From Bryobacteraceae bacterium (lineage in GTDB: Bacteria > Acidobacteriota > Terriglobia > Bryobacterales > Bryobacteraceae): a DNA stretch of 64,000 bases. The notes under the pieces are model-generated. The model did not search any database, had not been told where the DNA came from, and saw only the letters and a program-made list of their open reading frames with translations. A program made the translations under genes and the position numbers. Shown piece by piece: positions 1-64,000 of this stretch. How positions within the stretch are numbered: the stretch's first letter is position 1; every line of letters begins with the position of its first letter. The stretch is taken from contig JACZJQ010000223.1 in the NCBI GenBank assembly GCA_014860455.1, positions 1 to 64,000 on the forward strand. The letters are read 5' to 3'.

Positions 1-1
1 C

Positions 2-214
2 GGATACGGATTCATCCACATCCACGACGACCTCCCGAACGTGTACTGTCACAACAGCGTCTTGATCGGCGACCTGAAAGCCTTGCCGGTTGGCGCGAAA
101 GTCACCTTCAAAATCTGTGATGCACCTGGCGGGCGGGTTCAGGCCTGCCGCGTCGAACTGCATGAGCGCGGGCTCGAATGGTTTGAGAAATACGCGGCAC
201 AGGCGAGCTGCTGA
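2..214 (+). CDS. Cold-shock-domain-like protein, 5' end outside window
   Basis: The open frame runs in from the left edge and ends at a TGA. It encodes about 70 visible residues beginning GYGFIHIHDD, followed by CHNSVL and a VGAKVTFKI segment. This order (GYGFI RNP1-like strand, then a His-containing second strand, then 'G..V.F') is that of the cold-shock / S1-like OB fold that binds single-stranded nucleic acid. The C-terminal tail is charged. The first strand lies outside the window, so domain completeness cannot be judged. It is the first of a run of small genes leading to an integrase and probably belongs to the same integrated element. Function beyond nucleic-acid binding is not inferred. 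Confidence 0.55.
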   Translation, partial: GYGFIHIHDDLPNVYCHNSVLIGDLKALPVGAKVTFKICDAPGGRVQACRVELHERGLEWFEKYAAQASC

Positions 215-448
215 CCGGATGCCTATTCCGCGTCACCGGCTGGCCGTAGGCGAGACTTCGGGCGACGGATGGCCTTGCACCGGGCGGGCGGTTGGCGTAT
301 GCTGACAAGCGAACCCGGCAGAAGCGCGAACTTCCACCGGGCTCTGACCGAACCGAGGTATACGCTCGATGCGGCTGAATCCATCCTACCAGTCCGACCT
401 TCCCCTACAGCCTCATCCCGCGCGTTTCTCGAATATCCTGGAGGACGC

Positions 449-727
449 ATGGAACACCTGATTCTCACCGATCCAGACGGCGGCAGGGCCGTCCTGACAA
501 CGAACTCACCCGCGAGTAGCTACGGCATCCCGGTATTGCGGATCACGGCTGATGACATCGAAGGCGACTTCGGGCCGTCCGACTTGATTGGGCAGCCTGG
601 GGCGCTGATGCCGGCGGCTGCTGTGGTGGCGGCATGGGCGCGTGATTCTGCCCGCACCGAACCCGAACTATCGGCGGCGGCGAAGTTTCTTCGCCAGTGG
701 CCGGAAGGCCCGCAGGTGGAGGGCTGA
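449..727 (+). CDS. Hypothetical protein, 92 aa, element-associated
   Basis: I do not recognise this protein. The start is the ATG preceded by a GGAGGA Shine-Dalgarno sequence about five bases upstream; the same frame is open further upstream but that part has no good start context. It is a soluble, acidic 92-residue protein with a 'VLRITADDIEGDFG' segment and an Ala-rich helix. Its TGA is separated by one base from the next gene's ATG, so the two are probably translated together. Both lie directly before the integrase, which suggests cargo or accessory genes of an integrated element. Confidence 0.5.
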   Translation: MEHLILTDPDGGRAVLTTNSPASSYGIPVLRITADDIEGDFGPSDLIGQPGALMPAAAVVAAWARDSARTEPELSAAAKFLRQWPEGPQVEG

Positions 728-728
728 C

Positions 729-938
729 ATGGAACGCAAAGAACTCACCATCACCCGCGACGGCATAGAGGCCGTGGCGTACTACACCGGGCGCTCTGTT
801 GAAGTGGATCTCTACTGCGCCGGCGAGCACCTGAACCACATCAGCGGACAAGCCGAATGGCAGCACTACGCGACGGTTGAGGAGATGCTGACGGCGGCAG
901 CCGGGGCCGAAATAGCGCGGCATCTGGAGGCGGCATAG
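729..938 (+). CDS. Hypothetical protein, 69 aa, element-associated
   Basis: This is a small unrecognised gene that starts one base after the stop of its upstream neighbour. The protein begins MERKELTITRDG and ends with an Ala/Glu-rich helix. It has no signal peptide or transmembrane segment. The close coupling upstream and the integrase 57 bases downstream place it in the same element. No function is inferred. Confidence 0.5.
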   Translation: MERKELTITRDGIEAVAYYTGRSVEVDLYCAGEHLNHISGQAEWQHYATVEEMLTAAAGAEIARHLEAA

Positions 939-995
939 CCCACGAGGGGCGGGCCTTCGGGCTCGCCCCATCTTTCGAGACGGGAGGGAATCACG

Positions 996-2144
996 ATGGC
1001 ACAGATAATTGCAAGGGGCCGAGGCAAGTGGCTGGTGAGAGTGTTCCTGGGCCGTGGCTCCGACGGCAAGCCGGTATTTAAGAACCGCACTATCACCGGC
1101 ACAAAGAAGGATGCGGAGAATTGGGGCAACGACAGAGAGCGGCAACGCGACACCTTCGGCGCGGCGGCGGTTCAGGCGCTCGACTTGACTATTGGCGGGC
1201 TCCTAGATGACCTGATCGCAGACTACCGCATCAACGGTAAGCGTGATGACCGATGCGAGTCAATCGCGCGGCGGTTCCTTAAGCCAGCATTCGGCAAGAT
1301 GCGACCTGTAGAACTGACGACCTCCGATATCAAGACGTACATCACCGAGCGGCAGGAATCCGGCGCGACGAACGCGACGATCAACCGCGAACTGGCTTTC
1401 CTTCGGCGGGCGTTTAACCTTGCGGCCAACGAAGAACCGCCGCGCGTGATGAAGGTTCCAAGAATCCCGACGCTGGCAGAGAACAACGTCCGTAAAGGGT
1501 TCTTCGAGGATGCCGACTATCGGGCACTGATGCGCCACCTGCCCGAAGATGTGAAGCCGATCCTCGCCTTCGGTTATCTGACGGGATGCCGGAAGGGTGA
1601 GATCCTGGGCCTTCGCTGGAATCAGGTCGATCTGACCGAGGGCATCGTCCGGTTGAACCCTGGCGAGACGAAGAACGACGAACCGCGCATCATTCCGCTA
1701 GTGGCTGACCTCCTGGCTATGCTCGACATTCAGCGGGCGAAGAGGGATGCGGAGTGTCCAGACTGCCAGTGGGTTTTCTTCCATGACGGCGGGCAACAGT
1801 GGCGCGACTTCCGCGAGTCATGGAAAACAGCGTGCAAGGCGGCGGGCCTCTGGCAGGGCGATGACAAGACGGGCAAGCCGACGAAGTTGTTTCACGACCT
1901 AAGGCGGTCTGGCGTGCGGAATCTGGTACGGGCGGGCGTGCCTGAGAAGGTGGCACAGACCATCAGCGGACACAAAACGCGGGCCGTGTTCGAGCGGTAC
2001 AACATCGTGGATGAAGCGGACCTGAAGCGGGCGGCGCGGCAACTTGGCGAGTACCTGAAACGGCAGCAGCTACAGACCGATTCTGGCGAAAGTCACACTA
2101 TAGTCACACAGACCGAAGAACGCGCGGCAAGCCGGGTGATGTGA
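996..2144 (+). CDS. Tyrosine-type site-specific integrase
   Basis: A 382-residue phage-type tyrosine recombinase, which catalyses strand exchange between short attachment sites to insert or excise an element. The N-terminus (about 5-45) looks like a small DNA-binding arm domain. Residues about 65-150 form the helical core-binding domain. The catalytic domain follows with all expected residues visible: Arg199 in TGCRKGE, Lys226 in the beta-hairpin GETKNDEP, His300 and Arg303 in HDLRR, His326 in SGHK and nucleophile Tyr335 in RYNIV. A strong GGGAGGG Shine-Dalgarno sequence sits before the ATG. It is intact and the length is normal. Because it closes a run of element genes, an attachment site is expected between 2145 and the chromosomal gene at 2227, but no tRNA or clear repeat is visible there. 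Confidence 0.95.
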   Translation: MAQIIARGRGKWLVRVFLGRGSDGKPVFKNRTITGTKKDAENWGNDRERQRDTFGAAAVQALDLTIGGLLDDLIADYRINGKRDDRCESIARRFLKPAFGKMRPVELTTSDIKTYITERQESGATNATINRELAFLRRAFNLAANEEPPRVMKVPRIPTLAENNVRKGFFEDADYRALMRHLPEDVKPILAFGYLTGCRKGEILGLRWNQVDLTEGIVRLNPGETKNDEPRIIPLVADLLAMLDIQRAKRDAECPDCQWVFFHDGGQQWRDFRESWKTACKAAGLWQGDDKTGKPTKLFHDLRRSGVRNLVRAGVPEKVAQTISGHKTRAVFERYNIVDEADLKRAARQLGEYLKRQQLQTDSGESHTIVTQTEERAASRVM

Positions 2145-2226
2145 TGGCGTGCAACTTACTGATTCCACAACCACATAGCAACGTGAGGCTACCATCCGGT
2201 AAGCCATGCGTGCGATTCTATAACGG

Positions 2227-3060
2227 ATGAGAACCCTAAAGCTGCTCTTCATGATTGGGCTGGCCGCGCTGATGCCTTGCGCGGCCGAGTCGCTGCGCGT
2301 CATGTCGTTCAACGTGAGGTACCCGTCGGCGCAGGATGGCGCCGATATCTGGGTGAATCGCAGGGATCTGCTCTGCGACACGGTAAAGAAGTATGCGCCC
2401 GATGTGATGGGCACGCAGGAGCTGTTTAAAGAGCAGGGCGACTATATCGTAGGGAAGTTGCCTGAGTATGCGTGGTTTGGCGTGAGCCGCCGGGGCAATG
2501 AGAAAGACGAGTACATGGGCGTGTTCTACCGGAAGGCGGCGCTCACGCTGGAGGACTCGGGCAATTTCTGGTTGAGTGAGACGCCTGAAGTGCCCGGCTC
2601 GATCGCCTGGGACATGAGCCTGCCGAGGATGGCGACATGGGGCGTGTTCAAGACGAAGGCGGGTGTGCGGTTCCTGTACGTGAACACGCACTTCGCACAC
2701 CGGCGCGAGGACGGCGAGGCGAGGCTGAAGAGCGCGCAGGTAATTAGGAAATGGATCGAATCGCGCAAGCAGAAGCTGCCCGTCGTGCTGACAGGCGACT
2801 TCAACACCGGCGCCGGCACGCCGCCCTATCAGGAGTTGACCGCCATCATGAAGGACGCCTGGCTGGTCTCGGCCTGGAGGAGCGGGCCCGAAGGCACCTT
2901 CCATGGATTCAGGGGCAAGCCCGGCGAGGCGCGCATCGATTGGGTCCTGTTCGACGCGCCTTGGAACGTGACGGAAGCAAGGGCTGTGGACGACAACCGC
3001 AACGGCCGCTACCCGTCCGACCATTTCGCCGTACTGGCCGTCTTCGACGCAACGAAGTAG
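2227..3060 (+). CDS. Exported endonuclease/exonuclease/phosphatase family hydrolase
   Basis: A 277-residue protein of the EEP (DNase I-like) fold that hydrolyses phosphodiester or phosphomonoester bonds with a divalent metal. A signal peptide (1-20, ending PCAA) predicts export. Family motifs appear in order: SFNVRY (Asn29), GTQE (Glu65), TGDFNT in the second half, and a C-terminal SDHFAV with the catalytic Asp-His. Short periplasmic members of this kind are often annotated as sugar-phosphate or nucleic-acid hydrolases, but the substrate cannot be read here. It lies 74 bases upstream of a Gfo/Idh/MocA gene on the same strand. It is the first gene that looks chromosomal after the integrase. 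Confidence 0.88.
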   Translation: MRTLKLLFMIGLAALMPCAAESLRVMSFNVRYPSAQDGADIWVNRRDLLCDTVKKYAPDVMGTQELFKEQGDYIVGKLPEYAWFGVSRRGNEKDEYMGVFYRKAALTLEDSGNFWLSETPEVPGSIAWDMSLPRMATWGVFKTKAGVRFLYVNTHFAHRREDGEARLKSAQVIRKWIESRKQKLPVVLTGDFNTGAGTPPYQELTAIMKDAWLVSAWRSGPEGTFHGFRGKPGEARIDWVLFDAPWNVTEARAVDDNRNGRYPSDHFAVLAVFDATK

Positions 3061-3134
3061 GCGCAGGCAAGTCGCGGGCTGGCATTGGCCGTCGGAATAC
3101 GCTACGCTACCAGCAGCCTTAAGGAGCAACAGAT

Positions 3135-4505
3135 ATGTCAGACACCACACGCCGAAGCTTCGTGTCCAGCGCCGCTATCATCGGCGCGCCCGCCGTCAGG
3201 ACGGCCTGGGGGCAGAACCGGCCGTCGAACGAGGTGAGGCTTGGAGTAGTGGGATTTCGCAGCCGGGGCCGCGACCATTACCGGGAGTTCGCCAAGATAC
3301 CTGGCGTAAAAGTGGCATTCCTATGCGACATCGACGAGCGGCTGCACCCAGGCGCGGTGAAGGAGATCGAGTCGATGGCCGGCAACCGTCCTGAGACTTT
3401 CGTCGACCTGCGCAAGATGCTCGAGCGCAAAGACCTGGACGCGATTTCGATCGCCACGCCGGACCACTGGCACGCTTTGCAGACGATCTGGGGTTGCCAG
3501 GCTGGCAAGGACGTCTATTGCGAAAAGCCGGTGTGCCACAACATCAAGGAAGGCCGGAAGATGGTGGAGGCGGCGCGCAAGTATGGGCGGATTGTGCAGG
3601 TGGGGCTGAACCGGCGCAGCGAGGCGCGCAACCAGGCGGGGGTGAAGTTTGTTCGCGAGGCTTCGTTCGGCAAGGCGTACAGGGCCAAGGCGGTGGTGTA
3701 TCGCGGAAGGTTGAGCGTGGGGCGGGTGCAGGAGTCGTCGATTCCGCAGGGGGTGAACTGGGATCTGTATCTGGGTCCGGCACCGTACAGAGCGTTCAGC
3801 CTGAGCCGGTTCCACTACAGTTGGCATTATTACTGGGACACGGCGACGACCGAGGTGGGCAACAACGGCGTGCATGCGATCGATATCGTGCGCTGGGCGT
3901 TGAACAAGAACGAGCACCCGGTGAAGGTGCATTGCGCGGGCGGCAAGTTTGCCGACGACAATACGGATCAGGAGACGCCGAACCTGCAGAACGCGGTGTT
4001 TGAGTACGCCGACGGGACGCTGGTGGATCTGGAGGTGACGACGCTGCCCAGCCCGACATTTGGCGGCGTGCATATGGGCGAGTTCTTCTATACGCCGAAG
4101 GGCTATGTGACGTCGGCGAAGCGGTGGACGGCGGTGGAGGGCGAGTTTATCGCGCAGCCGACGCCGGATCCGCCGTCGGGGATCTCGCTGCGGGCGGTGA
4201 ACCTGAGCTTTCCGAAGATCGGTTACAAGGAAGGTCCGGCGATTCCGGATATCGCGGCGCCGGAGACCAGCCACTTCCAGAATTTCATCGACTGTGTGCG
4301 GTCGCGCAAGCGCGACAACCTCAATTGCGAAGTGCTGGAAGGGCATATGTCGACGGCGTTGTGCCACCTGGCCAACATCGCGTTCCGCACAGGGCGGAAG
4401 CTGACGTTCGACCCGGCGACGGAGACCTTCCCCGGCGATGCCGAGGCCAACACGCTGCTGGGCCGGAAGTACCGCGAGCCGTACACGCTGCCGGACCAGG
4501 TCTGA
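3135..4505 (+). CDS. Tat-exported Gfo/Idh/MocA family oxidoreductase
   Basis: A 456-residue NAD(P)-dependent oxidoreductase. The N-terminal TTRRSFVSSAA is a twin-arginine signal, so the protein is exported folded with its cofactor. The Rossmann domain follows (GVVGFRSRG at about 37-45), then EKP at 130-132, the conserved substrate/nicotinamide-site Lys of the family. The C-terminal alpha/beta domain makes up the rest. Tat-targeted members of this family are numerous in Acidobacteria and Planctomycetes and act on sugars or sugar derivatives; the particular substrate is unknown. An AAGGAG Shine-Dalgarno sequence lies at about 3119-3125. It is flanked by the EEP hydrolase and a sialidase-like gene, which fits a polysaccharide or glycan utilisation locus. 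Confidence 0.9.
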   Translation: MSDTTRRSFVSSAAIIGAPAVRTAWGQNRPSNEVRLGVVGFRSRGRDHYREFAKIPGVKVAFLCDIDERLHPGAVKEIESMAGNRPETFVDLRKMLERKDLDAISIATPDHWHALQTIWGCQAGKDVYCEKPVCHNIKEGRKMVEAARKYGRIVQVGLNRRSEARNQAGVKFVREASFGKAYRAKAVVYRGRLSVGRVQESSIPQGVNWDLYLGPAPYRAFSLSRFHYSWHYYWDTATTEVGNNGVHAIDIVRWALNKNEHPVKVHCAGGKFADDNTDQETPNLQNAVFEYADGTLVDLEVTTLPSPTFGGVHMGEFFYTPKGYVTSAKRWTAVEGEFIAQPTPDPPSGISLRAVNLSFPKIGYKEGPAIPDIAAPETSHFQNFIDCVRSRKRDNLNCEVLEGHMSTALCHLANIAFRTGRKLTFDPATETFPGDAEANTLLGRKYREPYTLPDQV

Positions 4506-4582
4506 AGCCGGCGGAGCTATAAATCAACCTCCGGGACTGGGTTTGACGGCGCCGGCATGGAAGGGCAGACGGCGGGCATAGC

Positions 4583-4594
4583 CTGACCGGTCAG
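4583..4594. promoter_or_regulatory. 12-bp perfect palindrome, possible operator
   Basis: CTGACCGGTCAG reads identically on both strands and lies in the 211-base gap between the Gfo/Idh/MocA gene and the sialidase-like gene, about 120 bases before the latter's start. A palindrome of this size is compatible with a dimeric repressor site. No promoter could be assigned next to it with confidence, so the role is only a suggestion. The rest of the gap shows no gene and no clear terminator. Confidence 0.25.
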
Positions 4595-4716
4595 TGAAAC
4601 GTTGAGGGGTGCACGCGCGCGAGGAGGCGTATCGCGGAGGAGCGCCACGTCAATATACTGGAAGCGGGTCTGCTTGACCGCCGGCCCGTGATTCAGTTTT
4701 GAGGAGCTACACCCCG

Positions 4717-5841
4717 ATGCTCAGGATTCAGATCAGCGCCGCGGCCGCAATCATGTCAGTCGCCCTTGCGATGGGGCAGAGTGCGACGCCGCCGAGAAAC
4801 GTGGTTGTCTACAAAGAGGCGGGACGGTACGGCGGGTGGCCGGCGAACCACGGCATCTGGCAGTGGGGCAGCGAGATTGTGGTGGGGTTTGAGATCGGGT
4901 ATTTCCGCAAGACCGAGACTGGCCATGCGATCGACTATTCGAAGCCCGCCGAGCACGTGCTGGCGCGGAGCCTGGACGGCGGCGAGAGTTGGAAGATCGA
5001 GAGGCCTGAAGGACTAAAGCCGCCGCCGGGGGCGAAGCAGGCCGGCGTGCCGACTGAAGCGGGGCGTGCGGTGACCGACTGCGCGGGCGGGATCGATTTC
5101 ACGGCCAAAGGGTTTGCGCTGACGGCTCGGATGGCGGACATCCATGTAGGACCATCGCGGTTTTACTATTCCACCGACAAGGGGAAGACCTGGCAAGGAC
5201 CGTTCCGGCTGCCGGATTTCGGACAGCCCGGCATTGCGGCGCGCACCGATTACCTGGTGAACGGCAAGCACGATCTGACGATGTTTCTGACGGCGGCGAA
5301 GGCGAACAAGCGGGAGGGGCGCGTGATTGCGGTCCGGACACGCGATGGCGGCAAGACGTGGACGCTGGAAGGAATGGTGGGTCCGGAGCCGGAGGGCAAT
5401 GATTTCGCAATTATGCCTTCGTCGGTGCGGTTGTCGAAGAAGCGGATCCTGACCGCCGTGCGGCACCGGCCGTATATCGACATGTACCGGTCAGAGGACG
5501 ACGGCAAGACGTGGACCTTTGTGAACAAGCCGGCGCCGGATACTGGGCGTGGCAATCCGCCGTCGATGATCCGGCTGAAGGACGGGCGGCTGGCGATGAC
5601 ATATGGCTACCGGGCGGCTCCGTTCGGCATCCGGGCGCGGCTGAGCGGGGACGAAGGCAACACGTGGGGCGATGAGATTGTGCTGCGGTCTGACGCCGGC
5701 AACTGGGATCTGGGTTATCCGCGGACGGTGCAGCGGCCCGACGGCAAGATCGTCACGATTTACTACTACAACGACGATAAGGACGCCGAGCGCTACATCG
5801 GGGCGACGATCTGGGATCCCGGCAAGGCGGGTAAACGCTAG
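4717..5841 (+). CDS. Exported sialidase-like BNR-repeat protein
   Basis: A 374-residue protein with a signal peptide (SAAAAIMSVALAMGQ). Several Asp-box-like repeats of the six-bladed sialidase propeller follow: SLDGGESW, STDKGKTW, RTRDGGKTW, SEDDGKTW, SGDEGNTW. In family terms it is an exo-alpha-sialidase / BNR-repeat protein, which cleaves or binds terminal acidic sugars; catalytic Arg and Tyr residues were not assigned. The start is the ATG ten bases after GAGGAG; an in-frame TTG 18 bases earlier lies ahead of that ribosome site and is rejected. It ends seven bases from a convergent gene. It probably belongs with the two upstream exported enzymes in glycan breakdown. Confidence 0.85.
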   Translation: MLRIQISAAAAIMSVALAMGQSATPPRNVVVYKEAGRYGGWPANHGIWQWGSEIVVGFEIGYFRKTETGHAIDYSKPAEHVLARSLDGGESWKIERPEGLKPPPGAKQAGVPTEAGRAVTDCAGGIDFTAKGFALTARMADIHVGPSRFYYSTDKGKTWQGPFRLPDFGQPGIAARTDYLVNGKHDLTMFLTAAKANKREGRVIAVRTRDGGKTWTLEGMVGPEPEGNDFAIMPSSVRLSKKRILTAVRHRPYIDMYRSEDDGKTWTFVNKPAPDTGRGNPPSMIRLKDGRLAMTYGYRAAPFGIRARLSGDEGNTWGDEIVLRSDAGNWDLGYPRTVQRPDGKIVTIYYYNDDKDAERYIGATIWDPGKAGKR

Positions 5842-5848
5842 GCCGGGA

Positions 5849-7162
5849 TCAGGAATCGAGGCGGGACTCGAAGAGTTTATTTTTCCCCTTTTCGAAGGTA
5901 GGCAGGGCTTCAACCCTGACGGCTTCGACGCGGACGCGGCGGCCGGCGGCGCGGGCAGCCGTGGAGGCGATGAGGGATTCGGCGCCGGCGGGCGCATCCT
6001 GGCGGCGCAGCACGGTGAAAGGGATTCGGATGAGGTCCAGGCGTTCCTGGATGATGCGGTACTCGCCGAGCCACTGTTGGAAGTCGAGCAGCGGGTAGGC
6101 GAGTTGAAACGGGTGAATCGAGCCGCCATCAGGCAAGGGGAACAGTTCGAGCATACGGCCTTCAACGGCCTGGAGAGTTCTGAACGGCGCGCCACAGGGG
6201 CAGCGCTCAGGGCCCATGGTGGCCCAGTCGCCGAGATCAAAGCGGATGAATGGGACGATTTCTGAATGGAGGTTGGTGGCGACGACCTGTCCGCTTTCGC
6301 CCTCGGTGGCGGGGCGGCCGCCGGTGAGGACCTCGACGTAGTTGCAGAGTTCGTTGAGGTGGAGGAGGCCGGTTTGCGGGCATTCGGCGGCCAGCAGGTT
6401 GAATTCGGTGCTGCCATAGGTGATGTAGGCCGGAGCGCCGAAGGCGTGGCTGATCTGCTTTTTGGCAAGCGGGGGGACGGTTTCGACGCTGGGCGTGATG
6501 AACTTCAGCCCGAGAGCCCGCAAGCGCTCATGCGGCACCTCGTTGCTCATTCTCCAGATGGCTCCGGCGTGTCCTCCGATCATGGCCGGGCGCAGTTGCC
6601 TGGCGGTGTCGAATGACTCGCCGATGCCCTCGGCGAAGCTCAGAGCATAGCGTTCGAACAGGCCGACGCGCATCCACCATGGGTACTGTCTGGCGCGGCG
6701 GCGGGCGGGACGGGGGTCGGCGACGAAGTGGAGGTGGACGCGAGCGTCCCAGGGAGAGAGGCCGTAGTTGGCGAAGGCGCGGATTCGGAAGGCGCTGAGG
6801 AGTTTGTCTTCGGCCGGATGACGGCGAATCTCCATGGGGTTGCCGGTGGAGCCGGTGGTCCTGATGCGGACGAGTCTGGAGCGGTCGATGGCGGGCGGGG
6901 GCAGTTCGGCGTCGGCTTCCTGCATCTGGCCTTTTGAGACGATGGGCAGACGCGGGAGATCGTCCACGGTGCGCAGGGAGAGGGGATCGGCTCCGGCCTC
7001 CCGCCAGAGACGGGAGTAGAACGGGTTGAGCGCTGCGCGGGCGACGAGGCCGCGAATGCGACGATCCTGGTAGCGTTTCACGTCAGCGGCGGTCCAGGCG
7101 CAGCCGAGCCAGTAGGACCATAGCCCGGCCGCGCTGGAGAGACAACTGAGAGCGACATGCAC
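5849..7162 (-). CDS. PaaK/CapK-like adenylate-forming enzyme
   Basis: This resembles phenylacetate-CoA ligase and coenzyme F390 synthetase-like enzymes, which activate a carboxylate as an acyl-adenylate. Visible motifs are the P-loop TTGSTGNP, the YGSTEFN motif, and FIRFDLGDWA with the family Asp, followed by a Cys pair (CPCGAPF) seen in this group. Family members usually begin shortly before an 'RRLxxLLxxAxxNPFYxxLWxxAG' helix, and here that corresponds to the GTG chosen at 7162. The frame stays open to an ATG at 7294, but that would overlap secDF by 46 bases with a basic, low-complexity extension. The substrate is unknown. It is downstream of secDF on the same strand. Confidence 0.75.
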   Translation of the reverse strand: MHVALSCLSSAAGLWSYWLGCAWTAADVKRYQDRRIRGLVARAALNPFYSRLWREAGADPLSLRTVDDLPRLPIVSKGQMQEADAELPPPAIDRSRLVRIRTTGSTGNPMEIRRHPAEDKLLSAFRIRAFANYGLSPWDARVHLHFVADPRPARRRARQYPWWMRVGLFERYALSFAEGIGESFDTARQLRPAMIGGHAGAIWRMSNEVPHERLRALGLKFITPSVETVPPLAKKQISHAFGAPAYITYGSTEFNLLAAECPQTGLLHLNELCNYVEVLTGGRPATEGESGQVVATNLHSEIVPFIRFDLGDWATMGPERCPCGAPFRTLQAVEGRMLELFPLPDGGSIHPFQLAYPLLDFQQWLGEYRIIQERLDLIRIPFTVLRRQDAPAGAESLIASTAARAAGRRVRVEAVRVEALPTFEKGKNKLFESRLDS

Positions 7163-7248
7163 CTTCAGCAGTGTATCCGTTCGCGCGGGGCTGGCGAGGC
7201 GACGGGGATCGCGAAGCAGGCCGCGGCGCGAACTAACGCGCCGTAGAG

Positions 7249-10020
7249 CTAAGCTGGCTGTCTGCCGCGCGGCCAGCCGCTGCGTCTGCGCCATTCGACC
7301 ATAAGGGCGCTAGCGACGAAGATGGACGAGTAAGTGCCGGCGATGATGCCGGCGAGCAGGGTGAAGGCGATGCCGTTGAGCATGTCTCCGCCGAGGAAGT
7401 AGAGGGCCAGACAGGCCAGGATGGTGGGGCCGGCGGTGAGCAGGGTGCGGCTCAAGGTCTGGTTGATCGAGAGGTTCACGAGATCGAGGAAAGAGCCTGT
7501 CGACTTGGCGAGATTCTCGTTTTCGCGGACGCGGTCGAAGACGACGATCTTGTCGTTCATTGAATAGCCGATCAGCGTCAGCAGGGCAGCCAGGATATTG
7601 AGGTTGAGTTCGCGGCCGGTGAGCGAGAGCAGGCCGAGGGTGATGACGACGTCGTGGATGGTGGCGAGCACGGCGGTGACGCCGTCCACCAGGCGGAAGC
7701 GGAGGGCGATGTAGACGAGCATGCCAGCGAGTGCGCCAACAGTGGCCAGCAGAGCCTGTTTGCGCATTTGTTCACCGGCGCGCGGACCGACCATCTCGAC
7801 CGAACGGACCTGGAACGTGCCGAGGGCTGCACTGCCGTTGAGCCGCGCGATGACCTCGCCGGTGACGCCGGGGATCTGCTTCAGGTCGTTCCAATCGCGG
7901 ATGATGCCGCCGCGTTCGCGGTCGCGGAAGGCGAGGATGCGGGCGGTGAGGCTTTCAGGCGAGATGTTGGTTTCGCCGAGAGCCTCAGCGACAGCCGCGG
8001 GCGGGGCGTTGTTGAAGTCGAGCTTGCCGGAGGTGTTGCCGTATTTGCCGGTGAGTGTCGCACGGATAAGCGTGCGGGCGCGTTCGAGGGTTTGCTCATC
8101 GGCGAGTTGAGTGCCGATGATGAACTCGCCGGAGCCTTGGGATTCCTGAACCGAGATCTCGCCGGGGATCTTCGACGAAAGCACCGCGCGGACCTCATCG
8201 ATTGGAGGTTTTGGGGAGAAGCGGACTTCGGTCAAGGTGCCGCCGCGGAAGTCGAGGCCATACTCGATGCCGTCATGGAACCAAAGGCTACCAAGGCTGA
8301 CGGCGAGCATGAGAGCCGAGAGACCGAGCGTAAGGCGGCGTTTACCGAGGAAGGCGATGCTGGCCGGCTTGAAGAGTTCCCTGGCGCCGCTTCGCGGCCA
8401 GATGCTGAGGGAGTGGATGTGCCTATTCCGGGAGATCTGCCAGTCGAAGATGGCGCGAGAGACGAACACGGCGGTGAAGAGGTTTGCCACAAGGCCGATG
8501 ACGAGGGTGACGGCAAAACCACGCACGGGACCGGTGCCGAACATGAAGAGGAAAGCGCTGGCGACGACGGTGGTGACATGGGTATCGACGATGGTGACAA
8601 GCGCTCGCTGGAAGCCGGAGGCGATGGCCTGAGGAACAGCTCTGGCGGCCCGGAGTTCCTCTTTGATGCGTTCGAAGATGAGGACATTGGAATCGACCGC
8701 CATACCGATGGAGAGGACCAGGCCGGCTATGCCAGGCAGGGTCCAGGTGGCATCGATGTAGCTGAGGGCGGAGACGGTCAGGATGGTGTTCAGAAGCAAG
8801 GCCAGGACAGCGTTCCAGCCGGCGCCGCGGTAGTAGAGGACCATGGAGGCGATGACCAGGGCCAAGCCGGCAAGACCCGCGGTCAGGCCCCGGCGGATGG
8901 AATCGGCGCCGAGAGAGGGACCAACAATGCGTTCCTCGATAACTTTGATGCCGGCCGGCAAAGCGCCGGCGCGCAGGTTCAATGCCAGATCAGAAGCCTC
9001 CTGCTGGCTGCCTCCGCCGGTGATACGGCCCTGGTCAGAGATCTTGCCATCGATCACCGGCGCGCTGAGAACCTGATTGTCGAGCACGATGGCCAGACGG
9101 TTGTGGATGTTGGCCTCGGTGAAGCGTTCGAACCGTCCCGCGGCATCCTGGGTCAGCACGAAGCCGGTGTCCCAGCCCATTCCGTTTTCACTCTGCTGAG
9201 GGCGGGCGTCGCGCAAGTCTCTGCCGGTGATGACCGGCGACCGGTTGAGCAGCCACCAAGACGGGCCTTCGGCAGACTGCTGAGCGCCCTGGACCAGGCG
9301 CGTACCGGCGGGCAGGACGCCGCCATGGGCGGCCATGGCGTCGTGCTGGGAGGAGTATGGACCGCCTTTAATGGCACAGAGTTCGAGCATGGCCGAGGTC
9401 TGGAGGATGGCTTTGACGCGAGCCGGGTCGCCGACCCCGGGCAGTTGGACAAGCACTTCAGCCTCGCCTTCCGATCCGCCGCGCTGCTGGACGCTGGCCT
9501 CAGCCACACCGAGCGCGTTGACCTTGCGGTTGAGGGTCTCCATGGTCTGGTCTAGAGTATCCTGGCGCAGGGCGATCTGGGCTTCCTTGCGGATGGTTGC
9601 CTGGTAGCTGCCGGGGCCGGCCTGGGCGATGTGCCAGGTTGATCCGGCGGCGTCACGCAGGACGGTCAACGCCTCGCCCAAAAGCGGGGCTTCGATGCCG
9701 CCAATTTGAATGGCGATTGTGCCGGCGGCGTCGAAGGTGGCGGGGTCGTTGCCGCCGATCGAATCATAGGAGATCTGTTTGGCCGCCATGGCGTTGCGCA
9801 GGCGTTCAATGGCCTGATCGGCTTCGGCCTTGAAGGCGTCCTGCACCTGGACTTGTAGAACCATATGGCTGCCGCCTTTGAGGTCGAGGCCGAGCCTGAT
9901 TTTGTTGGACCAGTTGTTGAGCAGGTCCTGGCGCGATGCGGGCAGACCAGTGATGCCGATAATGCTAAAGACGACGATTGCCAGAATGAGCAACCACTTC
10001 CAACGCAGAGTTGAGGGCAT
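7249..10020 (-). CDS. secDF: SecD-SecF fusion protein translocase subunit
   Basis: A 923-residue fusion of SecD (about 1-540) and SecF (about 560-923). These use the proton gradient to pull pre-proteins through SecYEG. SecD signs are LGLDLKGG (43-50), the periplasmic P1 region, and the RND-type membrane part with AVDSNVLIFERIKEE (about 442-456). SecF signs are YGLDFRGGTL (about 587-596) and NDKIVVFDRVREN (about 822-834). Twelve membrane segments are expected. Residues about 666-735 of the SecF periplasmic region are unusual: they read like a ComEA-type helix-hairpin-helix (LDFNNAPPAAVAEAL, then ILAFRDRERGG, then DLKQIPGVT). A strong AGGAAGGA site precedes the ATG. No yajC is adjacent. Confidence 0.95.
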   Translation of the reverse strand: MPSTLRWKWLLILAIVVFSIIGITGLPASRQDLLNNWSNKIRLGLDLKGGSHMVLQVQVQDAFKAEADQAIERLRNAMAAKQISYDSIGGNDPATFDAAGTIAIQIGGIEAPLLGEALTVLRDAAGSTWHIAQAGPGSYQATIRKEAQIALRQDTLDQTMETLNRKVNALGVAEASVQQRGGSEGEAEVLVQLPGVGDPARVKAILQTSAMLELCAIKGGPYSSQHDAMAAHGGVLPAGTRLVQGAQQSAEGPSWWLLNRSPVITGRDLRDARPQQSENGMGWDTGFVLTQDAAGRFERFTEANIHNRLAIVLDNQVLSAPVIDGKISDQGRITGGGSQQEASDLALNLRAGALPAGIKVIEERIVGPSLGADSIRRGLTAGLAGLALVIASMVLYYRGAGWNAVLALLLNTILTVSALSYIDATWTLPGIAGLVLSIGMAVDSNVLIFERIKEELRAARAVPQAIASGFQRALVTIVDTHVTTVVASAFLFMFGTGPVRGFAVTLVIGLVANLFTAVFVSRAIFDWQISRNRHIHSLSIWPRSGARELFKPASIAFLGKRRLTLGLSALMLAVSLGSLWFHDGIEYGLDFRGGTLTEVRFSPKPPIDEVRAVLSSKIPGEISVQESQGSGEFIIGTQLADEQTLERARTLIRATLTGKYGNTSGKLDFNNAPPAAVAEALGETNISPESLTARILAFRDRERGGIIRDWNDLKQIPGVTGEVIARLNGSAALGTFQVRSVEMVGPRAGEQMRKQALLATVGALAGMLVYIALRFRLVDGVTAVLATIHDVVITLGLLSLTGRELNLNILAALLTLIGYSMNDKIVVFDRVRENENLAKSTGSFLDLVNLSINQTLSRTLLTAGPTILACLALYFLGGDMLNGIAFTLLAGIIAGTYSSIFVASALMVEWRRRSGWPRGRQPA

Positions 10021-10167
10021 GAGTATTCCTTCCTTGAGCAGGCCTTGCGGCCATGAGTGATTGAACCGCCACGCAAGGTGAAACCGGCAGGGCTTGGGCA
10101 GGCCGGAGATGCGAGGACGATCATTATCCGTAAGCGGTGACGCAGAGATCCGCGCCCGCAGACACGA

Positions 10168-10545
10168 TTAAAGGAAGGACGGGATGGGGGGAGCGCGGCT
10201 GGTGTTGGAAGCGGTGAAACCGGGAGGGACGGCTGCGTCGGGACCGGAGGCGGAAACTGCACCGGCCCGGAATAACGAAGCGACGGCGGTCCAGACAAGG
10301 CTGGCGCCGGGCGAATCGTTGCGCGGCGAGGTACGTTCGTTCTGGACCTTGCCGAGAGGCAGGAGCGAATCGCCTGGCTGTCTGCCCGGAGCGGAGCCGG
10401 CGCCATGGGACGACGGGGCTGGGCGGGTGAGACGGACCGAGGCCTCGACGGTGCAGGACGGGGGAGTGAGGGCCGGAACGGCAAGCATGAGCAGGGCCGG
10501 GAGGCCGTATTGCCAGATTCCCGTCAAGGTCTTGCTCACATTCAT
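10168..10545 (-). CDS. Putative exported small protein, 125 aa
   Basis: Unrecognised. The frame begins MNVSKTLTGIWQYG and continues into a hydrophobic stretch (ALLMLAVPALT) like a signal peptide. The rest is Ser/Pro/Ala-rich and low in complexity. There is no good ribosome site and no homology that I can name, so it may be non-coding. It is placed upstream of secDF on the same strand and divergent from the DUF3667 gene. If it is not a gene, 10021-10615 is a 595-base gap in which I otherwise see only a short GGCC-GCAA-GGCC hairpin near 10041-10052. Confidence 0.35.
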   Translation of the reverse strand: MNVSKTLTGIWQYGLPALLMLAVPALTPPSCTVEASVRLTRPAPSSHGAGSAPGRQPGDSLLPLGKVQNERTSPRNDSPGASLVWTAVASLFRAGAVSASGPDAAVPPGFTASNTSRAPPIPSFL

Positions 10546-10615
10546 TAAATTAGCAGAGTGGCGGGCGGCATTCAGGCATACCGGGAGGTTGGCAGCATGT
10601 GCTTCAATATCACCA

Positions 10616-11419
10616 ATGGATAGCCCTACCGATGCACCCGTCCAGTGCCGGAATTGCAGCCAAATGCTCTCTGGCAGCTATTGCCAGGGCTGCGGAGAGG
10701 CGAGACCGGATGCGCATGAATGGTCGTGGCGGCATTTCCTGCACCACTCGGTGCATGAGTTCACGCACGTGGATTCGAAGATTTTCCAGACGTTCTGGCT
10801 GCTGTTCCGGCGGCCGGGCTTACTGACCACCGAATACTGGAGCGGGCGAAGAACGGCTTATATCCGGCCGCTGCGGCTGTACATCATCGCGGCGGCGGTT
10901 CACTTGCTGGCTGTCAGCTCAGGTTTCTATGCCGTGGACTTCATCAAGATCGGCAAGGAGTCGCCTCAACTCGACAGCCTGGTTGCGATGGTGGCGAAGA
11001 GTTCCGGCATGGATACGGCCGCCGCCGGGGATCGGCTCAATCTCCAGTTCCAGCGAGTCTACGGCGCAGCCCAGTATGTAGCCGTCTGTTTCTTCGCGCT
11101 AGTTCCCTGGCTGCTCTACCGCAAGCGCCATCCCTACTACATCCAGCACCTGATCTTCGCGCTGCATGTCTACGCCTTCTGGTTTCTGGTTTCGTCCGTG
11201 ACCGGCCTGATCTTCGCCAAGCGGCCCTGGCTCTCGTCTCCGATGGCTCTGATCACCACCGCCTATCTGTTTTTTGCGATCCGGCGGATCTACGGCCAGC
11301 GGCTTAGAACCACGCTCTGGAAGTGCGTTCTGCTGAGGTTGGGGCACATGCTGGCGGAGGCTCTCGCCATCGCCGCCGGCATGGGCGGGGCGATCCTCTG
11401 GGCGCTGGTGAAGCGTTAG
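10616..11419 (+). CDS. DUF3667 family membrane protein
   Basis: A 267-residue protein starting with a zinc-ribbon-like segment (CRNCSQMLSGSYCQGCGEA, two Cys-x2-Cys pairs). The family helix 'HEWSWRHFLHH..HEFTH.DSKIFQTFWLLFRRPG' follows, then four or five membrane segments. This is the layout of DUF3667 proteins, whose function is not known. The start is the ATG directly before the zinc-ribbon; the same frame is open for another 144 codons upstream, but that part lies opposite the predicted small exported protein and is unlike the family. It ends three bases before a convergent TPR gene. Confidence 0.8.
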   Translation: MDSPTDAPVQCRNCSQMLSGSYCQGCGEARPDAHEWSWRHFLHHSVHEFTHVDSKIFQTFWLLFRRPGLLTTEYWSGRRTAYIRPLRLYIIAAAVHLLAVSSGFYAVDFIKIGKESPQLDSLVAMVAKSSGMDTAAAGDRLNLQFQRVYGAAQYVAVCFFALVPWLLYRKRHPYYIQHLIFALHVYAFWFLVSSVTGLIFAKRPWLSSPMALITTAYLFFAIRRIYGQRLRTTLWKCVLLRLGHMLAEALAIAAGMGGAILWALVKR

Positions 11420-11422
11420 GGC

Positions 11423-12586
11423 TCACCGGGTGCGTTTCGCGGGGACGGCGGTACGCTTGCGGGCCGGTTTCGCGGGTGCGTATTCGGCGAGGGAAGCGGT
11501 CAGCTTCTTGCGCAATTCGGCATGTTCGATGCGGTTGGCATCGGTAAGGGCCAGCGCCTTGCGGTAGAGGGCGAGGGCTTCCTTCATTTGCTTCTGGCGG
11601 ATGAGTTCGCCGGCCTGACGGACGAGTCCGTTGGCGTGGAACAACGCCCTCAGAGCGACGGCCTTGGCTTCGGCGGCCTGGGCGTCGTCTTCCCTGCCCC
11701 AGTCACGGTAGAGCGAGGCGATCTTGTCGAGCGTCAGGATCACCATCGGATGTTCCTGGCCGGCCGTTCCGATCCAGGACTTCAGCAGCCGCTCGTATAC
11801 CTGCTCGGCTTCGGCGTGTTTCTTCTGGCCGTAAAGGGCGTAGGCGAGCCCGTCGAGGGAAGAAACCAGGTCGATGTGGTCGCGGCCCTGGGCGCGTTCG
11901 CGGATGAGGACGGCGTGTTGGTAGGCCTCCTCGGCCTTGGCGTAGTCGCGGGCCTGAAGGGCGTAGACGCCCAGGCGTTCGAGTTCGGTGGTGAGCCAGA
12001 CGTGCCATTCGCCGAGCTGGGCGGCGCGCATACGTATGGAACGTTCTGAATAGACAACGGCAGCCGGCTTTTCGCCCATGGCCGAATAGACCTGGGCCTG
12101 GCGGCTGAGAACGTCGGCAAGGCGGGGATCGGCCATGCCCTGGGGCTGCCTGGCGTACTGCTGTTCAATGGACTTGAGCAGTGCCGCGGCGCGCTCATAC
12201 TCTTTACGCCATTCGAGGATGCCGGCCAGTTCGATGCGGTCGTCGGAGAGATCGACCAGGGCGGCTTTTTCGTAGCGCTCACGCCAGTTCATGGCGATTT
12301 CAAGGTATTGTTCGGCCTTTTCGTAGTCGCCGATGGAGGCGTTGACGGCCGTCAGGGCCTTGAGAACTTCATATCGAGTGCGTGACTCGGCGGGTCCGGT
12401 ATCGGCGATTTGACGGGCCTCCTCGAGGAGGCTGAGGGCGGTGGCGCGGTCGCCTTTCTGGTAGCTGGCCAACCCATCCTGAAGGAGGCCGGGGGCGGAT
12501 TTCACCAACGACTGGACGGCCGGGGTCTGGCCGGCGGTGCTGGCGAGCGAACACAAGATCAGGAGTGAGCCGAGCAATCGCATCAT
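11423..12586 (-). CDS. Exported tetratricopeptide-repeat protein
   Basis: A 387-residue protein with a signal peptide (LLGSLLILCSLASTAGQ) and helical pairs throughout. Several TPR units are recognisable, for example GDYEKAEQYLEIAM, RDYAKAEEAYQHAV, KKHAEAEQVYERLL and KQMKEALALYRKAL. The C-terminus is strongly basic (KPARKRTAVPAKRTR). TPRs mediate protein-protein contacts; the partner is unknown. The repeats are of the kinesin-light-chain-like, longer-loop type common in secreted acidobacterial proteins. It is convergent with the DUF3667 gene and divergent from the DUF3108 gene. Confidence 0.85.
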   Translation of the reverse strand: MMRLLGSLLILCSLASTAGQTPAVQSLVKSAPGLLQDGLASYQKGDRATALSLLEEARQIADTGPAESRTRYEVLKALTAVNASIGDYEKAEQYLEIAMNWRERYEKAALVDLSDDRIELAGILEWRKEYERAAALLKSIEQQYARQPQGMADPRLADVLSRQAQVYSAMGEKPAAVVYSERSIRMRAAQLGEWHVWLTTELERLGVYALQARDYAKAEEAYQHAVLIRERAQGRDHIDLVSSLDGLAYALYGQKKHAEAEQVYERLLKSWIGTAGQEHPMVILTLDKIASLYRDWGREDDAQAAEAKAVALRALFHANGLVRQAGELIRQKQMKEALALYRKALALTDANRIEHAELRKKLTASLAEYAPAKPARKRTAVPAKRTR

Positions 12587-12673
12587 TTGACTCGAGTATC
12601 CAGACGGTCAATTCGATCTTACCGTTTCGCCGCCGGAGGTTTGCGGCTGGTGAGCCCCATTTGACAGACTAGG

Positions 12674-13414
12674 GTGGTGAAGCGATCCGTCGCCATTAGA
12701 GCCGCCTTGCTGTTTTGTCTGGCCGTTGCCGCGCCCTGCGGGGCGCAGAGCGGACCGGAGTCGTTCAGCTATGGCGCCGAATGGCGATTCCTGCGATCGG
12801 GGCAGGTGACGCTGGATTTCACCGCGGGCCGGACAATATTGAATCTGAAAACGGTGGGGCTTGTGTCGACGCTGATTTCGGTGGAGGACCGGTACACGGC
12901 CGACTACGGCGAAGGTTTTTGCGCCAAGTCGCTGTTGCTGGACGCGCGGGAGGGCCGCAAGCACCGCGAGACGCGGGTGGCGTATGACGGCGAGCACCGG
13001 CGGGCGTCGATGACCGAGCGCGACCTGAAGAACGGCAAAGTCCTGGCGAAGAAGGACATGGAGATCCCGGCTTGCGTACATGAAGTAACCGGGGCGCTGA
13101 TGCGCCTGCGCAGCATCAAGCCCGAGCCGGGCGCGACGCTGGAGTGGCCGGTATCGGACGGCAAGAAGCTGATCTCTGCGCGTGTGGACGCGCTGGTGCG
13201 GGAAAAGGTGAAGACGCCGGCGGGGCAGTTTGACACCATCAAGTACGAGGCGTTCCTTTTCAACGGGCAACTCTACCGCCGCAAGGGACGTCTGTTTGTG
13301 TGGTTGACCGACGATGAGCGCCGGATGCCGGTGCAGTTTCGGATCCAGTTGCCGTTCTACATCGGTACGGTCACTTTACAACTGGAGAAGTTCCAGGAAG
13401 CCAACAAAGAATAA
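12674..13414 (+). CDS. DUF3108 domain exported protein
   Basis: A 246-residue protein starting at GTG with signal peptide AALLFCLAVAAPCGAQS. The body matches the DUF3108 pattern: an 'ESFSYGAEWRFLRSGQVTLDF' first strand, a central 'RVAYDGEHRRASM' strand, and a C-terminal 'GQLYRRKGRLFVWLTDDERRMPVQ' strand. These proteins are predicted periplasmic beta-rich proteins related to LolA/LolB-like folds; the molecular role is not established. Its stop codon overlaps the next gene's ATG by one base (TAATG), so it is translationally coupled to the SGNH hydrolase. Confidence 0.82.
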   Translation: MVKRSVAIRAALLFCLAVAAPCGAQSGPESFSYGAEWRFLRSGQVTLDFTAGRTILNLKTVGLVSTLISVEDRYTADYGEGFCAKSLLLDAREGRKHRETRVAYDGEHRRASMTERDLKNGKVLAKKDMEIPACVHEVTGALMRLRSIKPEPGATLEWPVSDGKKLISARVDALVREKVKTPAGQFDTIKYEAFLFNGQLYRRKGRLFVWLTDDERRMPVQFRIQLPFYIGTVTLQLEKFQEANKE

Positions 13415-14502
13415 TGAGACTTGCAACCTACATCCGGACGGCAGTGCTGAGCCTGGCCTGCGCCGCCACCTTGCCACTGGCGGCTCAACAGCCCGATGCG
13501 GTGCTGAACGACGCGCAGGCCAAGGCGCTGTATCAGAGGTCGCTGCAACTGATGGAATCGTCGGGCTTCGCCATGCCGGAGCTGGCGCGGGCCGGGGCCC
13601 CGTTGATGGAGAATATGCGCCAAACATTGGAAAGCCTGGACTTTCTGGGCTACAGGTCGGCGCAGTTGCACTACAAAATGATCGCCAACCTGAGGGCGTT
13701 TCTGATGGTCTCGGACGCGGTGCCGAAGCCGGTCCCCTTCCCCGAGGCGTCGCGGAGGCAACTGGCCGAACTGCGGGACCATCTGGCGTCGTTTGAGGTT
13801 TACTTCCAGTCGCAGGTGGAACAGTTGCAGCGTTCGCTCCGGGATCCGGACCGCGACAACTTCCGCCGCTACGCCGAGGCGAACACGTCCATCGCCTCGC
13901 GCAAGCCGGGGCAGATGCGGATTGTTTTTTTCGGCGACTCGATTACGGACGGCTGGCGGTTGAACGAGTACTTTCCGAGTCAGGATTTCATCAATCGCGG
14001 CATCTCGGGCCAGGTGACGTCGCAGATGCTGGCGCGATTCCTGCCCGATGTCGCGGCTCATAAACCTGACGCCGTGCTGATATTGGCCGGGACGAACGAC
14101 ATCGCGCGGGGCACGGCTCCGTCAACGATTCAGTCCAATCTGACCGCCATCGCCGATCTGGCCGATGCGCATAAGGTCAAACCGATCTTCGCCTCCATCC
14201 TGCCGGTGTCGGATTACCACAAGGGTGTGAACCCATCGTATGCTCGTACGCCGATGCGGCCGCCGGCCGTGATACAGGCGATGAATGCGTGGCTCAAGGA
14301 TTTCTGCGTGCGGCGCAATTATGTCTACCTTGACTACTTCACTGGGCTGGCCGATCAGGGAGGGCAATTGAAGGCCGATTACGCCGACGACGGGTTGCAT
14401 CCGAACCCGGCCGGGTATCGTGCGATGGCTCCGCTGGCGCTGGCGGCGATCGAAAAAGCGGTTCACCCACAACCGGAGAAGAAGAAACGGCGTCTATTCT
14501 AA
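13414..14502 (+). CDS. Exported SGNH/GDSL-type esterase with helical N-terminal domain
   Basis: A 362-residue protein with a signal peptide (LSLACAATLPLAAQQ). About 135 residues of helical sequence without a known domain follow, then a GDSL/SGNH hydrolase domain. The catalytic set is visible: Ser176 in GDSITDG, Gly199 in RGISGQ, Asn228 in GTNDI, and Asp326/His329 in DDGLHPN. Such enzymes remove acetyl or other acyl groups from polysaccharides or lipids; the substrate here is not known. It overlaps both neighbours by one base (TAATG at each end), so the three exported proteins form a tight translational unit. Confidence 0.88.
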   Translation: MRLATYIRTAVLSLACAATLPLAAQQPDAVLNDAQAKALYQRSLQLMESSGFAMPELARAGAPLMENMRQTLESLDFLGYRSAQLHYKMIANLRAFLMVSDAVPKPVPFPEASRRQLAELRDHLASFEVYFQSQVEQLQRSLRDPDRDNFRRYAEANTSIASRKPGQMRIVFFGDSITDGWRLNEYFPSQDFINRGISGQVTSQMLARFLPDVAAHKPDAVLILAGTNDIARGTAPSTIQSNLTAIADLADAHKVKPIFASILPVSDYHKGVNPSYARTPMRPPAVIQAMNAWLKDFCVRRNYVYLDYFTGLADQGGQLKADYADDGLHPNPAGYRAMAPLALAAIEKAVHPQPEKKKRRLF

Positions 14503-15623
14503 TGATGACGAGACTGCTGTCTCTTACCCTCGCTTTCTGCCTGTTGTTGACCGCACAGGCGCTACGGCTGAATCTGGGCCAGTTGCGAGCGTTCCTGCGC
14601 TCGTCGGTTCAGTTGCAGCACGAGGACAGGAGGGTGGCCGATTACGTCAAGAAGGTGGCTCTGACGGAACGGATCACCGAGCGCGATGTGGAGGAGTTGG
14701 CGGGCGAGGGGATTGGCCCGAGGACGATTGAAGCACTGAGGACACTGATCCCATCGACGGTGAACCTGCCGAATGCAACCCGCGACCCTGTTCTGCGGAC
14801 GGTCGAACAGCCGAAGATGGTCGGGCCGTCCGAGGCAGAGCAGAAACGCCTGATTGCCGATGCGCGCGACATTGCGCTGAACTACACGAAGCGACTGCCG
14901 GACTTCATCTGCCTGCAGGTGACGCGGCGGTATGTGGACCCGTCGGGGCTGGAGGTTTTTCATCTGGCCGATACGCTGGCGGCGAGGCTGTCGTATTTCG
15001 AACAGAAAGAGAACTACAAAACGGTTTCGGTGAACGGGCGGTTGACCGACATCGACATGGAGAAACTGGGCGGGGCGACATCGTCGGGCGAGTTCGGATC
15101 GATGCTGAAGCAGATCTTCGAGCCGGAGACTGATGCCGAGTTCTGGTGGGAGCGGTGGGCGAAACTGCGCGGGCGTGTGGTGCACGTGTTCGGCTACCGG
15201 GTGAAGCAGGCGCGTTCGAAATGGCATATCGTCTGGCAGAAGGAACTCGAGCATGTCCCAGGCTACAAAGGCCTGATTTACATCGATAAGGATGTGCCAG
15301 TGATCTACCGCGTGACGCTGGACGCCGAAACGCTGCCGCCGTCGTTCCCGATCCAAGAGGCCAGGACGCAGCTTGACTACGAGTACACCGACATCTCGGG
15401 CAGCGAGTTCCTGCTGCCGCTGCGGGCGGAGATGCGGATGCGGGAGGGAAAGTTCCTGGTGCGGAATAATGTCGAGTTCCGCAACTATCGCAAGTTCGGC
15501 GCCGAGGCGACGATCACCTACGACATTCCGGATGAACTATCCTCCGACGCGATGAAGGAAGAGAGCGTCCAACAGGCCACACCGCAGGCCACACCGCAGG
15601 CCAAGCCGCCGGGCAAGAAGTAA
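14502..15623 (+). CDS. Exported protein of unknown function, 373 aa
   Basis: Signal peptide LLSLTLAFCLLLTAQA. Residues about 27-90 are a helical segment (LGQLRAFLRSSVQLQHEDRR, then LTERITERDVEEL, then GIGPRTIEALRTL) that I associate with secreted acidobacterial proteins, but I cannot name a family for it. The remaining 270 residues are beta-rich (GLIYIDKDVPVIYRVTL, LRAEMRMREGKFLVRNN) and resemble outer-membrane lipoprotein-sorting-type folds. The tail is Gln/Pro-rich with a small direct repeat, QATP twice. It is coupled to the SGNH esterase gene by a one-base overlap. No function is inferred beyond envelope location. Confidence 0.7.
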   Translation: MMTRLLSLTLAFCLLLTAQALRLNLGQLRAFLRSSVQLQHEDRRVADYVKKVALTERITERDVEELAGEGIGPRTIEALRTLIPSTVNLPNATRDPVLRTVEQPKMVGPSEAEQKRLIADARDIALNYTKRLPDFICLQVTRRYVDPSGLEVFHLADTLAARLSYFEQKENYKTVSVNGRLTDIDMEKLGGATSSGEFGSMLKQIFEPETDAEFWWERWAKLRGRVVHVFGYRVKQARSKWHIVWQKELEHVPGYKGLIYIDKDVPVIYRVTLDAETLPPSFPIQEARTQLDYEYTDISGSEFLLPLRAEMRMREGKFLVRNNVEFRNYRKFGAEATITYDIPDELSSDAMKEESVQQATPQATPQAKPPGKK

Positions 15624-15644
15624 GCGGCACTGGTAAGGCGTAGA

Positions 15645-18014
15645 GTGTTACGAACAGAAGAGCGGAATTTTGTTCAACCGGGCACAGAGTCGCGGCATCA
15701 GCAAAGTGTGATTATTCGCAGTCTGATCCTCTCCTCACTCCTTTTTCTTCCTCTCAACGCGCAAGACACCACGGGCACGGGCAGCCTGGGCGGCCAAGTG
15801 CTGCTGCCTGGCGACGTGGCCGTGGCGGGCGCCAAAGTGTGCGTTGCCGGGACAACGCGTTGCGTGGAATCCGGCGCCACGGGCGAGTTTCTGGTTCCCG
15901 AACTGCGGCCGGGCACAGTTGACCTGGAGATCACGGTGGCAGGACGTCCGGCGATGACGCAGGCCGGCGTCGAGATCCGCGCAGGCATCACGAACCGGTT
16001 GCAGCTTGTGATTCCGTCATTGGACGCGCTGAAACAGGAGGTGACGGTTACCGAAAGCGTCAGCATGGTTCCGGACGAGGTGAAGTCGTCGAGTTTCCTG
16101 ATTCAGCCCGTGGAGGTCTATAAGTCGGCCGGCGCGCTGCAGGACGTTTCGCGGTACTTGCAGACGCTGCCGGGCGTGGTGTTCGGTGCCGACGATTTCC
16201 GGAACGACATTGTAGTGCGGGGCGGAAGCCCGCTGGAGAATCTCTATGTTGTGGACAACGTGGAGATCCCGAACATCAACAGCTTCGCCAGTTTCGCATC
16301 GGCGGGCGGGGTGGTTTCGATGCTGGATGCGGCGCTGCTTCAGGATGTCAGTTTCCTGTCGGGCGGCTATCCGGCGCCGTATGTGAACAGGCTGTCGAGC
16401 GTGTTGCAGGTGACGCAGCGCGAGGGCGACCGGACGCGGTTCAGGGGGCGGTTGACGGCCGGTTTTGCCGGTGCTGGCGGGATTGTGGAAGGGCCGATCG
16501 GCAGAGCACAGAAGGGCTCGTTTGTGGCCAGCGTGCGGCGGTCGTTTCTGGACCTGTTCACCGACGATATCGGCTTCGGCGGCGTGCCGGTGAACTACAG
16601 CTACAACGTGAAGGCGCTCTATGACCTGACGCCGAACGACAGGATTTGGGTGGTGAATGTCTCGGGTAACGACCGAGTAAGGATCCGGCCAGACGGCGAG
16701 GATGAAGACCAGCGCGACAACATCTACAACATCACCTACGACGGCTGGCGGTCGGCGACGGGGTTCAACTGGCAGCGGCTGTTTGGGGCGCGCGGCGTCG
16801 GATTGCTGGGCGTGACGCACTCGGAAGCAAACCTGAAGGCGCGGCTGGAGAACCAGTTGCAGAACAACTTGAACATCTACAACGAGAACAACCGCGAGGG
16901 CGAGTCGACGGTGAAGTACGACCTGACGCTCTATACGCCGATGCTGGACAAGATCCAGGCGGGCGGGAACTTCAAGGTCTTCCGGATCCGTTATCTGACC
17001 GAGCAGCCGTTTGGCTTCGACAATCCGCTGGCACCGAGGCCGGGGGCGAATCCGTTCTTCCTGGATTCGAAGTACCTGGCGTATCAGTCGAGCGGATATT
17101 TTCAGTCGACACGGGATCTGGGTTCGCGGTTGAGCCTGACCTGGGGCGGGCGCGTGGATAACTACTCCTACATCGGCGCGACACGGTTCTCGCCGCGTGC
17201 GGGATTGACGTATCGCCTGACGAACCGGCTCGCGTGGCGCGCCAGCTACGGGCAGTATTACCAGCAGCCGTTTTTCTTCTTCCTGTCGGCGTTTCCGGTG
17301 AACCGGGGACTGATCCCGGCACGGTCTGACCATTACATCAGCGGGTTCTCCTACACGGTGTCACCGACGTTCCGGATCACGCTTGAGGGCTACCGGAAGT
17401 ACTATCGCGACTATGCCGTGTCGATTGAATACCCCACCTTCACGCTGGCCAACACGGGCGATACGTTCGCGGTGAACAACATCCTGTTCCCGCTGACCAG
17501 CGCCGGGCGGGGACGGTCGGAGGGCGTGGAGTTGTTTTTGGAGAAGAAATTCACCAACAAGTGGTTCGGCCAGGCGAACTTGAGCTATGCGCGGTCCTAT
17601 CATGCGGCGCTGGACGGGGTGATGCGGCGGGGTAGTTTTGATTCCCCTATTCTTTTCAACGCCGTCGGCGGCTACCGGTTCAACGCCAAGTGGGAGATTT
17701 CGATGAGGGCGATCTACCTGACCGGGCGGCCGTATACGCCGCTGAACGAAACCGCCTCGTACGAGCAGAACCGGGCGGTGCTGGATACGGCGCGGGCCAG
17801 CGGGGTGAGGGCCGGCGACTACTCGCGCTTCGATTTCAGGCTGGACCGCACGTTCACGGTGCGCGACAATCCGCTGTTGGTATTCATCGGCCTCCAGAAC
17901 GCCTTCGACCGTCGGAACTTCCAGGCTGTCAGTTGGAACCGGCGCGACAACGGGCCGGTTGTCCAGCGGCAGTTGGGGCTGTTTCCCTTGATCGGCATGG
18001 ACTGGCGATTTTAG
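15645..18014 (+). CDS. TonB-dependent receptor with N-terminal carboxypeptidase-regulatory domain
   Basis: An outer-membrane beta-barrel receptor, 789 residues from the GTG used here. The order is signal peptide (RSLILSSLLFLPLNAQD), CarboxypepD-regulatory-like beta-sandwich (about 45-115), plug domain (DVSRYLQTLPGVVFGADD and IVVRGGSPLENLYVVDN), then a barrel ending in Trp-Arg-Phe, the usual outer-membrane C-terminal aromatic. A GTG at 15708 would place the signal peptide at the very N-terminus and is an equally possible start. Substrate is unknown; in this phylum such receptors usually take up oligosaccharides or metal complexes. It follows three coupled exported-protein genes, which may supply its ligand. 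Confidence 0.9.
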   Translation: MLRTEERNFVQPGTESRHQQSVIIRSLILSSLLFLPLNAQDTTGTGSLGGQVLLPGDVAVAGAKVCVAGTTRCVESGATGEFLVPELRPGTVDLEITVAGRPAMTQAGVEIRAGITNRLQLVIPSLDALKQEVTVTESVSMVPDEVKSSSFLIQPVEVYKSAGALQDVSRYLQTLPGVVFGADDFRNDIVVRGGSPLENLYVVDNVEIPNINSFASFASAGGVVSMLDAALLQDVSFLSGGYPAPYVNRLSSVLQVTQREGDRTRFRGRLTAGFAGAGGIVEGPIGRAQKGSFVASVRRSFLDLFTDDIGFGGVPVNYSYNVKALYDLTPNDRIWVVNVSGNDRVRIRPDGEDEDQRDNIYNITYDGWRSATGFNWQRLFGARGVGLLGVTHSEANLKARLENQLQNNLNIYNENNREGESTVKYDLTLYTPMLDKIQAGGNFKVFRIRYLTEQPFGFDNPLAPRPGANPFFLDSKYLAYQSSGYFQSTRDLGSRLSLTWGGRVDNYSYIGATRFSPRAGLTYRLTNRLAWRASYGQYYQQPFFFFLSAFPVNRGLIPARSDHYISGFSYTVSPTFRITLEGYRKYYRDYAVSIEYPTFTLANTGDTFAVNNILFPLTSAGRGRSEGVELFLEKKFTNKWFGQANLSYARSYHAALDGVMRRGSFDSPILFNAVGGYRFNAKWEISMRAIYLTGRPYTPLNETASYEQNRAVLDTARASGVRAGDYSRFDFRLDRTFTVRDNPLLVFIGLQNAFDRRNFQAVSWNRRDNGPVVQRQLGLFPLIGMDWRF

Positions 18015-18059
18015 TTCGAACGACCGGAAGAGGTTGAGTCCAGCTAAACTCGTATCGAG

Positions 18060-18767
18060 ATGCGGACAGTAGTCGCCTTGGAGTTTTCCCAGCTTTGGCA
18101 CCGGCTGGGCGGAGTGCGCGGACTGCTGATGCTGGCCGCACTGGCGGCGATGGGGACGCTGCTGCCGATGCGGCTGGGACCGGCGCTGCTCGATCCTGTC
18201 TACCTGCTGGCGTATTCGCTTTTGGCGGCGATCTTTGCGGGGACGTATTCGATCCAGTCCTGGGCAGGAGCGGACGAGAAAGCGTGGTTGGAGAGCCGTG
18301 GCGATGAGGGGCCGGCAGACATCGACGTGCTGCAAGGCAAGACGCTGGTGGCGTCGGTCTACGGAGTGGCTTCATGGCTGTTGATTCTGGGGGCGAGCCT
18401 GGCTTCGCTGGCCTCGGCGATGTGGGGCTTGCTGTTGCCGCCGGTTGGGGTGATGGCTTGTCTGGTGGTATTCACCGTCGCCGTGTCTGCGCTGGCATCG
18501 ACGTCGGCTGCGGCGCTGGCGGTGCGGTTTGAGACGGCCTCGATGGCGCGGCAGATGTTCCGGTTGGGGCTGTTTTTCCTGTTGCTGATGGGCGTGATGC
18601 TGAGCCGGGTGTTTCCGTCAATGGTGAGGCCGCTGGAGTCGGCGGATTCGTTTGTGGTGGTTTCGACTGGCGCGGCGGTGGCGATGGGGGCGCTGGCGGC
18701 GCTGATGGGACGGACGGTGCTAAGGTGTTTAGCCGATCGGCGTATCAGTCTATCCATCAACCCGTAA
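18060..18767 (+). CDS. Multi-pass membrane protein, possibly ABC-2/CcmB-like
   Basis: A 235-residue protein with about six hydrophobic segments, starting MRTVVALEFSQLWHRLGG and with a cytoplasmic-looking acidic loop (GADEKAWLESRGDEGPADID) after segment two. The pattern (short amphipathic N-terminus, 'EF..LWHR' start, six segments) resembles permease subunits of ABC-2 type exporters. No ATPase subunit is adjacent, so the assignment is weak. It lies 46 bases after the TonB receptor and 84 bases before an AAA ATPase, all on the plus strand. Confidence 0.55.
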   Translation: MRTVVALEFSQLWHRLGGVRGLLMLAALAAMGTLLPMRLGPALLDPVYLLAYSLLAAIFAGTYSIQSWAGADEKAWLESRGDEGPADIDVLQGKTLVASVYGVASWLLILGASLASLASAMWGLLLPPVGVMACLVVFTVAVSALASTSAAALAVRFETASMARQMFRLGLFFLLLMGVMLSRVFPSMVRPLESADSFVVVSTGAAVAMGALAALMGRTVLRCLADRRISLSINP

Positions 18768-18851
18768 GGTGTCATCCACCTGAGTCGCGGCATTCGCCCG
18801 ATTGGCCCCGATGCAGAGCCGGGCGAAACTGAGGTAGAGTCGTGCGTACAC

Positions 18852-20186
18852 ATGGCTGACAGCGAGACACTTGCGGCTGAGCAACTGCTGCGGGAGCGGG
18901 AGGTGCGATTTGTCCCTCCTGTGCCGGAGAGCATCGAGGATCTGGGACTTCCGCATTCGATGGTCGAGCAGATCGTCCTCAAGACGTTGTTCTTCAGGGG
19001 CGACTTGAAGGGGCGGGTGCTGGCGAATGCGCTGGGTTTGAACTACTCGGTGATCGAACCCGTCATCGCGCACCTGAAGCGAATGCGTCACGTGGTGGTG
19101 AAGTCGTCGCTGGGGCTGGGCGACATCAGCGCCACTTTCAGCCTGACCGACGAAGGGCGCGATCTGGCCAAGCAGCATACCGAGACTAATGCCTATTCGG
19201 GCCGTGTGCCTGTGCCGCTGACGCAATACGCGTCGGGGGTGAGGCTGCAGCGCCATCGCGGAGACTGGCTCACCATCGACATGCTGCGCAAGGCATTCAG
19301 CCACATGATTGTGGACGAGCGGGTGCTGTGGCAGGTGGGGCCGGCGGTGAACTCGGGCAAGTCGTTTCTAATCTACGGCCAGCCGGGCAACGGCAAGACG
19401 TATCTGGCTGAGGCGTTGTTCAACATCGAAACTGACATGGTCTATATCCCGTCGGCGATCGAGTGCCAGGGCAATATCATCCAGATCCATGACCCGGTCT
19501 ACCACGAGCGTCTGGATACGGATGAATCCGAGGTCTCGGCGTTCGCCAGCGAACGGACTTTCGACGGGCGGTGGCTTCAGGTGCGCAGGCCGTTCATCGT
19601 ATCGGGAGGCGAGTTGACGCTCGACATGTTGGATCTGAGCTTCAACCCGGGGTCAAAGGTCTACGATGCGCCGCTACAGATGAAGGCCAACAACGGGATT
19701 TACCTGATCGACGACTTCGGGCGCCAGCGCGTCTCGCCGACTGAGGTGCTGAACCGCTGGATCGTGCCGATGGATCGGCGGGTGGATTTCCTGAACTTCC
19801 AGACCGGCGGCAAGGCGCAGGTTCCGTTTGAAACGTTCTTAATCTTTTCGTCGAACCTGAAGCCGGAGCAACTAGGCGATGAAGCGTTCCTGCGGCGGAT
19901 TCAGTACAAGATGCTGGTGCGGAGTCCGGAGGAGCCGGAATACGTCCAGATCTTCAACCGGTTCGCGCAGAGTGAGGGCCTGGAAGTGGATCCGGCGGTG
20001 CTGGATTCATTCATCGACAAGCACTATCACCGGGCCGGCAAGCGTTTCCGGCGCTGCCACCCGCGCGACGTGATATCTCACGCCGTCGACCTGATCCGTT
20101 TCGAGCGGCTGGAGTTGCGGCTGACAGCGGAACTGCTCGACCGTTCGTTCGAGGTAACGTTCATCTCCGAGGAGCACGACGAGTAG
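18852..20186 (+). CDS. AAA-type ATPase with N-terminal winged-helix-like domain
   Basis: A 444-residue ATP-binding protein. Residues about 30-110 look like a winged-helix domain (LKTLFFRGDLKGRVLANALGL, then a wing ending in FSLTDEGRDLA). The P-loop is GQPGNGKT (176-183) and the Walker B is GIYLIDDFG (282-290). A sensor-1 'FLIFSSNL' and an arginine-containing 'FLRRIQYKM' follow, and the C-terminal helical lid comes last. I recognise the AAA+ arrangement but not a named family or substrate. It ends six bases from the convergent aceE gene. No partner gene is visible, apart from the preceding membrane protein. Confidence 0.8.
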   Translation: MADSETLAAEQLLREREVRFVPPVPESIEDLGLPHSMVEQIVLKTLFFRGDLKGRVLANALGLNYSVIEPVIAHLKRMRHVVVKSSLGLGDISATFSLTDEGRDLAKQHTETNAYSGRVPVPLTQYASGVRLQRHRGDWLTIDMLRKAFSHMIVDERVLWQVGPAVNSGKSFLIYGQPGNGKTYLAEALFNIETDMVYIPSAIECQGNIIQIHDPVYHERLDTDESEVSAFASERTFDGRWLQVRRPFIVSGGELTLDMLDLSFNPGSKVYDAPLQMKANNGIYLIDDFGRQRVSPTEVLNRWIVPMDRRVDFLNFQTGGKAQVPFETFLIFSSNLKPEQLGDEAFLRRIQYKMLVRSPEEPEYVQIFNRFAQSEGLEVDPAVLDSFIDKHYHRAGKRFRRCHPRDVISHAVDLIRFERLELRLTAELLDRSFEVTFISEEHDE

Positions 20187-20192
20187 GCACGA

Positions 20193-22871
20193 TCAGGTAG
20201 ACATCGGGTCGCGCTTCTCGCTATCGATTCCAAGTTCAACCACGGCCTGGGCGGCGCGCTGGGAGTCGAACTGTCCCCATCGGGCGAGTTGAGCAAGCGT
20301 GGAGATGGCGATGGATTCGGCGTCGACTTCGAAGAAGCGGCGCAGGTAGTTGCGCGACTCGCTACGGCCAAAGCCGTCGGTGCCCAGGGCGGTGAGCCGG
20401 CCGCTGAGCCAGGGCGAAAGCTGATCGGCCATCACCTTCATGTAATCGCTGGCGGCGATGATGGGGCCTTGGGTTGACTCCATCGCCTGCTGGACGAAAG
20501 GCTTGCGGGCCGGTTCGGCCGGATGCAGCCGGTTCCAGCGATCCGAGCGCAGAGCGTCGCGGCGGAGTTCGTTATAGCTGGTGACGTTCCAGACGTCGGC
20601 GGCAACCTGGTACTTCTCCCAAAGGATCCGTTGAGCGCGCACGGCTTCGTTCAACATCGAGGCCGAGCCCCAGAGTTGGGCCTGTGCCGGGCCATGCTCG
20701 CTGGGGTGGACTCGGTAGATGCCGCGCAGAATGCCTTCGACGATCTCGTCGCCGGCGGGCATGGGCGGCTGGGCGTAGTTCTCGTTGCAGACGGTGATGT
20801 AGTAGAAGACGTCCTCGTTGTCCTGGTACATCCGGCGAAGGCCGTCCTGGATGATCACCGCGAGTTCATAAGCGTAGGCCGGGTCGTAGCTGACGCAGTT
20901 GGGCACGGTGGCGGCAACGACTTGGCTGTGGCCGTCCTCATGCTGGAGGCCCTCGCCGTTGAGCGTGGTGCGGCCGGCTGTGGCGCCCATCAGGAAGCCG
21001 CGGCCGCGGGAGTCTCCGAAAGCCCAGATGGAATCGCCGACGCGCTGGAAGCCGAACATCGAATAGTAGGTGTAGAAGGGGATCATCGGCACGCCGAAGT
21101 TGGCGTAGGCGGTGCCGGCGGCGGTGAAGCTGCCCATGGCGCCGGCTTCAGTGATGCCTTCTTCGAGGATCTGGCCGTCCTTGGCTTCCTTGTAGTAGAG
21201 GAACTGGTCGGAATCGACCGGCTTGTAGAGCTGGCCGTGGGGGGCGTAGATGGAGATCTGGCGGAACAGGCTCTCCATGCCGAAGGTGCGCGCCTCGTCG
21301 GGGATGATGGGCACGATGAGCTTGCCGAGTTCCTTGTTCTTCAGCAGCGCCTTCAGGATGCCGACGAAGGCCATGGTGGTGGACACGGCGCGTCCGCCCG
21401 AGCCGGCGAGTGAATCTGAGAACTCGCTTAGGGAGGGCGCTGTCAAAGCCGGTGCCTTGGGCTTGCGAGCGGGCACGGGTCCGCCCATGGCCTCTCGGCG
21501 GGCCTTGATGTACTTCATCTCGGGCGAGTCTTCCGGCGGACGGTAGAACGAGACGGTATGGACAGTTTCAACCGGGATGGGGATGCGGAAGCGTTCGCGC
21601 AGGTGTTCGAGCTCCTGCTCGTTCATCTTCTTCTGCTGGTGGGTGAAGTTGCGGCCCTCGCCGGCTTCGCCCATGCCGTAGCCTTTGACGGTCTTGGCGA
21701 GGATCAACGTGGGTGAGCCTTTATGTTCGAAGGCGCGCTTGTAAGCGTTGTAGACCTTCACCGGATCGTGGCCGCCGCGGGGCAGGTTGGCCAACTGATC
21801 GTCGGTCATGTCGGCGACGAGTTCGCGCAGTTCCGGGTATTTGCCGAAGAACTCCTGGCGGACGTAGGCGCCGCCCTTGGCCTTGTAGTTCTGATACTCG
21901 CCGTCGACGCATTCGTGCATGCGGCGGATGAGCAAACCGGACCTGTCCTTTTCCAGCAGGCGGTCCCAGCCCGCGCCCCAGATGACTTTGATGACGTTCC
22001 AGCCGGCGCCGCGGTAGAGGCCTTCGAGTTCCTGGATGATGTTGCCGTTGCCGCGCACGGGGCCATCGAGGCGCTGGAGGTTGCAGTTGATCACCTGGAT
22101 GAGGTTGTCGAGATGCTCGTGGGCGGCGATACGGAGCGCTCCGGTGGATTCGGGCTCTTCCATTTCGCCGTCGCCCATGAAGACCCAGACCTTGCGGTCG
22201 GTGGCCGGCAGCATGCCGCGGTTTTCGAGGTGGCGCATGAAGCGCGCCTGGTAGATGGAATTAATGGGGCCGAGGCCCATGGAAACGGTGGGGAACTGCC
22301 AGAAGTCGGGCATCAGCCAGGGGTGCGGATAGGAGGACAGGCCGGGGTGCTCGCGCAGTTCGTGGCGGAAGTTCTTGAGATGCTCTTCGGTGAGGCGGCC
22401 TTCGAGATAGGCGCGGGAGTAGACGCCGGGCGAGGCGTGGCCCTGGAAGTAGACAAGGTCGCCGGGCTGGTCGCCGATGGAGCCGCGGAAAAAATGATTC
22501 ATGCCAACTTCGACCAGGGTGGCCGAGGAGGCGAATGTGGAGATGTGACCGCCGATGCCTTCGTCGTACTTATTGGCGCGGACCACCATGGCGACGGCGT
22601 TCCAGCGGACCAGGCTCTTGATGGTGCGTTCAATATCGCGGTCGCCAGGATAGGGCACCTCATCGCTGGCCGGGATGGTGTTCACGTAGGGCGTGAAAGG
22701 ATTCAACGCGGCCGGGACCCCTTGCCGCGCAGCCTCGTGGGCCAGGCGTTCGAGCAGGAATTTGGCCCGTTCCGGACCTGCTTCTTCGATCACCTGGCCG
22801 AGCGACTCGAGCCACTCGCGCGTTTCGACAGGATTCAGGTCTTCGGGTTTCTCTATCTTGTTGCGCAGCAT
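20193..22871 (-). CDS. aceE: Pyruvate dehydrogenase E1 component, homodimeric type
   Basis: An 892-residue thiamine-diphosphate enzyme that decarboxylates pyruvate and acetylates the lipoyl group of E2 in the pyruvate dehydrogenase complex. The thiamine motif GDGEMEEPES begins the Mg2+/TPP-binding segment and continues to CNLQRLDGPVRG. The central 'GHISTFASSATL' (about 145) and the C-terminal domain 'WNVTSYNELRRDA' are typical of AceE. The length matches the family (about 890). No aceF or lpd is adjacent in this window. A putative promoter lies just upstream at 22895-22924; the ATG has no obvious Shine-Dalgarno sequence. The gene is intact. Confidence 0.97.
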   Translation of the reverse strand: MLRNKIEKPEDLNPVETREWLESLGQVIEEAGPERAKFLLERLAHEAARQGVPAALNPFTPYVNTIPASDEVPYPGDRDIERTIKSLVRWNAVAMVVRANKYDEGIGGHISTFASSATLVEVGMNHFFRGSIGDQPGDLVYFQGHASPGVYSRAYLEGRLTEEHLKNFRHELREHPGLSSYPHPWLMPDFWQFPTVSMGLGPINSIYQARFMRHLENRGMLPATDRKVWVFMGDGEMEEPESTGALRIAAHEHLDNLIQVINCNLQRLDGPVRGNGNIIQELEGLYRGAGWNVIKVIWGAGWDRLLEKDRSGLLIRRMHECVDGEYQNYKAKGGAYVRQEFFGKYPELRELVADMTDDQLANLPRGGHDPVKVYNAYKRAFEHKGSPTLILAKTVKGYGMGEAGEGRNFTHQQKKMNEQELEHLRERFRIPIPVETVHTVSFYRPPEDSPEMKYIKARREAMGGPVPARKPKAPALTAPSLSEFSDSLAGSGGRAVSTTMAFVGILKALLKNKELGKLIVPIIPDEARTFGMESLFRQISIYAPHGQLYKPVDSDQFLYYKEAKDGQILEEGITEAGAMGSFTAAGTAYANFGVPMIPFYTYYSMFGFQRVGDSIWAFGDSRGRGFLMGATAGRTTLNGEGLQHEDGHSQVVAATVPNCVSYDPAYAYELAVIIQDGLRRMYQDNEDVFYYITVCNENYAQPPMPAGDEIVEGILRGIYRVHPSEHGPAQAQLWGSASMLNEAVRAQRILWEKYQVAADVWNVTSYNELRRDALRSDRWNRLHPAEPARKPFVQQAMESTQGPIIAASDYMKVMADQLSPWLSGRLTALGTDGFGRSESRNYLRRFFEVDAESIAISTLAQLARWGQFDSQRAAQAVVELGIDSEKRDPMST

Positions 22872-22894
22872 TGGGTTGTAGTGGGAACTCTCTA

Positions 22895-22924
22895 ATTTTA
22901 CCGTCGATTCGCGAGGCCCTGCAA
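22895..22924 (-). promoter_or_regulatory. Putative sigma-70 promoter of aceE
   Basis: On the minus strand a TTGCAG hexamer (22919-22924) and a TAAAAT hexamer (22895-22900) are separated by 18 bases. The -10 element is a good match and the -35 is partial. It would give a leader of about 15-20 bases before the aceE ATG at 22871. Together with the terminator just upstream, it suggests that aceE is its own transcription unit. Confidence 0.4.
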
Positions 22925-22977
22925 ACCGGTTGCTGCGTTGGCAGCCGCCTCACTCCTCATGATGATCGGCGGGCCCG

Positions 22978-23020
22978 AAAAGCTCCCGGGGTTTTGCGGC
23001 CCCAAGTCCAGCCCCGGAGC
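22978..23020 (-). terminator. Rho-independent terminator after the DUF2520-like gene
   Basis: On the minus strand GCTCCGGGG is followed by a loop of about 20 bases, then CCCCGGGAGC and TTTT. The stem is nearly perfect (one bulged G) and is followed by four T residues. It begins five bases after the stop codon at 23025 and would end the uvrB/DUF2520 transcript before aceE. Confidence 0.6.
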
Positions 23021-23835
23021 GTGTTCACATCCCGGCTGCCTTTACCCCTTCGGCAAGCCCGCGGCCCTGCGGGCCTTGCGTGGTTAAGGGTGTGTCCGGT
23101 TCCTCGCAGCAGAACTCGGCCGTGGCAGCCGTCAGTTGACGGGCGAAGAGTCCGATGCGGGCATCCCTGATGCATAGCGCATCCATCTGCCAGTCCTCCA
23201 GCAATGGAACCGGGATGCGCCGCGCCACCGCGGAGGTCTTGCCCCTGGTGAGCACCTCGGCCACCGAACGGTCGGCGATCCAGCCGACGATCTTCCTTGA
23301 CGTCGCCGCGTCGATGCCGGCCTTTCGCAGGCAACGCACGACGGAGTCCATCAACGCGGACGAAACCAGCCTGCCGAGGTTGACTCCGGCGCTGTAGACG
23401 GTCTTATCGCCCGGCTGCATGAGGATAACGTGAACTCCAGTGCGCGCCAGAATGCTCTTCAATCTCGATACTGCCGCGGCTCCGCCTTCAACGAATGCCA
23501 AATCGGACTGGCCGATCTGCAGGTGCGCCAAACTGGCCACGGAGGCTCCGGCCGCGGCGGCTGAGTGAAGAGCGCCGCAATCGACGTCGTCGTCGAGTAG
23601 CACCAGGATGCGGTTGTCCCAGCGGCCGATGGCGCGGTTCAGGCGGGTCAGGATGGAATCCAGTTCGCTAGCCGGCGCCTGCAGGTAAATGAGGCGGGAG
23701 TGGGACAACTCCGACCAGTCGCCCACGGCCCACCCTCCTCTGAGGGTGTTGGCGTAACGGCTGGCGAGCCGCTTCGAGCCTGCCGCCACGGGACCAAGAT
23801 TCCGCGCCAGCACTGGAAGCCGGGTAAGAATGCTG

Positions 23836-25863
<2,028 letters not shown>

Positions 25864-25915
25864 GCAGTAACCAGTCTACGCGGCAAGCAAGGCGGAGGGT
25901 TTGTGGTTTCCCGAG

Positions 25916-26560
25916 TCAGTCGATGTGGGGCGGGCCGGGGCGCCAGGCGCGGAACTGGATGGTGGTGGCGATGAGGTGGATGCCGGGTCCGGTGGGCGAG
26001 GCTCGGTATTCGTAGCTGATGGTGTAGCTGAGAGCACGGCGGGTGATGATCTGCAGGCCGACGGCGTGACGCTCGTACCAGTCGCCATTCTGGACCAGGG
26101 CTTCGAAGCTGGCGAACGGTTGCAGGGTGCCATTCTTATGGATGAGCATGGCGCGGTTGCGGACACGAGTGTAGTCTTTATCGCGGACGACGGCGAAGCG
26201 CTCGGCGAGGTGGCGGGTGTCGATGGCCCACTTGCGGCTATCGATGACACGGAACTGCGGGCCCGCCCAGAAGCGGTGGATTAACCTATTGGCTGGTGAC
26301 GGGCCATCCTGGTTCATGTAGTAGTAACCGGCCAGACCGACCACTCGAGGTTTGAACTGATGGATCAGGATCGGTCCGGCGCGGAACTGGAAGAAACTGG
26401 TGGCGTTGTCGTAAGTCCTGACCCGCGTGTGGATCTGGAGCGTTGACTTCCCGTTCAGTTCGAGGTTGGCGTTGGTGATGTGAAGAAGGCCGAAATCGTC
26501 ATCCGCCATAAGAGCAGAGACAGACAGCAGCACTGCGATGGCGAGAGACCCGAAGCGCAT
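25916..26560 (-). CDS. DUF2490 family exported protein
   Basis: A 214-residue protein with signal peptide SLAIAVLLSVSALMAD and a beta-rich body. Alternating strands such as LQIHTRVRTYDNATSFFQFRAGP, RLIHRFWAGPQFR and LSYTISYEYRASPTGPGIHLI fit the DUF2490 family, which is predicted to form an outer-membrane beta-barrel. Molecular function is not known. It is divergent from yceH and separated from uvrB by about 50 bases. Confidence 0.75.
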   Translation of the reverse strand: MRFGSLAIAVLLSVSALMADDDFGLLHITNANLELNGKSTLQIHTRVRTYDNATSFFQFRAGPILIHQFKPRVVGLAGYYYMNQDGPSPANRLIHRFWAGPQFRVIDSRKWAIDTRHLAERFAVVRDKDYTRVRNRAMLIHKNGTLQPFASFEALVQNGDWYERHAVGLQIITRRALSYTISYEYRASPTGPGIHLIATTIQFRAWRPGPPHID

Positions 26561-26638
26561 TTGTTACAACTCCATGACAACACAACTTGAGGTCCTGTTT
26601 TGCGCCACCCCTGCGGGCGGTGGGATGCTGGGAGAGCG

Positions 26639-27271
26639 ATGGAACTCAACGCCGTGGAAATCCGGGTGCTTGGCGCCCTGATCGAGAAGGACATGTCGAC
26701 GCCGGACTACTATCCGATGTCGCTCAACGCGCTGGTCAACGCCTGCAACCAGAAGACGAACCGCGAGCCGGTGGTGGCCTACGACGAGCAGACGGCCATG
26801 GAGGCGCTTGACGGGTTGAGAGTGAAGGGGCTGGTTGTGTTCGTACATGAATCGGGCTGCCGGGTGGAGAAGTACCGTCACCGGCTGGGCGAGTTTTTTA
26901 ACTTCACGCGAGGTGAACTGGCGGTGCTGGCCGTGCTGATGCTTAGGGGGCCGCAGACGATGGCCGAACTACGAGAGCGTTCGGCGCGGCTGCATACGTT
27001 TGAAGACAGCTCGGCGCTTGAATACACGCTGCACCGGATGGAGACGCGCGAAGGCGGCGCGCTGGCGAGACTGATGCCTCGGCAATCGGGGTTGAAGGAG
27101 CCGCGCTGGGCCCAGTTACTGGGCGGCGAGCCGGAATTGACGGCCGACGCGGGGCCGGTTCAAGCCGCACCGGCGGCGGGTGTGGGGTTGGCGGAACGGG
27201 TTGAGAATCTGGAATCGGAGCTTCGCGGACTCCGGGCGGAGTTCGAACGGTTCCGGGAGCAGTTTCAGTAG
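26639..27271 (+). CDS. YceH family (DUF480) protein
   Basis: A 210-residue protein with two winged-helix units. The N-terminal 'ELNAVEIRVLGALIEKDMSTPDYYPMSLNALVNACNQKTNREPVV' block is the hallmark of DUF480/YceH proteins. The second unit begins about residue 90 (FTRGELAVLAVLMLRGPQT). The C-terminal 30 residues form a coiled coil (RVENLESELRGLRAEFERFREQF). The start is the ATG after GGGAGAG; an upstream in-frame start at 26600 lacks a ribosome site. YceH function is unknown, although the fold suggests DNA or nucleoprotein contact. It is convergent with the ABC-F gene, three bases apart. Confidence 0.9.
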   Translation: MELNAVEIRVLGALIEKDMSTPDYYPMSLNALVNACNQKTNREPVVAYDEQTAMEALDGLRVKGLVVFVHESGCRVEKYRHRLGEFFNFTRGELAVLAVLMLRGPQTMAELRERSARLHTFEDSSALEYTLHRMETREGGALARLMPRQSGLKEPRWAQLLGGEPELTADAGPVQAAPAAGVGLAERVENLESELRGLRAEFERFREQFQ

Positions 27272-27273
27272 GC

Positions 27274-29058
<1,785 letters not shown>

Positions 29059-29264
29059 TAGGGGTGGTGATCTTTCCGTTTCAGTTCAGCACAAGAACGG
29101 GTGGCATTGTTTTGGCCGGTCCGATGTATACTGTGGCTTGGAGGTGAGTCTTCTCGAGTAGACGCCTCAGGCGCGACCGTCCGGCTCCCGCTTCCTGGTT
29201 CATCCAGGCATCCTCCCGCCTGTTCGCTTCCATTTTCCCAGACAATTGCCGCATCTGCGACGAG

Positions 29265-29987
29265 TTGCTGTCGGGCTACAGCCGGGCGCCGATTTGCCCG
29301 AGTTGCCTGGATACGCCGAAACCGCTGAGCCCTGAGATCTGCTGCGCCAAGTGCAGGACCCCCTTCCTGCGCGAGCGTGCGTTGGACGAGGACGGCCTTT
29401 GCCGGTTGTGTGCCGCCGGTTTGGGCGCATTCGATGCCGCCTACGCCTGGGGCGGATACGATGGCGTGCTGAAAGAACTGATCCACTGCTTCAAGTTTCA
29501 CGGCATGCGCTCGCTTTCGAAGACGCTGGGCGGTTATCTGTCCGAGGCGTTTCCGCGGAACGAGCGGATCGACGCGATCGTGCCGATGCCGATCCACTGG
29601 ACGCGCCGCATGGTACGCGGATTCAACCAGTGCGAATTGCTCTCGAAGGAGTTGTCGCGGCACACGGGCATTCCGATGGCGAAGCTGCTGGTCAGGGTGA
29701 GGCGGACCGAGAAGCAATCGAATCTCGCCGGGGCCAAGCGGCGCCGGAACGTCCGCGGCAGCTTCGGCACGGGCCATGCGGAGGCGATTCGAGGCAGGCG
29801 GTTGCTGTTGATCGACGACGTCCTCACCACCGGCGCGACGGTGAACGAGGCTGCGCAGGAATTGAAGCGGCACGGTGCGGCCAGGGTGGCGGTGCTGACC
29901 GTGGCAAGGGTGGATCGCAGGAGTCTATGGGCCCAGAAAGGGCAGTTCGAGCTGCAGCGGACAACCGGAGAGGGATCGAAACGATGA
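29265..29987 (+). CDS. ComF family phosphoribosyltransferase-like protein
   Basis: A competence/amidophosphoribosyltransferase-like protein with a zinc ribbon and a PRT domain. The PRPP-binding motif [14 protein letters not shown] is clear, preceded by [20 protein letters not shown], the ComF signature. The coordinates use the only canonical start in frame, a TTG. That start, however, excludes the first zinc-ligand pair (CRIC, from codons at 29247-29258), which belongs to the fold together with CPSC and the CC..C / C..C pair downstream. The frame is open back to 29148 without ATG, GTG or TTG, so the true start is probably non-canonical (CTG 29220 or ATC 29202) or a base error is present. The stop overlaps the next ATG (ATGA). 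Confidence 0.85.
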
Positions 29988-30514
29988 CGACGAAGGCCGA
30001 GCCATTACACCGACCCGTGCTGGTGCTCAACGCCAGCTACGAGCCGATCAACATCTGCGCCGCGCGGCGGGCCCTGGTGCTGATTTTAAAGGGAGTCGCC
30101 TCGGCCGAAGCCCACGCCGACGTGTTCCTCCACGCCCACCGCCGCGACTTCGCGCTGCCCAGCGTCATCCGCCTGCTCGAATACCGCCGCATCCCGCACC
30201 AGACGCGGGCGCTGTCGCGCAAGAACATCCTGATCCGCGACCGCTACACCTGCCAGTACTGCCATAAGACGTTTTCAGGAGGCGACCTGACTCTGGACCA
30301 CGTAATTCCGCGATCACGGGCCGGCGAGACGAGTTGGGAGAATCTGGTGGCCTGCTGCCACACCTGCAACAACAGAAAGGGAAACAGGACGCCGGACGAG
30401 GCCGGGATGCGGCTGCTCAAATACCCCAGGCCCTTCAGTCTGCACACGTCGCGTCATCTGATGCGGCTGGTCGGCCGGGCCGAGGAGCAGTGGCGCAAGT
30501 ACCTGTTCTATTGA
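29984..30514 (+). CDS. HNH endonuclease
   Basis: A 176-residue protein with a C-terminal HNH nuclease core: CQYCHKTF, then [13 protein letters not shown] (catalytic His in the D-H pair), then [18 protein letters not shown] (Asn/His). Two Cys-x2-Cys pairs bind structural zinc. The N-terminal '[24 protein letters not shown]' block is shared by many bacterial HNH proteins of unknown role; they are stand-alone rather than phage-type. The start overlaps comF by four bases (ATGA), so the two are translationally coupled. The 3' end overlaps infC by seven bases, convergently. Confidence 0.92.
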
Positions 30515-31113
30515 GCGGCTGACGGAGGAGGCGGAGCGGATGAAGGAGGCTTCTCCTTCTTCTTCTCCTTCACTTCCTTTTTCACCGGGCTGATGATCAC
30601 GTGGGCGCTGCGGCCTTCCAGCCGCGGCGTACCCTCGACGGCGCCATGCTCGGCCAGATCCTCGGCCAGGCGCAGGAGGAGTTTCCTGCCAAGGTCGGCG
30701 TGAGCGATTTCGCGGCCGCGGAACTGCACGATGGCCTTAACGCGATTGCCCTCACCCAGGAATCGCACGGCGTGCTTGAGTTTGAAGTCGTAGTCGTGAT
30801 CGTCGGTGTTGGGACGGAATTTGACTTCCTTCACCAGGATGACGTGCTGCTTCTTGCGAGCGTCGTGCTGCTTCTTCTTCTGCTCGTACTGCCACTGGCC
30901 GTAATCCATGGCCTTGGCGACGGGTGGTTCAGCCGTTGGGGAGACGACAATGAGATCCAGGCCCATGTCCAGGGCCTTGCGGACAGCGGCCTGGGTGGGC
31001 ATTACCTCGACGCTGCCGTCGGGGAATACAGCGCGCACTTCGCGCGCGCGAATGGCCTCATTGACGTTTTCTCTGACTCTGACTCGGGGACGGACAAATC
31101 TGGGTGGATACAT
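30508..31113 (-). CDS. infC: Translation initiation factor IF-3
   Basis: A 201-residue initiation factor that keeps 30S subunits free and proofreads the start codon and initiator tRNA. The N-terminal domain has [17 protein letters not shown] and [21 protein letters not shown]; the C-terminal domain has [21 protein letters not shown] and [12 protein letters not shown]-terminal extension of about 30 residues rich in Lys, Pro and Ser is longer than usual. The ATG start has no clear Shine-Dalgarno sequence; an in-frame stop lies four codons upstream. In most bacteria infC is followed by rpmI and rplT, but here the next gene is on the opposite strand, so infC is alone. Confidence 0.97.
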
Positions 31114-31337
31114 GCGGGGAAGCTAGCTTTTGGGGTTCCTTCGAAGGTTTGCGAGGAGTTTGCCGGCGCACAGACGCAATACGCCCACTGCGTGTGACGT
31201 TGTCTTCCGGCTGGACCGGATCGATTGGTTGAGAAGCCTCAGCCTTGATCCTCTCCATCACACTATACACGGAAAATCAATAGGATGGGTAATGATTCCC
31301 ACATCGCGCAACATGATAGAGTGAGTTTTTCATTCCC

Positions 31338-32255
31338 ATGTCAAGCGAACTTCCCCGGCCCCTGCGCGGCATCATCCCGCCGCTGGTAACGCCCCTGAAT
31401 CTGGATGGTTCTATCGATTTGCCCGGTCTTGACCGGCTGATCGAAATGTTGCTCAAGGCCGGCGTGCACGGGCTGTTCCCGTTGGGCACGACGGGCGAAG
31501 CGCCGCACCTGTCGCGCCATCTCCGCGCCGAATTCCTCGGCCACGTCACCCGCATCACGCGCGGCCGCGTCCCGGTGCTGGCCGGGATCACTGATTCAAG
31601 CGTGGACGAGGCAGCGTGGATGGCCGCCAAGTCGGCCGATGCCGGATGCGACGCCGTCGTGTTCGCCGCGCCGCATTACTACCCCATGACGCAAGACGAA
31701 CTCACCGGCTTCGCCATCGCCCTGGCGAAAGAACTGCCGCTGCCTTTTGTTCTCTACAACATTCCCTTCTGCACGAAGGACTATTTCGAACTCGACGCCG
31801 TGCGCCGGATCGCCGAACTGCCCGGATGTCTGGGCGTGAAGGACAGCACCGGCGATGTGGAGTTCTACCAGTCTCTCGTCGACGCCCTTCGCGACCGGCC
31901 CGACCTGACGGTTCTGATGGGTCCCGAAGAGAAGCTCTGGGATGCCGTCATGATGGGCGGCCATGGCGCGGTGACCGGCGGCGCCAACCTTGCGCCTGAG
32001 TTGTTCACCGGAATCTACGCAGCCGCGGTCGCCGGCAAGCCGGAGGACGCCGCGCCGCTGATAGCCCGTTCGCAGATCATCTCCAGCAGGATCTACTCGG
32101 TGCTCCCGGAGCGCTCAGGATACTTCCGCGGACTCAAGTGCGCGATGCAACTGCGCGGCATCTGCGCCGGCGGCATGGCAGCGCCGTTTGAGCCCATCAC
32201 AGGCGAGCCGCGCGAACAGATCCGGCAGGCGCTGATCGACGCCGGACTGCTCTGA
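31338..32255 (+). CDS. Dihydrodipicolinate synthase / N-acetylneuraminate lyase family aldolase
   Basis: A 305-residue class I TIM-barrel aldolase of the DapA/NanA family that condenses or splits pyruvate with an aldehyde. Visible family features are GLFPLGTTGEAPHLS (carboxylate-binding GTTGE), the Tyr in LYNIPF, and the Schiff-base Lys in LGVKDSTGD. Substrate specificity cannot be read: it may be a true DapA, but genomes of this type carry several paralogues that act on sugar acids. It is 134 bases upstream of the ccm cluster and probably not part of it. Confidence 0.88.
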   Translation: MSSELPRPLRGIIPPLVTPLNLDGSIDLPGLDRLIEMLLKAGVHGLFPLGTTGEAPHLSRHLRAEFLGHVTRITRGRVPVLAGITDSSVDEAAWMAAKSADAGCDAVVFAAPHYYPMTQDELTGFAIALAKELPLPFVLYNIPFCTKDYFELDAVRRIAELPGCLGVKDSTGDVEFYQSLVDALRDRPDLTVLMGPEEKLWDAVMMGGHGAVTGGANLAPELFTGIYAAAVAGKPEDAAPLIARSQIISSRIYSVLPERSGYFRGLKCAMQLRGICAGGMAAPFEPITGEPREQIRQALIDAGLL

Positions 32256-32389
32256 TCTCAATAGTTTGCGCGCATCGCGCGAGTGTTAAAGTGGTGGTAG
32301 GTCTAACTCTCACAAAATGAAGCTGGAAGAGGGTGTCATTGAGACCCTGCTGGTACAGATTGGGTCTATACTGAAGGCATAGGACTCAT

Positions 32390-32833
32390 ATGAAGACATA
32401 CGTCAAGTTCGGCATCGTGATGGTCGGCATCATCGGCACGCTGGTGTGGCTTGCCGCGAGCGGGATCAACGAATCGAAAACGTACTACAAGACGGTTTCG
32501 GAATTGAGGACGGACTCGAGCCAGATAGGCAAGCGGGTCCGCGTGACTGGCGACGTGGTACCGGGCTCGATCCGCAGGGAAGGGACGCTGGTCCACTTCC
32601 GGATCGTCGAAAAGGAACACAATCTATTCCTGAACGTGACCTACACCGGCAAGGATCCGTTGCCGGACACCTTCCGTGACAACGCCCAGGCGATGGCCGA
32701 CGGACAGTTGACCGCGCAGGGCACATTCCATGCCTCTTCCATCGCCGCCAAGTGTCCTTCGAAGTATGAGGCCGATCCCAACAAGCACCCGTCTGAAGTT
32801 CCGCTGAACGGCGCAAAGCCCGCGGCTATCTAG
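32390..32833 (+). CDS. ccmE: Cytochrome c maturation heme chaperone CcmE, Cys-type
   Basis: A 147-residue membrane-anchored periplasmic protein that carries heme from CcmABCD to the CcmF lyase. An N-terminal membrane segment (about 7-24) is followed by the OB-like beta-barrel (VRVTGDVVPGSIRREG, FRIVEKEHNLFLNVTYTGKDPLPDTF). The heme-binding motif, usually His-x3-Tyr, here is Cys-x3-Tyr (Cys122-Pro-Ser-Lys-Tyr126, within AAKCPSKYE). A Cys-type CcmE is known from archaea and some sulfate reducers, where the Cys binds heme. The C-terminal tail is short. It opens a cluster containing ccmF, A, B, C and D. Confidence 0.93.
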   Translation: MKTYVKFGIVMVGIIGTLVWLAASGINESKTYYKTVSELRTDSSQIGKRVRVTGDVVPGSIRREGTLVHFRIVEKEHNLFLNVTYTGKDPLPDTFRDNAQAMADGQLTAQGTFHASSIAAKCPSKYEADPNKHPSEVPLNGAKPAAI

Positions 32834-32887
32834 TCTGACAAAGATGGCACGAAGCCTGCGTATCCACAAAGGAGAGACAACCGCACC

Positions 32888-34903
32888 ATGGAGACCTTAG
32901 GCGCGCTCGCCATTCTGGTCGCTTTCTGTCTGGCGATCTATTCCGTCGTCGCGTCGGTGGTTGGGGCGCTCACCAGACGGCCGTATCTCACCGTCAGCGG
33001 ACAACGCGCCGTCTACGGAATTTTCGCGTTGTTGACGGTCGCCAGCGGCATCCTGGTTTATGCGCTGATGACATCGGACTTCCGCTTTGCCTATGTCGCG
33101 GCGCGGTCAAACAAGGCCATGCCGGCCGTCTACAAGTTCGCCGCCTGGTGGGGCGGCCAGGAAGGCTCGCTGCTGTTGTGGTCGTGGCTGCTGAGCCTGT
33201 ATTCGGCTATCGTGCTGGCCACTAATCGCCGCAAGTTCCGCGACATGATGCCCTGGGTGACTGCCATCCTGATGTTCACGCAGGTCTTTTTCCTGACCCT
33301 GAACACCTTCATCGAGCCGCCGTTCCAGATGCTGGCCGTGGGCCGCGGCATCACCGCCGTCCAGGACGGCCAGGGTCTCAACCCGCTGCTGCAGTACTGG
33401 ACAATGGCCATCCACCCGCCGACGCTCTATCTGGGCTATGTCGGCTTCGTCGTTCCGTTCGCCTTCGCCATGGCGTCGCTGATCACCAAGCAACCCGGCG
33501 ATGCCTGGATCGCCACCACCCGTCGCTGGTCGCTGATCACATGGGGCTTCCAGTCGATGGGCATTCTGCTTGGCGCGGGCTGGGCCTATGCGGTTCTAGG
33601 ATGGGGCGGCTACTGGGGATGGGACCCGGTGGAGAACGCCAGCCTGCTGCCCTGGCTCACCGCCACGGCTTTTCTGCACTCGGTGTTGATGCAGGAGAAG
33701 AAGGGCATGATGAAGGTGTGGAACATGGTGTTGGTGAGTTCCACGTTCTTCCTTTGTATCTTCGGCACATTCCTGACGCGGTCGGGCATCGTCTCAAGCG
33801 TCCACGCCTTTGCACAGTCCTCGCTCGGCGGCTGGTTCCTGGGATTTTTGGGCATCATCATCACGCTGACGGTGATCCTTATCCTGCGCCGCCTGGACTA
33901 CCTCAGGAGCGAGACCCATCTGGAGAGCGTTCTGTCGCGCGAGTCGAGCTTTCTGTTCAACAACCTGATCCTGCTGGCATCGACGTTCGCCGTTCTGTGG
34001 GGCACAATGTTCCCGGTGCTGACAGAATGGGCCCTGGACGAAAAGATCACGGTCGGCGCGCCGTTCTTCAACAAGGTGAATGTTCCCATCGGACTGTTCC
34101 TGCTGCTGCTGACCGGCGTCGGCCCGCTGATCGCCTGGCGGCGCAGTTCCTGGGAGAGCCTGAAACGCGCATTCTATTGGCCAGCCATTATGTTTGCCGT
34201 GGCCGTGGCGGTTTCGCTCGCCATGGGTTCGCGGCATTTCTACGCCTCGATGAGCTTCGGGCTGTGCGCCTTCGTCACCACGACCATCATGATGGAGTTC
34301 TTCAAAGGTTCCCGCGCCATCGCCGGCAAGAGCGACATGAACCTGTTGCGCGCGGCCATTGAACTCACCCACCGCAATACGCGGCGCTATGGCGGCTACA
34401 TGGTCCACATGGGTGTAGTCATCATGTTTATCGGCTTCAGCGGGGCGGCGTTCAACAAGGACACCACGCGCGAGGTGGTTGTCGGCGACCGTTTCACCAT
34501 GGGCGGCTACGAGTTCCATGTCGACAAGATCACCGATGGCGACAACCCGAACTACACCTGGCAGAGGGCCGAGGTTGGCGTGTACAAGGACGGCAAATTC
34601 CTGCAGGAGTTGAAACCCGAACGTCGCGTCTACCTGGTGAGCGAGCAACCGACCTCTGAGGTTTCCATCCGCCGGAGGTTGAACGAGGACGTGTACCTGA
34701 ACTTCGCCGGTATGTCACAGACCGAGGAGAACAAGGCCATTATTCAGGCCTATATATTCCCGCTGGTGACTTGGATCTGGCTGGGCTTCGCTGTGCTGAT
34801 GTTCGGCACCATGGTCTGCCTGATCCCAAGCAAGGCGAAGTTCTCCTATCCGAGAACCGAACTGGTGGGCGTCTATGCCGAAGAGAAATCGCTGGCCAAG
34901 TAA
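32888..34903 (+). CDS. ccmF: Cytochrome c heme lyase subunit CcmF
   Basis: A 671-residue polytopic protein of the heme-handling (HHP) superfamily that ligates heme to apocytochrome c. The tryptophan-rich WWD motif WGGYWGWDPVENASLLPW lies at 239-256. A second Trp-rich block (AAWWGGQEGSLLLWSW) and 'IHPPTLYLGYVG' lie upstream, and 'FLTRSGIVSSVHAF' downstream; all are family landmarks. The C-terminal 230 residues include the periplasmic domain (TMGGYEFHVDKITDGDNPN). A GGAGAG-like ribosome site precedes the ATG. It follows ccmE by 54 bases and the reading direction is shared with the whole cluster. Confidence 0.97.
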   Translation: METLGALAILVAFCLAIYSVVASVVGALTRRPYLTVSGQRAVYGIFALLTVASGILVYALMTSDFRFAYVAARSNKAMPAVYKFAAWWGGQEGSLLLWSWLLSLYSAIVLATNRRKFRDMMPWVTAILMFTQVFFLTLNTFIEPPFQMLAVGRGITAVQDGQGLNPLLQYWTMAIHPPTLYLGYVGFVVPFAFAMASLITKQPGDAWIATTRRWSLITWGFQSMGILLGAGWAYAVLGWGGYWGWDPVENASLLPWLTATAFLHSVLMQEKKGMMKVWNMVLVSSTFFLCIFGTFLTRSGIVSSVHAFAQSSLGGWFLGFLGIIITLTVILILRRLDYLRSETHLESVLSRESSFLFNNLILLASTFAVLWGTMFPVLTEWALDEKITVGAPFFNKVNVPIGLFLLLLTGVGPLIAWRRSSWESLKRAFYWPAIMFAVAVAVSLAMGSRHFYASMSFGLCAFVTTTIMMEFFKGSRAIAGKSDMNLLRAAIELTHRNTRRYGGYMVHMGVVIMFIGFSGAAFNKDTTREVVVGDRFTMGGYEFHVDKITDGDNPNYTWQRAEVGVYKDGKFLQELKPERRVYLVSEQPTSEVSIRRRLNEDVYLNFAGMSQTEENKAIIQAYIFPLVTWIWLGFAVLMFGTMVCLIPSKAKFSYPRTELVGVYAEEKSLAK

Positions 34904-35014
34904 CGCCCGCATCACGTGTGCATCCGTGCGGCCCGGCCAGGCCGCACAACCACTCATGCCTGAACGCCACCGCTGCCAGGCCCGGAACGAAACAGACCTC
35001 GCCGATCTCGACTC

Positions 35015-35443
35015 ATGACCCTTGCAGTATCCATCCTCCTCATCAGTGCCGTGCTGGCCTTCGTGCTTCTTGTCCGGCCCGGCGCAATTCCGCCCAATGA
35101 AACGCTGTCGCCCACCGCGCACCTCGATGAGCGCAAGGAAGCCATCTACGAGAACCTTCGCGACCTGAACTTCGAGTATCGTCTGGGAAAACTCTCCGAC
35201 GCCGATTACGAGAAGACCAAGCTCGGGTTGCAGAACGAACTCGCCAAGGTCACGGACGAGATCGAGTCGATTGTTGGCAAAAGGGCAAGGCCTGCTCCAG
35301 CGGCCGCGACCGCGGTGCAACCGGCTCCGAAGACCGAAGCCGCCAAGCCCGTCTACAAGTGCCCGGCGTGCGGGGCCCTGTTCGAGCGGCCAATGAAGTT
35401 CTGCGGCGAATGCGCCGCGCCCATGGGGGAGGCCCAGTCATGA
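35015..35443 (+). CDS. CcmI-like N-terminal domain fused to a zinc ribbon
   Basis: A 142-residue protein. One N-terminal membrane segment (about 3-20) is followed by 'ERKEAIYENLRDLNFEYRLGKLSDADYEKTKLGLQNEL', which matches the sequence style of the first cytoplasmic helix-pair of CcmI/CycH. The TPR region of a normal CcmI is missing. Instead, after an Ala/Pro-rich linker, there is a zinc ribbon with Cys116, Cys119, Cys130 and Cys133 (CPACG and CGECA). It has no CcmH-type LRCxxC motif. Its stop overlaps the next gene's ATG (ATGA), and it lies between ccmF and ccmA. A role in cytochrome maturation is inferred from position only. Confidence 0.75.
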   Translation: MTLAVSILLISAVLAFVLLVRPGAIPPNETLSPTAHLDERKEAIYENLRDLNFEYRLGKLSDADYEKTKLGLQNELAKVTDEIESIVGKRARPAPAAATAVQPAPKTEAAKPVYKCPACGALFERPMKFCGECAAPMGEAQS

Positions 35444-36417
35444 GAGCCGCAGTCCTGATGCTCCTTGTCTCATGCGCGCTGCAGGCCGCGGTCACCGGAG
35501 TTGTCGTGAACAAGACCACGGGCAAGCCGCAGGCCGGCGTCACCGTGACGATGACCAAGTTTGGTGCGGGCGGCATGGAACCCGCCGGCTCGGTGAAAAC
35601 CGATGCCGGGGGCAAGTTCACGTTTGACACCGATGCCGGCTCGGCGCATCTATTGCAGGCCGACTACCAGGGCGTCCGCTACAGCGCCCCGATGGGACAG
35701 GCCGCCGGCGCGCCGCTGGAAATCTCTGTGTTCGAATCCGCCTCCACCGTCGCCGGGGCCAAGGCCGAGCAGCACATGATCATGATCGAGACAAATGGCG
35801 AGGAACTGGTCGTCAATGAGACCGTGGTGATCAACAACCCGTCCCAGACCACCTGGAACAACCCCAAGTCGGGCACGGTGAAGGTGTTCGTCCCATCCGC
35901 GGCCGGAGAAAACATCATGGCCCGCGTCGTCGCGCCCGGTTCCATGCCGGTGGACCGCCAGCCGGTGAAAACTTCCGCGGCCAACGTCTGGACCGTTGAC
36001 TATCCGGTGAAGCCCGGCGAGACCCGTTTCGATTTCAGCTACAAGCTGCCGGCTTCGGTCGCGGGCGTGCTTGAGACACGCCTGCTGAACGAAGGCGCAA
36101 CTCCGAAGCTGGTCCTGCCCCGAGGCGTCGAGGCCGCCGGCGAGGGCATCGTCAACCTGGGCACTGAACCCTCCACTCAGGCGTCGATTTTCGACATCAC
36201 GGCCAAGGCCGTAAAACTCACCATCTCGGGTTCCGGCGCGTTGAGCGTTGTCCAGAGCGAAGAGGAAGCCGGCCCCAAGATCAAGCAGATCAACCCGCCC
36301 GGCTACGACCGGAACTGGAAGTGGGCGCTGATCCTGACGCTCGTCTTTCTGACGCTCGGCTTCATCGCGCACTACATGAAGGGCACTGCCACGGCCGGCC
36401 TCAACCGCAAGGTATGA
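35440..36417 (+). CDS. Exported, membrane-anchored CarboxypepD-regulatory-like protein in ccm cluster
   Basis: A 325-residue protein: signal peptide (AAVLMLLVSCALQAA), then a carboxypeptidase-regulatory-like beta-sandwich (TGVVVNKTTGKPQAGVTVTM, about 19-90), then about 180 residues of further beta-rich sequence. A C-terminal membrane helix (WALILTLVFLTLGFIAHYM, about 294-312) and a short basic tail end the protein, which predicts a periplasmic domain held in the inner membrane. It is coupled by ATGA overlaps both to the zinc-ribbon gene before it and to ccmA after it, so its synthesis is tied to the heme exporter. I know no such component in the standard Ccm system. Function is not known. Confidence 0.8.
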   Translation: MRAAVLMLLVSCALQAAVTGVVVNKTTGKPQAGVTVTMTKFGAGGMEPAGSVKTDAGGKFTFDTDAGSAHLLQADYQGVRYSAPMGQAAGAPLEISVFESASTVAGAKAEQHMIMIETNGEELVVNETVVINNPSQTTWNNPKSGTVKVFVPSAAGENIMARVVAPGSMPVDRQPVKTSAANVWTVDYPVKPGETRFDFSYKLPASVAGVLETRLLNEGATPKLVLPRGVEAAGEGIVNLGTEPSTQASIFDITAKAVKLTISGSGALSVVQSEEEAGPKIKQINPPGYDRNWKWALILTLVFLTLGFIAHYMKGTATAGLNRKV

Positions 36418-37112
36418 CCGCGCTCGCCATTGAGGGCGTTTGGAAGTTCTATGGGGACTTCCCCGCCCTGCGCGACATCTCATTCAGCGTCGAACCTGGC
36501 TCCTGCGTCGCGCTGCTTGGCCGCAACGGCGCCGGCAAAACCACGCTCCTGAAGATCCTCGCCGGACTTTCACGGCCCGCCAAGGGCCAGGTGAAACTGT
36601 TCGGCCAGGATGCCAACGAACGCTCGTCGCGTGCGTCTATCGGCGTGCTGGGCCACGGCATCGGCATCTACGAAGAACTGTCGGCCATCGAGAACCTGAG
36701 ACTGTTCGCCGGCCTCTACGGCCTGCCCGAGCCCGAGAGCCGGGCGATGGAATGGCTGGAACGGACAGGCCTGGAACGCGTCAAGGACGGCCTGGTCCGC
36801 GAGTTCTCGCGCGGCATGAGGCAACGTCTCGCGGTTGCCCGCGCATTCCTCCACAACCCGCGCCTGCTGCTTCTCGACGAGCCCTTCACCGCCCTGGACG
36901 ACCGCGCCATCGCCGTCCTGCAAACTGTTCTTCGCGACGCTCTGGCCGAGGGCCGCACGGTGCTGATGTCCACACACCAACTGCGCGAGGCCCTGGAACT
37001 GGCCACCCATGTCGCGCTCATCAACCGCGGCAAGCTCGCATTCACCGGCTCGCGCACGCAGGAAATGCTCGACGATCCCGGCTGGATCTACCGCAATTAC
37101 GGAGAGGCGTGA
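36414..37112 (+). CDS. ccmA: Heme exporter ATP-binding protein CcmA
   Basis: A 232-residue ABC ATPase that powers release of heme-loaded CcmE from CcmCD. Walker A GRNGAGKTTLLK, signature EFSRGMRQRLAVARA, and Walker B LLLLDEPFTALDD are intact; the H-loop His is in STHQLREA. The start (ATG overlapping the previous TGA) fits the usual CcmA N-terminus, MTALAIEGVWKFYGDFPAL. It overlaps ccmB by one base. General ABC-2 exporters look similar, but the following ccmB and ccmC settle the assignment. Confidence 0.92.
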   Translation: MTALAIEGVWKFYGDFPALRDISFSVEPGSCVALLGRNGAGKTTLLKILAGLSRPAKGQVKLFGQDANERSSRASIGVLGHGIGIYEELSAIENLRLFAGLYGLPEPESRAMEWLERTGLERVKDGLVREFSRGMRQRLAVARAFLHNPRLLLLDEPFTALDDRAIAVLQTVLRDALAEGRTVLMSTHQLREALELATHVALINRGKLAFTGSRTQEMLDDPGWIYRNYGEA

Positions 37113-37792
37113 TGCTGTTTCTGCGCCAAACCTTCACCGTCATGGCCAAGGACCTTCGCAGCGAGCTGCGCACCAAGGAGGCCGTCAACGCCTCGCTCAG
37201 CTTCGCCCTGGTCATCCTCATCCTGTTCAGCTTCGCCTTCGACCCGACGTCGGAGACCACGCGCGAAATCGCCGGCGGCCTGCTGTGGCTGGTCTTCGCC
37301 TTCGCCGGCGTGCTGGTGCTGAACCGCTCGTTCGCCCGCGAGCTGCCGAACGATTGCCTGGAGGCGCTCATCAGCTCGCCCGTGCCCGGCGCGGCGCTGT
37401 TCCTGGGCAAGGCGCTTGCCAACTACGTCCTGCTGCTTGCCATTGAAGTGGTCTGCCTGCCTGTGTTCGGCGTCTTCTACAACGTCACCTGGTACTCGCA
37501 GCCGGCCCAACTCGCCCTCGTCCTTGTGCTGGCCACCTGGGGGGTCACCGTGGTCGGAACGGTGTTCTCCGCGCTCACCGTCAACCTGCGGCTGCGTGAG
37601 GTCATGCTGCCAATGCTGGTTTACCCGGTGCTGATCCCGTGCCTCATGGCCGCCATGCAACTCACCACGACGCTGGTTGCGGGCGATCCGGTCGCGGGCG
37701 ATCAACTGGCCTGGCTGCGGCTGATCATAGGCTTCGATATCATCTTTACTTCGCTGGCCGTGCTGCTGATCGACACGGTTCTGATCGGCTGA
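37112..37792 (+). CDS. ccmB: Heme exporter membrane protein CcmB
   Basis: A 226-residue protein with about six membrane segments, the permease partner of CcmA. It begins with the typical cytoplasmic helix (TVMAKDLRSELRTKEAVNASLSFAL) and has the conserved 'DDCLEALISSPVPGAALFLGKALANY'-like loop (NDCLEALISSPVP here). Its start codon overlaps the ccmA stop by one base. The length is normal for CcmB. The gene is followed by ccmC after 25 bases. Confidence 0.92.
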   Translation: MLFLRQTFTVMAKDLRSELRTKEAVNASLSFALVILILFSFAFDPTSETTREIAGGLLWLVFAFAGVLVLNRSFARELPNDCLEALISSPVPGAALFLGKALANYVLLLAIEVVCLPVFGVFYNVTWYSQPAQLALVLVLATWGVTVVGTVFSALTVNLRLREVMLPMLVYPVLIPCLMAAMQLTTTLVAGDPVAGDQLAWLRLIIGFDIIFTSLAVLLIDTVLIG

Positions 37793-37817
37793 ACCACGGC
37801 AAGGAGAACCTGAACGG

Positions 37818-38495
37818 ATGCGCAAACATCTTCTTCTGACCGCCGGCATCATTGCCGCTCTGCTGCTGGCGCGCAACATCTGGGTGATGCTCACGCAGCT
37901 GCCCGATGAGGCCTTCCAGGGCGCCATCTTCCGCATCATCTTCTTTCACGTCCCGGCGGCGTTCACCTGCTTCCTGTGCTTCCTGGCATCGTTGATCGCC
38001 GGGCTGGCGTACCTGAAGACAAGGAGCCTCAACATCGACGCCTTTTCCGTCTCGGTGATCGAAGTCGGGCTGGCTTTTGGCGCAGTCAACCTGATTACCG
38101 GCATGATCTGGGCGCGCATCATCTGGGGCATCTGGTGGACCTGGGACTGGCGGCTCACCTCGATGCTGATCTGCTGGCTGCTCTACGCCGGATACCTTGT
38201 CCTGCGGCGCGCCATCGAGGAACCCACTGAACGGGCAAAGATGTCGGCCGTGATGTCGATCCTCAATTTCTCAGTGGTGCCCTTCGTCTTCTTCTCCATC
38301 AAATGGTTCCGCACGCAACATCCGCAGCCGGTTCTGTTCGGTGACGGCAAGATGGACTCCGGCTACCGCGCCATGCTCTACGGCAACTGGGTGCCGCTGC
38401 TTCTGGTTGCCGCCATCCTCATCTCCATCCGCTACGTGCAGGAAAAGCAACAGCGGGAGATCGACGCACTGCGCCGTGAAGCGCACATGATTTAG
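37818..38495 (+). CDS. ccmC: Heme-handling protein CcmC
   Basis: A 225-residue polytopic protein that loads heme onto CcmE. The WWD-type motif is IWGIWWTWDWRLTSMLI (about 107-115 to 122). Family His residues are in IIFFHVPAAF (near 44) and in the later periplasmic loop (FRTQHPQPVL). Six membrane segments are visible. An AAGGAGA ribosome site lies upstream of the ATG. It directly precedes the small ccmD-like gene, as in the usual ccmABCD order. Confidence 0.94.
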   Translation: MRKHLLLTAGIIAALLLARNIWVMLTQLPDEAFQGAIFRIIFFHVPAAFTCFLCFLASLIAGLAYLKTRSLNIDAFSVSVIEVGLAFGAVNLITGMIWARIIWGIWWTWDWRLTSMLICWLLYAGYLVLRRAIEEPTERAKMSAVMSILNFSVVPFVFFSIKWFRTQHPQPVLFGDGKMDSGYRAMLYGNWVPLLLVAAILISIRYVQEKQQREIDALRREAHMI

Positions 38496-38510
38496 CCTCG
38501 GGAGATCCTC

Positions 38511-38675
38511 ATGAACGACGCACTGCAGCGCAACTTCACTTACCTCGCCTACGGCCTGATCACCGCCTGGGCCATCCTGGTGGTCTACGCCCTGACGCTC
38601 GCCGCCCGAGGCCGCAGCCTCGCGCGCCAGCTCGACAACGTCAAGCGCATGATGGAAGACCGCGGCAAGAACTAA
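38511..38675 (+). CDS. ccmD: CcmD-like small membrane protein, 54 aa
   Basis: This small gene encodes MNDALQRNFTYLAYGL and continues as one membrane helix (ITAWAILVVYALTLAA) followed by a basic, amphipathic tail (RSLARQLDNVKRMMEDR). Size, topology and position right after ccmC are those of CcmD, which helps release holo-CcmE from the CcmABCD complex. A GGGAG ribosome site lies six to ten bases before the ATG. CcmD sequences are poorly conserved, so the name rests mainly on context. Confidence 0.8.
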   Translation: MNDALQRNFTYLAYGLITAWAILVVYALTLAARGRSLARQLDNVKRMMEDRGKN

Positions 38676-38745
38676 CCCCGGCGTGAACTGACCCTTTGAT
38701 AAGATTCGGGGTGCAACTACCCGAACAGCAACAAAGGAGTCGCTC

Positions 38746-40083
38746 ATGAATCGCCGGACCCTGCTCTCGATGGCCGCCGCCGCGGCCGCCATCTCTCCCC
38801 GTGAAGCCGCCGCGCAGGAGCGCGCCGCCCGCGCCACCCGCGCCATGCCGTCGCCGAAGATCAAGGACGTGCAGGTGATCCAGACCGCGCCCGCGGGCCT
38901 GCGCCTGCCCGTGGTCAAGATCCTCACTGATCAGGATGGACTCTATGGCTACGGCTGCGCCTGCTACACCCAGCGTGCCGATCTCGTCGTTCCGGCCGTC
39001 GAGCGCTACATCCGCCCGCTGCTGATCGGAAAACCTGCCGACCGCATCGACGACACCTGGCAGATGCTCTACAACTCGTCGTACTGGCGCAACGGCCCGG
39101 TGCTGAACAATGCCATCTCGGGGGTCGACGAGGCGCTTTGGGACATCAAGGGCCGCATGGCGGGCATGCCAGTCTATCAACTGCTCGGCGGCAAATGCCG
39201 CGAGGCCGTGGACTGCTACGCCCACTCCTCCGGCGCCGATTTCCCGCAGGTGATGGAAAGCGCCAAGGGCTATATGGCCAAGGGCTACCGCCACATCCGA
39301 ATCCAGGTGGGCGTGCCCGGCATGGCCGGCTACGGAGCAGGCCGCAGCGACGTGAAGGTGCAGGCCTTGCATTCCGCGCCGGTGTTTGAGCCCGAAGCCT
39401 ACTTGAGCCGCGCCTTGAAACTCTTTGAAATCGCTCGTAAAGAACTCGGCGACGAGGTGGAACTGCTGCACGACATCCACGAACGCGTCTCGCCGGTTCA
39501 AGCCATGCGGTTCTGCAAAGACGTCGAAAAGTACCGTCCGTTTTTCATTGAGGACCCGGTCAGCCCCGAGGACATCACCTGGTTCCGCCACATCCGAGCC
39601 CAGTGCACGACACCCTTGGCCATGGGCGAACTTTTCAACTCACCGCACGAGTGGGTCCCGCTGATTCACGAACGGCTGATCGACTATATCCGCATCCATG
39701 TCTCTCAAGCCGGCGGCGTCACGCCCTGCCGCAAAGTGGCCGCGATGGCCGAACTGATGGGCGTCAAGACCGCTTGGCACGGGCCCGGCGACGTCTCCCC
39801 CGTCGGCCATGCAGCCAATATCGCCCTCGACCTGGCGTGCTACAACTTCGGCATCCAGGAAGGCCGCGTCTTCACCGAACGTGAACAGGAAGTCTTCCAT
39901 GGCTGCCCGAAGACTGAAAATGGCTATTTCTACGCCAATGAAGCTCCGGGCTGGGGCATCGAAGTGGACGAAAAAGCCGCAGCCAAATATCCGTTCGGAT
40001 CATTCGAACAAGGCGAACGGAAACGCCTGAATGGCGGCTGGGGCGAAGTCCGCCGCCGCGACGGGACCATCATCAAACAGTAG
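38746..40083 (+). CDS. Tat-exported mannonate-dehydratase-like (ManD/RspA) enolase-superfamily enzyme
   Basis: A 445-residue enolase-superfamily protein. A twin-arginine signal (NRRTLLSMAAAAAA) is followed by the capping domain and the barrel. Metal ligands and acid/base residues typical of the ManD subgroup are visible: Asp243 and His245 in HDIHERVSP, Glu269 in IEDPVSPED, Glu295 in MGELFNSP, and His345 in AWHGPGDVSPVGH. Cytoplasmic ManD enzymes dehydrate D-mannonate or D-gluconate; an exported member is unusual and the substrate is uncertain. AAAGGAG precedes the ATG. Its 3' end overlaps the convergent UroD-family gene by 11 bases. Confidence 0.88.
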   Translation: MNRRTLLSMAAAAAAISPREAAAQERAARATRAMPSPKIKDVQVIQTAPAGLRLPVVKILTDQDGLYGYGCACYTQRADLVVPAVERYIRPLLIGKPADRIDDTWQMLYNSSYWRNGPVLNNAISGVDEALWDIKGRMAGMPVYQLLGGKCREAVDCYAHSSGADFPQVMESAKGYMAKGYRHIRIQVGVPGMAGYGAGRSDVKVQALHSAPVFEPEAYLSRALKLFEIARKELGDEVELLHDIHERVSPVQAMRFCKDVEKYRPFFIEDPVSPEDITWFRHIRAQCTTPLAMGELFNSPHEWVPLIHERLIDYIRIHVSQAGGVTPCRKVAAMAELMGVKTAWHGPGDVSPVGHAANIALDLACYNFGIQEGRVFTEREQEVFHGCPKTENGYFYANEAPGWGIEVDEKAAAKYPFGSFEQGERKRLNGGWGEVRRRDGTIIKQ

Positions 40084-41308
40084 CTTCGGCTACCGCTTCA
40101 TACATCGCGATCACGTTTTCCGGCGGCACGCCGGCCAGGATGTTGTGCACCTGCTGGAAGACGAATCCGCCGCCCGGCGCAAGCGCCCGGCACTGCGCCA
40201 GGACATGCGCCCGGACCTCATCAGGCGTGGCTTCAGGCAGCACGTGCTGCGTGTCGCAACCGCCGCCCCAGAACGTGAGCCTGTCGCCGAAATCGCGCTT
40301 CAGCCCCTCGGCCTCCATGCCCCTGCCGCTGATCTGGACCGGGTTGATCGCGTCCAGGCCCGCGTCGATCAAGTCGGGCAGCAACTGCCGGACGGCGCCG
40401 CAGCAGTGCAGCATCACCTTCACCGGGGCCAGCCGCTTGGCCTCGGCCCACATCGCCGCGTGGCGCGGCTTGAAGAACTCGCGGTACATGCGCGGCGAGA
40501 TCTGAGGGCAGTTCTGCGCGCCCAGATCGTCGCCGAAGCAGATGAGGTCGATTGAATCGCCCGCAGCGGCCAGGAATCGTTTCAGATTCGCCAAATGGAT
40601 TTCAACCAGCGCATCGAGGAAGCGGTGTGCCCGTTCCGGTTCGCCGGCGAGCATCACCAGGAAGTTGTCCATCCTGTAATAGAACTGGCCCATCTCGAGC
40701 AGGTTGCCGCCGAACAGTCCGAGGATGGCCCGATCCGTCGAAGCCAAGAGCGTGCGCGCGCCTGCTGCCAATTCATCGGGCGATGAGATGGCCGGTCCAG
40801 GCGGCGACGCCACGCCTGTCCACATGTGCTCCGGATACAGCTCGGCGATTCGAGAGAGATCCTCTTCGCCGTCAAGGAAAGGCCAATAGACCTGGTCGAA
40901 ATGGAGCGAGCCTTCGGGCATCCGCGCCATCGCACGCCCCGAAGGCGCCCGCAGCACCCAGTCGCTGCCCAAGCGCTCAGGCAGCGCCCAGACGGGCATC
41001 AGGCAAGGCGTCCCGTCGGGTAGCGTCCATTCGGTCCACCATTTGTCTTCGTGACAAAACCCGCGCCCGAGTTCGATCGTGTCCACGCCGAAACGGTCGA
41101 GCACATCGTCATCGACAATGGCCAACTGCTGCACCGGATCGTAGACCCGCACCGGCCTGGGCTCCAGCCCCAGCGCAGCCCTCAGTTTCGGATACGCAAT
41201 CGCCGAGATGCCCGACGACCTGTGCCCCGACAGATCGATCGGAATTCGGTCCGGCTGCCGGTGCTCGATGGCACAAATCACGCGTTCTCTTGATGTCATG
41301 GCTGCCAT
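40073..41308 (-). CDS. Uroporphyrinogen decarboxylase (UroD) family protein
   Basis: A 411-residue protein of the UroD/methyltransferase superfamily. Landmarks are SRERVICAIEHRQPDRIPID at the N-terminus, DLICFGDDLGAQNCPQISP in the middle, 'KVMLHCCGAVRQLLPDLIDAGLDAINPVQ' (the HCCG metal-site region) and 'GGGCDTQHVLPEATPDEV' near the end. HCxG-type members act as corrinoid- or thiol-linked methyltransferases rather than in heme synthesis, and the real hemE is unlikely to be this one. The start at 41308 follows AAGGA. The upstream extension to 41455 would cross the terminator at 41368-41399. The substrate is unknown. Confidence 0.82.
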   Translation of the reverse strand: MAAMTSRERVICAIEHRQPDRIPIDLSGHRSSGISAIAYPKLRAALGLEPRPVRVYDPVQQLAIVDDDVLDRFGVDTIELGRGFCHEDKWWTEWTLPDGTPCLMPVWALPERLGSDWVLRAPSGRAMARMPEGSLHFDQVYWPFLDGEEDLSRIAELYPEHMWTGVASPPGPAISSPDELAAGARTLLASTDRAILGLFGGNLLEMGQFYYRMDNFLVMLAGEPERAHRFLDALVEIHLANLKRFLAAAGDSIDLICFGDDLGAQNCPQISPRMYREFFKPRHAAMWAEAKRLAPVKVMLHCCGAVRQLLPDLIDAGLDAINPVQISGRGMEAEGLKRDFGDRLTFWGGGCDTQHVLPEATPDEVRAHVLAQCRALAPGGGFVFQQVHNILAGVPPENVIAMYEAVAEATV

Positions 41309-41367
41309 GGATGGTCCTTGTGCCGCAGTTGGCGACTCCGATCCTAGCGTATCCAAGCAGACAGACG

Positions 41368-41399
41368 AAAGGCCGCGATCCCAATCGGGCGCGGCCTTT
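41368..41399 (-). terminator. Rho-independent terminator after the PEP-CTERM gene
   Basis: AAAGGCCGCG and CGCGGCCTTT form a perfect ten-base inverted repeat with a 12-base loop. On the minus strand it lies 26 bases after the PEP-CTERM stop codon and the stem ends in TTT. It separates that gene from the UroD-family gene. Confidence 0.7.
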
Positions 41400-41424
41400 G
41401 AACCATTGCAATTGAGGCGTTTGT

Positions 41425-42060
41425 CTAGGCAGCCGATCGCCGCCGCCGCCACCACAGCGCAAAGGCTGCTGGAATGGTGAGTATAACGGTTGAAGGCTCG
41501 GGGATAGCCGAGGCCCCCCGGCCATCGAGAGTGATGTCGTGCATGCCGAGATAGGAGTTTTCGATGCGGAAGTAGCGGATCTCGGAAAGGAGGCGCTCGA
41601 TGCCCCGGTAGGCTCCGCCGTTGGTGGCACCGGGAGTCGAAATCGGAGCGACTGTCGACAGAACGTAAGATTCAAGAATCGTCGTTCCATCGGCGGCAAT
41701 GGCGGAAATCGTTGCATCCCCGTTGTCCGGCGAGTAGTTCATAAACCCTCCGACGCTCGAGTACAAGCCGCCGAGGTCGATCGTCATTGCCCCCGTCGAA
41801 GTGTTAATTCCGATCATGCCCCAATCCCAGCTACCGTTATCTCCCATGCCAAACCCGCCGTCGTAGTCGTAGACGACGCCGGATGTGTAGGTGATCGGGA
41901 AGCCGGCGACTGTGCCTGCCCCTGGTCCTGAGAAGATGCCGGTACCTCCAGGAAAGGTAGTCGTCGTCCCGCCGACCGGAGTCGTGGTGACCAAAGCCGC
42001 CGATGCCAGGCCGGCGGTGAGCAGGGCAAGCCCTGCCAGACCCGTGATACGAAAAGTCAT
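41425..42060 (-). CDS. PEP-CTERM sorting-domain exported protein
   Basis: A 211-residue protein with an N-terminal signal peptide (GLAGLALLTAGLASA). A Gly/Thr/Ser-rich beta-sheet body follows, and the C-terminus is PEP-CTERM: the IPEPST box, a hydrophobic helix and an Arg cluster (WWRRRRSAA). Exosortase is expected to cleave this tail and hand the protein to the cell surface or matrix. The start at 42060 follows a strong GGAGGAG site; the open frame continues 15 codons upstream without one. No exosortase gene is in the window. The ligand is unknown. Confidence 0.9.
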   Translation of the reverse strand: MTFRITGLAGLALLTAGLASAALVTTTPVGGTTTTFPGGTGIFSGPGAGTVAGFPITYTSGVVYDYDGGFGMGDNGSWDWGMIGINTSTGAMTIDLGGLYSSVGGFMNYSPDNGDATISAIAADGTTILESYVLSTVAPISTPGATNGGAYRGIERLLSEIRYFRIENSYLGMHDITLDGRGASAIPEPSTVILTIPAAFALWWRRRRSAA

Positions 42061-42127
42061 GAAATCTCCTCCAAAGCAGAGCATGCAAGACAAACGTGAA
42101 GCCACATTAACATGCGCCTGTCCAAAT

Positions 42128-42157
42128 ACTGTACCGCAGAGGATGGCTTCCTGACAA
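42128..42157 (-). promoter_or_regulatory. Putative sigma-70 promoter of the PEP-CTERM gene
   Basis: On the minus strand TTGTCA (42152-42157) and TACAGT (42128-42133) are 18 bases apart, giving a leader of about 60 bases before the ATG at 42060. TTGTCA differs by one base from the consensus and TACAGT by two. The surrounding 150 bases hold no gene. Confidence 0.4.
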
Positions 42158-42213
42158 GATCAATATAGCCCAGCCGTGGCGCCTAAGTGCCAATTCGGCA
42201 AAAACTAGGACAA

Positions 42214-42957
42214 TTACGCGCGCCGGATTCGGTAGTCCCCGACCTTCGGCATCCTGAGGATCTTGCACATCTCGAACAGCCGCGACCGCGCCCTCATGCC
42301 GATCTTCTCGGTCAGCGTCGTCTTGATGTCGAACCGCGCCGGCGAGCCTTCAGGATTACGCTCGATCACCTGTGCGCCCATGTCCGGGTCGGGCAGATTC
42401 GTAGTCACTATGGTCGGTTTGCGCTCATTGGCGCGGTAGGTGATGATCGACGTCACCGTGTCCTCAACCCAATCGGTGACGCGGTGCGCGCCCAAGTCGT
42501 CGAGCAGCAGAATCTCGCACTCCATCGCTTCCTTGAACGCGTCGCGGTCGGCTCCGGTTGTCGGGTCGTAACTGGCCCGGATGCGCGACAACAGGTGCGA
42601 GTAATCGGTGAACACCACGCTGAAGCCGTGTTCGATCAGCCGCTTCGCCGCAGCCACGGCCAGATGCGTCTTGCCTGTGCCCGGCTCGCCCACCAGCAGC
42701 ACGCCGGGCGGATCCACGGCAGGGTAGCTGTCGGCGTAGCGCTTCAGGTACAGCATCACCTCGCCGAGTTCCTTCGATCCGCGTAACTGGAAATTGTCGA
42801 ACGTGTCGGTGGCGAAATTCGCAGGAATGCGCGACGCGTCAAGCAGGCGTTCCGTGCGGCCTTCGTTCTGGCACGCGCAGCGCCTGGCGCCGGACAACCC
42901 GTCACGCTCGACGATCACCCAACCCGAGCCGCCGCAGTGGATACAGACTTCCGCCAT
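42214..42957 (-). CDS. DnaC/DnaI-type ATPase (helicase-loader-like)
   Basis: A 247-residue protein. An N-terminal zinc-binding segment (Cys5, Cys8, Cys27, Cys29: CIHC and CAC) precedes an IstB/DnaC-type AAA+ ATPase. Walker A is GEPGTGKT (90-97), Walker B is ILLLDDLGA (about 149-157) and a sensor-like TTNLP follows. DnaC/DnaI homologues load the replicative helicase. The gene is intact and of normal length. It is downstream of a pyruvyltransferase on the same strand, and its own 5' part is repeated at 44047-44370 as a truncated copy. Confidence 0.88.
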   Translation of the reverse strand: MAEVCIHCGGSGWVIVERDGLSGARRCACQNEGRTERLLDASRIPANFATDTFDNFQLRGSKELGEVMLYLKRYADSYPAVDPPGVLLVGEPGTGKTHLAVAAAKRLIEHGFSVVFTDYSHLLSRIRASYDPTTGADRDAFKEAMECEILLLDDLGAHRVTDWVEDTVTSIITYRANERKPTIVTTNLPDPDMGAQVIERNPEGSPARFDIKTTLTEKIGMRARSRLFEMCKILRMPKVGDYRIRRA

Positions 42958-42991
42958 GCCCTCTATTGTCCGACAGATTTCGATGCGCCGA

Positions 42992-44056
42992 TTATCGAGC
43001 CACCTCTTCGGCGAGCACGCGAAGATGCCCCTGACACCCTTGACGCAAATCCTCTACCGGCGGAAACCTGTAGCCCTCGATCCACCGCTCCCATCCTTGG
43101 CGCGCCAGCATCACCTTCGTCCATTCGGCCATACGCGAGTGCCGGTAGAAGTGCTCACTCAATCCCAGACTCTCAAACAGCAGCCGCGTCTTGCCTTCGC
43201 CAAGGACGCTGGCCACCGGCACGCCATATTGCATGCAGACGATGGGCACGTGCAGGCGCGTCGAGACGAGCGCGTCAAGTCCGACCAGCATTTCGAGGTC
43301 GGGTTCAAGGTGTTCGAATTGGTATCTCGTCACGTTCCGTCCCCTGACGGCGAGGCCGAGGCCGCGGTATGGCGAGCGCGTGCGGTTGGCCGAGTCGATG
43401 AGGACGAACTCGATGTCGGGCCTCCGCATCACCGCCATTTGCAGCAGCGCCACGAAATACTCGCCGTGCTGGCGCAACAGGTTTGACGGATACATATCGA
43501 TGCCGATCCGCAGCCGGCCGCGGCTGCTGGACCTCGTGAAGGGAAACATCGCGCCGGTGTGCCAGACAATGTCCGGAAACCATTCGCAGCGGACGCCGGC
43601 GCGCTGTGGCAGCGCGAGATCGGCCTGATTCCTGACCGTCATGCGGCTCGCCAGTGAGAGCAGTTTGGCGCGGCGCTCCCGCGGATCGGGCGGCGCTGGA
43701 TTGCCGTCGCCGCCCACCGATAGCGCCGCCAGCCTCACGCCCCGCCGCTCGGCCTCAAGCATCACTGCAATGTTGCCCAGAATCGCTTTGGGGTGTAGCT
43801 TCCGGTAAATGAATCCCCTCCAGGGGATCAGCGAACTTCCGCCGCCCCAAACCAGCAGATCGGCCCCATCGAGCAACGTTTCCGGCGTCTGCGCCACCTC
43901 AAAGCCGAACCGCCCGGCGTAGGCTTCGCACAGCTTATACACCCGCAATTCAGCGCCAAGTCGTTGGATCGCCCGGCCGAAGATGACAGCCATCAGGTCG
44001 TCACCGAAATTGCCGCGGCCATAGTAACCGCATAGAGCGACTCTTCTCACGCCCAT
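42992..44056 (-). CDS. Polysaccharide pyruvyl transferase family protein, copy B
   Basis: A 354-residue protein of the polysaccharide pyruvyltransferase / CsaB family, which adds a ketal-linked pyruvate to a sugar of a surface glycan. The N-terminus MGVRRVALCGYYGRGNFGDD is the family start (GxxGxxNxGDD). Further landmarks are ADLLVWGGGSSLI, SRMTVRNQADLALP (the family 'S..RDxxS' region) and VSTRLHVPIVCMQYGVPV near the end. It is paralogous to the protein at 44376-45491. It is preceded by, and overlaps by ten bases, the truncated loader copy. The acceptor glycan is unknown. Confidence 0.85.
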   Translation of the reverse strand: MGVRRVALCGYYGRGNFGDDLMAVIFGRAIQRLGAELRVYKLCEAYAGRFGFEVAQTPETLLDGADLLVWGGGSSLIPWRGFIYRKLHPKAILGNIAVMLEAERRGVRLAALSVGGDGNPAPPDPRERRAKLLSLASRMTVRNQADLALPQRAGVRCEWFPDIVWHTGAMFPFTRSSSRGRLRIGIDMYPSNLLRQHGEYFVALLQMAVMRRPDIEFVLIDSANRTRSPYRGLGLAVRGRNVTRYQFEHLEPDLEMLVGLDALVSTRLHVPIVCMQYGVPVASVLGEGKTRLLFESLGLSEHFYRHSRMAEWTKVMLARQGWERWIEGYRFPPVEDLRQGCQGHLRVLAEEVAR

Positions 44057-44370
44057 GGGCCGCCGTTGTCCCGCTTACGGTTCAATCCTGCGCCTGACTC
44101 GCCGACCAGCAGTGCGCCAGGTGGGTCCACGGACGGGTAGCTGTCGGTGTAGCGCTTCAGATAGGGCATCACCTCGCCGAGTTCCATTGATCCCCGAAGC
44201 TGGAAGGGGTCGAACCTAACGTCGGCACAGTTGGCGGGGATACGCGACACCTCGCGCTGGCGTTCAGTGCGCCACTCATCCTGGCACGTGCAGCGCCTTG
44301 CGCCGAACAAACCGTCGCACTCGACGATCACCCAAGCCGCTCCGCCGCAGGGGATACAGACTTCCGCCAT
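44047..44370 (-). pseudogene. Truncated copy of the DnaC-like helicase loader
   Basis: The 107-codon frame reproduces the first 93 residues of the intact loader at 42214-42957: the zinc segment (CIPC and CTC), the 'RIPANCADVRFDPFQLRGSMELGEVMPYLKRYTDSYPSVDPPGALLVGE' body, and the start of the P-loop (GESGAG). It then runs into an unrelated 12-residue tail (LNRKRDNGGPWA). The ATPase lacks its P-loop Lys, Walker B and lid, so it cannot be active. The stop lies inside the next pyruvyltransferase gene, and the break marks the duplication junction at about 44083. It may still be translated as a small zinc-binding fragment. Confidence 0.85.
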
Positions 44371-44375
44371 GCCCT

Positions 44376-45491
44376 CTATTGTCCGTCAGATCCCGTAGCG
44401 GCGGCGTCGAAAAGCAGCGGAGCACGGCCACCGGACACTTCCGCTTCGAGTGCCCTCAAGTGTCCCAATGCCGCGTCGCGCAGGTAGGCAACGGGAGAGA
44501 AACGGTAGTTTGCAATCCAGTGTTCCCATCCGCCGCCGCTCAACATCACACCAGCCCATTCGGCCGCCCGGTGATGCCCATAATAATGCTCCAGCAAGCC
44601 GAGAGAGTCGAGCAGCAGGCGCGTCTTGCCTTCGCTGAACAGGCAAGCAACGGGGACGCCATATTGAAGGCAGACAATTGGAATATGCAGGCGTGTCGAT
44701 ATCATCGCGTCGAGTTCGCCCAGCAATTCGAGATCGGCATCGGGTTGCTCGAACTGATGCCTGGTGACGTTCGCCCCCCGGACAGCGCGGCCGATGCAGC
44801 GGTAGGGCGAGCAGGCGCGATTGGTCGAATCTATGAAGATGAATTCGATGTCGGGCCTTCGCAGTACGGCCATTTGCATCAGGGCTACCACATACTCGGC
44901 GTGGTGACGCCGCAGGTTCGCGAAGTAGATGTCCACGCCGATCCGCAATCGGCCGCCTTTCCGCCGTGCCGGGGCCGGGAATAACTCACTCGTGCGCCAA
45001 ACGATGTCGGGAAAATGGCCGCAGGGGATGCCGGCGCCCCGAGGTAAGGCCAGGTCGGCTTTGTTGCGGACGGTCATCCAACTTGCCAGCGAGAGCAGCC
45101 GGGCGCTTCGTTCTCCTTGTTGCGGAGGAGAAGGGTCGCCACTGCCGCCCACGGAAACAGCGACAGTCCGCACGCCCCGGCGTTTGGCTTGGTCGAGCAG
45201 TTCTGCGTGAGTCTCCAGCTGCAGCCTGGTTTCTTTGTCAACCTTGCGGCCGCACCAAGAGACAAGCGCGCCGCCGCCGCCCCAAACCAACAAGCCGGCG
45301 TCGTCGAGTAGTTCCCCAGGCGTTTGCGCCACTTCAAATCCGAACCGGCCGGCATAGGGTTCACACAATCCGAAGACGCGCGGTTCTATACCCCACTTCC
45401 TGATCGCCTGTCCGAAGATCACCGCCATGAGGTCGTCGCCAAAGTTGCCACGACCGTAGTATCCGGCCAAGGCTACACGTTTCACGCCCAT
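44376..45491 (-). CDS. Polysaccharide pyruvyl transferase family protein, copy A
   Basis: A 371-residue paralogue of the protein at 42992-44056. It shares the MGVKRVALAGYYGRGNFGDD start, GLLVWGGGGALVSW, the SVGGSGDPSPP loop and ISTRLHIPIVCLQYGVPVAC. It carries an extra C-terminal tail (GGRAPLLFDAAATGSDGQ). It probably transfers pyruvate to a cell-surface glycan, as copy B does. The two have diverged at many positions, which suggests different acceptors. It is the first gene of the duplicated array, 42 bases from the mutarotase stop upstream. Confidence 0.83.
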   Translation of the reverse strand: MGVKRVALAGYYGRGNFGDDLMAVIFGQAIRKWGIEPRVFGLCEPYAGRFGFEVAQTPGELLDDAGLLVWGGGGALVSWCGRKVDKETRLQLETHAELLDQAKRRGVRTVAVSVGGSGDPSPPQQGERSARLLSLASWMTVRNKADLALPRGAGIPCGHFPDIVWRTSELFPAPARRKGGRLRIGVDIYFANLRRHHAEYVVALMQMAVLRRPDIEFIFIDSTNRACSPYRCIGRAVRGANVTRHQFEQPDADLELLGELDAMISTRLHIPIVCLQYGVPVACLFSEGKTRLLLDSLGLLEHYYGHHRAAEWAGVMLSGGGWEHWIANYRFSPVAYLRDAALGHLRALEAEVSGGRAPLLFDAAATGSDGQ

Positions 45492-45532
45492 CGACCACCG
45501 CTCTTCCTCTTGCAGTTTAATGCCGGAGGCTC

Positions 45533-46678
45533 TCAGCGCGCCGGAGCCGGGAATCTGTAAATCGTCGTAGAAGCGTAGGTCCCACCCGGCTTGAGCGCCG
45601 TCGTTGGGAACTGCGGCTTGTTCGGCGAATCCGGATAGTGCTGCGTCTCCAGGCAGAACCCGTAACGCTTCTTATACACCTTTCCGCCCTTGCCAGGGAA
45701 CGTCCCGTCCAGGAAATTGCCCGTGTAGAACTGGATGCCCGGCTCGGTGGTCTGCACCTCCAACACGCGGCCCGTCGTGGGCTCGGTCACCCGCGCTGCC
45801 GGCCGTAGCGTGCCCATCTGGCCGTCGACTGCGAAGTTGTGGTCGTAGCCGCCGCCGAATTTGATCTGTTCATCCTTCGCGTCGTCGATCCGTTCGCCGA
45901 TGGCGTGGGGCGCGGTGAAATCGAACGGCGTGCCGGCGACATCCTTCAATTCGCCGGTCGGAATCAGCGTCGCATCGACGGGCGTTGTTTTCTCCGACAT
46001 GATCTGAATCGAGTGCTTCAGGATGTCGCCATTGCCCTGCCCGGCCAGATTGAAGTAGCTGTGGTTGGTCAGGTTGACGACGGTCTCTTTGTCGGTGGTG
46101 GCCTTGTAGTCGATGCGCAGTTCGTTGTCCTCGGTCAGCGTGTACTTCACCTCTGTTTCAAGCGTGCCCGGATAGCCTTCTTCCATGTCGGCGCTGGTAT
46201 AGGTGAGAATCAGCGAATTCGAATTGTTGTCCACCACCGCGTCCCAGGTCTTCTTGTCGAAGCCCTTCACGCCGCCGTGCAGAGAGTTCGGCCCGTTGTT
46301 GACGGCGAGTTTGTACTCCTTACCGCCGAGGGTGAACCTCGCGCCGCCAATCCGGTTGCCATAGCGCCCGATGAGGGCGCCGAAGTACGGATGTTCTTTC
46401 AGATACCCATCCAGCGAACCGAATCCCAGCACGATGTCGGCGAAGTGGCCCGTCTTGTCCGGCGTCTTCAGGCTGACGACGATGCCGCCGTAGTTGATGA
46501 TGCCGACCTCGATGCCGTTCGAGTTCTTCAGTGTGTACAAGGACACTTCGGTCCCTTCCGGCGTGTTTCCAAAGCTGGTTCTGGTCACTTTCGGTCTTTC
46601 CTTCTTCACTTCAGGAGCGGGGGCGCAGCCAATCAGGCCGGCCGTGAGGATGATGGAGATAACTGCCGTGCGGCTCAT
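45533..46678 (-). CDS. Lipoprotein aldose 1-epimerase (galactose mutarotase)
   Basis: A 381-residue beta-sandwich epimerase that interconverts alpha and beta anomers of aldoses. The signal peptide ends in LTAGLIGC, a lipobox, so the protein is probably a lipoprotein in the envelope, which is unusual for GalM. Catalytic landmarks are NSLHGG (His), LTNHSYFNL (His) and GFCLETQHYPDSPN (catalytic Glu). The start at 46678 follows GGAG with a short spacer; the upstream ATG at 46702 does not. It is divergent from the ferredoxin gene, 101 bases away. Confidence 0.9.
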   Translation of the reverse strand: MSRTAVISIILTAGLIGCAPAPEVKKERPKVTRTSFGNTPEGTEVSLYTLKNSNGIEVGIINYGGIVVSLKTPDKTGHFADIVLGFGSLDGYLKEHPYFGALIGRYGNRIGGARFTLGGKEYKLAVNNGPNSLHGGVKGFDKKTWDAVVDNNSNSLILTYTSADMEEGYPGTLETEVKYTLTEDNELRIDYKATTDKETVVNLTNHSYFNLAGQGNGDILKHSIQIMSEKTTPVDATLIPTGELKDVAGTPFDFTAPHAIGERIDDAKDEQIKFGGGYDHNFAVDGQMGTLRPAARVTEPTTGRVLEVQTTEPGIQFYTGNFLDGTFPGKGGKVYKKRYGFCLETQHYPDSPNKPQFPTTALKPGGTYASTTIYRFPAPAR

Positions 46679-46779
46679 GCGACTCCAATCAGCATATGCC
46701 ATTCGCCAGGTGTACGGCCCAGAACAGTTCCAATTCTATATAGGACCAAAATAGTCGTCTATCGTGTTACACTGAGTTT

Positions 46780-47178
46780 GTGGCCAAAGTGACATTTCTC
46801 CCCTCCGGGGACAGCTTCGAATTTGACCTCGCCTCCCTGCCCTACGGCGAGCACGGAAAGCCGAAGAGCTTCCTCGACGTCGCCGGGCATTTCGGGTTTC
46901 ATATCGAGCACGCCTGCGGCGGCAGTTGCGCCTGCACCACATGCCATGTGGTTATAAAAAACGGAGAGCGTTTCGTTTCCGAGATCGATGATGACGAAGC
47001 CGACCGCGTCGAGATGGCGGCCGACCTGCAGCTTGGTTCCCGCCTCGGTTGCCAGGCCGTGATCACGTCGAACGACGCCGACATCACGGTCGAAATCCCA
47101 TCCTGGAACCGCAACTACGTCAGCGAGGGCGGGGGGTCGATGAATCTGGGCGACGCAATCCCGCCGCCAAAGAAATGA
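46780..47178 (+). CDS. Adrenodoxin-type [2Fe-2S] ferredoxin
   Basis: A 132-residue plant/vertebrate-type (adrenodoxin-like) ferredoxin. The cluster ligands are Cys46, Cys52, Cys55 (in ACGGSCACTTCH) and Cys91 (RLGCQAV), the pattern Cys-x5-Cys-x2-Cys...Cys; Cys50 is extra. A C-terminal extension (YVSEGGGSMNLGDAIPPPKK) follows the EIPSWNRN end of the usual fold. GTG is the start. An extended -10-like sequence ends only six bases before the GTG, so the mRNA may be leaderless. Isc-type ferredoxins supply electrons for iron-sulfur assembly and cytochrome P450s; none of these partners is adjacent. The 3' end overlaps the next gene convergently. Confidence 0.92.
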   Translation: MAKVTFLPSGDSFEFDLASLPYGEHGKPKSFLDVAGHFGFHIEHACGGSCACTTCHVVIKNGERFVSEIDDDEADRVEMAADLQLGSRLGCQAVITSNDADITVEIPSWNRNYVSEGGGSMNLGDAIPPPKK

Positions 47179-48073
47179 CACGGTCCATCAGTTCGAACGG
47201 CTGAACGAACTCGATCTCCAGCGCCGTTTCTTTCAGCAGCGGCCTGACGCCGTCGAACAGCTTCAGCAGGTCCGCCTCGCCGTCCGGCGTCTTGAGCCGC
47301 GCCAGGCCGATCATGCCCTTGACGAAGTCCAGCGCCATCTTGGCCGACTGCGGGTCAGCGTAAACCGCCTTCAGCCGTGCCCTCATGCCGTCTTTCAGGT
47401 CGGCAAACATGGTCACTTCGCGCGTGGCCTGCGCCATCCTGCCGAGGTTGGCGAAATTGCCTTCCGAGGGCATCGCCGGCAACAGCGCCGCTCCCTGCTC
47501 GGCGGCCATCCAGAAGTGCGCCGATCCGGGCAGCGTCTTCACCAGTTCCAGCAGTCCCTCCGGCGGCTGTTCCTTGCTGTCGTCGCGCACGTCGATCACC
47601 TGCATCAGGTCCTCGATCTTGCCGGCCACTGCGGCGCCCGTGTTCATGAACAGCACACCTGCACCCTCGCCCGGAGTCAGGATGTAGTACCCCTTGTGGC
47701 TCAGCGTGCGGAACTTCGTGCGGTCAAAATTCGGCTCGCGGCCGAACTCGCCGCCGAACTTGCCGCGGATGAACGCCAGCGGCGCCTTCTGCTGCCCGCG
47801 ATAGGCGAGCACGATCTCCCAGATATCCTTGCGCGGATCCAGGCCCGTCTGCGCCTGAATCTCCTCCAGCATCGATATCTGCTTGCCCTCGACATAACGG
47901 CGGTAGAACGGCGTGTCGCGCAATCTGTCCAACCGCAGTCCGGCCAGCGCTAGGGTGCTTGAAGGGATCAACGGCGCCAAAGCGGCGTCGACACGGGCAA
48001 ACTGTGGCTCCCGCTTGCAGGCAGCCAGGGTGACCAGCCCGGCGGCGGACGAGATGAAGGTACGGCGATTCAT
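47120..48073 (-). CDS. Exported lipoprotein of unknown function
   Basis: A 317-residue protein with a twin-arginine-like and lipobox start (NRRTFISSAAGLVTLAAC). The body has no motif I know; it is a mixed alpha/beta protein with a 'TPGEGAGVLFMNTGAAVAGKIEDLMQ' segment and repeated hydrophobic helices (MALDFVKGMIGLARL). The start at 48073 is preferred over 48094 because it puts the signal directly at the N-terminus. Its last 59 bases overlap the ferredoxin gene on the opposite strand. It heads no visible operon, and the DUF1080 gene lies upstream. Confidence 0.7.
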   Translation of the reverse strand: MNRRTFISSAAGLVTLAACKREPQFARVDAALAPLIPSSTLALAGLRLDRLRDTPFYRRYVEGKQISMLEEIQAQTGLDPRKDIWEIVLAYRGQQKAPLAFIRGKFGGEFGREPNFDRTKFRTLSHKGYYILTPGEGAGVLFMNTGAAVAGKIEDLMQVIDVRDDSKEQPPEGLLELVKTLPGSAHFWMAAEQGAALLPAMPSEGNFANLGRMAQATREVTMFADLKDGMRARLKAVYADPQSAKMALDFVKGMIGLARLKTPDGEADLLKLFDGVRPLLKETALEIEFVQPFELMDRVISLAAGLRRPDSSTPRPR

Positions 48074-48127
48074 GTGCACTTCAATGACGCGCACGGGCGG
48101 CGAAGTGTTCTCAAATCCAGGGTCGCT

Positions 48128-48751
48128 CTATTTCCCCAGTCCCCGGACCGAGACTTCCTTGAAATACACGATCGACATGGCGTCGTGGTTCTGCAGCCCG
48201 ATGTAGCCCACATCCGGCCTCGGCCCGCGCACCGGCTCGTACCACATCTTGCGCTCCGGAACCGGCTGGCCTTCGCGGTATTCGTTCACCTTCTTGCCGT
48301 TCACTGAAATCGACGTCACCGGTCCGCGGAACTCGATCTCCATCGTGTTCCACTCGCCAGGTGCCTTTTGCTCTCGCGAACTGACCTTCGAGATCGAGTA
48401 GATCGACCCCGTACAATGCCACTCGTCGCCGCCCGATTCGATCTGCACTTCGTAGCCGTTATGCACCCCGTACCACGGGTCCGGCGGCGCTTCCGGCATC
48501 CGGATCACCACGCCCGAATTGCCGCGCGGCCCGACTGTCTTGAACACCACCTTCACCACGGCGTTGCCGAACTTCTCTTTCTCATAGAACAGCAGCCCCA
48601 TGCCGCCCTGAGTCTTCATCATGCCGTCTTCGATGACGAAGCTGCCCGGACCGGTCATCTTCCAGCCCGTGAGGTCTTTGCCGTTGAAAAGCTGTTTGTC
48701 TGCGGCGCCGGCCAGCGAAGCGGCCGCGAGTAGCATCAGTGCCAGTCTCAT
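48128..48751 (-). CDS. DUF1080 (3-keto-disaccharide hydrolase) family exported protein
   Basis: A 207-residue jelly-roll protein with signal peptide MLLAAASLAGAA and the DUF1080 core: LFNGKDLTGWKM at the start, 'VVKVVFKTVGPRGNSGVVIRMP', then GYEVQIESGG and 'GEWNTMEIEFRGPVTSISVNG', and VGYIGLQNH near the end. Proteins of this family, numerous in Planctomycetes and Acidobacteria, hydrolyse keto-disaccharides or bind glycans. The start at 48751 is preferred because the upstream ATG coincides with the GAGGAG ribosome site itself. It follows the HtrA protease gene. Confidence 0.87.
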   Translation of the reverse strand: MRLALMLLAAASLAGAADKQLFNGKDLTGWKMTGPGSFVIEDGMMKTQGGMGLLFYEKEKFGNAVVKVVFKTVGPRGNSGVVIRMPEAPPDPWYGVHNGYEVQIESGGDEWHCTGSIYSISKVSSREQKAPGEWNTMEIEFRGPVTSISVNGKKVNEYREGQPVPERKMWYEPVRGPRPDVGYIGLQNHDAMSIVYFKEVSVRGLGK

Positions 48752-48770
48752 CCTAAATATTCTCCTCAAA

Positions 48771-49919
48771 TCAGAGCACGTTGGCCGAAGCCGTCAGCAC
48801 CACGGTCAAGTCCACCTTCCGGCCGTTACGGAACAACGTCAGCACCACCTTGTCGCCGGCGCGCTTGCCGCTCAAGCCGAGGCGCAGCGAATCGAGCTGG
48901 TCGGCCGGCTTGCCGTCAATGGCCATGATCAGGTCGCCGCCGATGCCGAGTTCATACATTCCGCCGATGATCGCCACGCGCCGCGGGCCTCGCAACCCTG
49001 CAGTGTCGGCAGGCGAGCCTTCCTCGATCCGCTGGATCAGCAGGCCGCCCTCTTCCGGCAGTCCCAGTTCCAAGGCCAGTTCGCCCTGCACCTGCGCCAC
49101 AGACACGCCCAACCGCGGCGGCGGGCCAATCTGCTTTCCCGACGCATACGCTTCAAGCATCACCTTGGCACGGTTTATCGGCATCGCAAAGCCGATGCCG
49201 ATGTTACCACCTGGCCCGAGGATCGCCGTGTTGATGCCGATCACGTTGCCCGAGCTGTCCAACAGCGGCCCACCGGAATTGCCCGGATTGATGGCCGCGT
49301 CAGTCTGCACCAGCCCTTCCAGAACGTTGTTGTCCTCGGCGCGGATATCGCGGCCCAGCGAACTGATAATGCCCGTGGTCAACGTGCCTTCCAACCCGAA
49401 TGGATTACCGATGGCCAGCACCTTCTGGCCCACTTTCAAACGCTCGGAATCGCCAAGGACCAGATGTTTGAAGCTGGCCTTCGGCGCGATCTTGATCAGC
49501 GCCAGGTCGTTGCGCGGATCCTGGTAGACGATGGTCGCCTTGTGCTTGCTGCGGTCGGAGAGGGTCACCTGGATCTCCGGCGCGCGGCCCGAAACCACGT
49601 GGTTGTTGGTCAGAATCGACCCGTTCTTGTCGATCAGGAAACCCGATCCCGATTCCCGCTGCGGGATCACCTCCAGAAACCAGTTCTGGCGGTAGATGGT
49701 CGACGTGATGTTTACCGTCGCATCGTGCGCCTTGGCGTAGATGTCGATGTTATTCTGTTCATCCGACGACAGCCCGGCGCCCCGAACCGTCGCCGGACCC
49801 GACCAAAGCGGTCCGCCCTCGGCGGAAGACTGCGTCCCCCCGCCGCGCTTCATGTATGCGGTGCCCAGAACAAAGCCCGCCACCAGCAGCAGGCTGAGCA
49901 GAAGGATTCTCTTCTTCAT
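48771..49919 (-). CDS. HtrA/DegQ-type periplasmic serine protease
   Basis: A 382-residue protein: N-terminal membrane anchor or signal (ILLLSLLLVAGFVLGTAY), then a trypsin-like domain with the catalytic triad His107 (TNNHVV), Asp138 (NDLALIKI) and Ser215 (GNSGGPLL), then one PDZ domain (about 270-380, with GGLLIQRIEEGSPADTAGL). It degrades or refolds misfolded envelope proteins. A single PDZ domain is the DegS-like arrangement. Its start overlaps the coaE stop by four bases (ATGA). Confidence 0.95.
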   Translation of the reverse strand: MKKRILLLSLLLVAGFVLGTAYMKRGGGTQSSAEGGPLWSGPATVRGAGLSSDEQNNIDIYAKAHDATVNITSTIYRQNWFLEVIPQRESGSGFLIDKNGSILTNNHVVSGRAPEIQVTLSDRSKHKATIVYQDPRNDLALIKIAPKASFKHLVLGDSERLKVGQKVLAIGNPFGLEGTLTTGIISSLGRDIRAEDNNVLEGLVQTDAAINPGNSGGPLLDSSGNVIGINTAILGPGGNIGIGFAMPINRAKVMLEAYASGKQIGPPPRLGVSVAQVQGELALELGLPEEGGLLIQRIEEGSPADTAGLRGPRRVAIIGGMYELGIGGDLIMAIDGKPADQLDSLRLGLSGKRAGDKVVLTLFRNGRKVDLTVVLTASANVL

Positions 49920-50521
49920 CGCTTCACCCTCCTCAACTCCTCGTATACGCGGCGCGTCTCCAACTGCGTTGCCAGTTTGTCGCCGCTCGTATCGACGACG
50001 TAGTCGGCAAACTTCCTCTTCTCCGCCAAGCTCATCTGGCGCATCAACCTCGCCTCCACCTCTTCGCGGCTCAACCCGTCGCGTTTGATGGCGCGCTCGA
50101 TCTGCTGTTCCCGTGTGCAGACCGTCAGAATGATCCGGTCGAACCGTTTGTAGCTGCCCGTTTCTATAAGGATAGCCGCTTCCACAACGGCGATGCCCTC
50201 GGAATCAACAGTGGAGACGCCTTCGAACCACTCCTCTTCGGCCCCGATCACCACCGGATGTATGATCGAGTTCAGCGCCGCCAACTTCTCCGGATCCGCA
50301 AAGACCAGCGCGCCCAGCGTCTTCCTGTCGATCTCACCCGCGTCATCAAGGACACCGGCGCCGAAATGGCTGCCCACGGCCTCGAATGCAGCACCGCCGC
50401 GCAGCAGTGCCTTGTGGCCGAGTTCGTCAGCTTTCAGGAGACGACACCCCATCTGTTCGAGGTAAGCGCCGACATGGCTCTTCCCTGTCGCCAGCCCCCC
50501 GGTGAGGCCCACTCTGAGCAT
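49916..50521 (-). CDS. coaE: Dephospho-CoA kinase
   Basis: A 201-residue P-loop kinase that phosphorylates the ribose 3'-OH of dephospho-CoA, the last step of coenzyme A synthesis. The P-loop GLTGGLATGKSHVG is at the N-terminus. 'KADELGHKALLRGGAAFEAV' and a later HPVV match the family, as does the 'TVCTREQQIERAIKRDGLSREEVEARLMRQM' lid. The length is normal. It is followed, with a four-base overlap, by the HtrA gene and preceded by folD six bases away, so the minus-strand run is an operon. Confidence 0.95.
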   Translation of the reverse strand: MLRVGLTGGLATGKSHVGAYLEQMGCRLLKADELGHKALLRGGAAFEAVGSHFGAGVLDDAGEIDRKTLGALVFADPEKLAALNSIIHPVVIGAEEEWFEGVSTVDSEGIAVVEAAILIETGSYKRFDRIILTVCTREQQIERAIKRDGLSREEVEARLMRQMSLAEKRKFADYVVDTSGDKLATQLETRRVYEELRRVKR

Positions 50522-50527
50522 GGTGAA

Positions 50528-51442
50528 CTATCCCAACCGCCGCTCGGCGCTCTCCACCGTGTTCGACATCAACATGGCAATGGTCAGCGGACCCACGCCG
50601 CCTGGCACAGGCGTATAGGCTGACGCGCGTTCGGCCATCGCCACCGGATGCACGTCGCCCACCACGATCGAACCCCGCTTATCGAACCCCGCCATCCGCG
50701 CCGGGTTGCCGCCGGTCAGCCGCATTGCTTCATCGCGGCTCGTCACCCTATTGATGCCAACATCGATCACCACCGCGCCCTCGCTGATATGTTCGGCTTC
50801 GATCATCGCCGTCCGGCCGATTGCCGCCACCAGGATCTCGGCCCGGCGGCATTCTGCGGCCAGATCCACCGTCCTCGAATGACAAATGGTCACCGTGGCG
50901 TGTTCGTGCATCAGCAGCATTGCCATCGGCTTGCCCACAATGTCACTGCGGCCCACCACCACGGCCCTCCTGCCTTTCAGCGCGATGCCGTAGCGTTTCA
51001 GCAGGGCCATCACCCCGGCCGGCGTACAAGGCCTCGGGCCTGGCACATTGCCCACCAGATTGCCCACGTTCACCGGATGAAAACCGTCGACATCCTTCGA
51101 CGGATCGATGGCCAGCAGCACGGCCCGCGAATCAATCTGTTTCGGCAGCGGCATCTGGACCAGAATGCCGTCGATGCCCGCATCGCGGTTCAGCGCGTCC
51201 ACTTGCGACAGCACCTCGGCCGTCGTCGCGCTGTCGGGCATCCGGATCTCTTCGCTGCGCATCCCGAGTTCGATGCAGGTCTTCACTTTCGAAGTGACGT
51301 AGATCTCGCTCGCCGGGTCGTTGCCCACCAGGACCACAGCCAGGCCCGGGGCCCGCTTGGCTTCGGTCAGCGCGGCGATGCGCGGCTTCAGTTCGTCGAT
51401 GAGCTGCTGGTTAACGGCCTTGCCGTCGAGGATCGTCGCCAT
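50528..51442 (-). CDS. folD: Bifunctional methylenetetrahydrofolate dehydrogenase/cyclohydrolase
   Basis: A 304-residue enzyme that interconverts 5,10-methylene-, methenyl- and formyl-tetrahydrofolate with NADP+. Family landmarks are VGNDPASEIYVTSKVKTCIE (catalytic Lys), ILVQMPLPKQID, DVDGFHPVNVGNLV, 'PCTPAGVMALLKRYGI' and the NADP-binding VVVGRSDIVGKPMAMLL. The end GGVGPLTIAMLMSNTV is typical. The ATG lies seven bases after the APC permease stop, so the two are probably cotranscribed, although no functional link is known. Confidence 0.96.
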   Translation of the reverse strand: MATILDGKAVNQQLIDELKPRIAALTEAKRAPGLAVVLVGNDPASEIYVTSKVKTCIELGMRSEEIRMPDSATTAEVLSQVDALNRDAGIDGILVQMPLPKQIDSRAVLLAIDPSKDVDGFHPVNVGNLVGNVPGPRPCTPAGVMALLKRYGIALKGRRAVVVGRSDIVGKPMAMLLMHEHATVTICHSRTVDLAAECRRAEILVAAIGRTAMIEAEHISEGAVVIDVGINRVTSRDEAMRLTGGNPARMAGFDKRGSIVVGDVHPVAMAERASAYTPVPGGVGPLTIAMLMSNTVESAERRLG

Positions 51443-51449
51443 GTCATCA

Positions 51450-52832
51450 TCACGATACCAAAGACTCGCCCGTCTTCTTCAGCTTGAAGTGGTAGACCAG
51501 CGCCCCGGCCGCCAGCGTCACCGCCGCCGAGATCGATATCGCCGGCGCCAGCATAGCTCCATAGACGGTCATCCAGATGCCCGGAATCACGAACAGCATC
51601 GGCATCAATGGCCAGGCGAAGCTCACTACGCCCAGCTTCTGCCACCCCTCCCGCCGCCGGAACTTCAACAGGCTGATCACCGCCAGCACGGCAAAGAAGT
51701 TCAGCAGAAATCCGATGTAGACCATCAGTAGTCCGAAACTGAACACCGTCATCAGCATCGCCAATCCGCCTTGGCAAAGAATCGCCGGCACCGGCGTCCG
51801 CCACTTCTCATGCACCTTGGCCGCCACCGGCAGAAACGCTCCGTTCTTCGCCATCGCGTAATACAGCCGCGGCCCGATGGTCACCATCGCGTTCACCGTC
51901 GACATCAGCGACACCGCCAGCAGTCCGGCGAAAATCCCCGCCACCTGGGGACCAAACAGCGCTTTGGCCGCCAGGCTGCCCACCGCGATCACGCCCTTCA
52001 TGTCGCCCAGCGGCACGGCGTAGATGAACACCACGTTCAGCAACAGGTACAGCACCGCCACCACCGCCGTGCCCAGCATCAGCGCCCACGGCAGAGTCCG
52101 CTCCGGCTTCCTGAGTTCCTCGGCCACATACGTCGCTGCGTTCCAACCCGAGTAGCCCACATAGATCCAGAACAGGCTGATGGCAAACTGCGCAGGAATC
52201 GACGTTGTGACAGTCCGTTCGGTCGCTTGACTTAAATGCGACCAGTCGCCCTGGCCCACCGTGAACCCGAATCCGATGAACGCCAGCAGCACCAGCACCT
52301 TGATCGAGGTCAGCGTATTTTGGATCCTGGCGATGAACTCGACACCGAATAGATTGAGGATCGTGAATACAAGGATCAGTCCCGCCGCGGCGAACTGCGC
52401 ATAGCCGAACTGCAACCCGAATTCTCCGTTCGACCACCGCCACCATGCCTTCTCCTGCGCCAGCGCCGGCGCGAAGTAACTCAGGTAGTCCGAGAACGCC
52501 AGCGCCGCTGCCGCGATCGGCGCCGAAAATCCTGCGAAGAAACTCACCCAGCCCGACATGAACCCCCAGGTCGGCCCGAACGCTCTGGTCAGGTAGACAT
52601 ACTCGCCGCCCGACGCCGGGAAGTTGATCCCCAGTTCGGAGTAGCAGAAAGCGCCGGCCAGTGCGAAGACCGCGCCAACCAGCCAGATCACCAGCACCAG
52701 CTTCGGACTTCCCAACTGCCCGGCCAGAAACCCAGTGGTCGTGAAGATACCCGTGCCGACCATGTTCGAAATCACCAGCGCGATCGCCGAGTACAGGCCG
52801 AGTTGCCGGAGCAGTCCAGGATTTGCGTTCAT
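51450..52832 (-). CDS. APC-superfamily amino acid permease
   Basis: A 460-residue transporter with 12 predicted membrane segments. The first segments carry the family motif ALVISNMVGTGIFTTTGF (the Gly-rich broken helix that binds substrate). 'GAFCYSELGINFPASGGEYVYLTRAFGP' is the second conserved block. Substrate is not readable; members move amino acids or polyamines. It is the first gene of the minus-strand folD-coaE-htrA run. Its start at 52832 is near the divergent DUF4287 gene. Confidence 0.92.
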   Translation of the reverse strand: MNANPGLLRQLGLYSAIALVISNMVGTGIFTTTGFLAGQLGSPKLVLVIWLVGAVFALAGAFCYSELGINFPASGGEYVYLTRAFGPTWGFMSGWVSFFAGFSAPIAAAALAFSDYLSYFAPALAQEKAWWRWSNGEFGLQFGYAQFAAAGLILVFTILNLFGVEFIARIQNTLTSIKVLVLLAFIGFGFTVGQGDWSHLSQATERTVTTSIPAQFAISLFWIYVGYSGWNAATYVAEELRKPERTLPWALMLGTAVVAVLYLLLNVVFIYAVPLGDMKGVIAVGSLAAKALFGPQVAGIFAGLLAVSLMSTVNAMVTIGPRLYYAMAKNGAFLPVAAKVHEKWRTPVPAILCQGGLAMLMTVFSFGLLMVYIGFLLNFFAVLAVISLLKFRRREGWQKLGVVSFAWPLMPMLFVIPGIWMTVYGAMLAPAISISAAVTLAAGALVYHFKLKKTGESLVS

Positions 52833-52885
52833 TCTGTCGCATTCTACTAGACGGCGGACCTCGCGGCGGGTTTATCATCGTCTCA

Positions 52886-53437
52886 ATGAAAACCGCTGGG
52901 ATCTGCTCGGACTCCGTTAAGGCAAGAACCGGCCGCGGCTGGGATGAGTGGTTCGCCATCCTCGACGCCGCCGGCGCGGTCGAATTGCCTCACAAAGAGA
53001 TCGCCGTGCTTCTGCACCGCGAGCACGGTATCGCGGCCTGGTGGGCTCAGTCGGTCACCGTCGGCTACGAGCAGGCGCGTGGCTTGAGGCAGGTCCATCA
53101 ACAACCCGGCGGCTTCACCGCCAACATCAGCCGGACCCTGCCGTATTCGGCTGAAGCCGTCTACGACGCATTCACCAATGCCCGCCGCCGAAATCGCTGG
53201 CTCTGTCTGGCACTGAAGATCACGACATCCACCCCTTTGAAGTCCGTTCGAATCGCCGCCGCGGACGGCACAAGAGTGGACGTCAACATCTACCCCAAAG
53301 GCCCATCCAAAACCACCATTCAGCTCCAGCACGAGAAACTCGCCTCAGCCGATGAAGTCCAGCGGATGAAAATCTACTGGGCCGGAGCGTTCGACGCCCT
53401 GAAATCGCACCTCGCCCAGAAGCCCTCGCCAGCATGA
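52886..53437 (+). CDS. DUF4287 domain protein with SRPBCC-like C-terminus
   Basis: A 183-residue protein. The N-terminal part reads TGRGWDEWFAILDAAGA, 'LPHKEIAVLLHREHGIAAWWAQSVTVGYEQARG', the DUF4287 signature. The C-terminal part (ISRTLPYSAEAVYDAFTNARRRNRWL and later VNIYPKGPSKTTIQLQHEKL) is like the Bet v 1 / SRPBCC lipid-binding fold. Function is unknown. The start ATG lies after a GTCTCA context with no clear ribosome site; an upstream start at 52823 would overlap the permease gene. It ends three bases before the convergent Janus-like gene. Confidence 0.83.
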   Translation: MKTAGICSDSVKARTGRGWDEWFAILDAAGAVELPHKEIAVLLHREHGIAAWWAQSVTVGYEQARGLRQVHQQPGGFTANISRTLPYSAEAVYDAFTNARRRNRWLCLALKITTSTPLKSVRIAAADGTRVDVNIYPKGPSKTTIQLQHEKLASADEVQRMKIYWAGAFDALKSHLAQKPSPA

Positions 53438-53439
53438 CC

Positions 53440-53781
53440 TCAACAGCGGTCAACCCTGTAATCGGGCAACGCCTCCGCCAACAGGGCTACCGTCAACCCC
53501 CTGTCTGGCTCCCGGCCGAACTGAGTGCTTGTCCCACCCACCATTACTGTCCGGGCTGCGTGATCAAACTCCAGCCAGCCGCCGCCAGCCACCTGTACCC
53601 CATGTGCCGCAGCGATGTCCCTGTGGAATGCGGCCCTGCTGTCGAAGACCAGAAGCCGCAGTCGCGGATCGCCCTTCAGCCGGCCAAAGACGAACTTGCC
53701 CCAAGTTCTCGCCTCATCCCCTCCTCGGAGCACCACCCGCACCCGCCCGCCAGGCGCGTCAACCTCCGCCTCAACTCTCAC
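53440..53781 (-). CDS. Janus/PHPT1-like small protein (possible phosphohistidine phosphatase)
   Basis: A 113-residue protein whose C-terminal half resembles the eukaryotic Janus/Ocnus/PHPT1 family. The order FHRDI (His53; PHPT1 has YHADI with catalytic His), VAGGG, a strand ending VMVGGTSTQFG (PHPT1: VYGYSMAYG) and LPDYRV (PHPT1: YPDYEV) agrees. The PHPT1 arginine after GGG is replaced by Trp69, so activity is uncertain. The start is a GTG 11 bases inside hemCD with GGAGAGG upstream, which indicates translational coupling. Phosphohistidine phosphatase activity is an inference from motif order alone. It is the last gene of the heme operon. Confidence 0.6.
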   Translation of the reverse strand: MRVEAEVDAPGGRVRVVLRGGDEARTWGKFVFGRLKGDPRLRLLVFDSRAAFHRDIAAAHGVQVAGGGWLEFDHAARTVMVGGTSTQFGREPDRGLTVALLAEALPDYRVDRC

Positions 53782-55405
53782 ACACCCTCTCCGCCATCGC
53801 ACGCCCCAGAGCCTCTGCCGTCGCCTCGGCCGCTTCTGCCGCCACATCCAGTCCGTGCCGCCGCGCCGCCTCGCTCGTCACTGGCCCGATGGTCGCAATC
53901 TTCGCCTTGCCCAGCGCTTCCAACCCCACGGCCGCCAGCAGATTCTTGACGGCCGACGGCGACATCAAAGTCACCCAGTCCGGCCTCGACGGGCCGTCAA
54001 ACAGCGCTTTCGCCGCCTCTGCCAACCCCTCCGGCACCACATTCCGGTAGACGGGAAGGATCACCACCTCCGCCCCTCGCTCTGTCAATGCCGCCTCCAG
54101 CGCCTCGCGCGCCGTCTCTGCCCGCGGAATCAGCAACCGCCTGCCCTCGATCGGAATCCCATCGAAGGCCGCTGCCAGTCCTTCCCCTGTCGACGTCTCC
54201 GCCACCAGCGCAACGTCCACGCCGTGCGCGCGTAGCGCCCCGTCGGTCGCCGGCCCGATCGCCGCCGCCTTGGCTCCCTCCGGCATCCCCGCGCGATCCA
54301 GAAAACAGGCCACCGCATTGGCCGATGTGAAAAGCACCCAGTCGTACTGGCCTTGTGGCGGATCGAACGCCAGCGGCTGCACGCCAATCACCGGCAATTC
54401 AACAACTTCGGCGCCCAGGCACCGCAACTGCACCGTCAGGCTCCCGGCCTGTGTCGCCGCCCTGGTCACCAGCACTCTCTGCCCGGCCAGCGGCGGTGAC
54501 TCGCCGTACACCCGCGCCAGAATCGCCCCGGCTCCCTGCTTCAGCAACCGTCTGGCCGCCTCGGCGCCGATCGCCGCCGCATCGTCCATCCTGCCTTCCA
54601 CCGACGCGCTGATCACCACAGATCCATCCGGATCCGCCACTACTGCGTGAATCTTCAGCCTGTCTCCATCCACTTCCGCGTGTGCCCCCAACGGCACCTG
54701 GCATCCGCCGCCCAGGCTCGCCAGCGCCGCCCGCTCGGCCGTCACCGCAGCCCGGGTTGGACCATGATCCAGCCGGCTCACGATCTCGAAAGCCTCGCCC
54801 CCGGCCCGCGTCTCAATCCCCAGCGCACCCTGACCTACCGCCGGACACATCCGCCCCGCATCTAAAACCTCCGCGATCCTATCGCCCCAGCCCAGCCGCC
54901 TCAACCCCGCTCCAGCCAGCAGAATCGCCTGGTACTGCCCCTCGTCCAGCTTCCTCAACCGCGTGTCCAGATTGCCGCGGATCTCCCGGATCACTACATC
55001 CGGCCTCAGCGACTTCAACTGCGCCGCCCTCCGCAACGAACTCGTGCCAACCACCGCGCCGTGGTCCAGTTCCACCAGCTTTCGTCCTACCAGCGCATCA
55101 AACGCCATCTCACGCTCCGGCGTCGCCGCCAGCGCCAGCCCTTCGGGCAACTCCGTCGGCAGATCCTTCAGCGAATGCACGGCCAGATCCACCCGCCCGT
55201 CCAACAACGCCTCTTCGATCTCCTTCGTGAACAGCCCCTTGCCCCCAACCTTTGCCAGCGGCACGTCGGTGATTTTATCGCCCGTCGTGCGGATGATCTC
55301 GATCTCGCTCTCCACACCCAGGTCTTTCAGCCGCGCCTGGATGTGTCGCGACTGCCACAGCGCCAGCTGCGACCCGCGGCTGCCGATCTTGAGTACTTTC
55401 GTCAT
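53771..55405 (-). CDS. hemCD: Fused porphobilinogen deaminase / uroporphyrinogen-III synthase
   Basis: A 544-residue fusion. HemC occupies about 1-300: IGSRGSQLALWQS at the start, RTTGDKI, VHSLKDLPTELP, TSSLRRAAQ, REIRGNLDTRL and the dipyrromethane-cofactor Cys235 in GGGCQVPLG. HemD occupies about 307-544 and is recognisable by VLVTRAATQAGSL, DWVLFTSANAV, AIGPATDGALRAHG and the final VTLMSPSAVKNL / ATIGPVTSEAAR. The protein would make hydroxymethylbilane and then close it to uroporphyrinogen III. HemC and HemD are separate in many bacteria. The start overlaps the hemA stop by four bases. Confidence 0.93.
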   Translation of the reverse strand: MTKVLKIGSRGSQLALWQSRHIQARLKDLGVESEIEIIRTTGDKITDVPLAKVGGKGLFTKEIEEALLDGRVDLAVHSLKDLPTELPEGLALAATPEREMAFDALVGRKLVELDHGAVVGTSSLRRAAQLKSLRPDVVIREIRGNLDTRLRKLDEGQYQAILLAGAGLRRLGWGDRIAEVLDAGRMCPAVGQGALGIETRAGGEAFEIVSRLDHGPTRAAVTAERAALASLGGGCQVPLGAHAEVDGDRLKIHAVVADPDGSVVISASVEGRMDDAAAIGAEAARRLLKQGAGAILARVYGESPPLAGQRVLVTRAATQAGSLTVQLRCLGAEVVELPVIGVQPLAFDPPQGQYDWVLFTSANAVACFLDRAGMPEGAKAAAIGPATDGALRAHGVDVALVAETSTGEGLAAAFDGIPIEGRRLLIPRAETAREALEAALTERGAEVVILPVYRNVVPEGLAEAAKALFDGPSRPDWVTLMSPSAVKNLLAAVGLEALGKAKIATIGPVTSEAARRHGLDVAAEAAEATAEALGRAMAERVCES

Positions 55406-56676
55406 CCGCGCCCGCTGCCCTCCATCCTGAATATCCGCCGGATCAGGGAGATCTCCGTGTCGCCGTCCGGCCGCCCCGCAGCCCGCCGCAGCTCCACCAC
55501 CGGCCCGTGCGCGATCTTGTTCAGCAGCGACCGCGTGTAGCTCGTTAGTGCCTCCTCCTGAACCGGCGACAACGGCCCAAGCTTCGCCTTGAATCGTTCA
55601 AATTCGGCTTTTGCCATCTGATCCAACTGCTCGTGCAGGCCCGAAATCAACGGACCCACCTCGCGCGCCTTCAGCCGCTCAATCAGCCGCGCGACCTCGG
55701 TTTCAATCATCTCCTCGGCCTGTTCGGCCTCCCTCTGCCGCGCCTTCCGGTTCTCTTCCACCGCCCGTCCAAGGTCGTCGATGTCATAAAGGAAAGCACC
55801 CTCCAGTTCGTTCACCTTGGGGTCAATATTCCTCGGCACCGCGATGTCGATCAGAAAGACCGGCCGGTAACGCCGCTTTTCCAGGACCTTCGCCATCTGG
55901 TCCCGCGTCAGCAGATATCCGGATGCGCCCGACGACGTGAGGACAATGTCCATCTCATGCAGCCGGGACACGTAAGTCTCATAGTCCAGCACCGTGCCTG
56001 AGATTTGCTCGGCCAGATCGTCGGCGCGGCCGCGCGTCCGGTTGGCCACGAAGACTTTCTCGCACCCGGCCCGCTGAAGGTGCCTTGCCGCCAGTTCGCT
56101 CATCTTTCCCGCGCCCACCAGCAGCACTTTCTTCTCGTTCAGGTGACCAAAGATCTGGCGCGCGAGTTCGACGGCGGCATAGGCAATCGAAACCGCTGAC
56201 CGCCCGATCTCGGTCTCAGACCTCACGCGCTTGGCTACGGCAAATGCGCGCGACAGCACGGTGTCCAGGAATCCGCCGAGCGTGCCCCTCTCTCGCGCCG
56301 CGGCATAGGCTGCCTTCAACTGCCCCAGAACCTGCGGTTCGCCCACTACCATCGAGTCCAGCGAGGCAGCCACGCGGAACAGGTGCCGGATCGCCTTTTC
56401 GTCGTCATACCTGTAGAGGTATGGTTCCAACCACTCGGGGCTCAACCCCCGCGCTTCGGCCAGAAAACGGGCCATGGCGCCGGCATCTGCGCCCTCGGGC
56501 AGCGCAGCGGTCAACTCAACCCGGTTGCATGTGGACAGAATTAAGGTTTCTTCAGCTCCGGATGCCCGTTTGAAGGCCTCCAACGCCTCGCCCAAGGACG
56601 ATTCCTGGATCGCCACCCGCTCACGCACCTCGACTGGCGCGGTGTGATGGCTCAGACCTATCAAAGATACCTTCAT
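55402..56676 (-). CDS. hemA: Glutamyl-tRNA reductase
   Basis: A 424-residue NADPH enzyme that reduces glutamyl-tRNA to glutamate-1-semialdehyde, the first committed step of C5 heme synthesis. Motifs are IGLSHHTAPVEVRERVA at the start, LSTCNRVELTA (nucleophile Cys50), GEPQVLGQLKAAYA, the NADP-binding VLLVGAGKMSELAA and the C-terminal dimerisation helices (about 330-424). The length is normal. It lies ten bases from the ccsA/hemX gene upstream and overlaps hemCD downstream, so ccsA-hemA-hemCD is an operon. Confidence 0.96.
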   Translation of the reverse strand: MKVSLIGLSHHTAPVEVRERVAIQESSLGEALEAFKRASGAEETLILSTCNRVELTAALPEGADAGAMARFLAEARGLSPEWLEPYLYRYDDEKAIRHLFRVAASLDSMVVGEPQVLGQLKAAYAAARERGTLGGFLDTVLSRAFAVAKRVRSETEIGRSAVSIAYAAVELARQIFGHLNEKKVLLVGAGKMSELAARHLQRAGCEKVFVANRTRGRADDLAEQISGTVLDYETYVSRLHEMDIVLTSSGASGYLLTRDQMAKVLEKRRYRPVFLIDIAVPRNIDPKVNELEGAFLYDIDDLGRAVEENRKARQREAEQAEEMIETEVARLIERLKAREVGPLISGLHEQLDQMAKAEFERFKAKLGPLSPVQEEALTSYTRSLLNKIAHGPVVELRRAAGRPDGDTEISLIRRIFRMEGSGRG

Positions 56677-56686
56677 CGATTCGCCG

Positions 56687-57541
56687 TCACTTCTCGAGCA
56701 GCGGCTTCAGGCCGACATGGGCCGCCCAGGTCAACGCCGCGAATCCGACCACCACCAGCGAAAGCACAGCTGCCCTCCGGCCCCGCCACCCCGCCGAAAC
56801 GCGCAGCAAAAGCATCAACAGATAGAATCCCCAGGTCACAAATCCGATTACAATCTTGCCTTCGCCAAACCACTTGGTCCCGATTTCCACAAACGCCCAC
56901 GTGCTGCCGACGATCACCGCCAGCGTCATGGCTACGAATCCGACGCTCATCGAGGCCGTGATCAACCCATCCAACGTCTCCAGCGGCGGCAGTTTGTCGG
57001 CATCCACACGAGAGAACAATCTCCCTCCAAAGCCCTTCTTTTTCAACCGGTTCTCTTGCAGAAGATAGAAAACCGCCCCGGCCGCGCTCAGCAGCAGACC
57101 GGCGTATCCCGCCAGCACCAGGACAATATGCACCAGCAGCCAACTGCCGCGCATCTCGTCCGAACTCCAACCGCCCACCGGCGCACCCATCGAGCCCGCC
57201 AAAGTCAGAAAGAAGACCAGCGGGAACACCGCCAGCCCGAGTCCCTGGAAATCATACTTCCACAGCACCAGCAGATAGACCACCGCAAAGACAAACCCGC
57301 ATAGCGACGCCGTTTCGAAGAAGTTGTTTGCCGCCAGACTCTTCAGCGCCACGCTCTGCTCGACGATGGCCACCGCGTGAAGCACCACGGCCACGCGAAA
57401 CGCCATCATTGCCGGCCCGAACAGCCGCGATTCGCGCCTGAACAGGCGTGTCAGCGCCTCGGCCAACCCCACGGCATAGAGTGCCACCGCGATTCTGAGC
57501 CAGAATATGCCCATCACGGCCGCAACTGCCCCCCACGGCAT
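56687..57541 (-). CDS. CcsA/HemX family cytochrome c assembly protein
   Basis: A 284-residue protein with about eight membrane segments. It has the CcsA/HemX family order: 'LHAVAIVEQSVALKSLAANNFFETASLCGFVFAVVYLLV' and 'HIVLVLAGYAGLLLSAAGAVFYLLQENRLKKK', and 'VTWGFYLLMLLLRVSAGWRGRRAAVLSL' near the end. The Trp-rich WWD motif of true CcsA is not obvious, which is more like HemX, often next to hemA. It may help control glutamyl-tRNA reductase level or handle heme. An ATG at 57514 is an alternative start. It is the first gene of the heme operon. Confidence 0.85.
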   Translation of the reverse strand: MPWGAVAAVMGIFWLRIAVALYAVGLAEALTRLFRRESRLFGPAMMAFRVAVVLHAVAIVEQSVALKSLAANNFFETASLCGFVFAVVYLLVLWKYDFQGLGLAVFPLVFFLTLAGSMGAPVGGWSSDEMRGSWLLVHIVLVLAGYAGLLLSAAGAVFYLLQENRLKKKGFGGRLFSRVDADKLPPLETLDGLITASMSVGFVAMTLAVIVGSTWAFVEIGTKWFGEGKIVIGFVTWGFYLLMLLLRVSAGWRGRRAAVLSLVVVGFAALTWAAHVGLKPLLEK

Positions 57542-57612
57542 CGTCTCTGCATCACACTAGAAGAATACCAGAGGCGGCCCCCTTGCCCCTAAGCCGCCCT
57601 GCAGGAGGCATC

Positions 57613-58335
57613 ATGCTGAATTTGAAAGGGAAATCCGCACTAGTCACCGGCGGATCCAAGGGTATCGGCCTGGCCGTCGCCCGCCGCCTGGCCCTCGCCG
57701 GAGCCAATGTGGCCATCTGCGGCCGCTCGGAGGACGCACTGGCATCAGCTGTCGAGGGTCTAAGGCGCGATTTCCCGTCAGACATCCTAAAACTGGTGGC
57801 CCTTGCTGCCGATGTCAGAGATGAGGACGCTGTCAGGGATTTGTTCCTGAAAGTGGAATCCGAGTTCGGCGGCCTGGACATCCTGGTCAACAATGCCGGG
57901 GTCGGGATCTTTAAGGATCTCGCCTCACTCGAACCCGCGGAGTGGAAAACGGTGATCGAGACGAACCTCAGCGGCGCCTACTACTGCAGCCATGAAGCGC
58001 TGCCCCGGTTCCGCGCCCGCCAGGGCGGCTGGATCGTCAATGTCGCCAGCTTGGCGGCGAGGACCAGTTTCGCCGGCGGCGCGGCCTATAACGCCTCGAA
58101 ATTTGGTTTGCTCGGATTTTCTGAAGCAATCATGCTGGACCACCGATATGAAGGAGTGAGAGTATCGACGGTGCTTCCCGGCAGTGTCAGCACCGATTTT
58201 AATGTGGGCGGCAAGGCCGACTGGAAGATCGCGCCCGAGGATGTCGCTGAGGTGATCGCCTCCATCCTCGCCCTGCCGGACCGGACTATGGTGAGCCATG
58301 TTGAGATCCGACCGACACGCCCGAAGAAAAGCTAG
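57613..58335 (+). CDS. Short-chain dehydrogenase/reductase (SDR)
   Basis: A 240-residue NAD(P)-dependent SDR of the classical type. The nucleotide motif is TGGSKGIG (about 12-19). The structural NNAG follows, and the catalytic Ser (NVASLAA) and Tyr-x3-Lys (AYNASKFG) are present. The start is the ATG seven bases after AGGAGG; an upstream in-frame start at 57583 has no ribosome site. A 'LAGANVAICGRSEDAL' second strand ends in Arg, which favours NADP. Substrate unknown. It is divergent from the heme operon. Confidence 0.92.
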   Translation: MLNLKGKSALVTGGSKGIGLAVARRLALAGANVAICGRSEDALASAVEGLRRDFPSDILKLVALAADVRDEDAVRDLFLKVESEFGGLDILVNNAGVGIFKDLASLEPAEWKTVIETNLSGAYYCSHEALPRFRARQGGWIVNVASLAARTSFAGGAAYNASKFGLLGFSEAIMLDHRYEGVRVSTVLPGSVSTDFNVGGKADWKIAPEDVAEVIASILALPDRTMVSHVEIRPTRPKKS

Positions 58336-58376
58336 AACGCTTGGCACCGGCTGCCCCAAGGGATTCCGGGCCTGTC

Positions 58377-59678
<1,302 letters not shown>

Positions 59679-59688
59679 CCCCGAAAGG

Positions 59689-61170
59689 CTAGGGCGATTG
59701 TCGCTCTGCCGGGCTCACTTCCACGCGCAAACTCGGCATCCCGCCCGTCTCCTGTATGATCCGCACGGGCCGCGGATGCTCGGCGCAATCCGGAATCGGT
59801 GTCCGTGTGTAATAGTTCAAACCGTACCTCATGCTGCGGTGCAGGCTCTCGATGCAGGCATCCGATTGCCTCGTTTTCACTTTCCGGTAAAGCCCCTTTG
59901 CCGATACCACTTCGTCCAGCACCGGCCAGGCGCCCAGTTTCACCCACAGCGCCGACGTCAACATCACCACCGAGAGCACGGCGATCGAAGCCACCACCCT
60001 GCCTTGCCTGGCCAGAAACCAGGCTGCAGATCCCACCGGCAGCGCCGCCGCCACATACTGCCACGGCAGCCCGCCCCAATCGGCTCTGGTGATCCCATAG
60101 AGCATTGCCGCCGGCAACGCAGAACCGATCACCGGCACGATCGACAACAGAATGCCCGTTAGCCCGAACGTCCGTCCCGGATGGTCATAGCGCACGGCCG
60201 ACGTGGCCAGCAGCGCGATGTACAGCGGCAGCAGAGGCAGGATGTAGCCCGGCAGCTTGTTGCGGGAAATTGAGAAAAAGATGAACCCGAATGCCAGGGT
60301 GATGCCGGCCACCTTGGCCCAATCGTCCTTCCAGAGCTGCTTTGGCAGGCTCGGAGCCATAGCCGTCCAGGGGAAGATCATTCCCAGAATCACGGGCAGA
60401 TAGAACCAGAACGGCTGTACATGGCGCAGTTCCTCGCTGGCGAAGCGCGAAAAATGGTGGCGGATGAAGAAAACATCGATGAAGGCCCAGCCGTTGGCGG
60501 CCGTCACAGCCGCATACCAGGGTCCGGCCACCAGCAGCGCCGCCGCTCCGGCCACGGCCAGATCCTTCCATCGCCCGCGGGCAAACCAGACCAGAGGTAG
60601 CAGCAGGACGGCCGCCACCAGGCCCTTGGCCAGCAGCGCCAGCCCGGCGGCCGCACCGCACAGCCACAGCGCCCACCGGCCCGATCCCTGGAGCCTCAAC
60701 AACCCGGCCAGCAACGCCGCGCCGAAACTTGCCGCCAGCGGTAGATCCGTCACTGCCACATGTGAATACGCCAGCCAGCCCGCCGAGGCCGCCAGCATCA
60801 TCGTCGCCGCAGCGGATTCTCGCGTGCCAGCCAGACGGCCCAGAGCCCAGGCGTAGAATCCCAGGAACAGGATCGACAGCAAGGCCACAGGCGCCCGCGC
60901 CGCCCATTCGCCGGGCAGCCCAATCGACGTTCCCGCCGCGGTAAGCCAATAAGAAAGCACCGGTTTCTCAAACCACGGCTCGCCCCACAGCCGTGGTGTC
61001 ACCCAGTCGCCTGATTCCGCCATCGCCCGGCCAATCGCCGAATAGCGTGGTTCGTCCGGCCCCAACATGCCGCAGTCGCCCAGGATCGCCAGATACACGG
61101 TGGCCGCAAACACCAGAAAAAGCAGGATCAACAACGCGTTGCGGGTTGTATCTGAACGGCCGGGGGACAC
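59689..61170 (-). CDS. GT39/ArnT-type membrane glycosyltransferase
   Basis: A 493-residue polytopic protein of the dolichyl-phosphate-mannose / ArnT (GT-C) type, using a lipid-linked sugar to glycosylate lipid or protein outside the membrane. The first periplasmic loop carries the catalytic Asp-Glu pair in LGPDEPRYSAIGRAM, followed by 'PRLWGEPWFEKPVLSYWL'. About eleven membrane segments follow. The C-terminal 60 residues are soluble. The open frame extends to a TTG at 61191, but a GTG at 61170 keeps it clear of the divergent HIT gene. The acceptor is unknown. Confidence 0.88.
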   Translation of the reverse strand: MSPGRSDTTRNALLILLFLVFAATVYLAILGDCGMLGPDEPRYSAIGRAMAESGDWVTPRLWGEPWFEKPVLSYWLTAAGTSIGLPGEWAARAPVALLSILFLGFYAWALGRLAGTRESAAATMMLAASAGWLAYSHVAVTDLPLAASFGAALLAGLLRLQGSGRWALWLCGAAAGLALLAKGLVAAVLLLPLVWFARGRWKDLAVAGAAALLVAGPWYAAVTAANGWAFIDVFFIRHHFSRFASEELRHVQPFWFYLPVILGMIFPWTAMAPSLPKQLWKDDWAKVAGITLAFGFIFFSISRNKLPGYILPLLPLYIALLATSAVRYDHPGRTFGLTGILLSIVPVIGSALPAAMLYGITRADWGGLPWQYVAAALPVGSAAWFLARQGRVVASIAVLSVVMLTSALWVKLGAWPVLDEVVSAKGLYRKVKTRQSDACIESLHRSMRYGLNYYTRTPIPDCAEHPRPVRIIQETGGMPSLRVEVSPAERQSP

Positions 61171-61190
61171 CCACCAGTATAATGGCCACA

Positions 61191-61733
61191 ATGCGATTCA
61201 CCGTAGTCCTACTGCTGTTCGCCGCTATCGGTCTGCTGCGTGCCGACATCTCCAAATGCGCCTGCGACCCTAAGAACTCCGAATCCATGAAAGCGCGCCA
61301 ATGCAGCCTCTGTCTCGAGGCCGAAAAGCGCCCGGCCGGCGAGGAATTCTTCATCCTCAAGGACATCAACCCTCGCAAGCCCGGCCGCTGGCTCGTTCTG
61401 CCTGTCGCTCACGGTTCGGCCGCCCACCACTTCCGCGACCTCCCCAAGCCCCAGCGCGACAAACTCTGGCAGGAAGCCATCCGCTTCGCCACCGAGAAGT
61501 TTGGGAACGATTGGGGCCTCGCCTATAACGGCGAGCGCGCCCGCACCCAGTGCCACCTCCACATCCACGTCGGCCGCTTCATCAAGGCCGCCGAGACCGG
61601 CGGCGGCATCTTTGTAAAACGCGTCGAGGACTTCCCCGCGCCCGAAGAGGGCGGCATCTGGGTCCACCCGGTCCCCGGCGGATTCCACGTCCACCTGGGC
61701 GACCAGATCACCGAAACCGTCCTTGTCCGATAA
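61191..61733 (+). CDS. Exported HIT-superfamily protein (CDP-diacylglycerol pyrophosphatase-like)
   Basis: A 180-residue protein with a signal peptide (FTVVLLLFAAIGLLRAD) and a histidine-triad motif, CHLHIHVGR (His122, His124, His126). 'FFILKDINPRKPGRWLVLPVAH' and 'LAYNGERARTQ' before it are like the periplasmic CDP-diacylglycerol pyrophosphatase (Cdh) rather than cytoplasmic HIT hydrolases. Four Cys residues near the N-terminus (CACDPKN and CSLC) could form disulfides or bind a metal. Nucleotide-diphosphate hydrolysis in the envelope is inferred. The start at 61191 is preferred to the ATG nine bases earlier because it gives a clean signal peptide. The uxaA-like gene follows after nine bases. 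Confidence 0.8.
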   Translation: MRFTVVLLLFAAIGLLRADISKCACDPKNSESMKARQCSLCLEAEKRPAGEEFFILKDINPRKPGRWLVLPVAHGSAAHHFRDLPKPQRDKLWQEAIRFATEKFGNDWGLAYNGERARTQCHLHIHVGRFIKAAETGGGIFVKRVEDFPAPEEGGIWVHPVPGGFHVHLGDQITETVLVR

Positions 61734-61742
61734 GAACCCCTA

Positions 61743-63281
61743 ATGAGCCTCATTGACATCCTCCCGCCGCCCACCGAAGAAAACGCCGCGCTGCTGCTGC
61801 ATCCCGGCGACCATGTCGCCATCGCCCGCGTCGCCCTCGCACCGGGCCAGACCGTCCGGCCCGGCGGAATCGGAGTGGTCCTCACACACCCCATCCCTGC
61901 CGGCCACAAAGCGGCCGTCCGGCCCATCGCCCAGGGAGAAGAGGTACTCCGCTACGGCCAGGTCATCGGACGCGCCACCGCGCCGATCCAGCCCGGCGAG
62001 TGGGTCCACACCCACAACCTGGCGTTCGAGGAAGGCACGCGCGCCTATGTCTTCCCGGAAGGCGACATCGCCATGCCCGCCCCGCCCGAGCACATGCCCA
62101 GCTTCCGAGGCTACCTCCGGACAGATGGCCGCGCCGGCACTCGCAACTACATCGCCGTCGTCGCTGCTTCGAACTGCTCAGCCCATGTTGTCGACCTCAT
62201 CGCCGCCTCCTACTCAGCCCAATCGCTGCCCGACAATGTCGATGGTGTCGTTGCCTTCCCCCACGGCGACGGCTGCGGCCATTCCATCGGTCCAGATACC
62301 GAACAACTTCAGCGCACGCTCGGCGGCGTCCTCGACCACCCCAATGTTTCTGCCGCCCTCGTCGTCGGCCTGGGCTGCGAAGTCAACCAGGTCGAGCACT
62401 ATCTCGGTGACCACAACCCCGCCCCCGGTCGCATCTCCGGACTCACCCTTCAAGACAGCGGCGGCACCTCGGCCACAGTCCACGCCGCTCGCGCCCGCAT
62501 CGACGAACAGATCGCCCGCGCCCAGAACGAGCAGCGCACCAGCCTTCCCGCCTCCAGGATCGTCCTCGGCCTCAATTGCGGCGGCTCGGACTCGTTTTCC
62601 GGCATCACCGCCAACCCCGCCCTCGGCCTCTGTTCCGACCTGCTCGCCGCCATCGGCGCCACGGCCGTCCTCGCCGAAACCCCCGAGATCTTCGGCGCCG
62701 AACACCTCCTGGTCCGCCGCGCTCGCAACCGCCAGGTCGCCGAACGGCTGCTCGAGTTGATTGAAAAGTACAAGACCTACCTCCGCCCGTTTGGCGGCAG
62801 TTTTGACGACAACCCGTCGCCCGGCAATAAAGAAGGCGGCCTGTCCAACATCCTCGAAAAATCCCTCGGCGCCGCCGCCAAGAGCGGCACTTCCCCCCTG
62901 AATGCCGCCCTCGACTACGCCGAACGAATCGCCTCCCCCGGCTTCGTCTTCATGAATACCCCCGGCTACGACCCCGTCTCGCTCGCCGGACTCGGCGCCG
63001 GAGGCGTCAACCTGATCGCCTTCACCACCGGCCGCGGCTCTGCCATCGGCTTCCCCACCGTCCCTGTGCTCAAAATCTCTTCGAACACGCCGTTGTTCAA
63101 ACGCATGGGAGAGAACATCGACATCAACGCCGGCCGCATCGCCGACGGCACGGCCAGCATCGAGCAGGTCGGCTACGACATCTTCGAAGCCCTGATCGAA
63201 GTCGCCTCAGGCCGCCGCACCGCCAGCGAGCGCCTCGGACACAAGGAGTTTGTCCCCTGGCGCATCGGCCCCGTTCTTTAG
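61743..63281 (+). CDS. UxaA family (altronate dehydratase-like) hydrolyase
   Basis: A 512-residue iron-dependent dehydratase. The N-terminal SAF domain (about 16-100, [20 protein letters not shown]) and the C-terminal UxaA domain are fused, as in full-length altronate dehydratase. Landmarks are '[25 protein letters not shown]', [12 protein letters not shown], '[21 protein letters not shown]', [20 protein letters not shown] and '[31 protein letters not shown]'. It converts D-altronate to 2-keto-3-deoxygluconate in galacturonate breakdown, or a related sugar acid. No uxaB/uxaC is adjacent. It is nine bases after the HIT gene. Confidence 0.92.
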
Positions 63282-63319
63282 CTTGATTCGAGCGTGCATA
63301 AGCCCGACAATACTGCCTA

Positions 63320-64000
63320 ATGAAACTGGCCGTCTCCGTTCTACTCTTCGCAGCCGCGGCTGCGTCCTCGCAGGCTCAGGAACTCCGTGCCGGCACGGCT
63401 CAAGTGGTCGTCACACCGCCCACCGGCACGCCCATGGCGGGCTATTACCATCCGCGGGCATCCACCGGCGTCCACGACGATCTCCACGCCAAAGCCCTTG
63501 TCCTCCGCCAAGGCAAGACCACCTTCGCGCTTATCGCCTGCGACCTCATCCACCTCCCCGAGCCGGTCGTTGAGGCTTCGCGCAAGCTGATCGAATCCGA
63601 AACCGGCATCCCGGCGCGCAACGTGATGATCTCGGCAACGCACGCCCACACCGGACCCGTCATTCCAGGCGGCACGTCCCGGCTGGTCTTCGGCGGCAAA
63701 GAGGCCGAACTCGCTCAAGCCTATGCCACCGGGCTTCCCGTCAGGATCGCCGGCGCCGTCAAACTCGCCCTCGGGTCGCTCCAACTGGCCCGTATCCGTT
63801 CGGGCGCGGGCATCCAGGCCGAACTCACTTTCAACCGCCGCTTCCATATGACCGACGGCACTGTCGGCTGGAACCCCGGCAAGATGAATCCCCGGATCGT
63901 CCGTCCCGCCGGACCGATTGACCCCCAGGTCGGCGTGATCTCGTTGGAGACGACCTCGGGCGCCCCTCTGGCCACCCTGGTCAACTACGCCCTGCACCTC
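63320..64000 (+). CDS. Neutral ceramidase-type exported protein, 3' end outside window
   Basis: 227 residues are visible; the frame runs to the right edge. A signal peptide (SVLLFAAAAASSQAQ) precedes the conserved opening of the neutral/alkaline non-lysosomal ceramidase N-terminal domain: 'AGTAQVVVTPPTGTPMAGYYHPRASTGVHDDLHAKALVL', then 'ALIACDLIHLPEPVVEASR' and SATHAHTGPVIPGG, where the two His in THAH are zinc ligands in the family. In this phylum such proteins are common and may hydrolyse lipids or other amides; sphingolipid substrate is not established. It is 38 bases after the UxaA-family gene. Confidence 0.85.
   Translation, partial: MKLAVSVLLFAAAAASSQAQELRAGTAQVVVTPPTGTPMAGYYHPRASTGVHDDLHAKALVLRQGKTTFALIACDLIHLPEPVVEASRKLIESETGIPARNVMISATHAHTGPVIPGGTSRLVFGGKEAELAQAYATGLPVRIAGAVKLALGSLQLARIRSGAGIQAELTFNRRFHMTDGTVGWNPGKMNPRIVRPAGPIDPQVGVISLETTSGAPLATLVNYALHL

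Follow-up and report, generated by a model that had tools for sequence, protein, structure and literature searches.

Two pyruvyltransferase-loader units whose halves differ in synonymous age lie head to tail, probably as a duplication scar of mixed history, in a Bryobacteraceae genome

How did a rare polysaccharide gene come to be stacked in two copies beside a conserved ATPase gene, with one of the two ATPase copies ending in the middle of its Walker A motif? The locus lies in a 64,000-nt stretch (the window) at the start of contig JACZJQ010000223.1 of a Bryobacteraceae bacterium, a soil acidobacterium (assembly GCA_014860455.1). On the minus strand, an aldose 1-epimerase gene (45533..46702; Pfam E=7e-99), a conserved upstream neighbour that we used as synteny anchor, is followed by a polysaccharide pyruvyl transferase (PT2; PF04230, 371 aa, 44376..45491; Pfam E=3e-12), codons 1-95 of a DnaC-like ATPase (loader fragment A, 44087..44370; 80% DNA identity to 42674-42957), a second polysaccharide pyruvyl transferase (PT1; 354 aa, 42992..44056; Pfam E=3e-11), and an intact DnaC/DnaI-like AAA+ ATPase with an N-terminal CxxC...CxC cluster (loader B; 247 aa, 42214..42957). 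The C-terminal tail of PT1 is shorter than that of PT2. The direct repeats have start-to-start spacings of 1413 nt in the loader part and 1435 nt in the PT part. A first-pass annotation, made from the sequence alone, had described a tandem duplication of head-to-tail units, and the similarity between them indeed extends beyond the short loader start region: a single blastn alignment of unit against unit covers the entire unit (1451 columns, 69.4% identity, E=1e-164). The layout therefore stands, but a simple single duplication does not, as the synonymous divergence described below indicates. Each copy is present once in the genome, without a third copy of the unit. A scan for promoters and terminators returned two promoter-like matches, neither of them correctly oriented and directly in front of fragment A or a PT.

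The tandem junction was placed at 44086..44087 on the minus strand, from the end of the two direct-repeat families and from the junction sequences. Here loader codon ~95, in the VGESGAG of Walker A and before the K-T pair, is fused to the position 30 nt before the start codon of PT1. The sequence after VGESGAG, ATTGAACC..., matches the sequence upstream of PT2 and of the PT of a related genome (G003, see below), and the overlap at the junction is GG at most. In the list of open reading frames, fragment A forms part of a 107-codon ORF (44047..44370, minus strand) that takes in ~11 non-loader codons past the junction and overlaps the PT1 start by 10 nt. The first-pass annotation was right that the loader ends directly inside Walker A and is joined to sequence just before the next PT. 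It had also described the loader as cut at the P-loop; because the breakpoint is the meeting point of two head-to-tail units, no targeted cut is needed, and the breakpoint merely falls there. A truncated upstream loader and a complete downstream one must result when units are joined head to tail with the breakpoint inside the last gene. In these respects (head-to-tail units, a breakpoint in a gene, first copy truncated and last copy complete, little homology at the join) the locus resembles other tandem duplications with junction truncation, and a duplication that yields a complete gene and a truncated one is routine.

We compared the locus with related genomes. Candidatus Solibacter sp. PR.3.38 (G003, the same contig as L035), of the same genus as the window organism, is colinear with the window and has a single unit: between the epimerase and the downstream genes it carries one PT and an intact loader, as a tandem duplication requires of an outgroup. 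Its PT is the positional ortholog of PT2 (87.6% aa identity) and its loader and loader B share 95% protein identity; G003 has no counterpart of PT1, which was either gained in the window lineage or lost from G003. In two further genomes of the genus (G001 and G002), the epimerase is followed directly by the loader without a PT, which indicates that the PT was inserted late into an epimerase-loader pair. The loader is present in 41 of 41 genomes, a PT of this kind in only three of the 41, and, across the order, the PT in four of 257 genomes. A functional link between PT and loader was considered and is ruled out by that order-wide count, the loader being nearly always found without a PT. We found no donor or sister genome in which PT1 adjoins the loader.

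Two further observations concern the surroundings of these genes. In G019 and G226, the distant PT homologs (L042:777-3019 and L046:5069-7409) each stand before a similar radical-SAM-like gene with a CPVCP motif instead of the loader, an arrangement that also speaks against coupling and suggests that these genera carry another kind of PT cassette. On the other side of loader B, a ~0.9 kb stretch up to the next conserved gene (41300-42213) carries a gene for a PEP-CTERM protein (41425-42105, minus strand); the stretch is missing in G003, where that conserved gene follows the loader after only ~34 bp.

The two halves of the unit differ in their synonymous age. PT1 and PT2 share 66% DNA and 63% amino acid identity, and loaders A and B 80-81% DNA and 74-75% protein identity. 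The loader starts are therefore not "nearly identical", as had been claimed, but their contrast with the PTs is real: synonymous differences amount to 28.5/67 in the loader ends versus 182/267 in the PTs (Fisher P=1e-4), and dS is 0.63 (CI 0.38-1.09) versus 1.80 (CI 1.28-3.12). No 93-codon window of PT1/PT2 is as low as the loader ends (minimum 0.50 vs 0.42 synonymous), and resampling never reaches the loader value. The 43 genes of the window with a G003 ortholog have a median dS of 0.41 (quartiles 0.29-0.57), with 0.29 for PT2, 0.35 for the epimerase, and 0.51 for both loader B and fragment A; PT1 stands at 1.3-1.8 from PT2 and the G003 PT. The loader A-B value of 0.63 is close to this local species divergence of 0.41. 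Elsewhere in the window, two genes at 3135-5841 have 87-91% protein identity to G003 but a dS of 1.3-2.0, far over the local median; the history of that stretch differs from that of the rest of the window.

Phylogenies agree with this order of events for the PTs. In the PT protein tree, PT2 and the G003 PT are grouped (100/99) with PT1 outside, and by protein path length PT1 is ~5x older than the PT2/G003 split (0.65 vs 0.14). PT1 and PT2 split well before the window organism and G003 did, and the loader ends split at about the time of the latter. The rooted loader tree repeats this topology, pairing A with G003 and leaving B outside (98/84), with alternatives left unrejected by AU (p 0.36). 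At the informative loader sites, A sides with B over the first 78 nt and mostly with G003 thereafter (breakpoint P=0.026), a mosaic signal that is based on 27 sites and that local rate variation could also yield. The private changes of loader B are clustered, 12 of 16 falling within 61 nt (42793-42853, codons ~35-55; P=0.0002-0.0015), possibly as a small conversion tract or a fast-changing linker. The first-pass annotation had offered recent gene conversion of the loader ends as an explanation. Recency is ruled out, as the A-B divergence is too high (dS 0.63) even though the weak mosaic signal persists; some recombination or a separate loader history is needed nonetheless.

We consider it probable, at roughly 0.6, that the locus is a duplication scar of mixed history, in which divergent PT-loader units were joined or the loader ends later exchanged sequence. 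The epimerase-loader order kept in G001 and G002 would be ancestral, and a PT gene would have been inserted between these two genes in an ancestor shared by the window organism and G003. The window lineage would then have gained a second unit (PT1 and loader) head to tail behind the first, through an illegitimate join that linked loader codon ~95 to the point 30 nt upstream of PT1; such a join would by itself cut the upstream loader and leave the downstream one complete. Since PT1 and PT2 far exceed the loader ends in synonymous age, the units had probably diverged before they were joined, as versions of the locus brought together by unequal exchange between related strains, unless the loader ends have exchanged sequence since. 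In the former case PT1 would have been imported together with loader B. A donor unit of a single age misfits here, since loader B has an ortholog-level dS of 0.51 to G003 and PT1 one of 1.3; part of loader B must be resident-like or exchanged.

The same relative ages would also follow from an old tandem duplication before the window/G003 split, with later gene conversion between the loaders A and B and loss of PT1 from G003. The depth of PT1 relative to the PT2/G003 split, an A-B dS below that of PT1-PT2, and the mosaic hint together with the clustered changes in loader B would all be expected under such a history, and a crossover between the 5' ends of A and B would yield exactly the G003 layout. 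It requires three events (duplication, conversion, and loss), and the part of its evidence that comes from 27 sites could be mimicked by local rate variation; we regard it as possible but less probable. We prefer the joining of divergent versions, by about 2:1, as the history with the smaller number of events. A single recent and simple tandem duplication into identical units, after which the PTs diverged faster, would produce the observed layout and a junction typical of tandem duplication. It is highly improbable: the threefold synonymous contrast within the unit sets the locus apart from a simple tandem duplication and excludes a single duplication of identical units, and PT1 is older than the split from G003. 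PT1 as a fast-evolving recent copy is ruled out by dS and by the branch lengths, which show no acceleration relative to PT2 (0.27 vs 0.37 on the PT2 side). An assembly artefact that fused two strain variants of the locus might be suspected in a draft genome of 356 contigs in which two divergent versions of one locus stand side by side. However, no assembly-length k-mer is common to the two sides of the join, protein-level decay is already present in the upstream loader, and each copy is found once in the genome, which makes such an artefact scarcely credible.

What has become of the truncated loader? Fragment A keeps the four zinc-type cysteines and has lost Walker B and all later sequence. 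It also lacks K96 and T97 of Walker A, residues that are invariant in the loader family, and since these and everything downstream are missing, it cannot act as an ATPase. It has no Pfam or NCBIfam match. Its branch carries 21 nonsynonymous and 18 synonymous changes, compared with 6:14 on the B branch and 4:7 for the G003 copy, a nonsynonymous excess of borderline significance (P=0.05-0.10). Against the 28 nonsynonymous changes expected under neutrality, the 21 observed are too few (P=0.008 for 21 or fewer), so that constraint on fragment A is intermediate and not fully neutral, which fits a sequence that was constrained for part of its branch and later released. Selection on the N-terminal part of the loader, which had been proposed to explain the similarity of the loader starts, is not well supported, as A has changed more in protein than B and G003.

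We also considered that fragment A might be a functional N-terminal zinc-domain protein, for instance one that competes with the intact ATPase or regulates it. Its ORF is intact, the sequence just before its start codon is common to fragment A and loader B, and the retained cysteines and the deficit of nonsynonymous changes point the same way. However, under neutrality the chance of no stop is 33% and that of keeping all four cysteines 22%, both unremarkable; three of the changes lie near the zinc motif (S11A, G12A, and R18C), of which G12 is invariant in the family; and the nonsynonymous share exceeds that of B and G003. A stand-alone loader fragment was not seen in the other genomes searched, apart from a partial match in the draft genome G008. 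We found no positive support for a retained function and judge one very unlikely, as we do a stand-alone zinc-domain modulator of the DnaC-like ATPase whose N-terminal part has been held close to that of B by sequence exchange. Fragment A looks like a decaying remnant that has presumably lost its function.

Both PTs match PF04230 with scores of 44.2 and 47.4 bits (Pfam gathering cut-off 25.3), and dN/dS between them is 0.16, which indicates purifying selection on both. Both PTs retain R142, H269, and K289 (PT2 numbering), residues that are invariant in five homologs. By motif and spacing (His and Lys 20 residues apart in both), these correspond to R148, H308, and K328 of CsaB, which mutagenesis has shown to be critical for PEP binding (PMC10435577). 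The PTs thus resemble CsaB in their Pfam match and PEP-site residues, but they score only 43.9 and 33.8 bits against the CsaB equivalog TIGR03609, far under its cut-off of 213.1, and are not CsaB itself. From these sequence features, both are likely to be active PEP-dependent sugar pyruvyltransferases acting on a surface polysaccharide or exopolysaccharide.

The intact ATPase, a putative helicase loader, is proposed to retain its ordinary role. Loader B matches DnaC among PDB sequences (E=7e-21), and its structure prediction (mean pLDDT 84) has Aquifex DnaC 3ecc as the closest fold match (E=3.6e-12, TMt 0.85). The AAA+ fold, an N-terminal CxxC...CxC that is invariant in the DnaC-like ATPase family, and matches to the NCBIfam subfamilies PRK08116 and PRK06835 liken it to the DnaC/DnaI (Dna[CI]) loaders. 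Unlike these, it falls short of the curated score thresholds of NCBIfam's loader models and is found alongside DciA in the same genomes. DciA is present in the window genome (G000) and in 19 of 20 relatives, all of which have the DnaC-like ATPase. In our Acidobacteriota sample, the ATPase occurs as a single copy in 249 of 297 genomes and DciA in 185 of 297, the two counts coming from same-sized samples whose listed genomes are identical; the two occur together in at least 144 genomes (185 minus 13 listed ATPase-negative genomes with DciA, minus at most 28 unlisted). In contrast, a 2016 survey found both dciA and dna[CI] in 0 of 1,426 genomes (PMC5109545). Either the DnaC-like ATPase does not serve as a helicase loader, or the exclusion rule for dciA and dna[CI] fails in Acidobacteriota.

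The locus thus shows a rare surface-polysaccharide gene stacked as two divergent copies beside a conserved ATPase gene, and it illustrates that dS, taken separately on the two halves of a duplicated unit, can expose a mixed history. The phylum-wide occurrence of a DnaC-like ATPase together with DciA bears on the published exclusion rule and is worthy of a study of its own.
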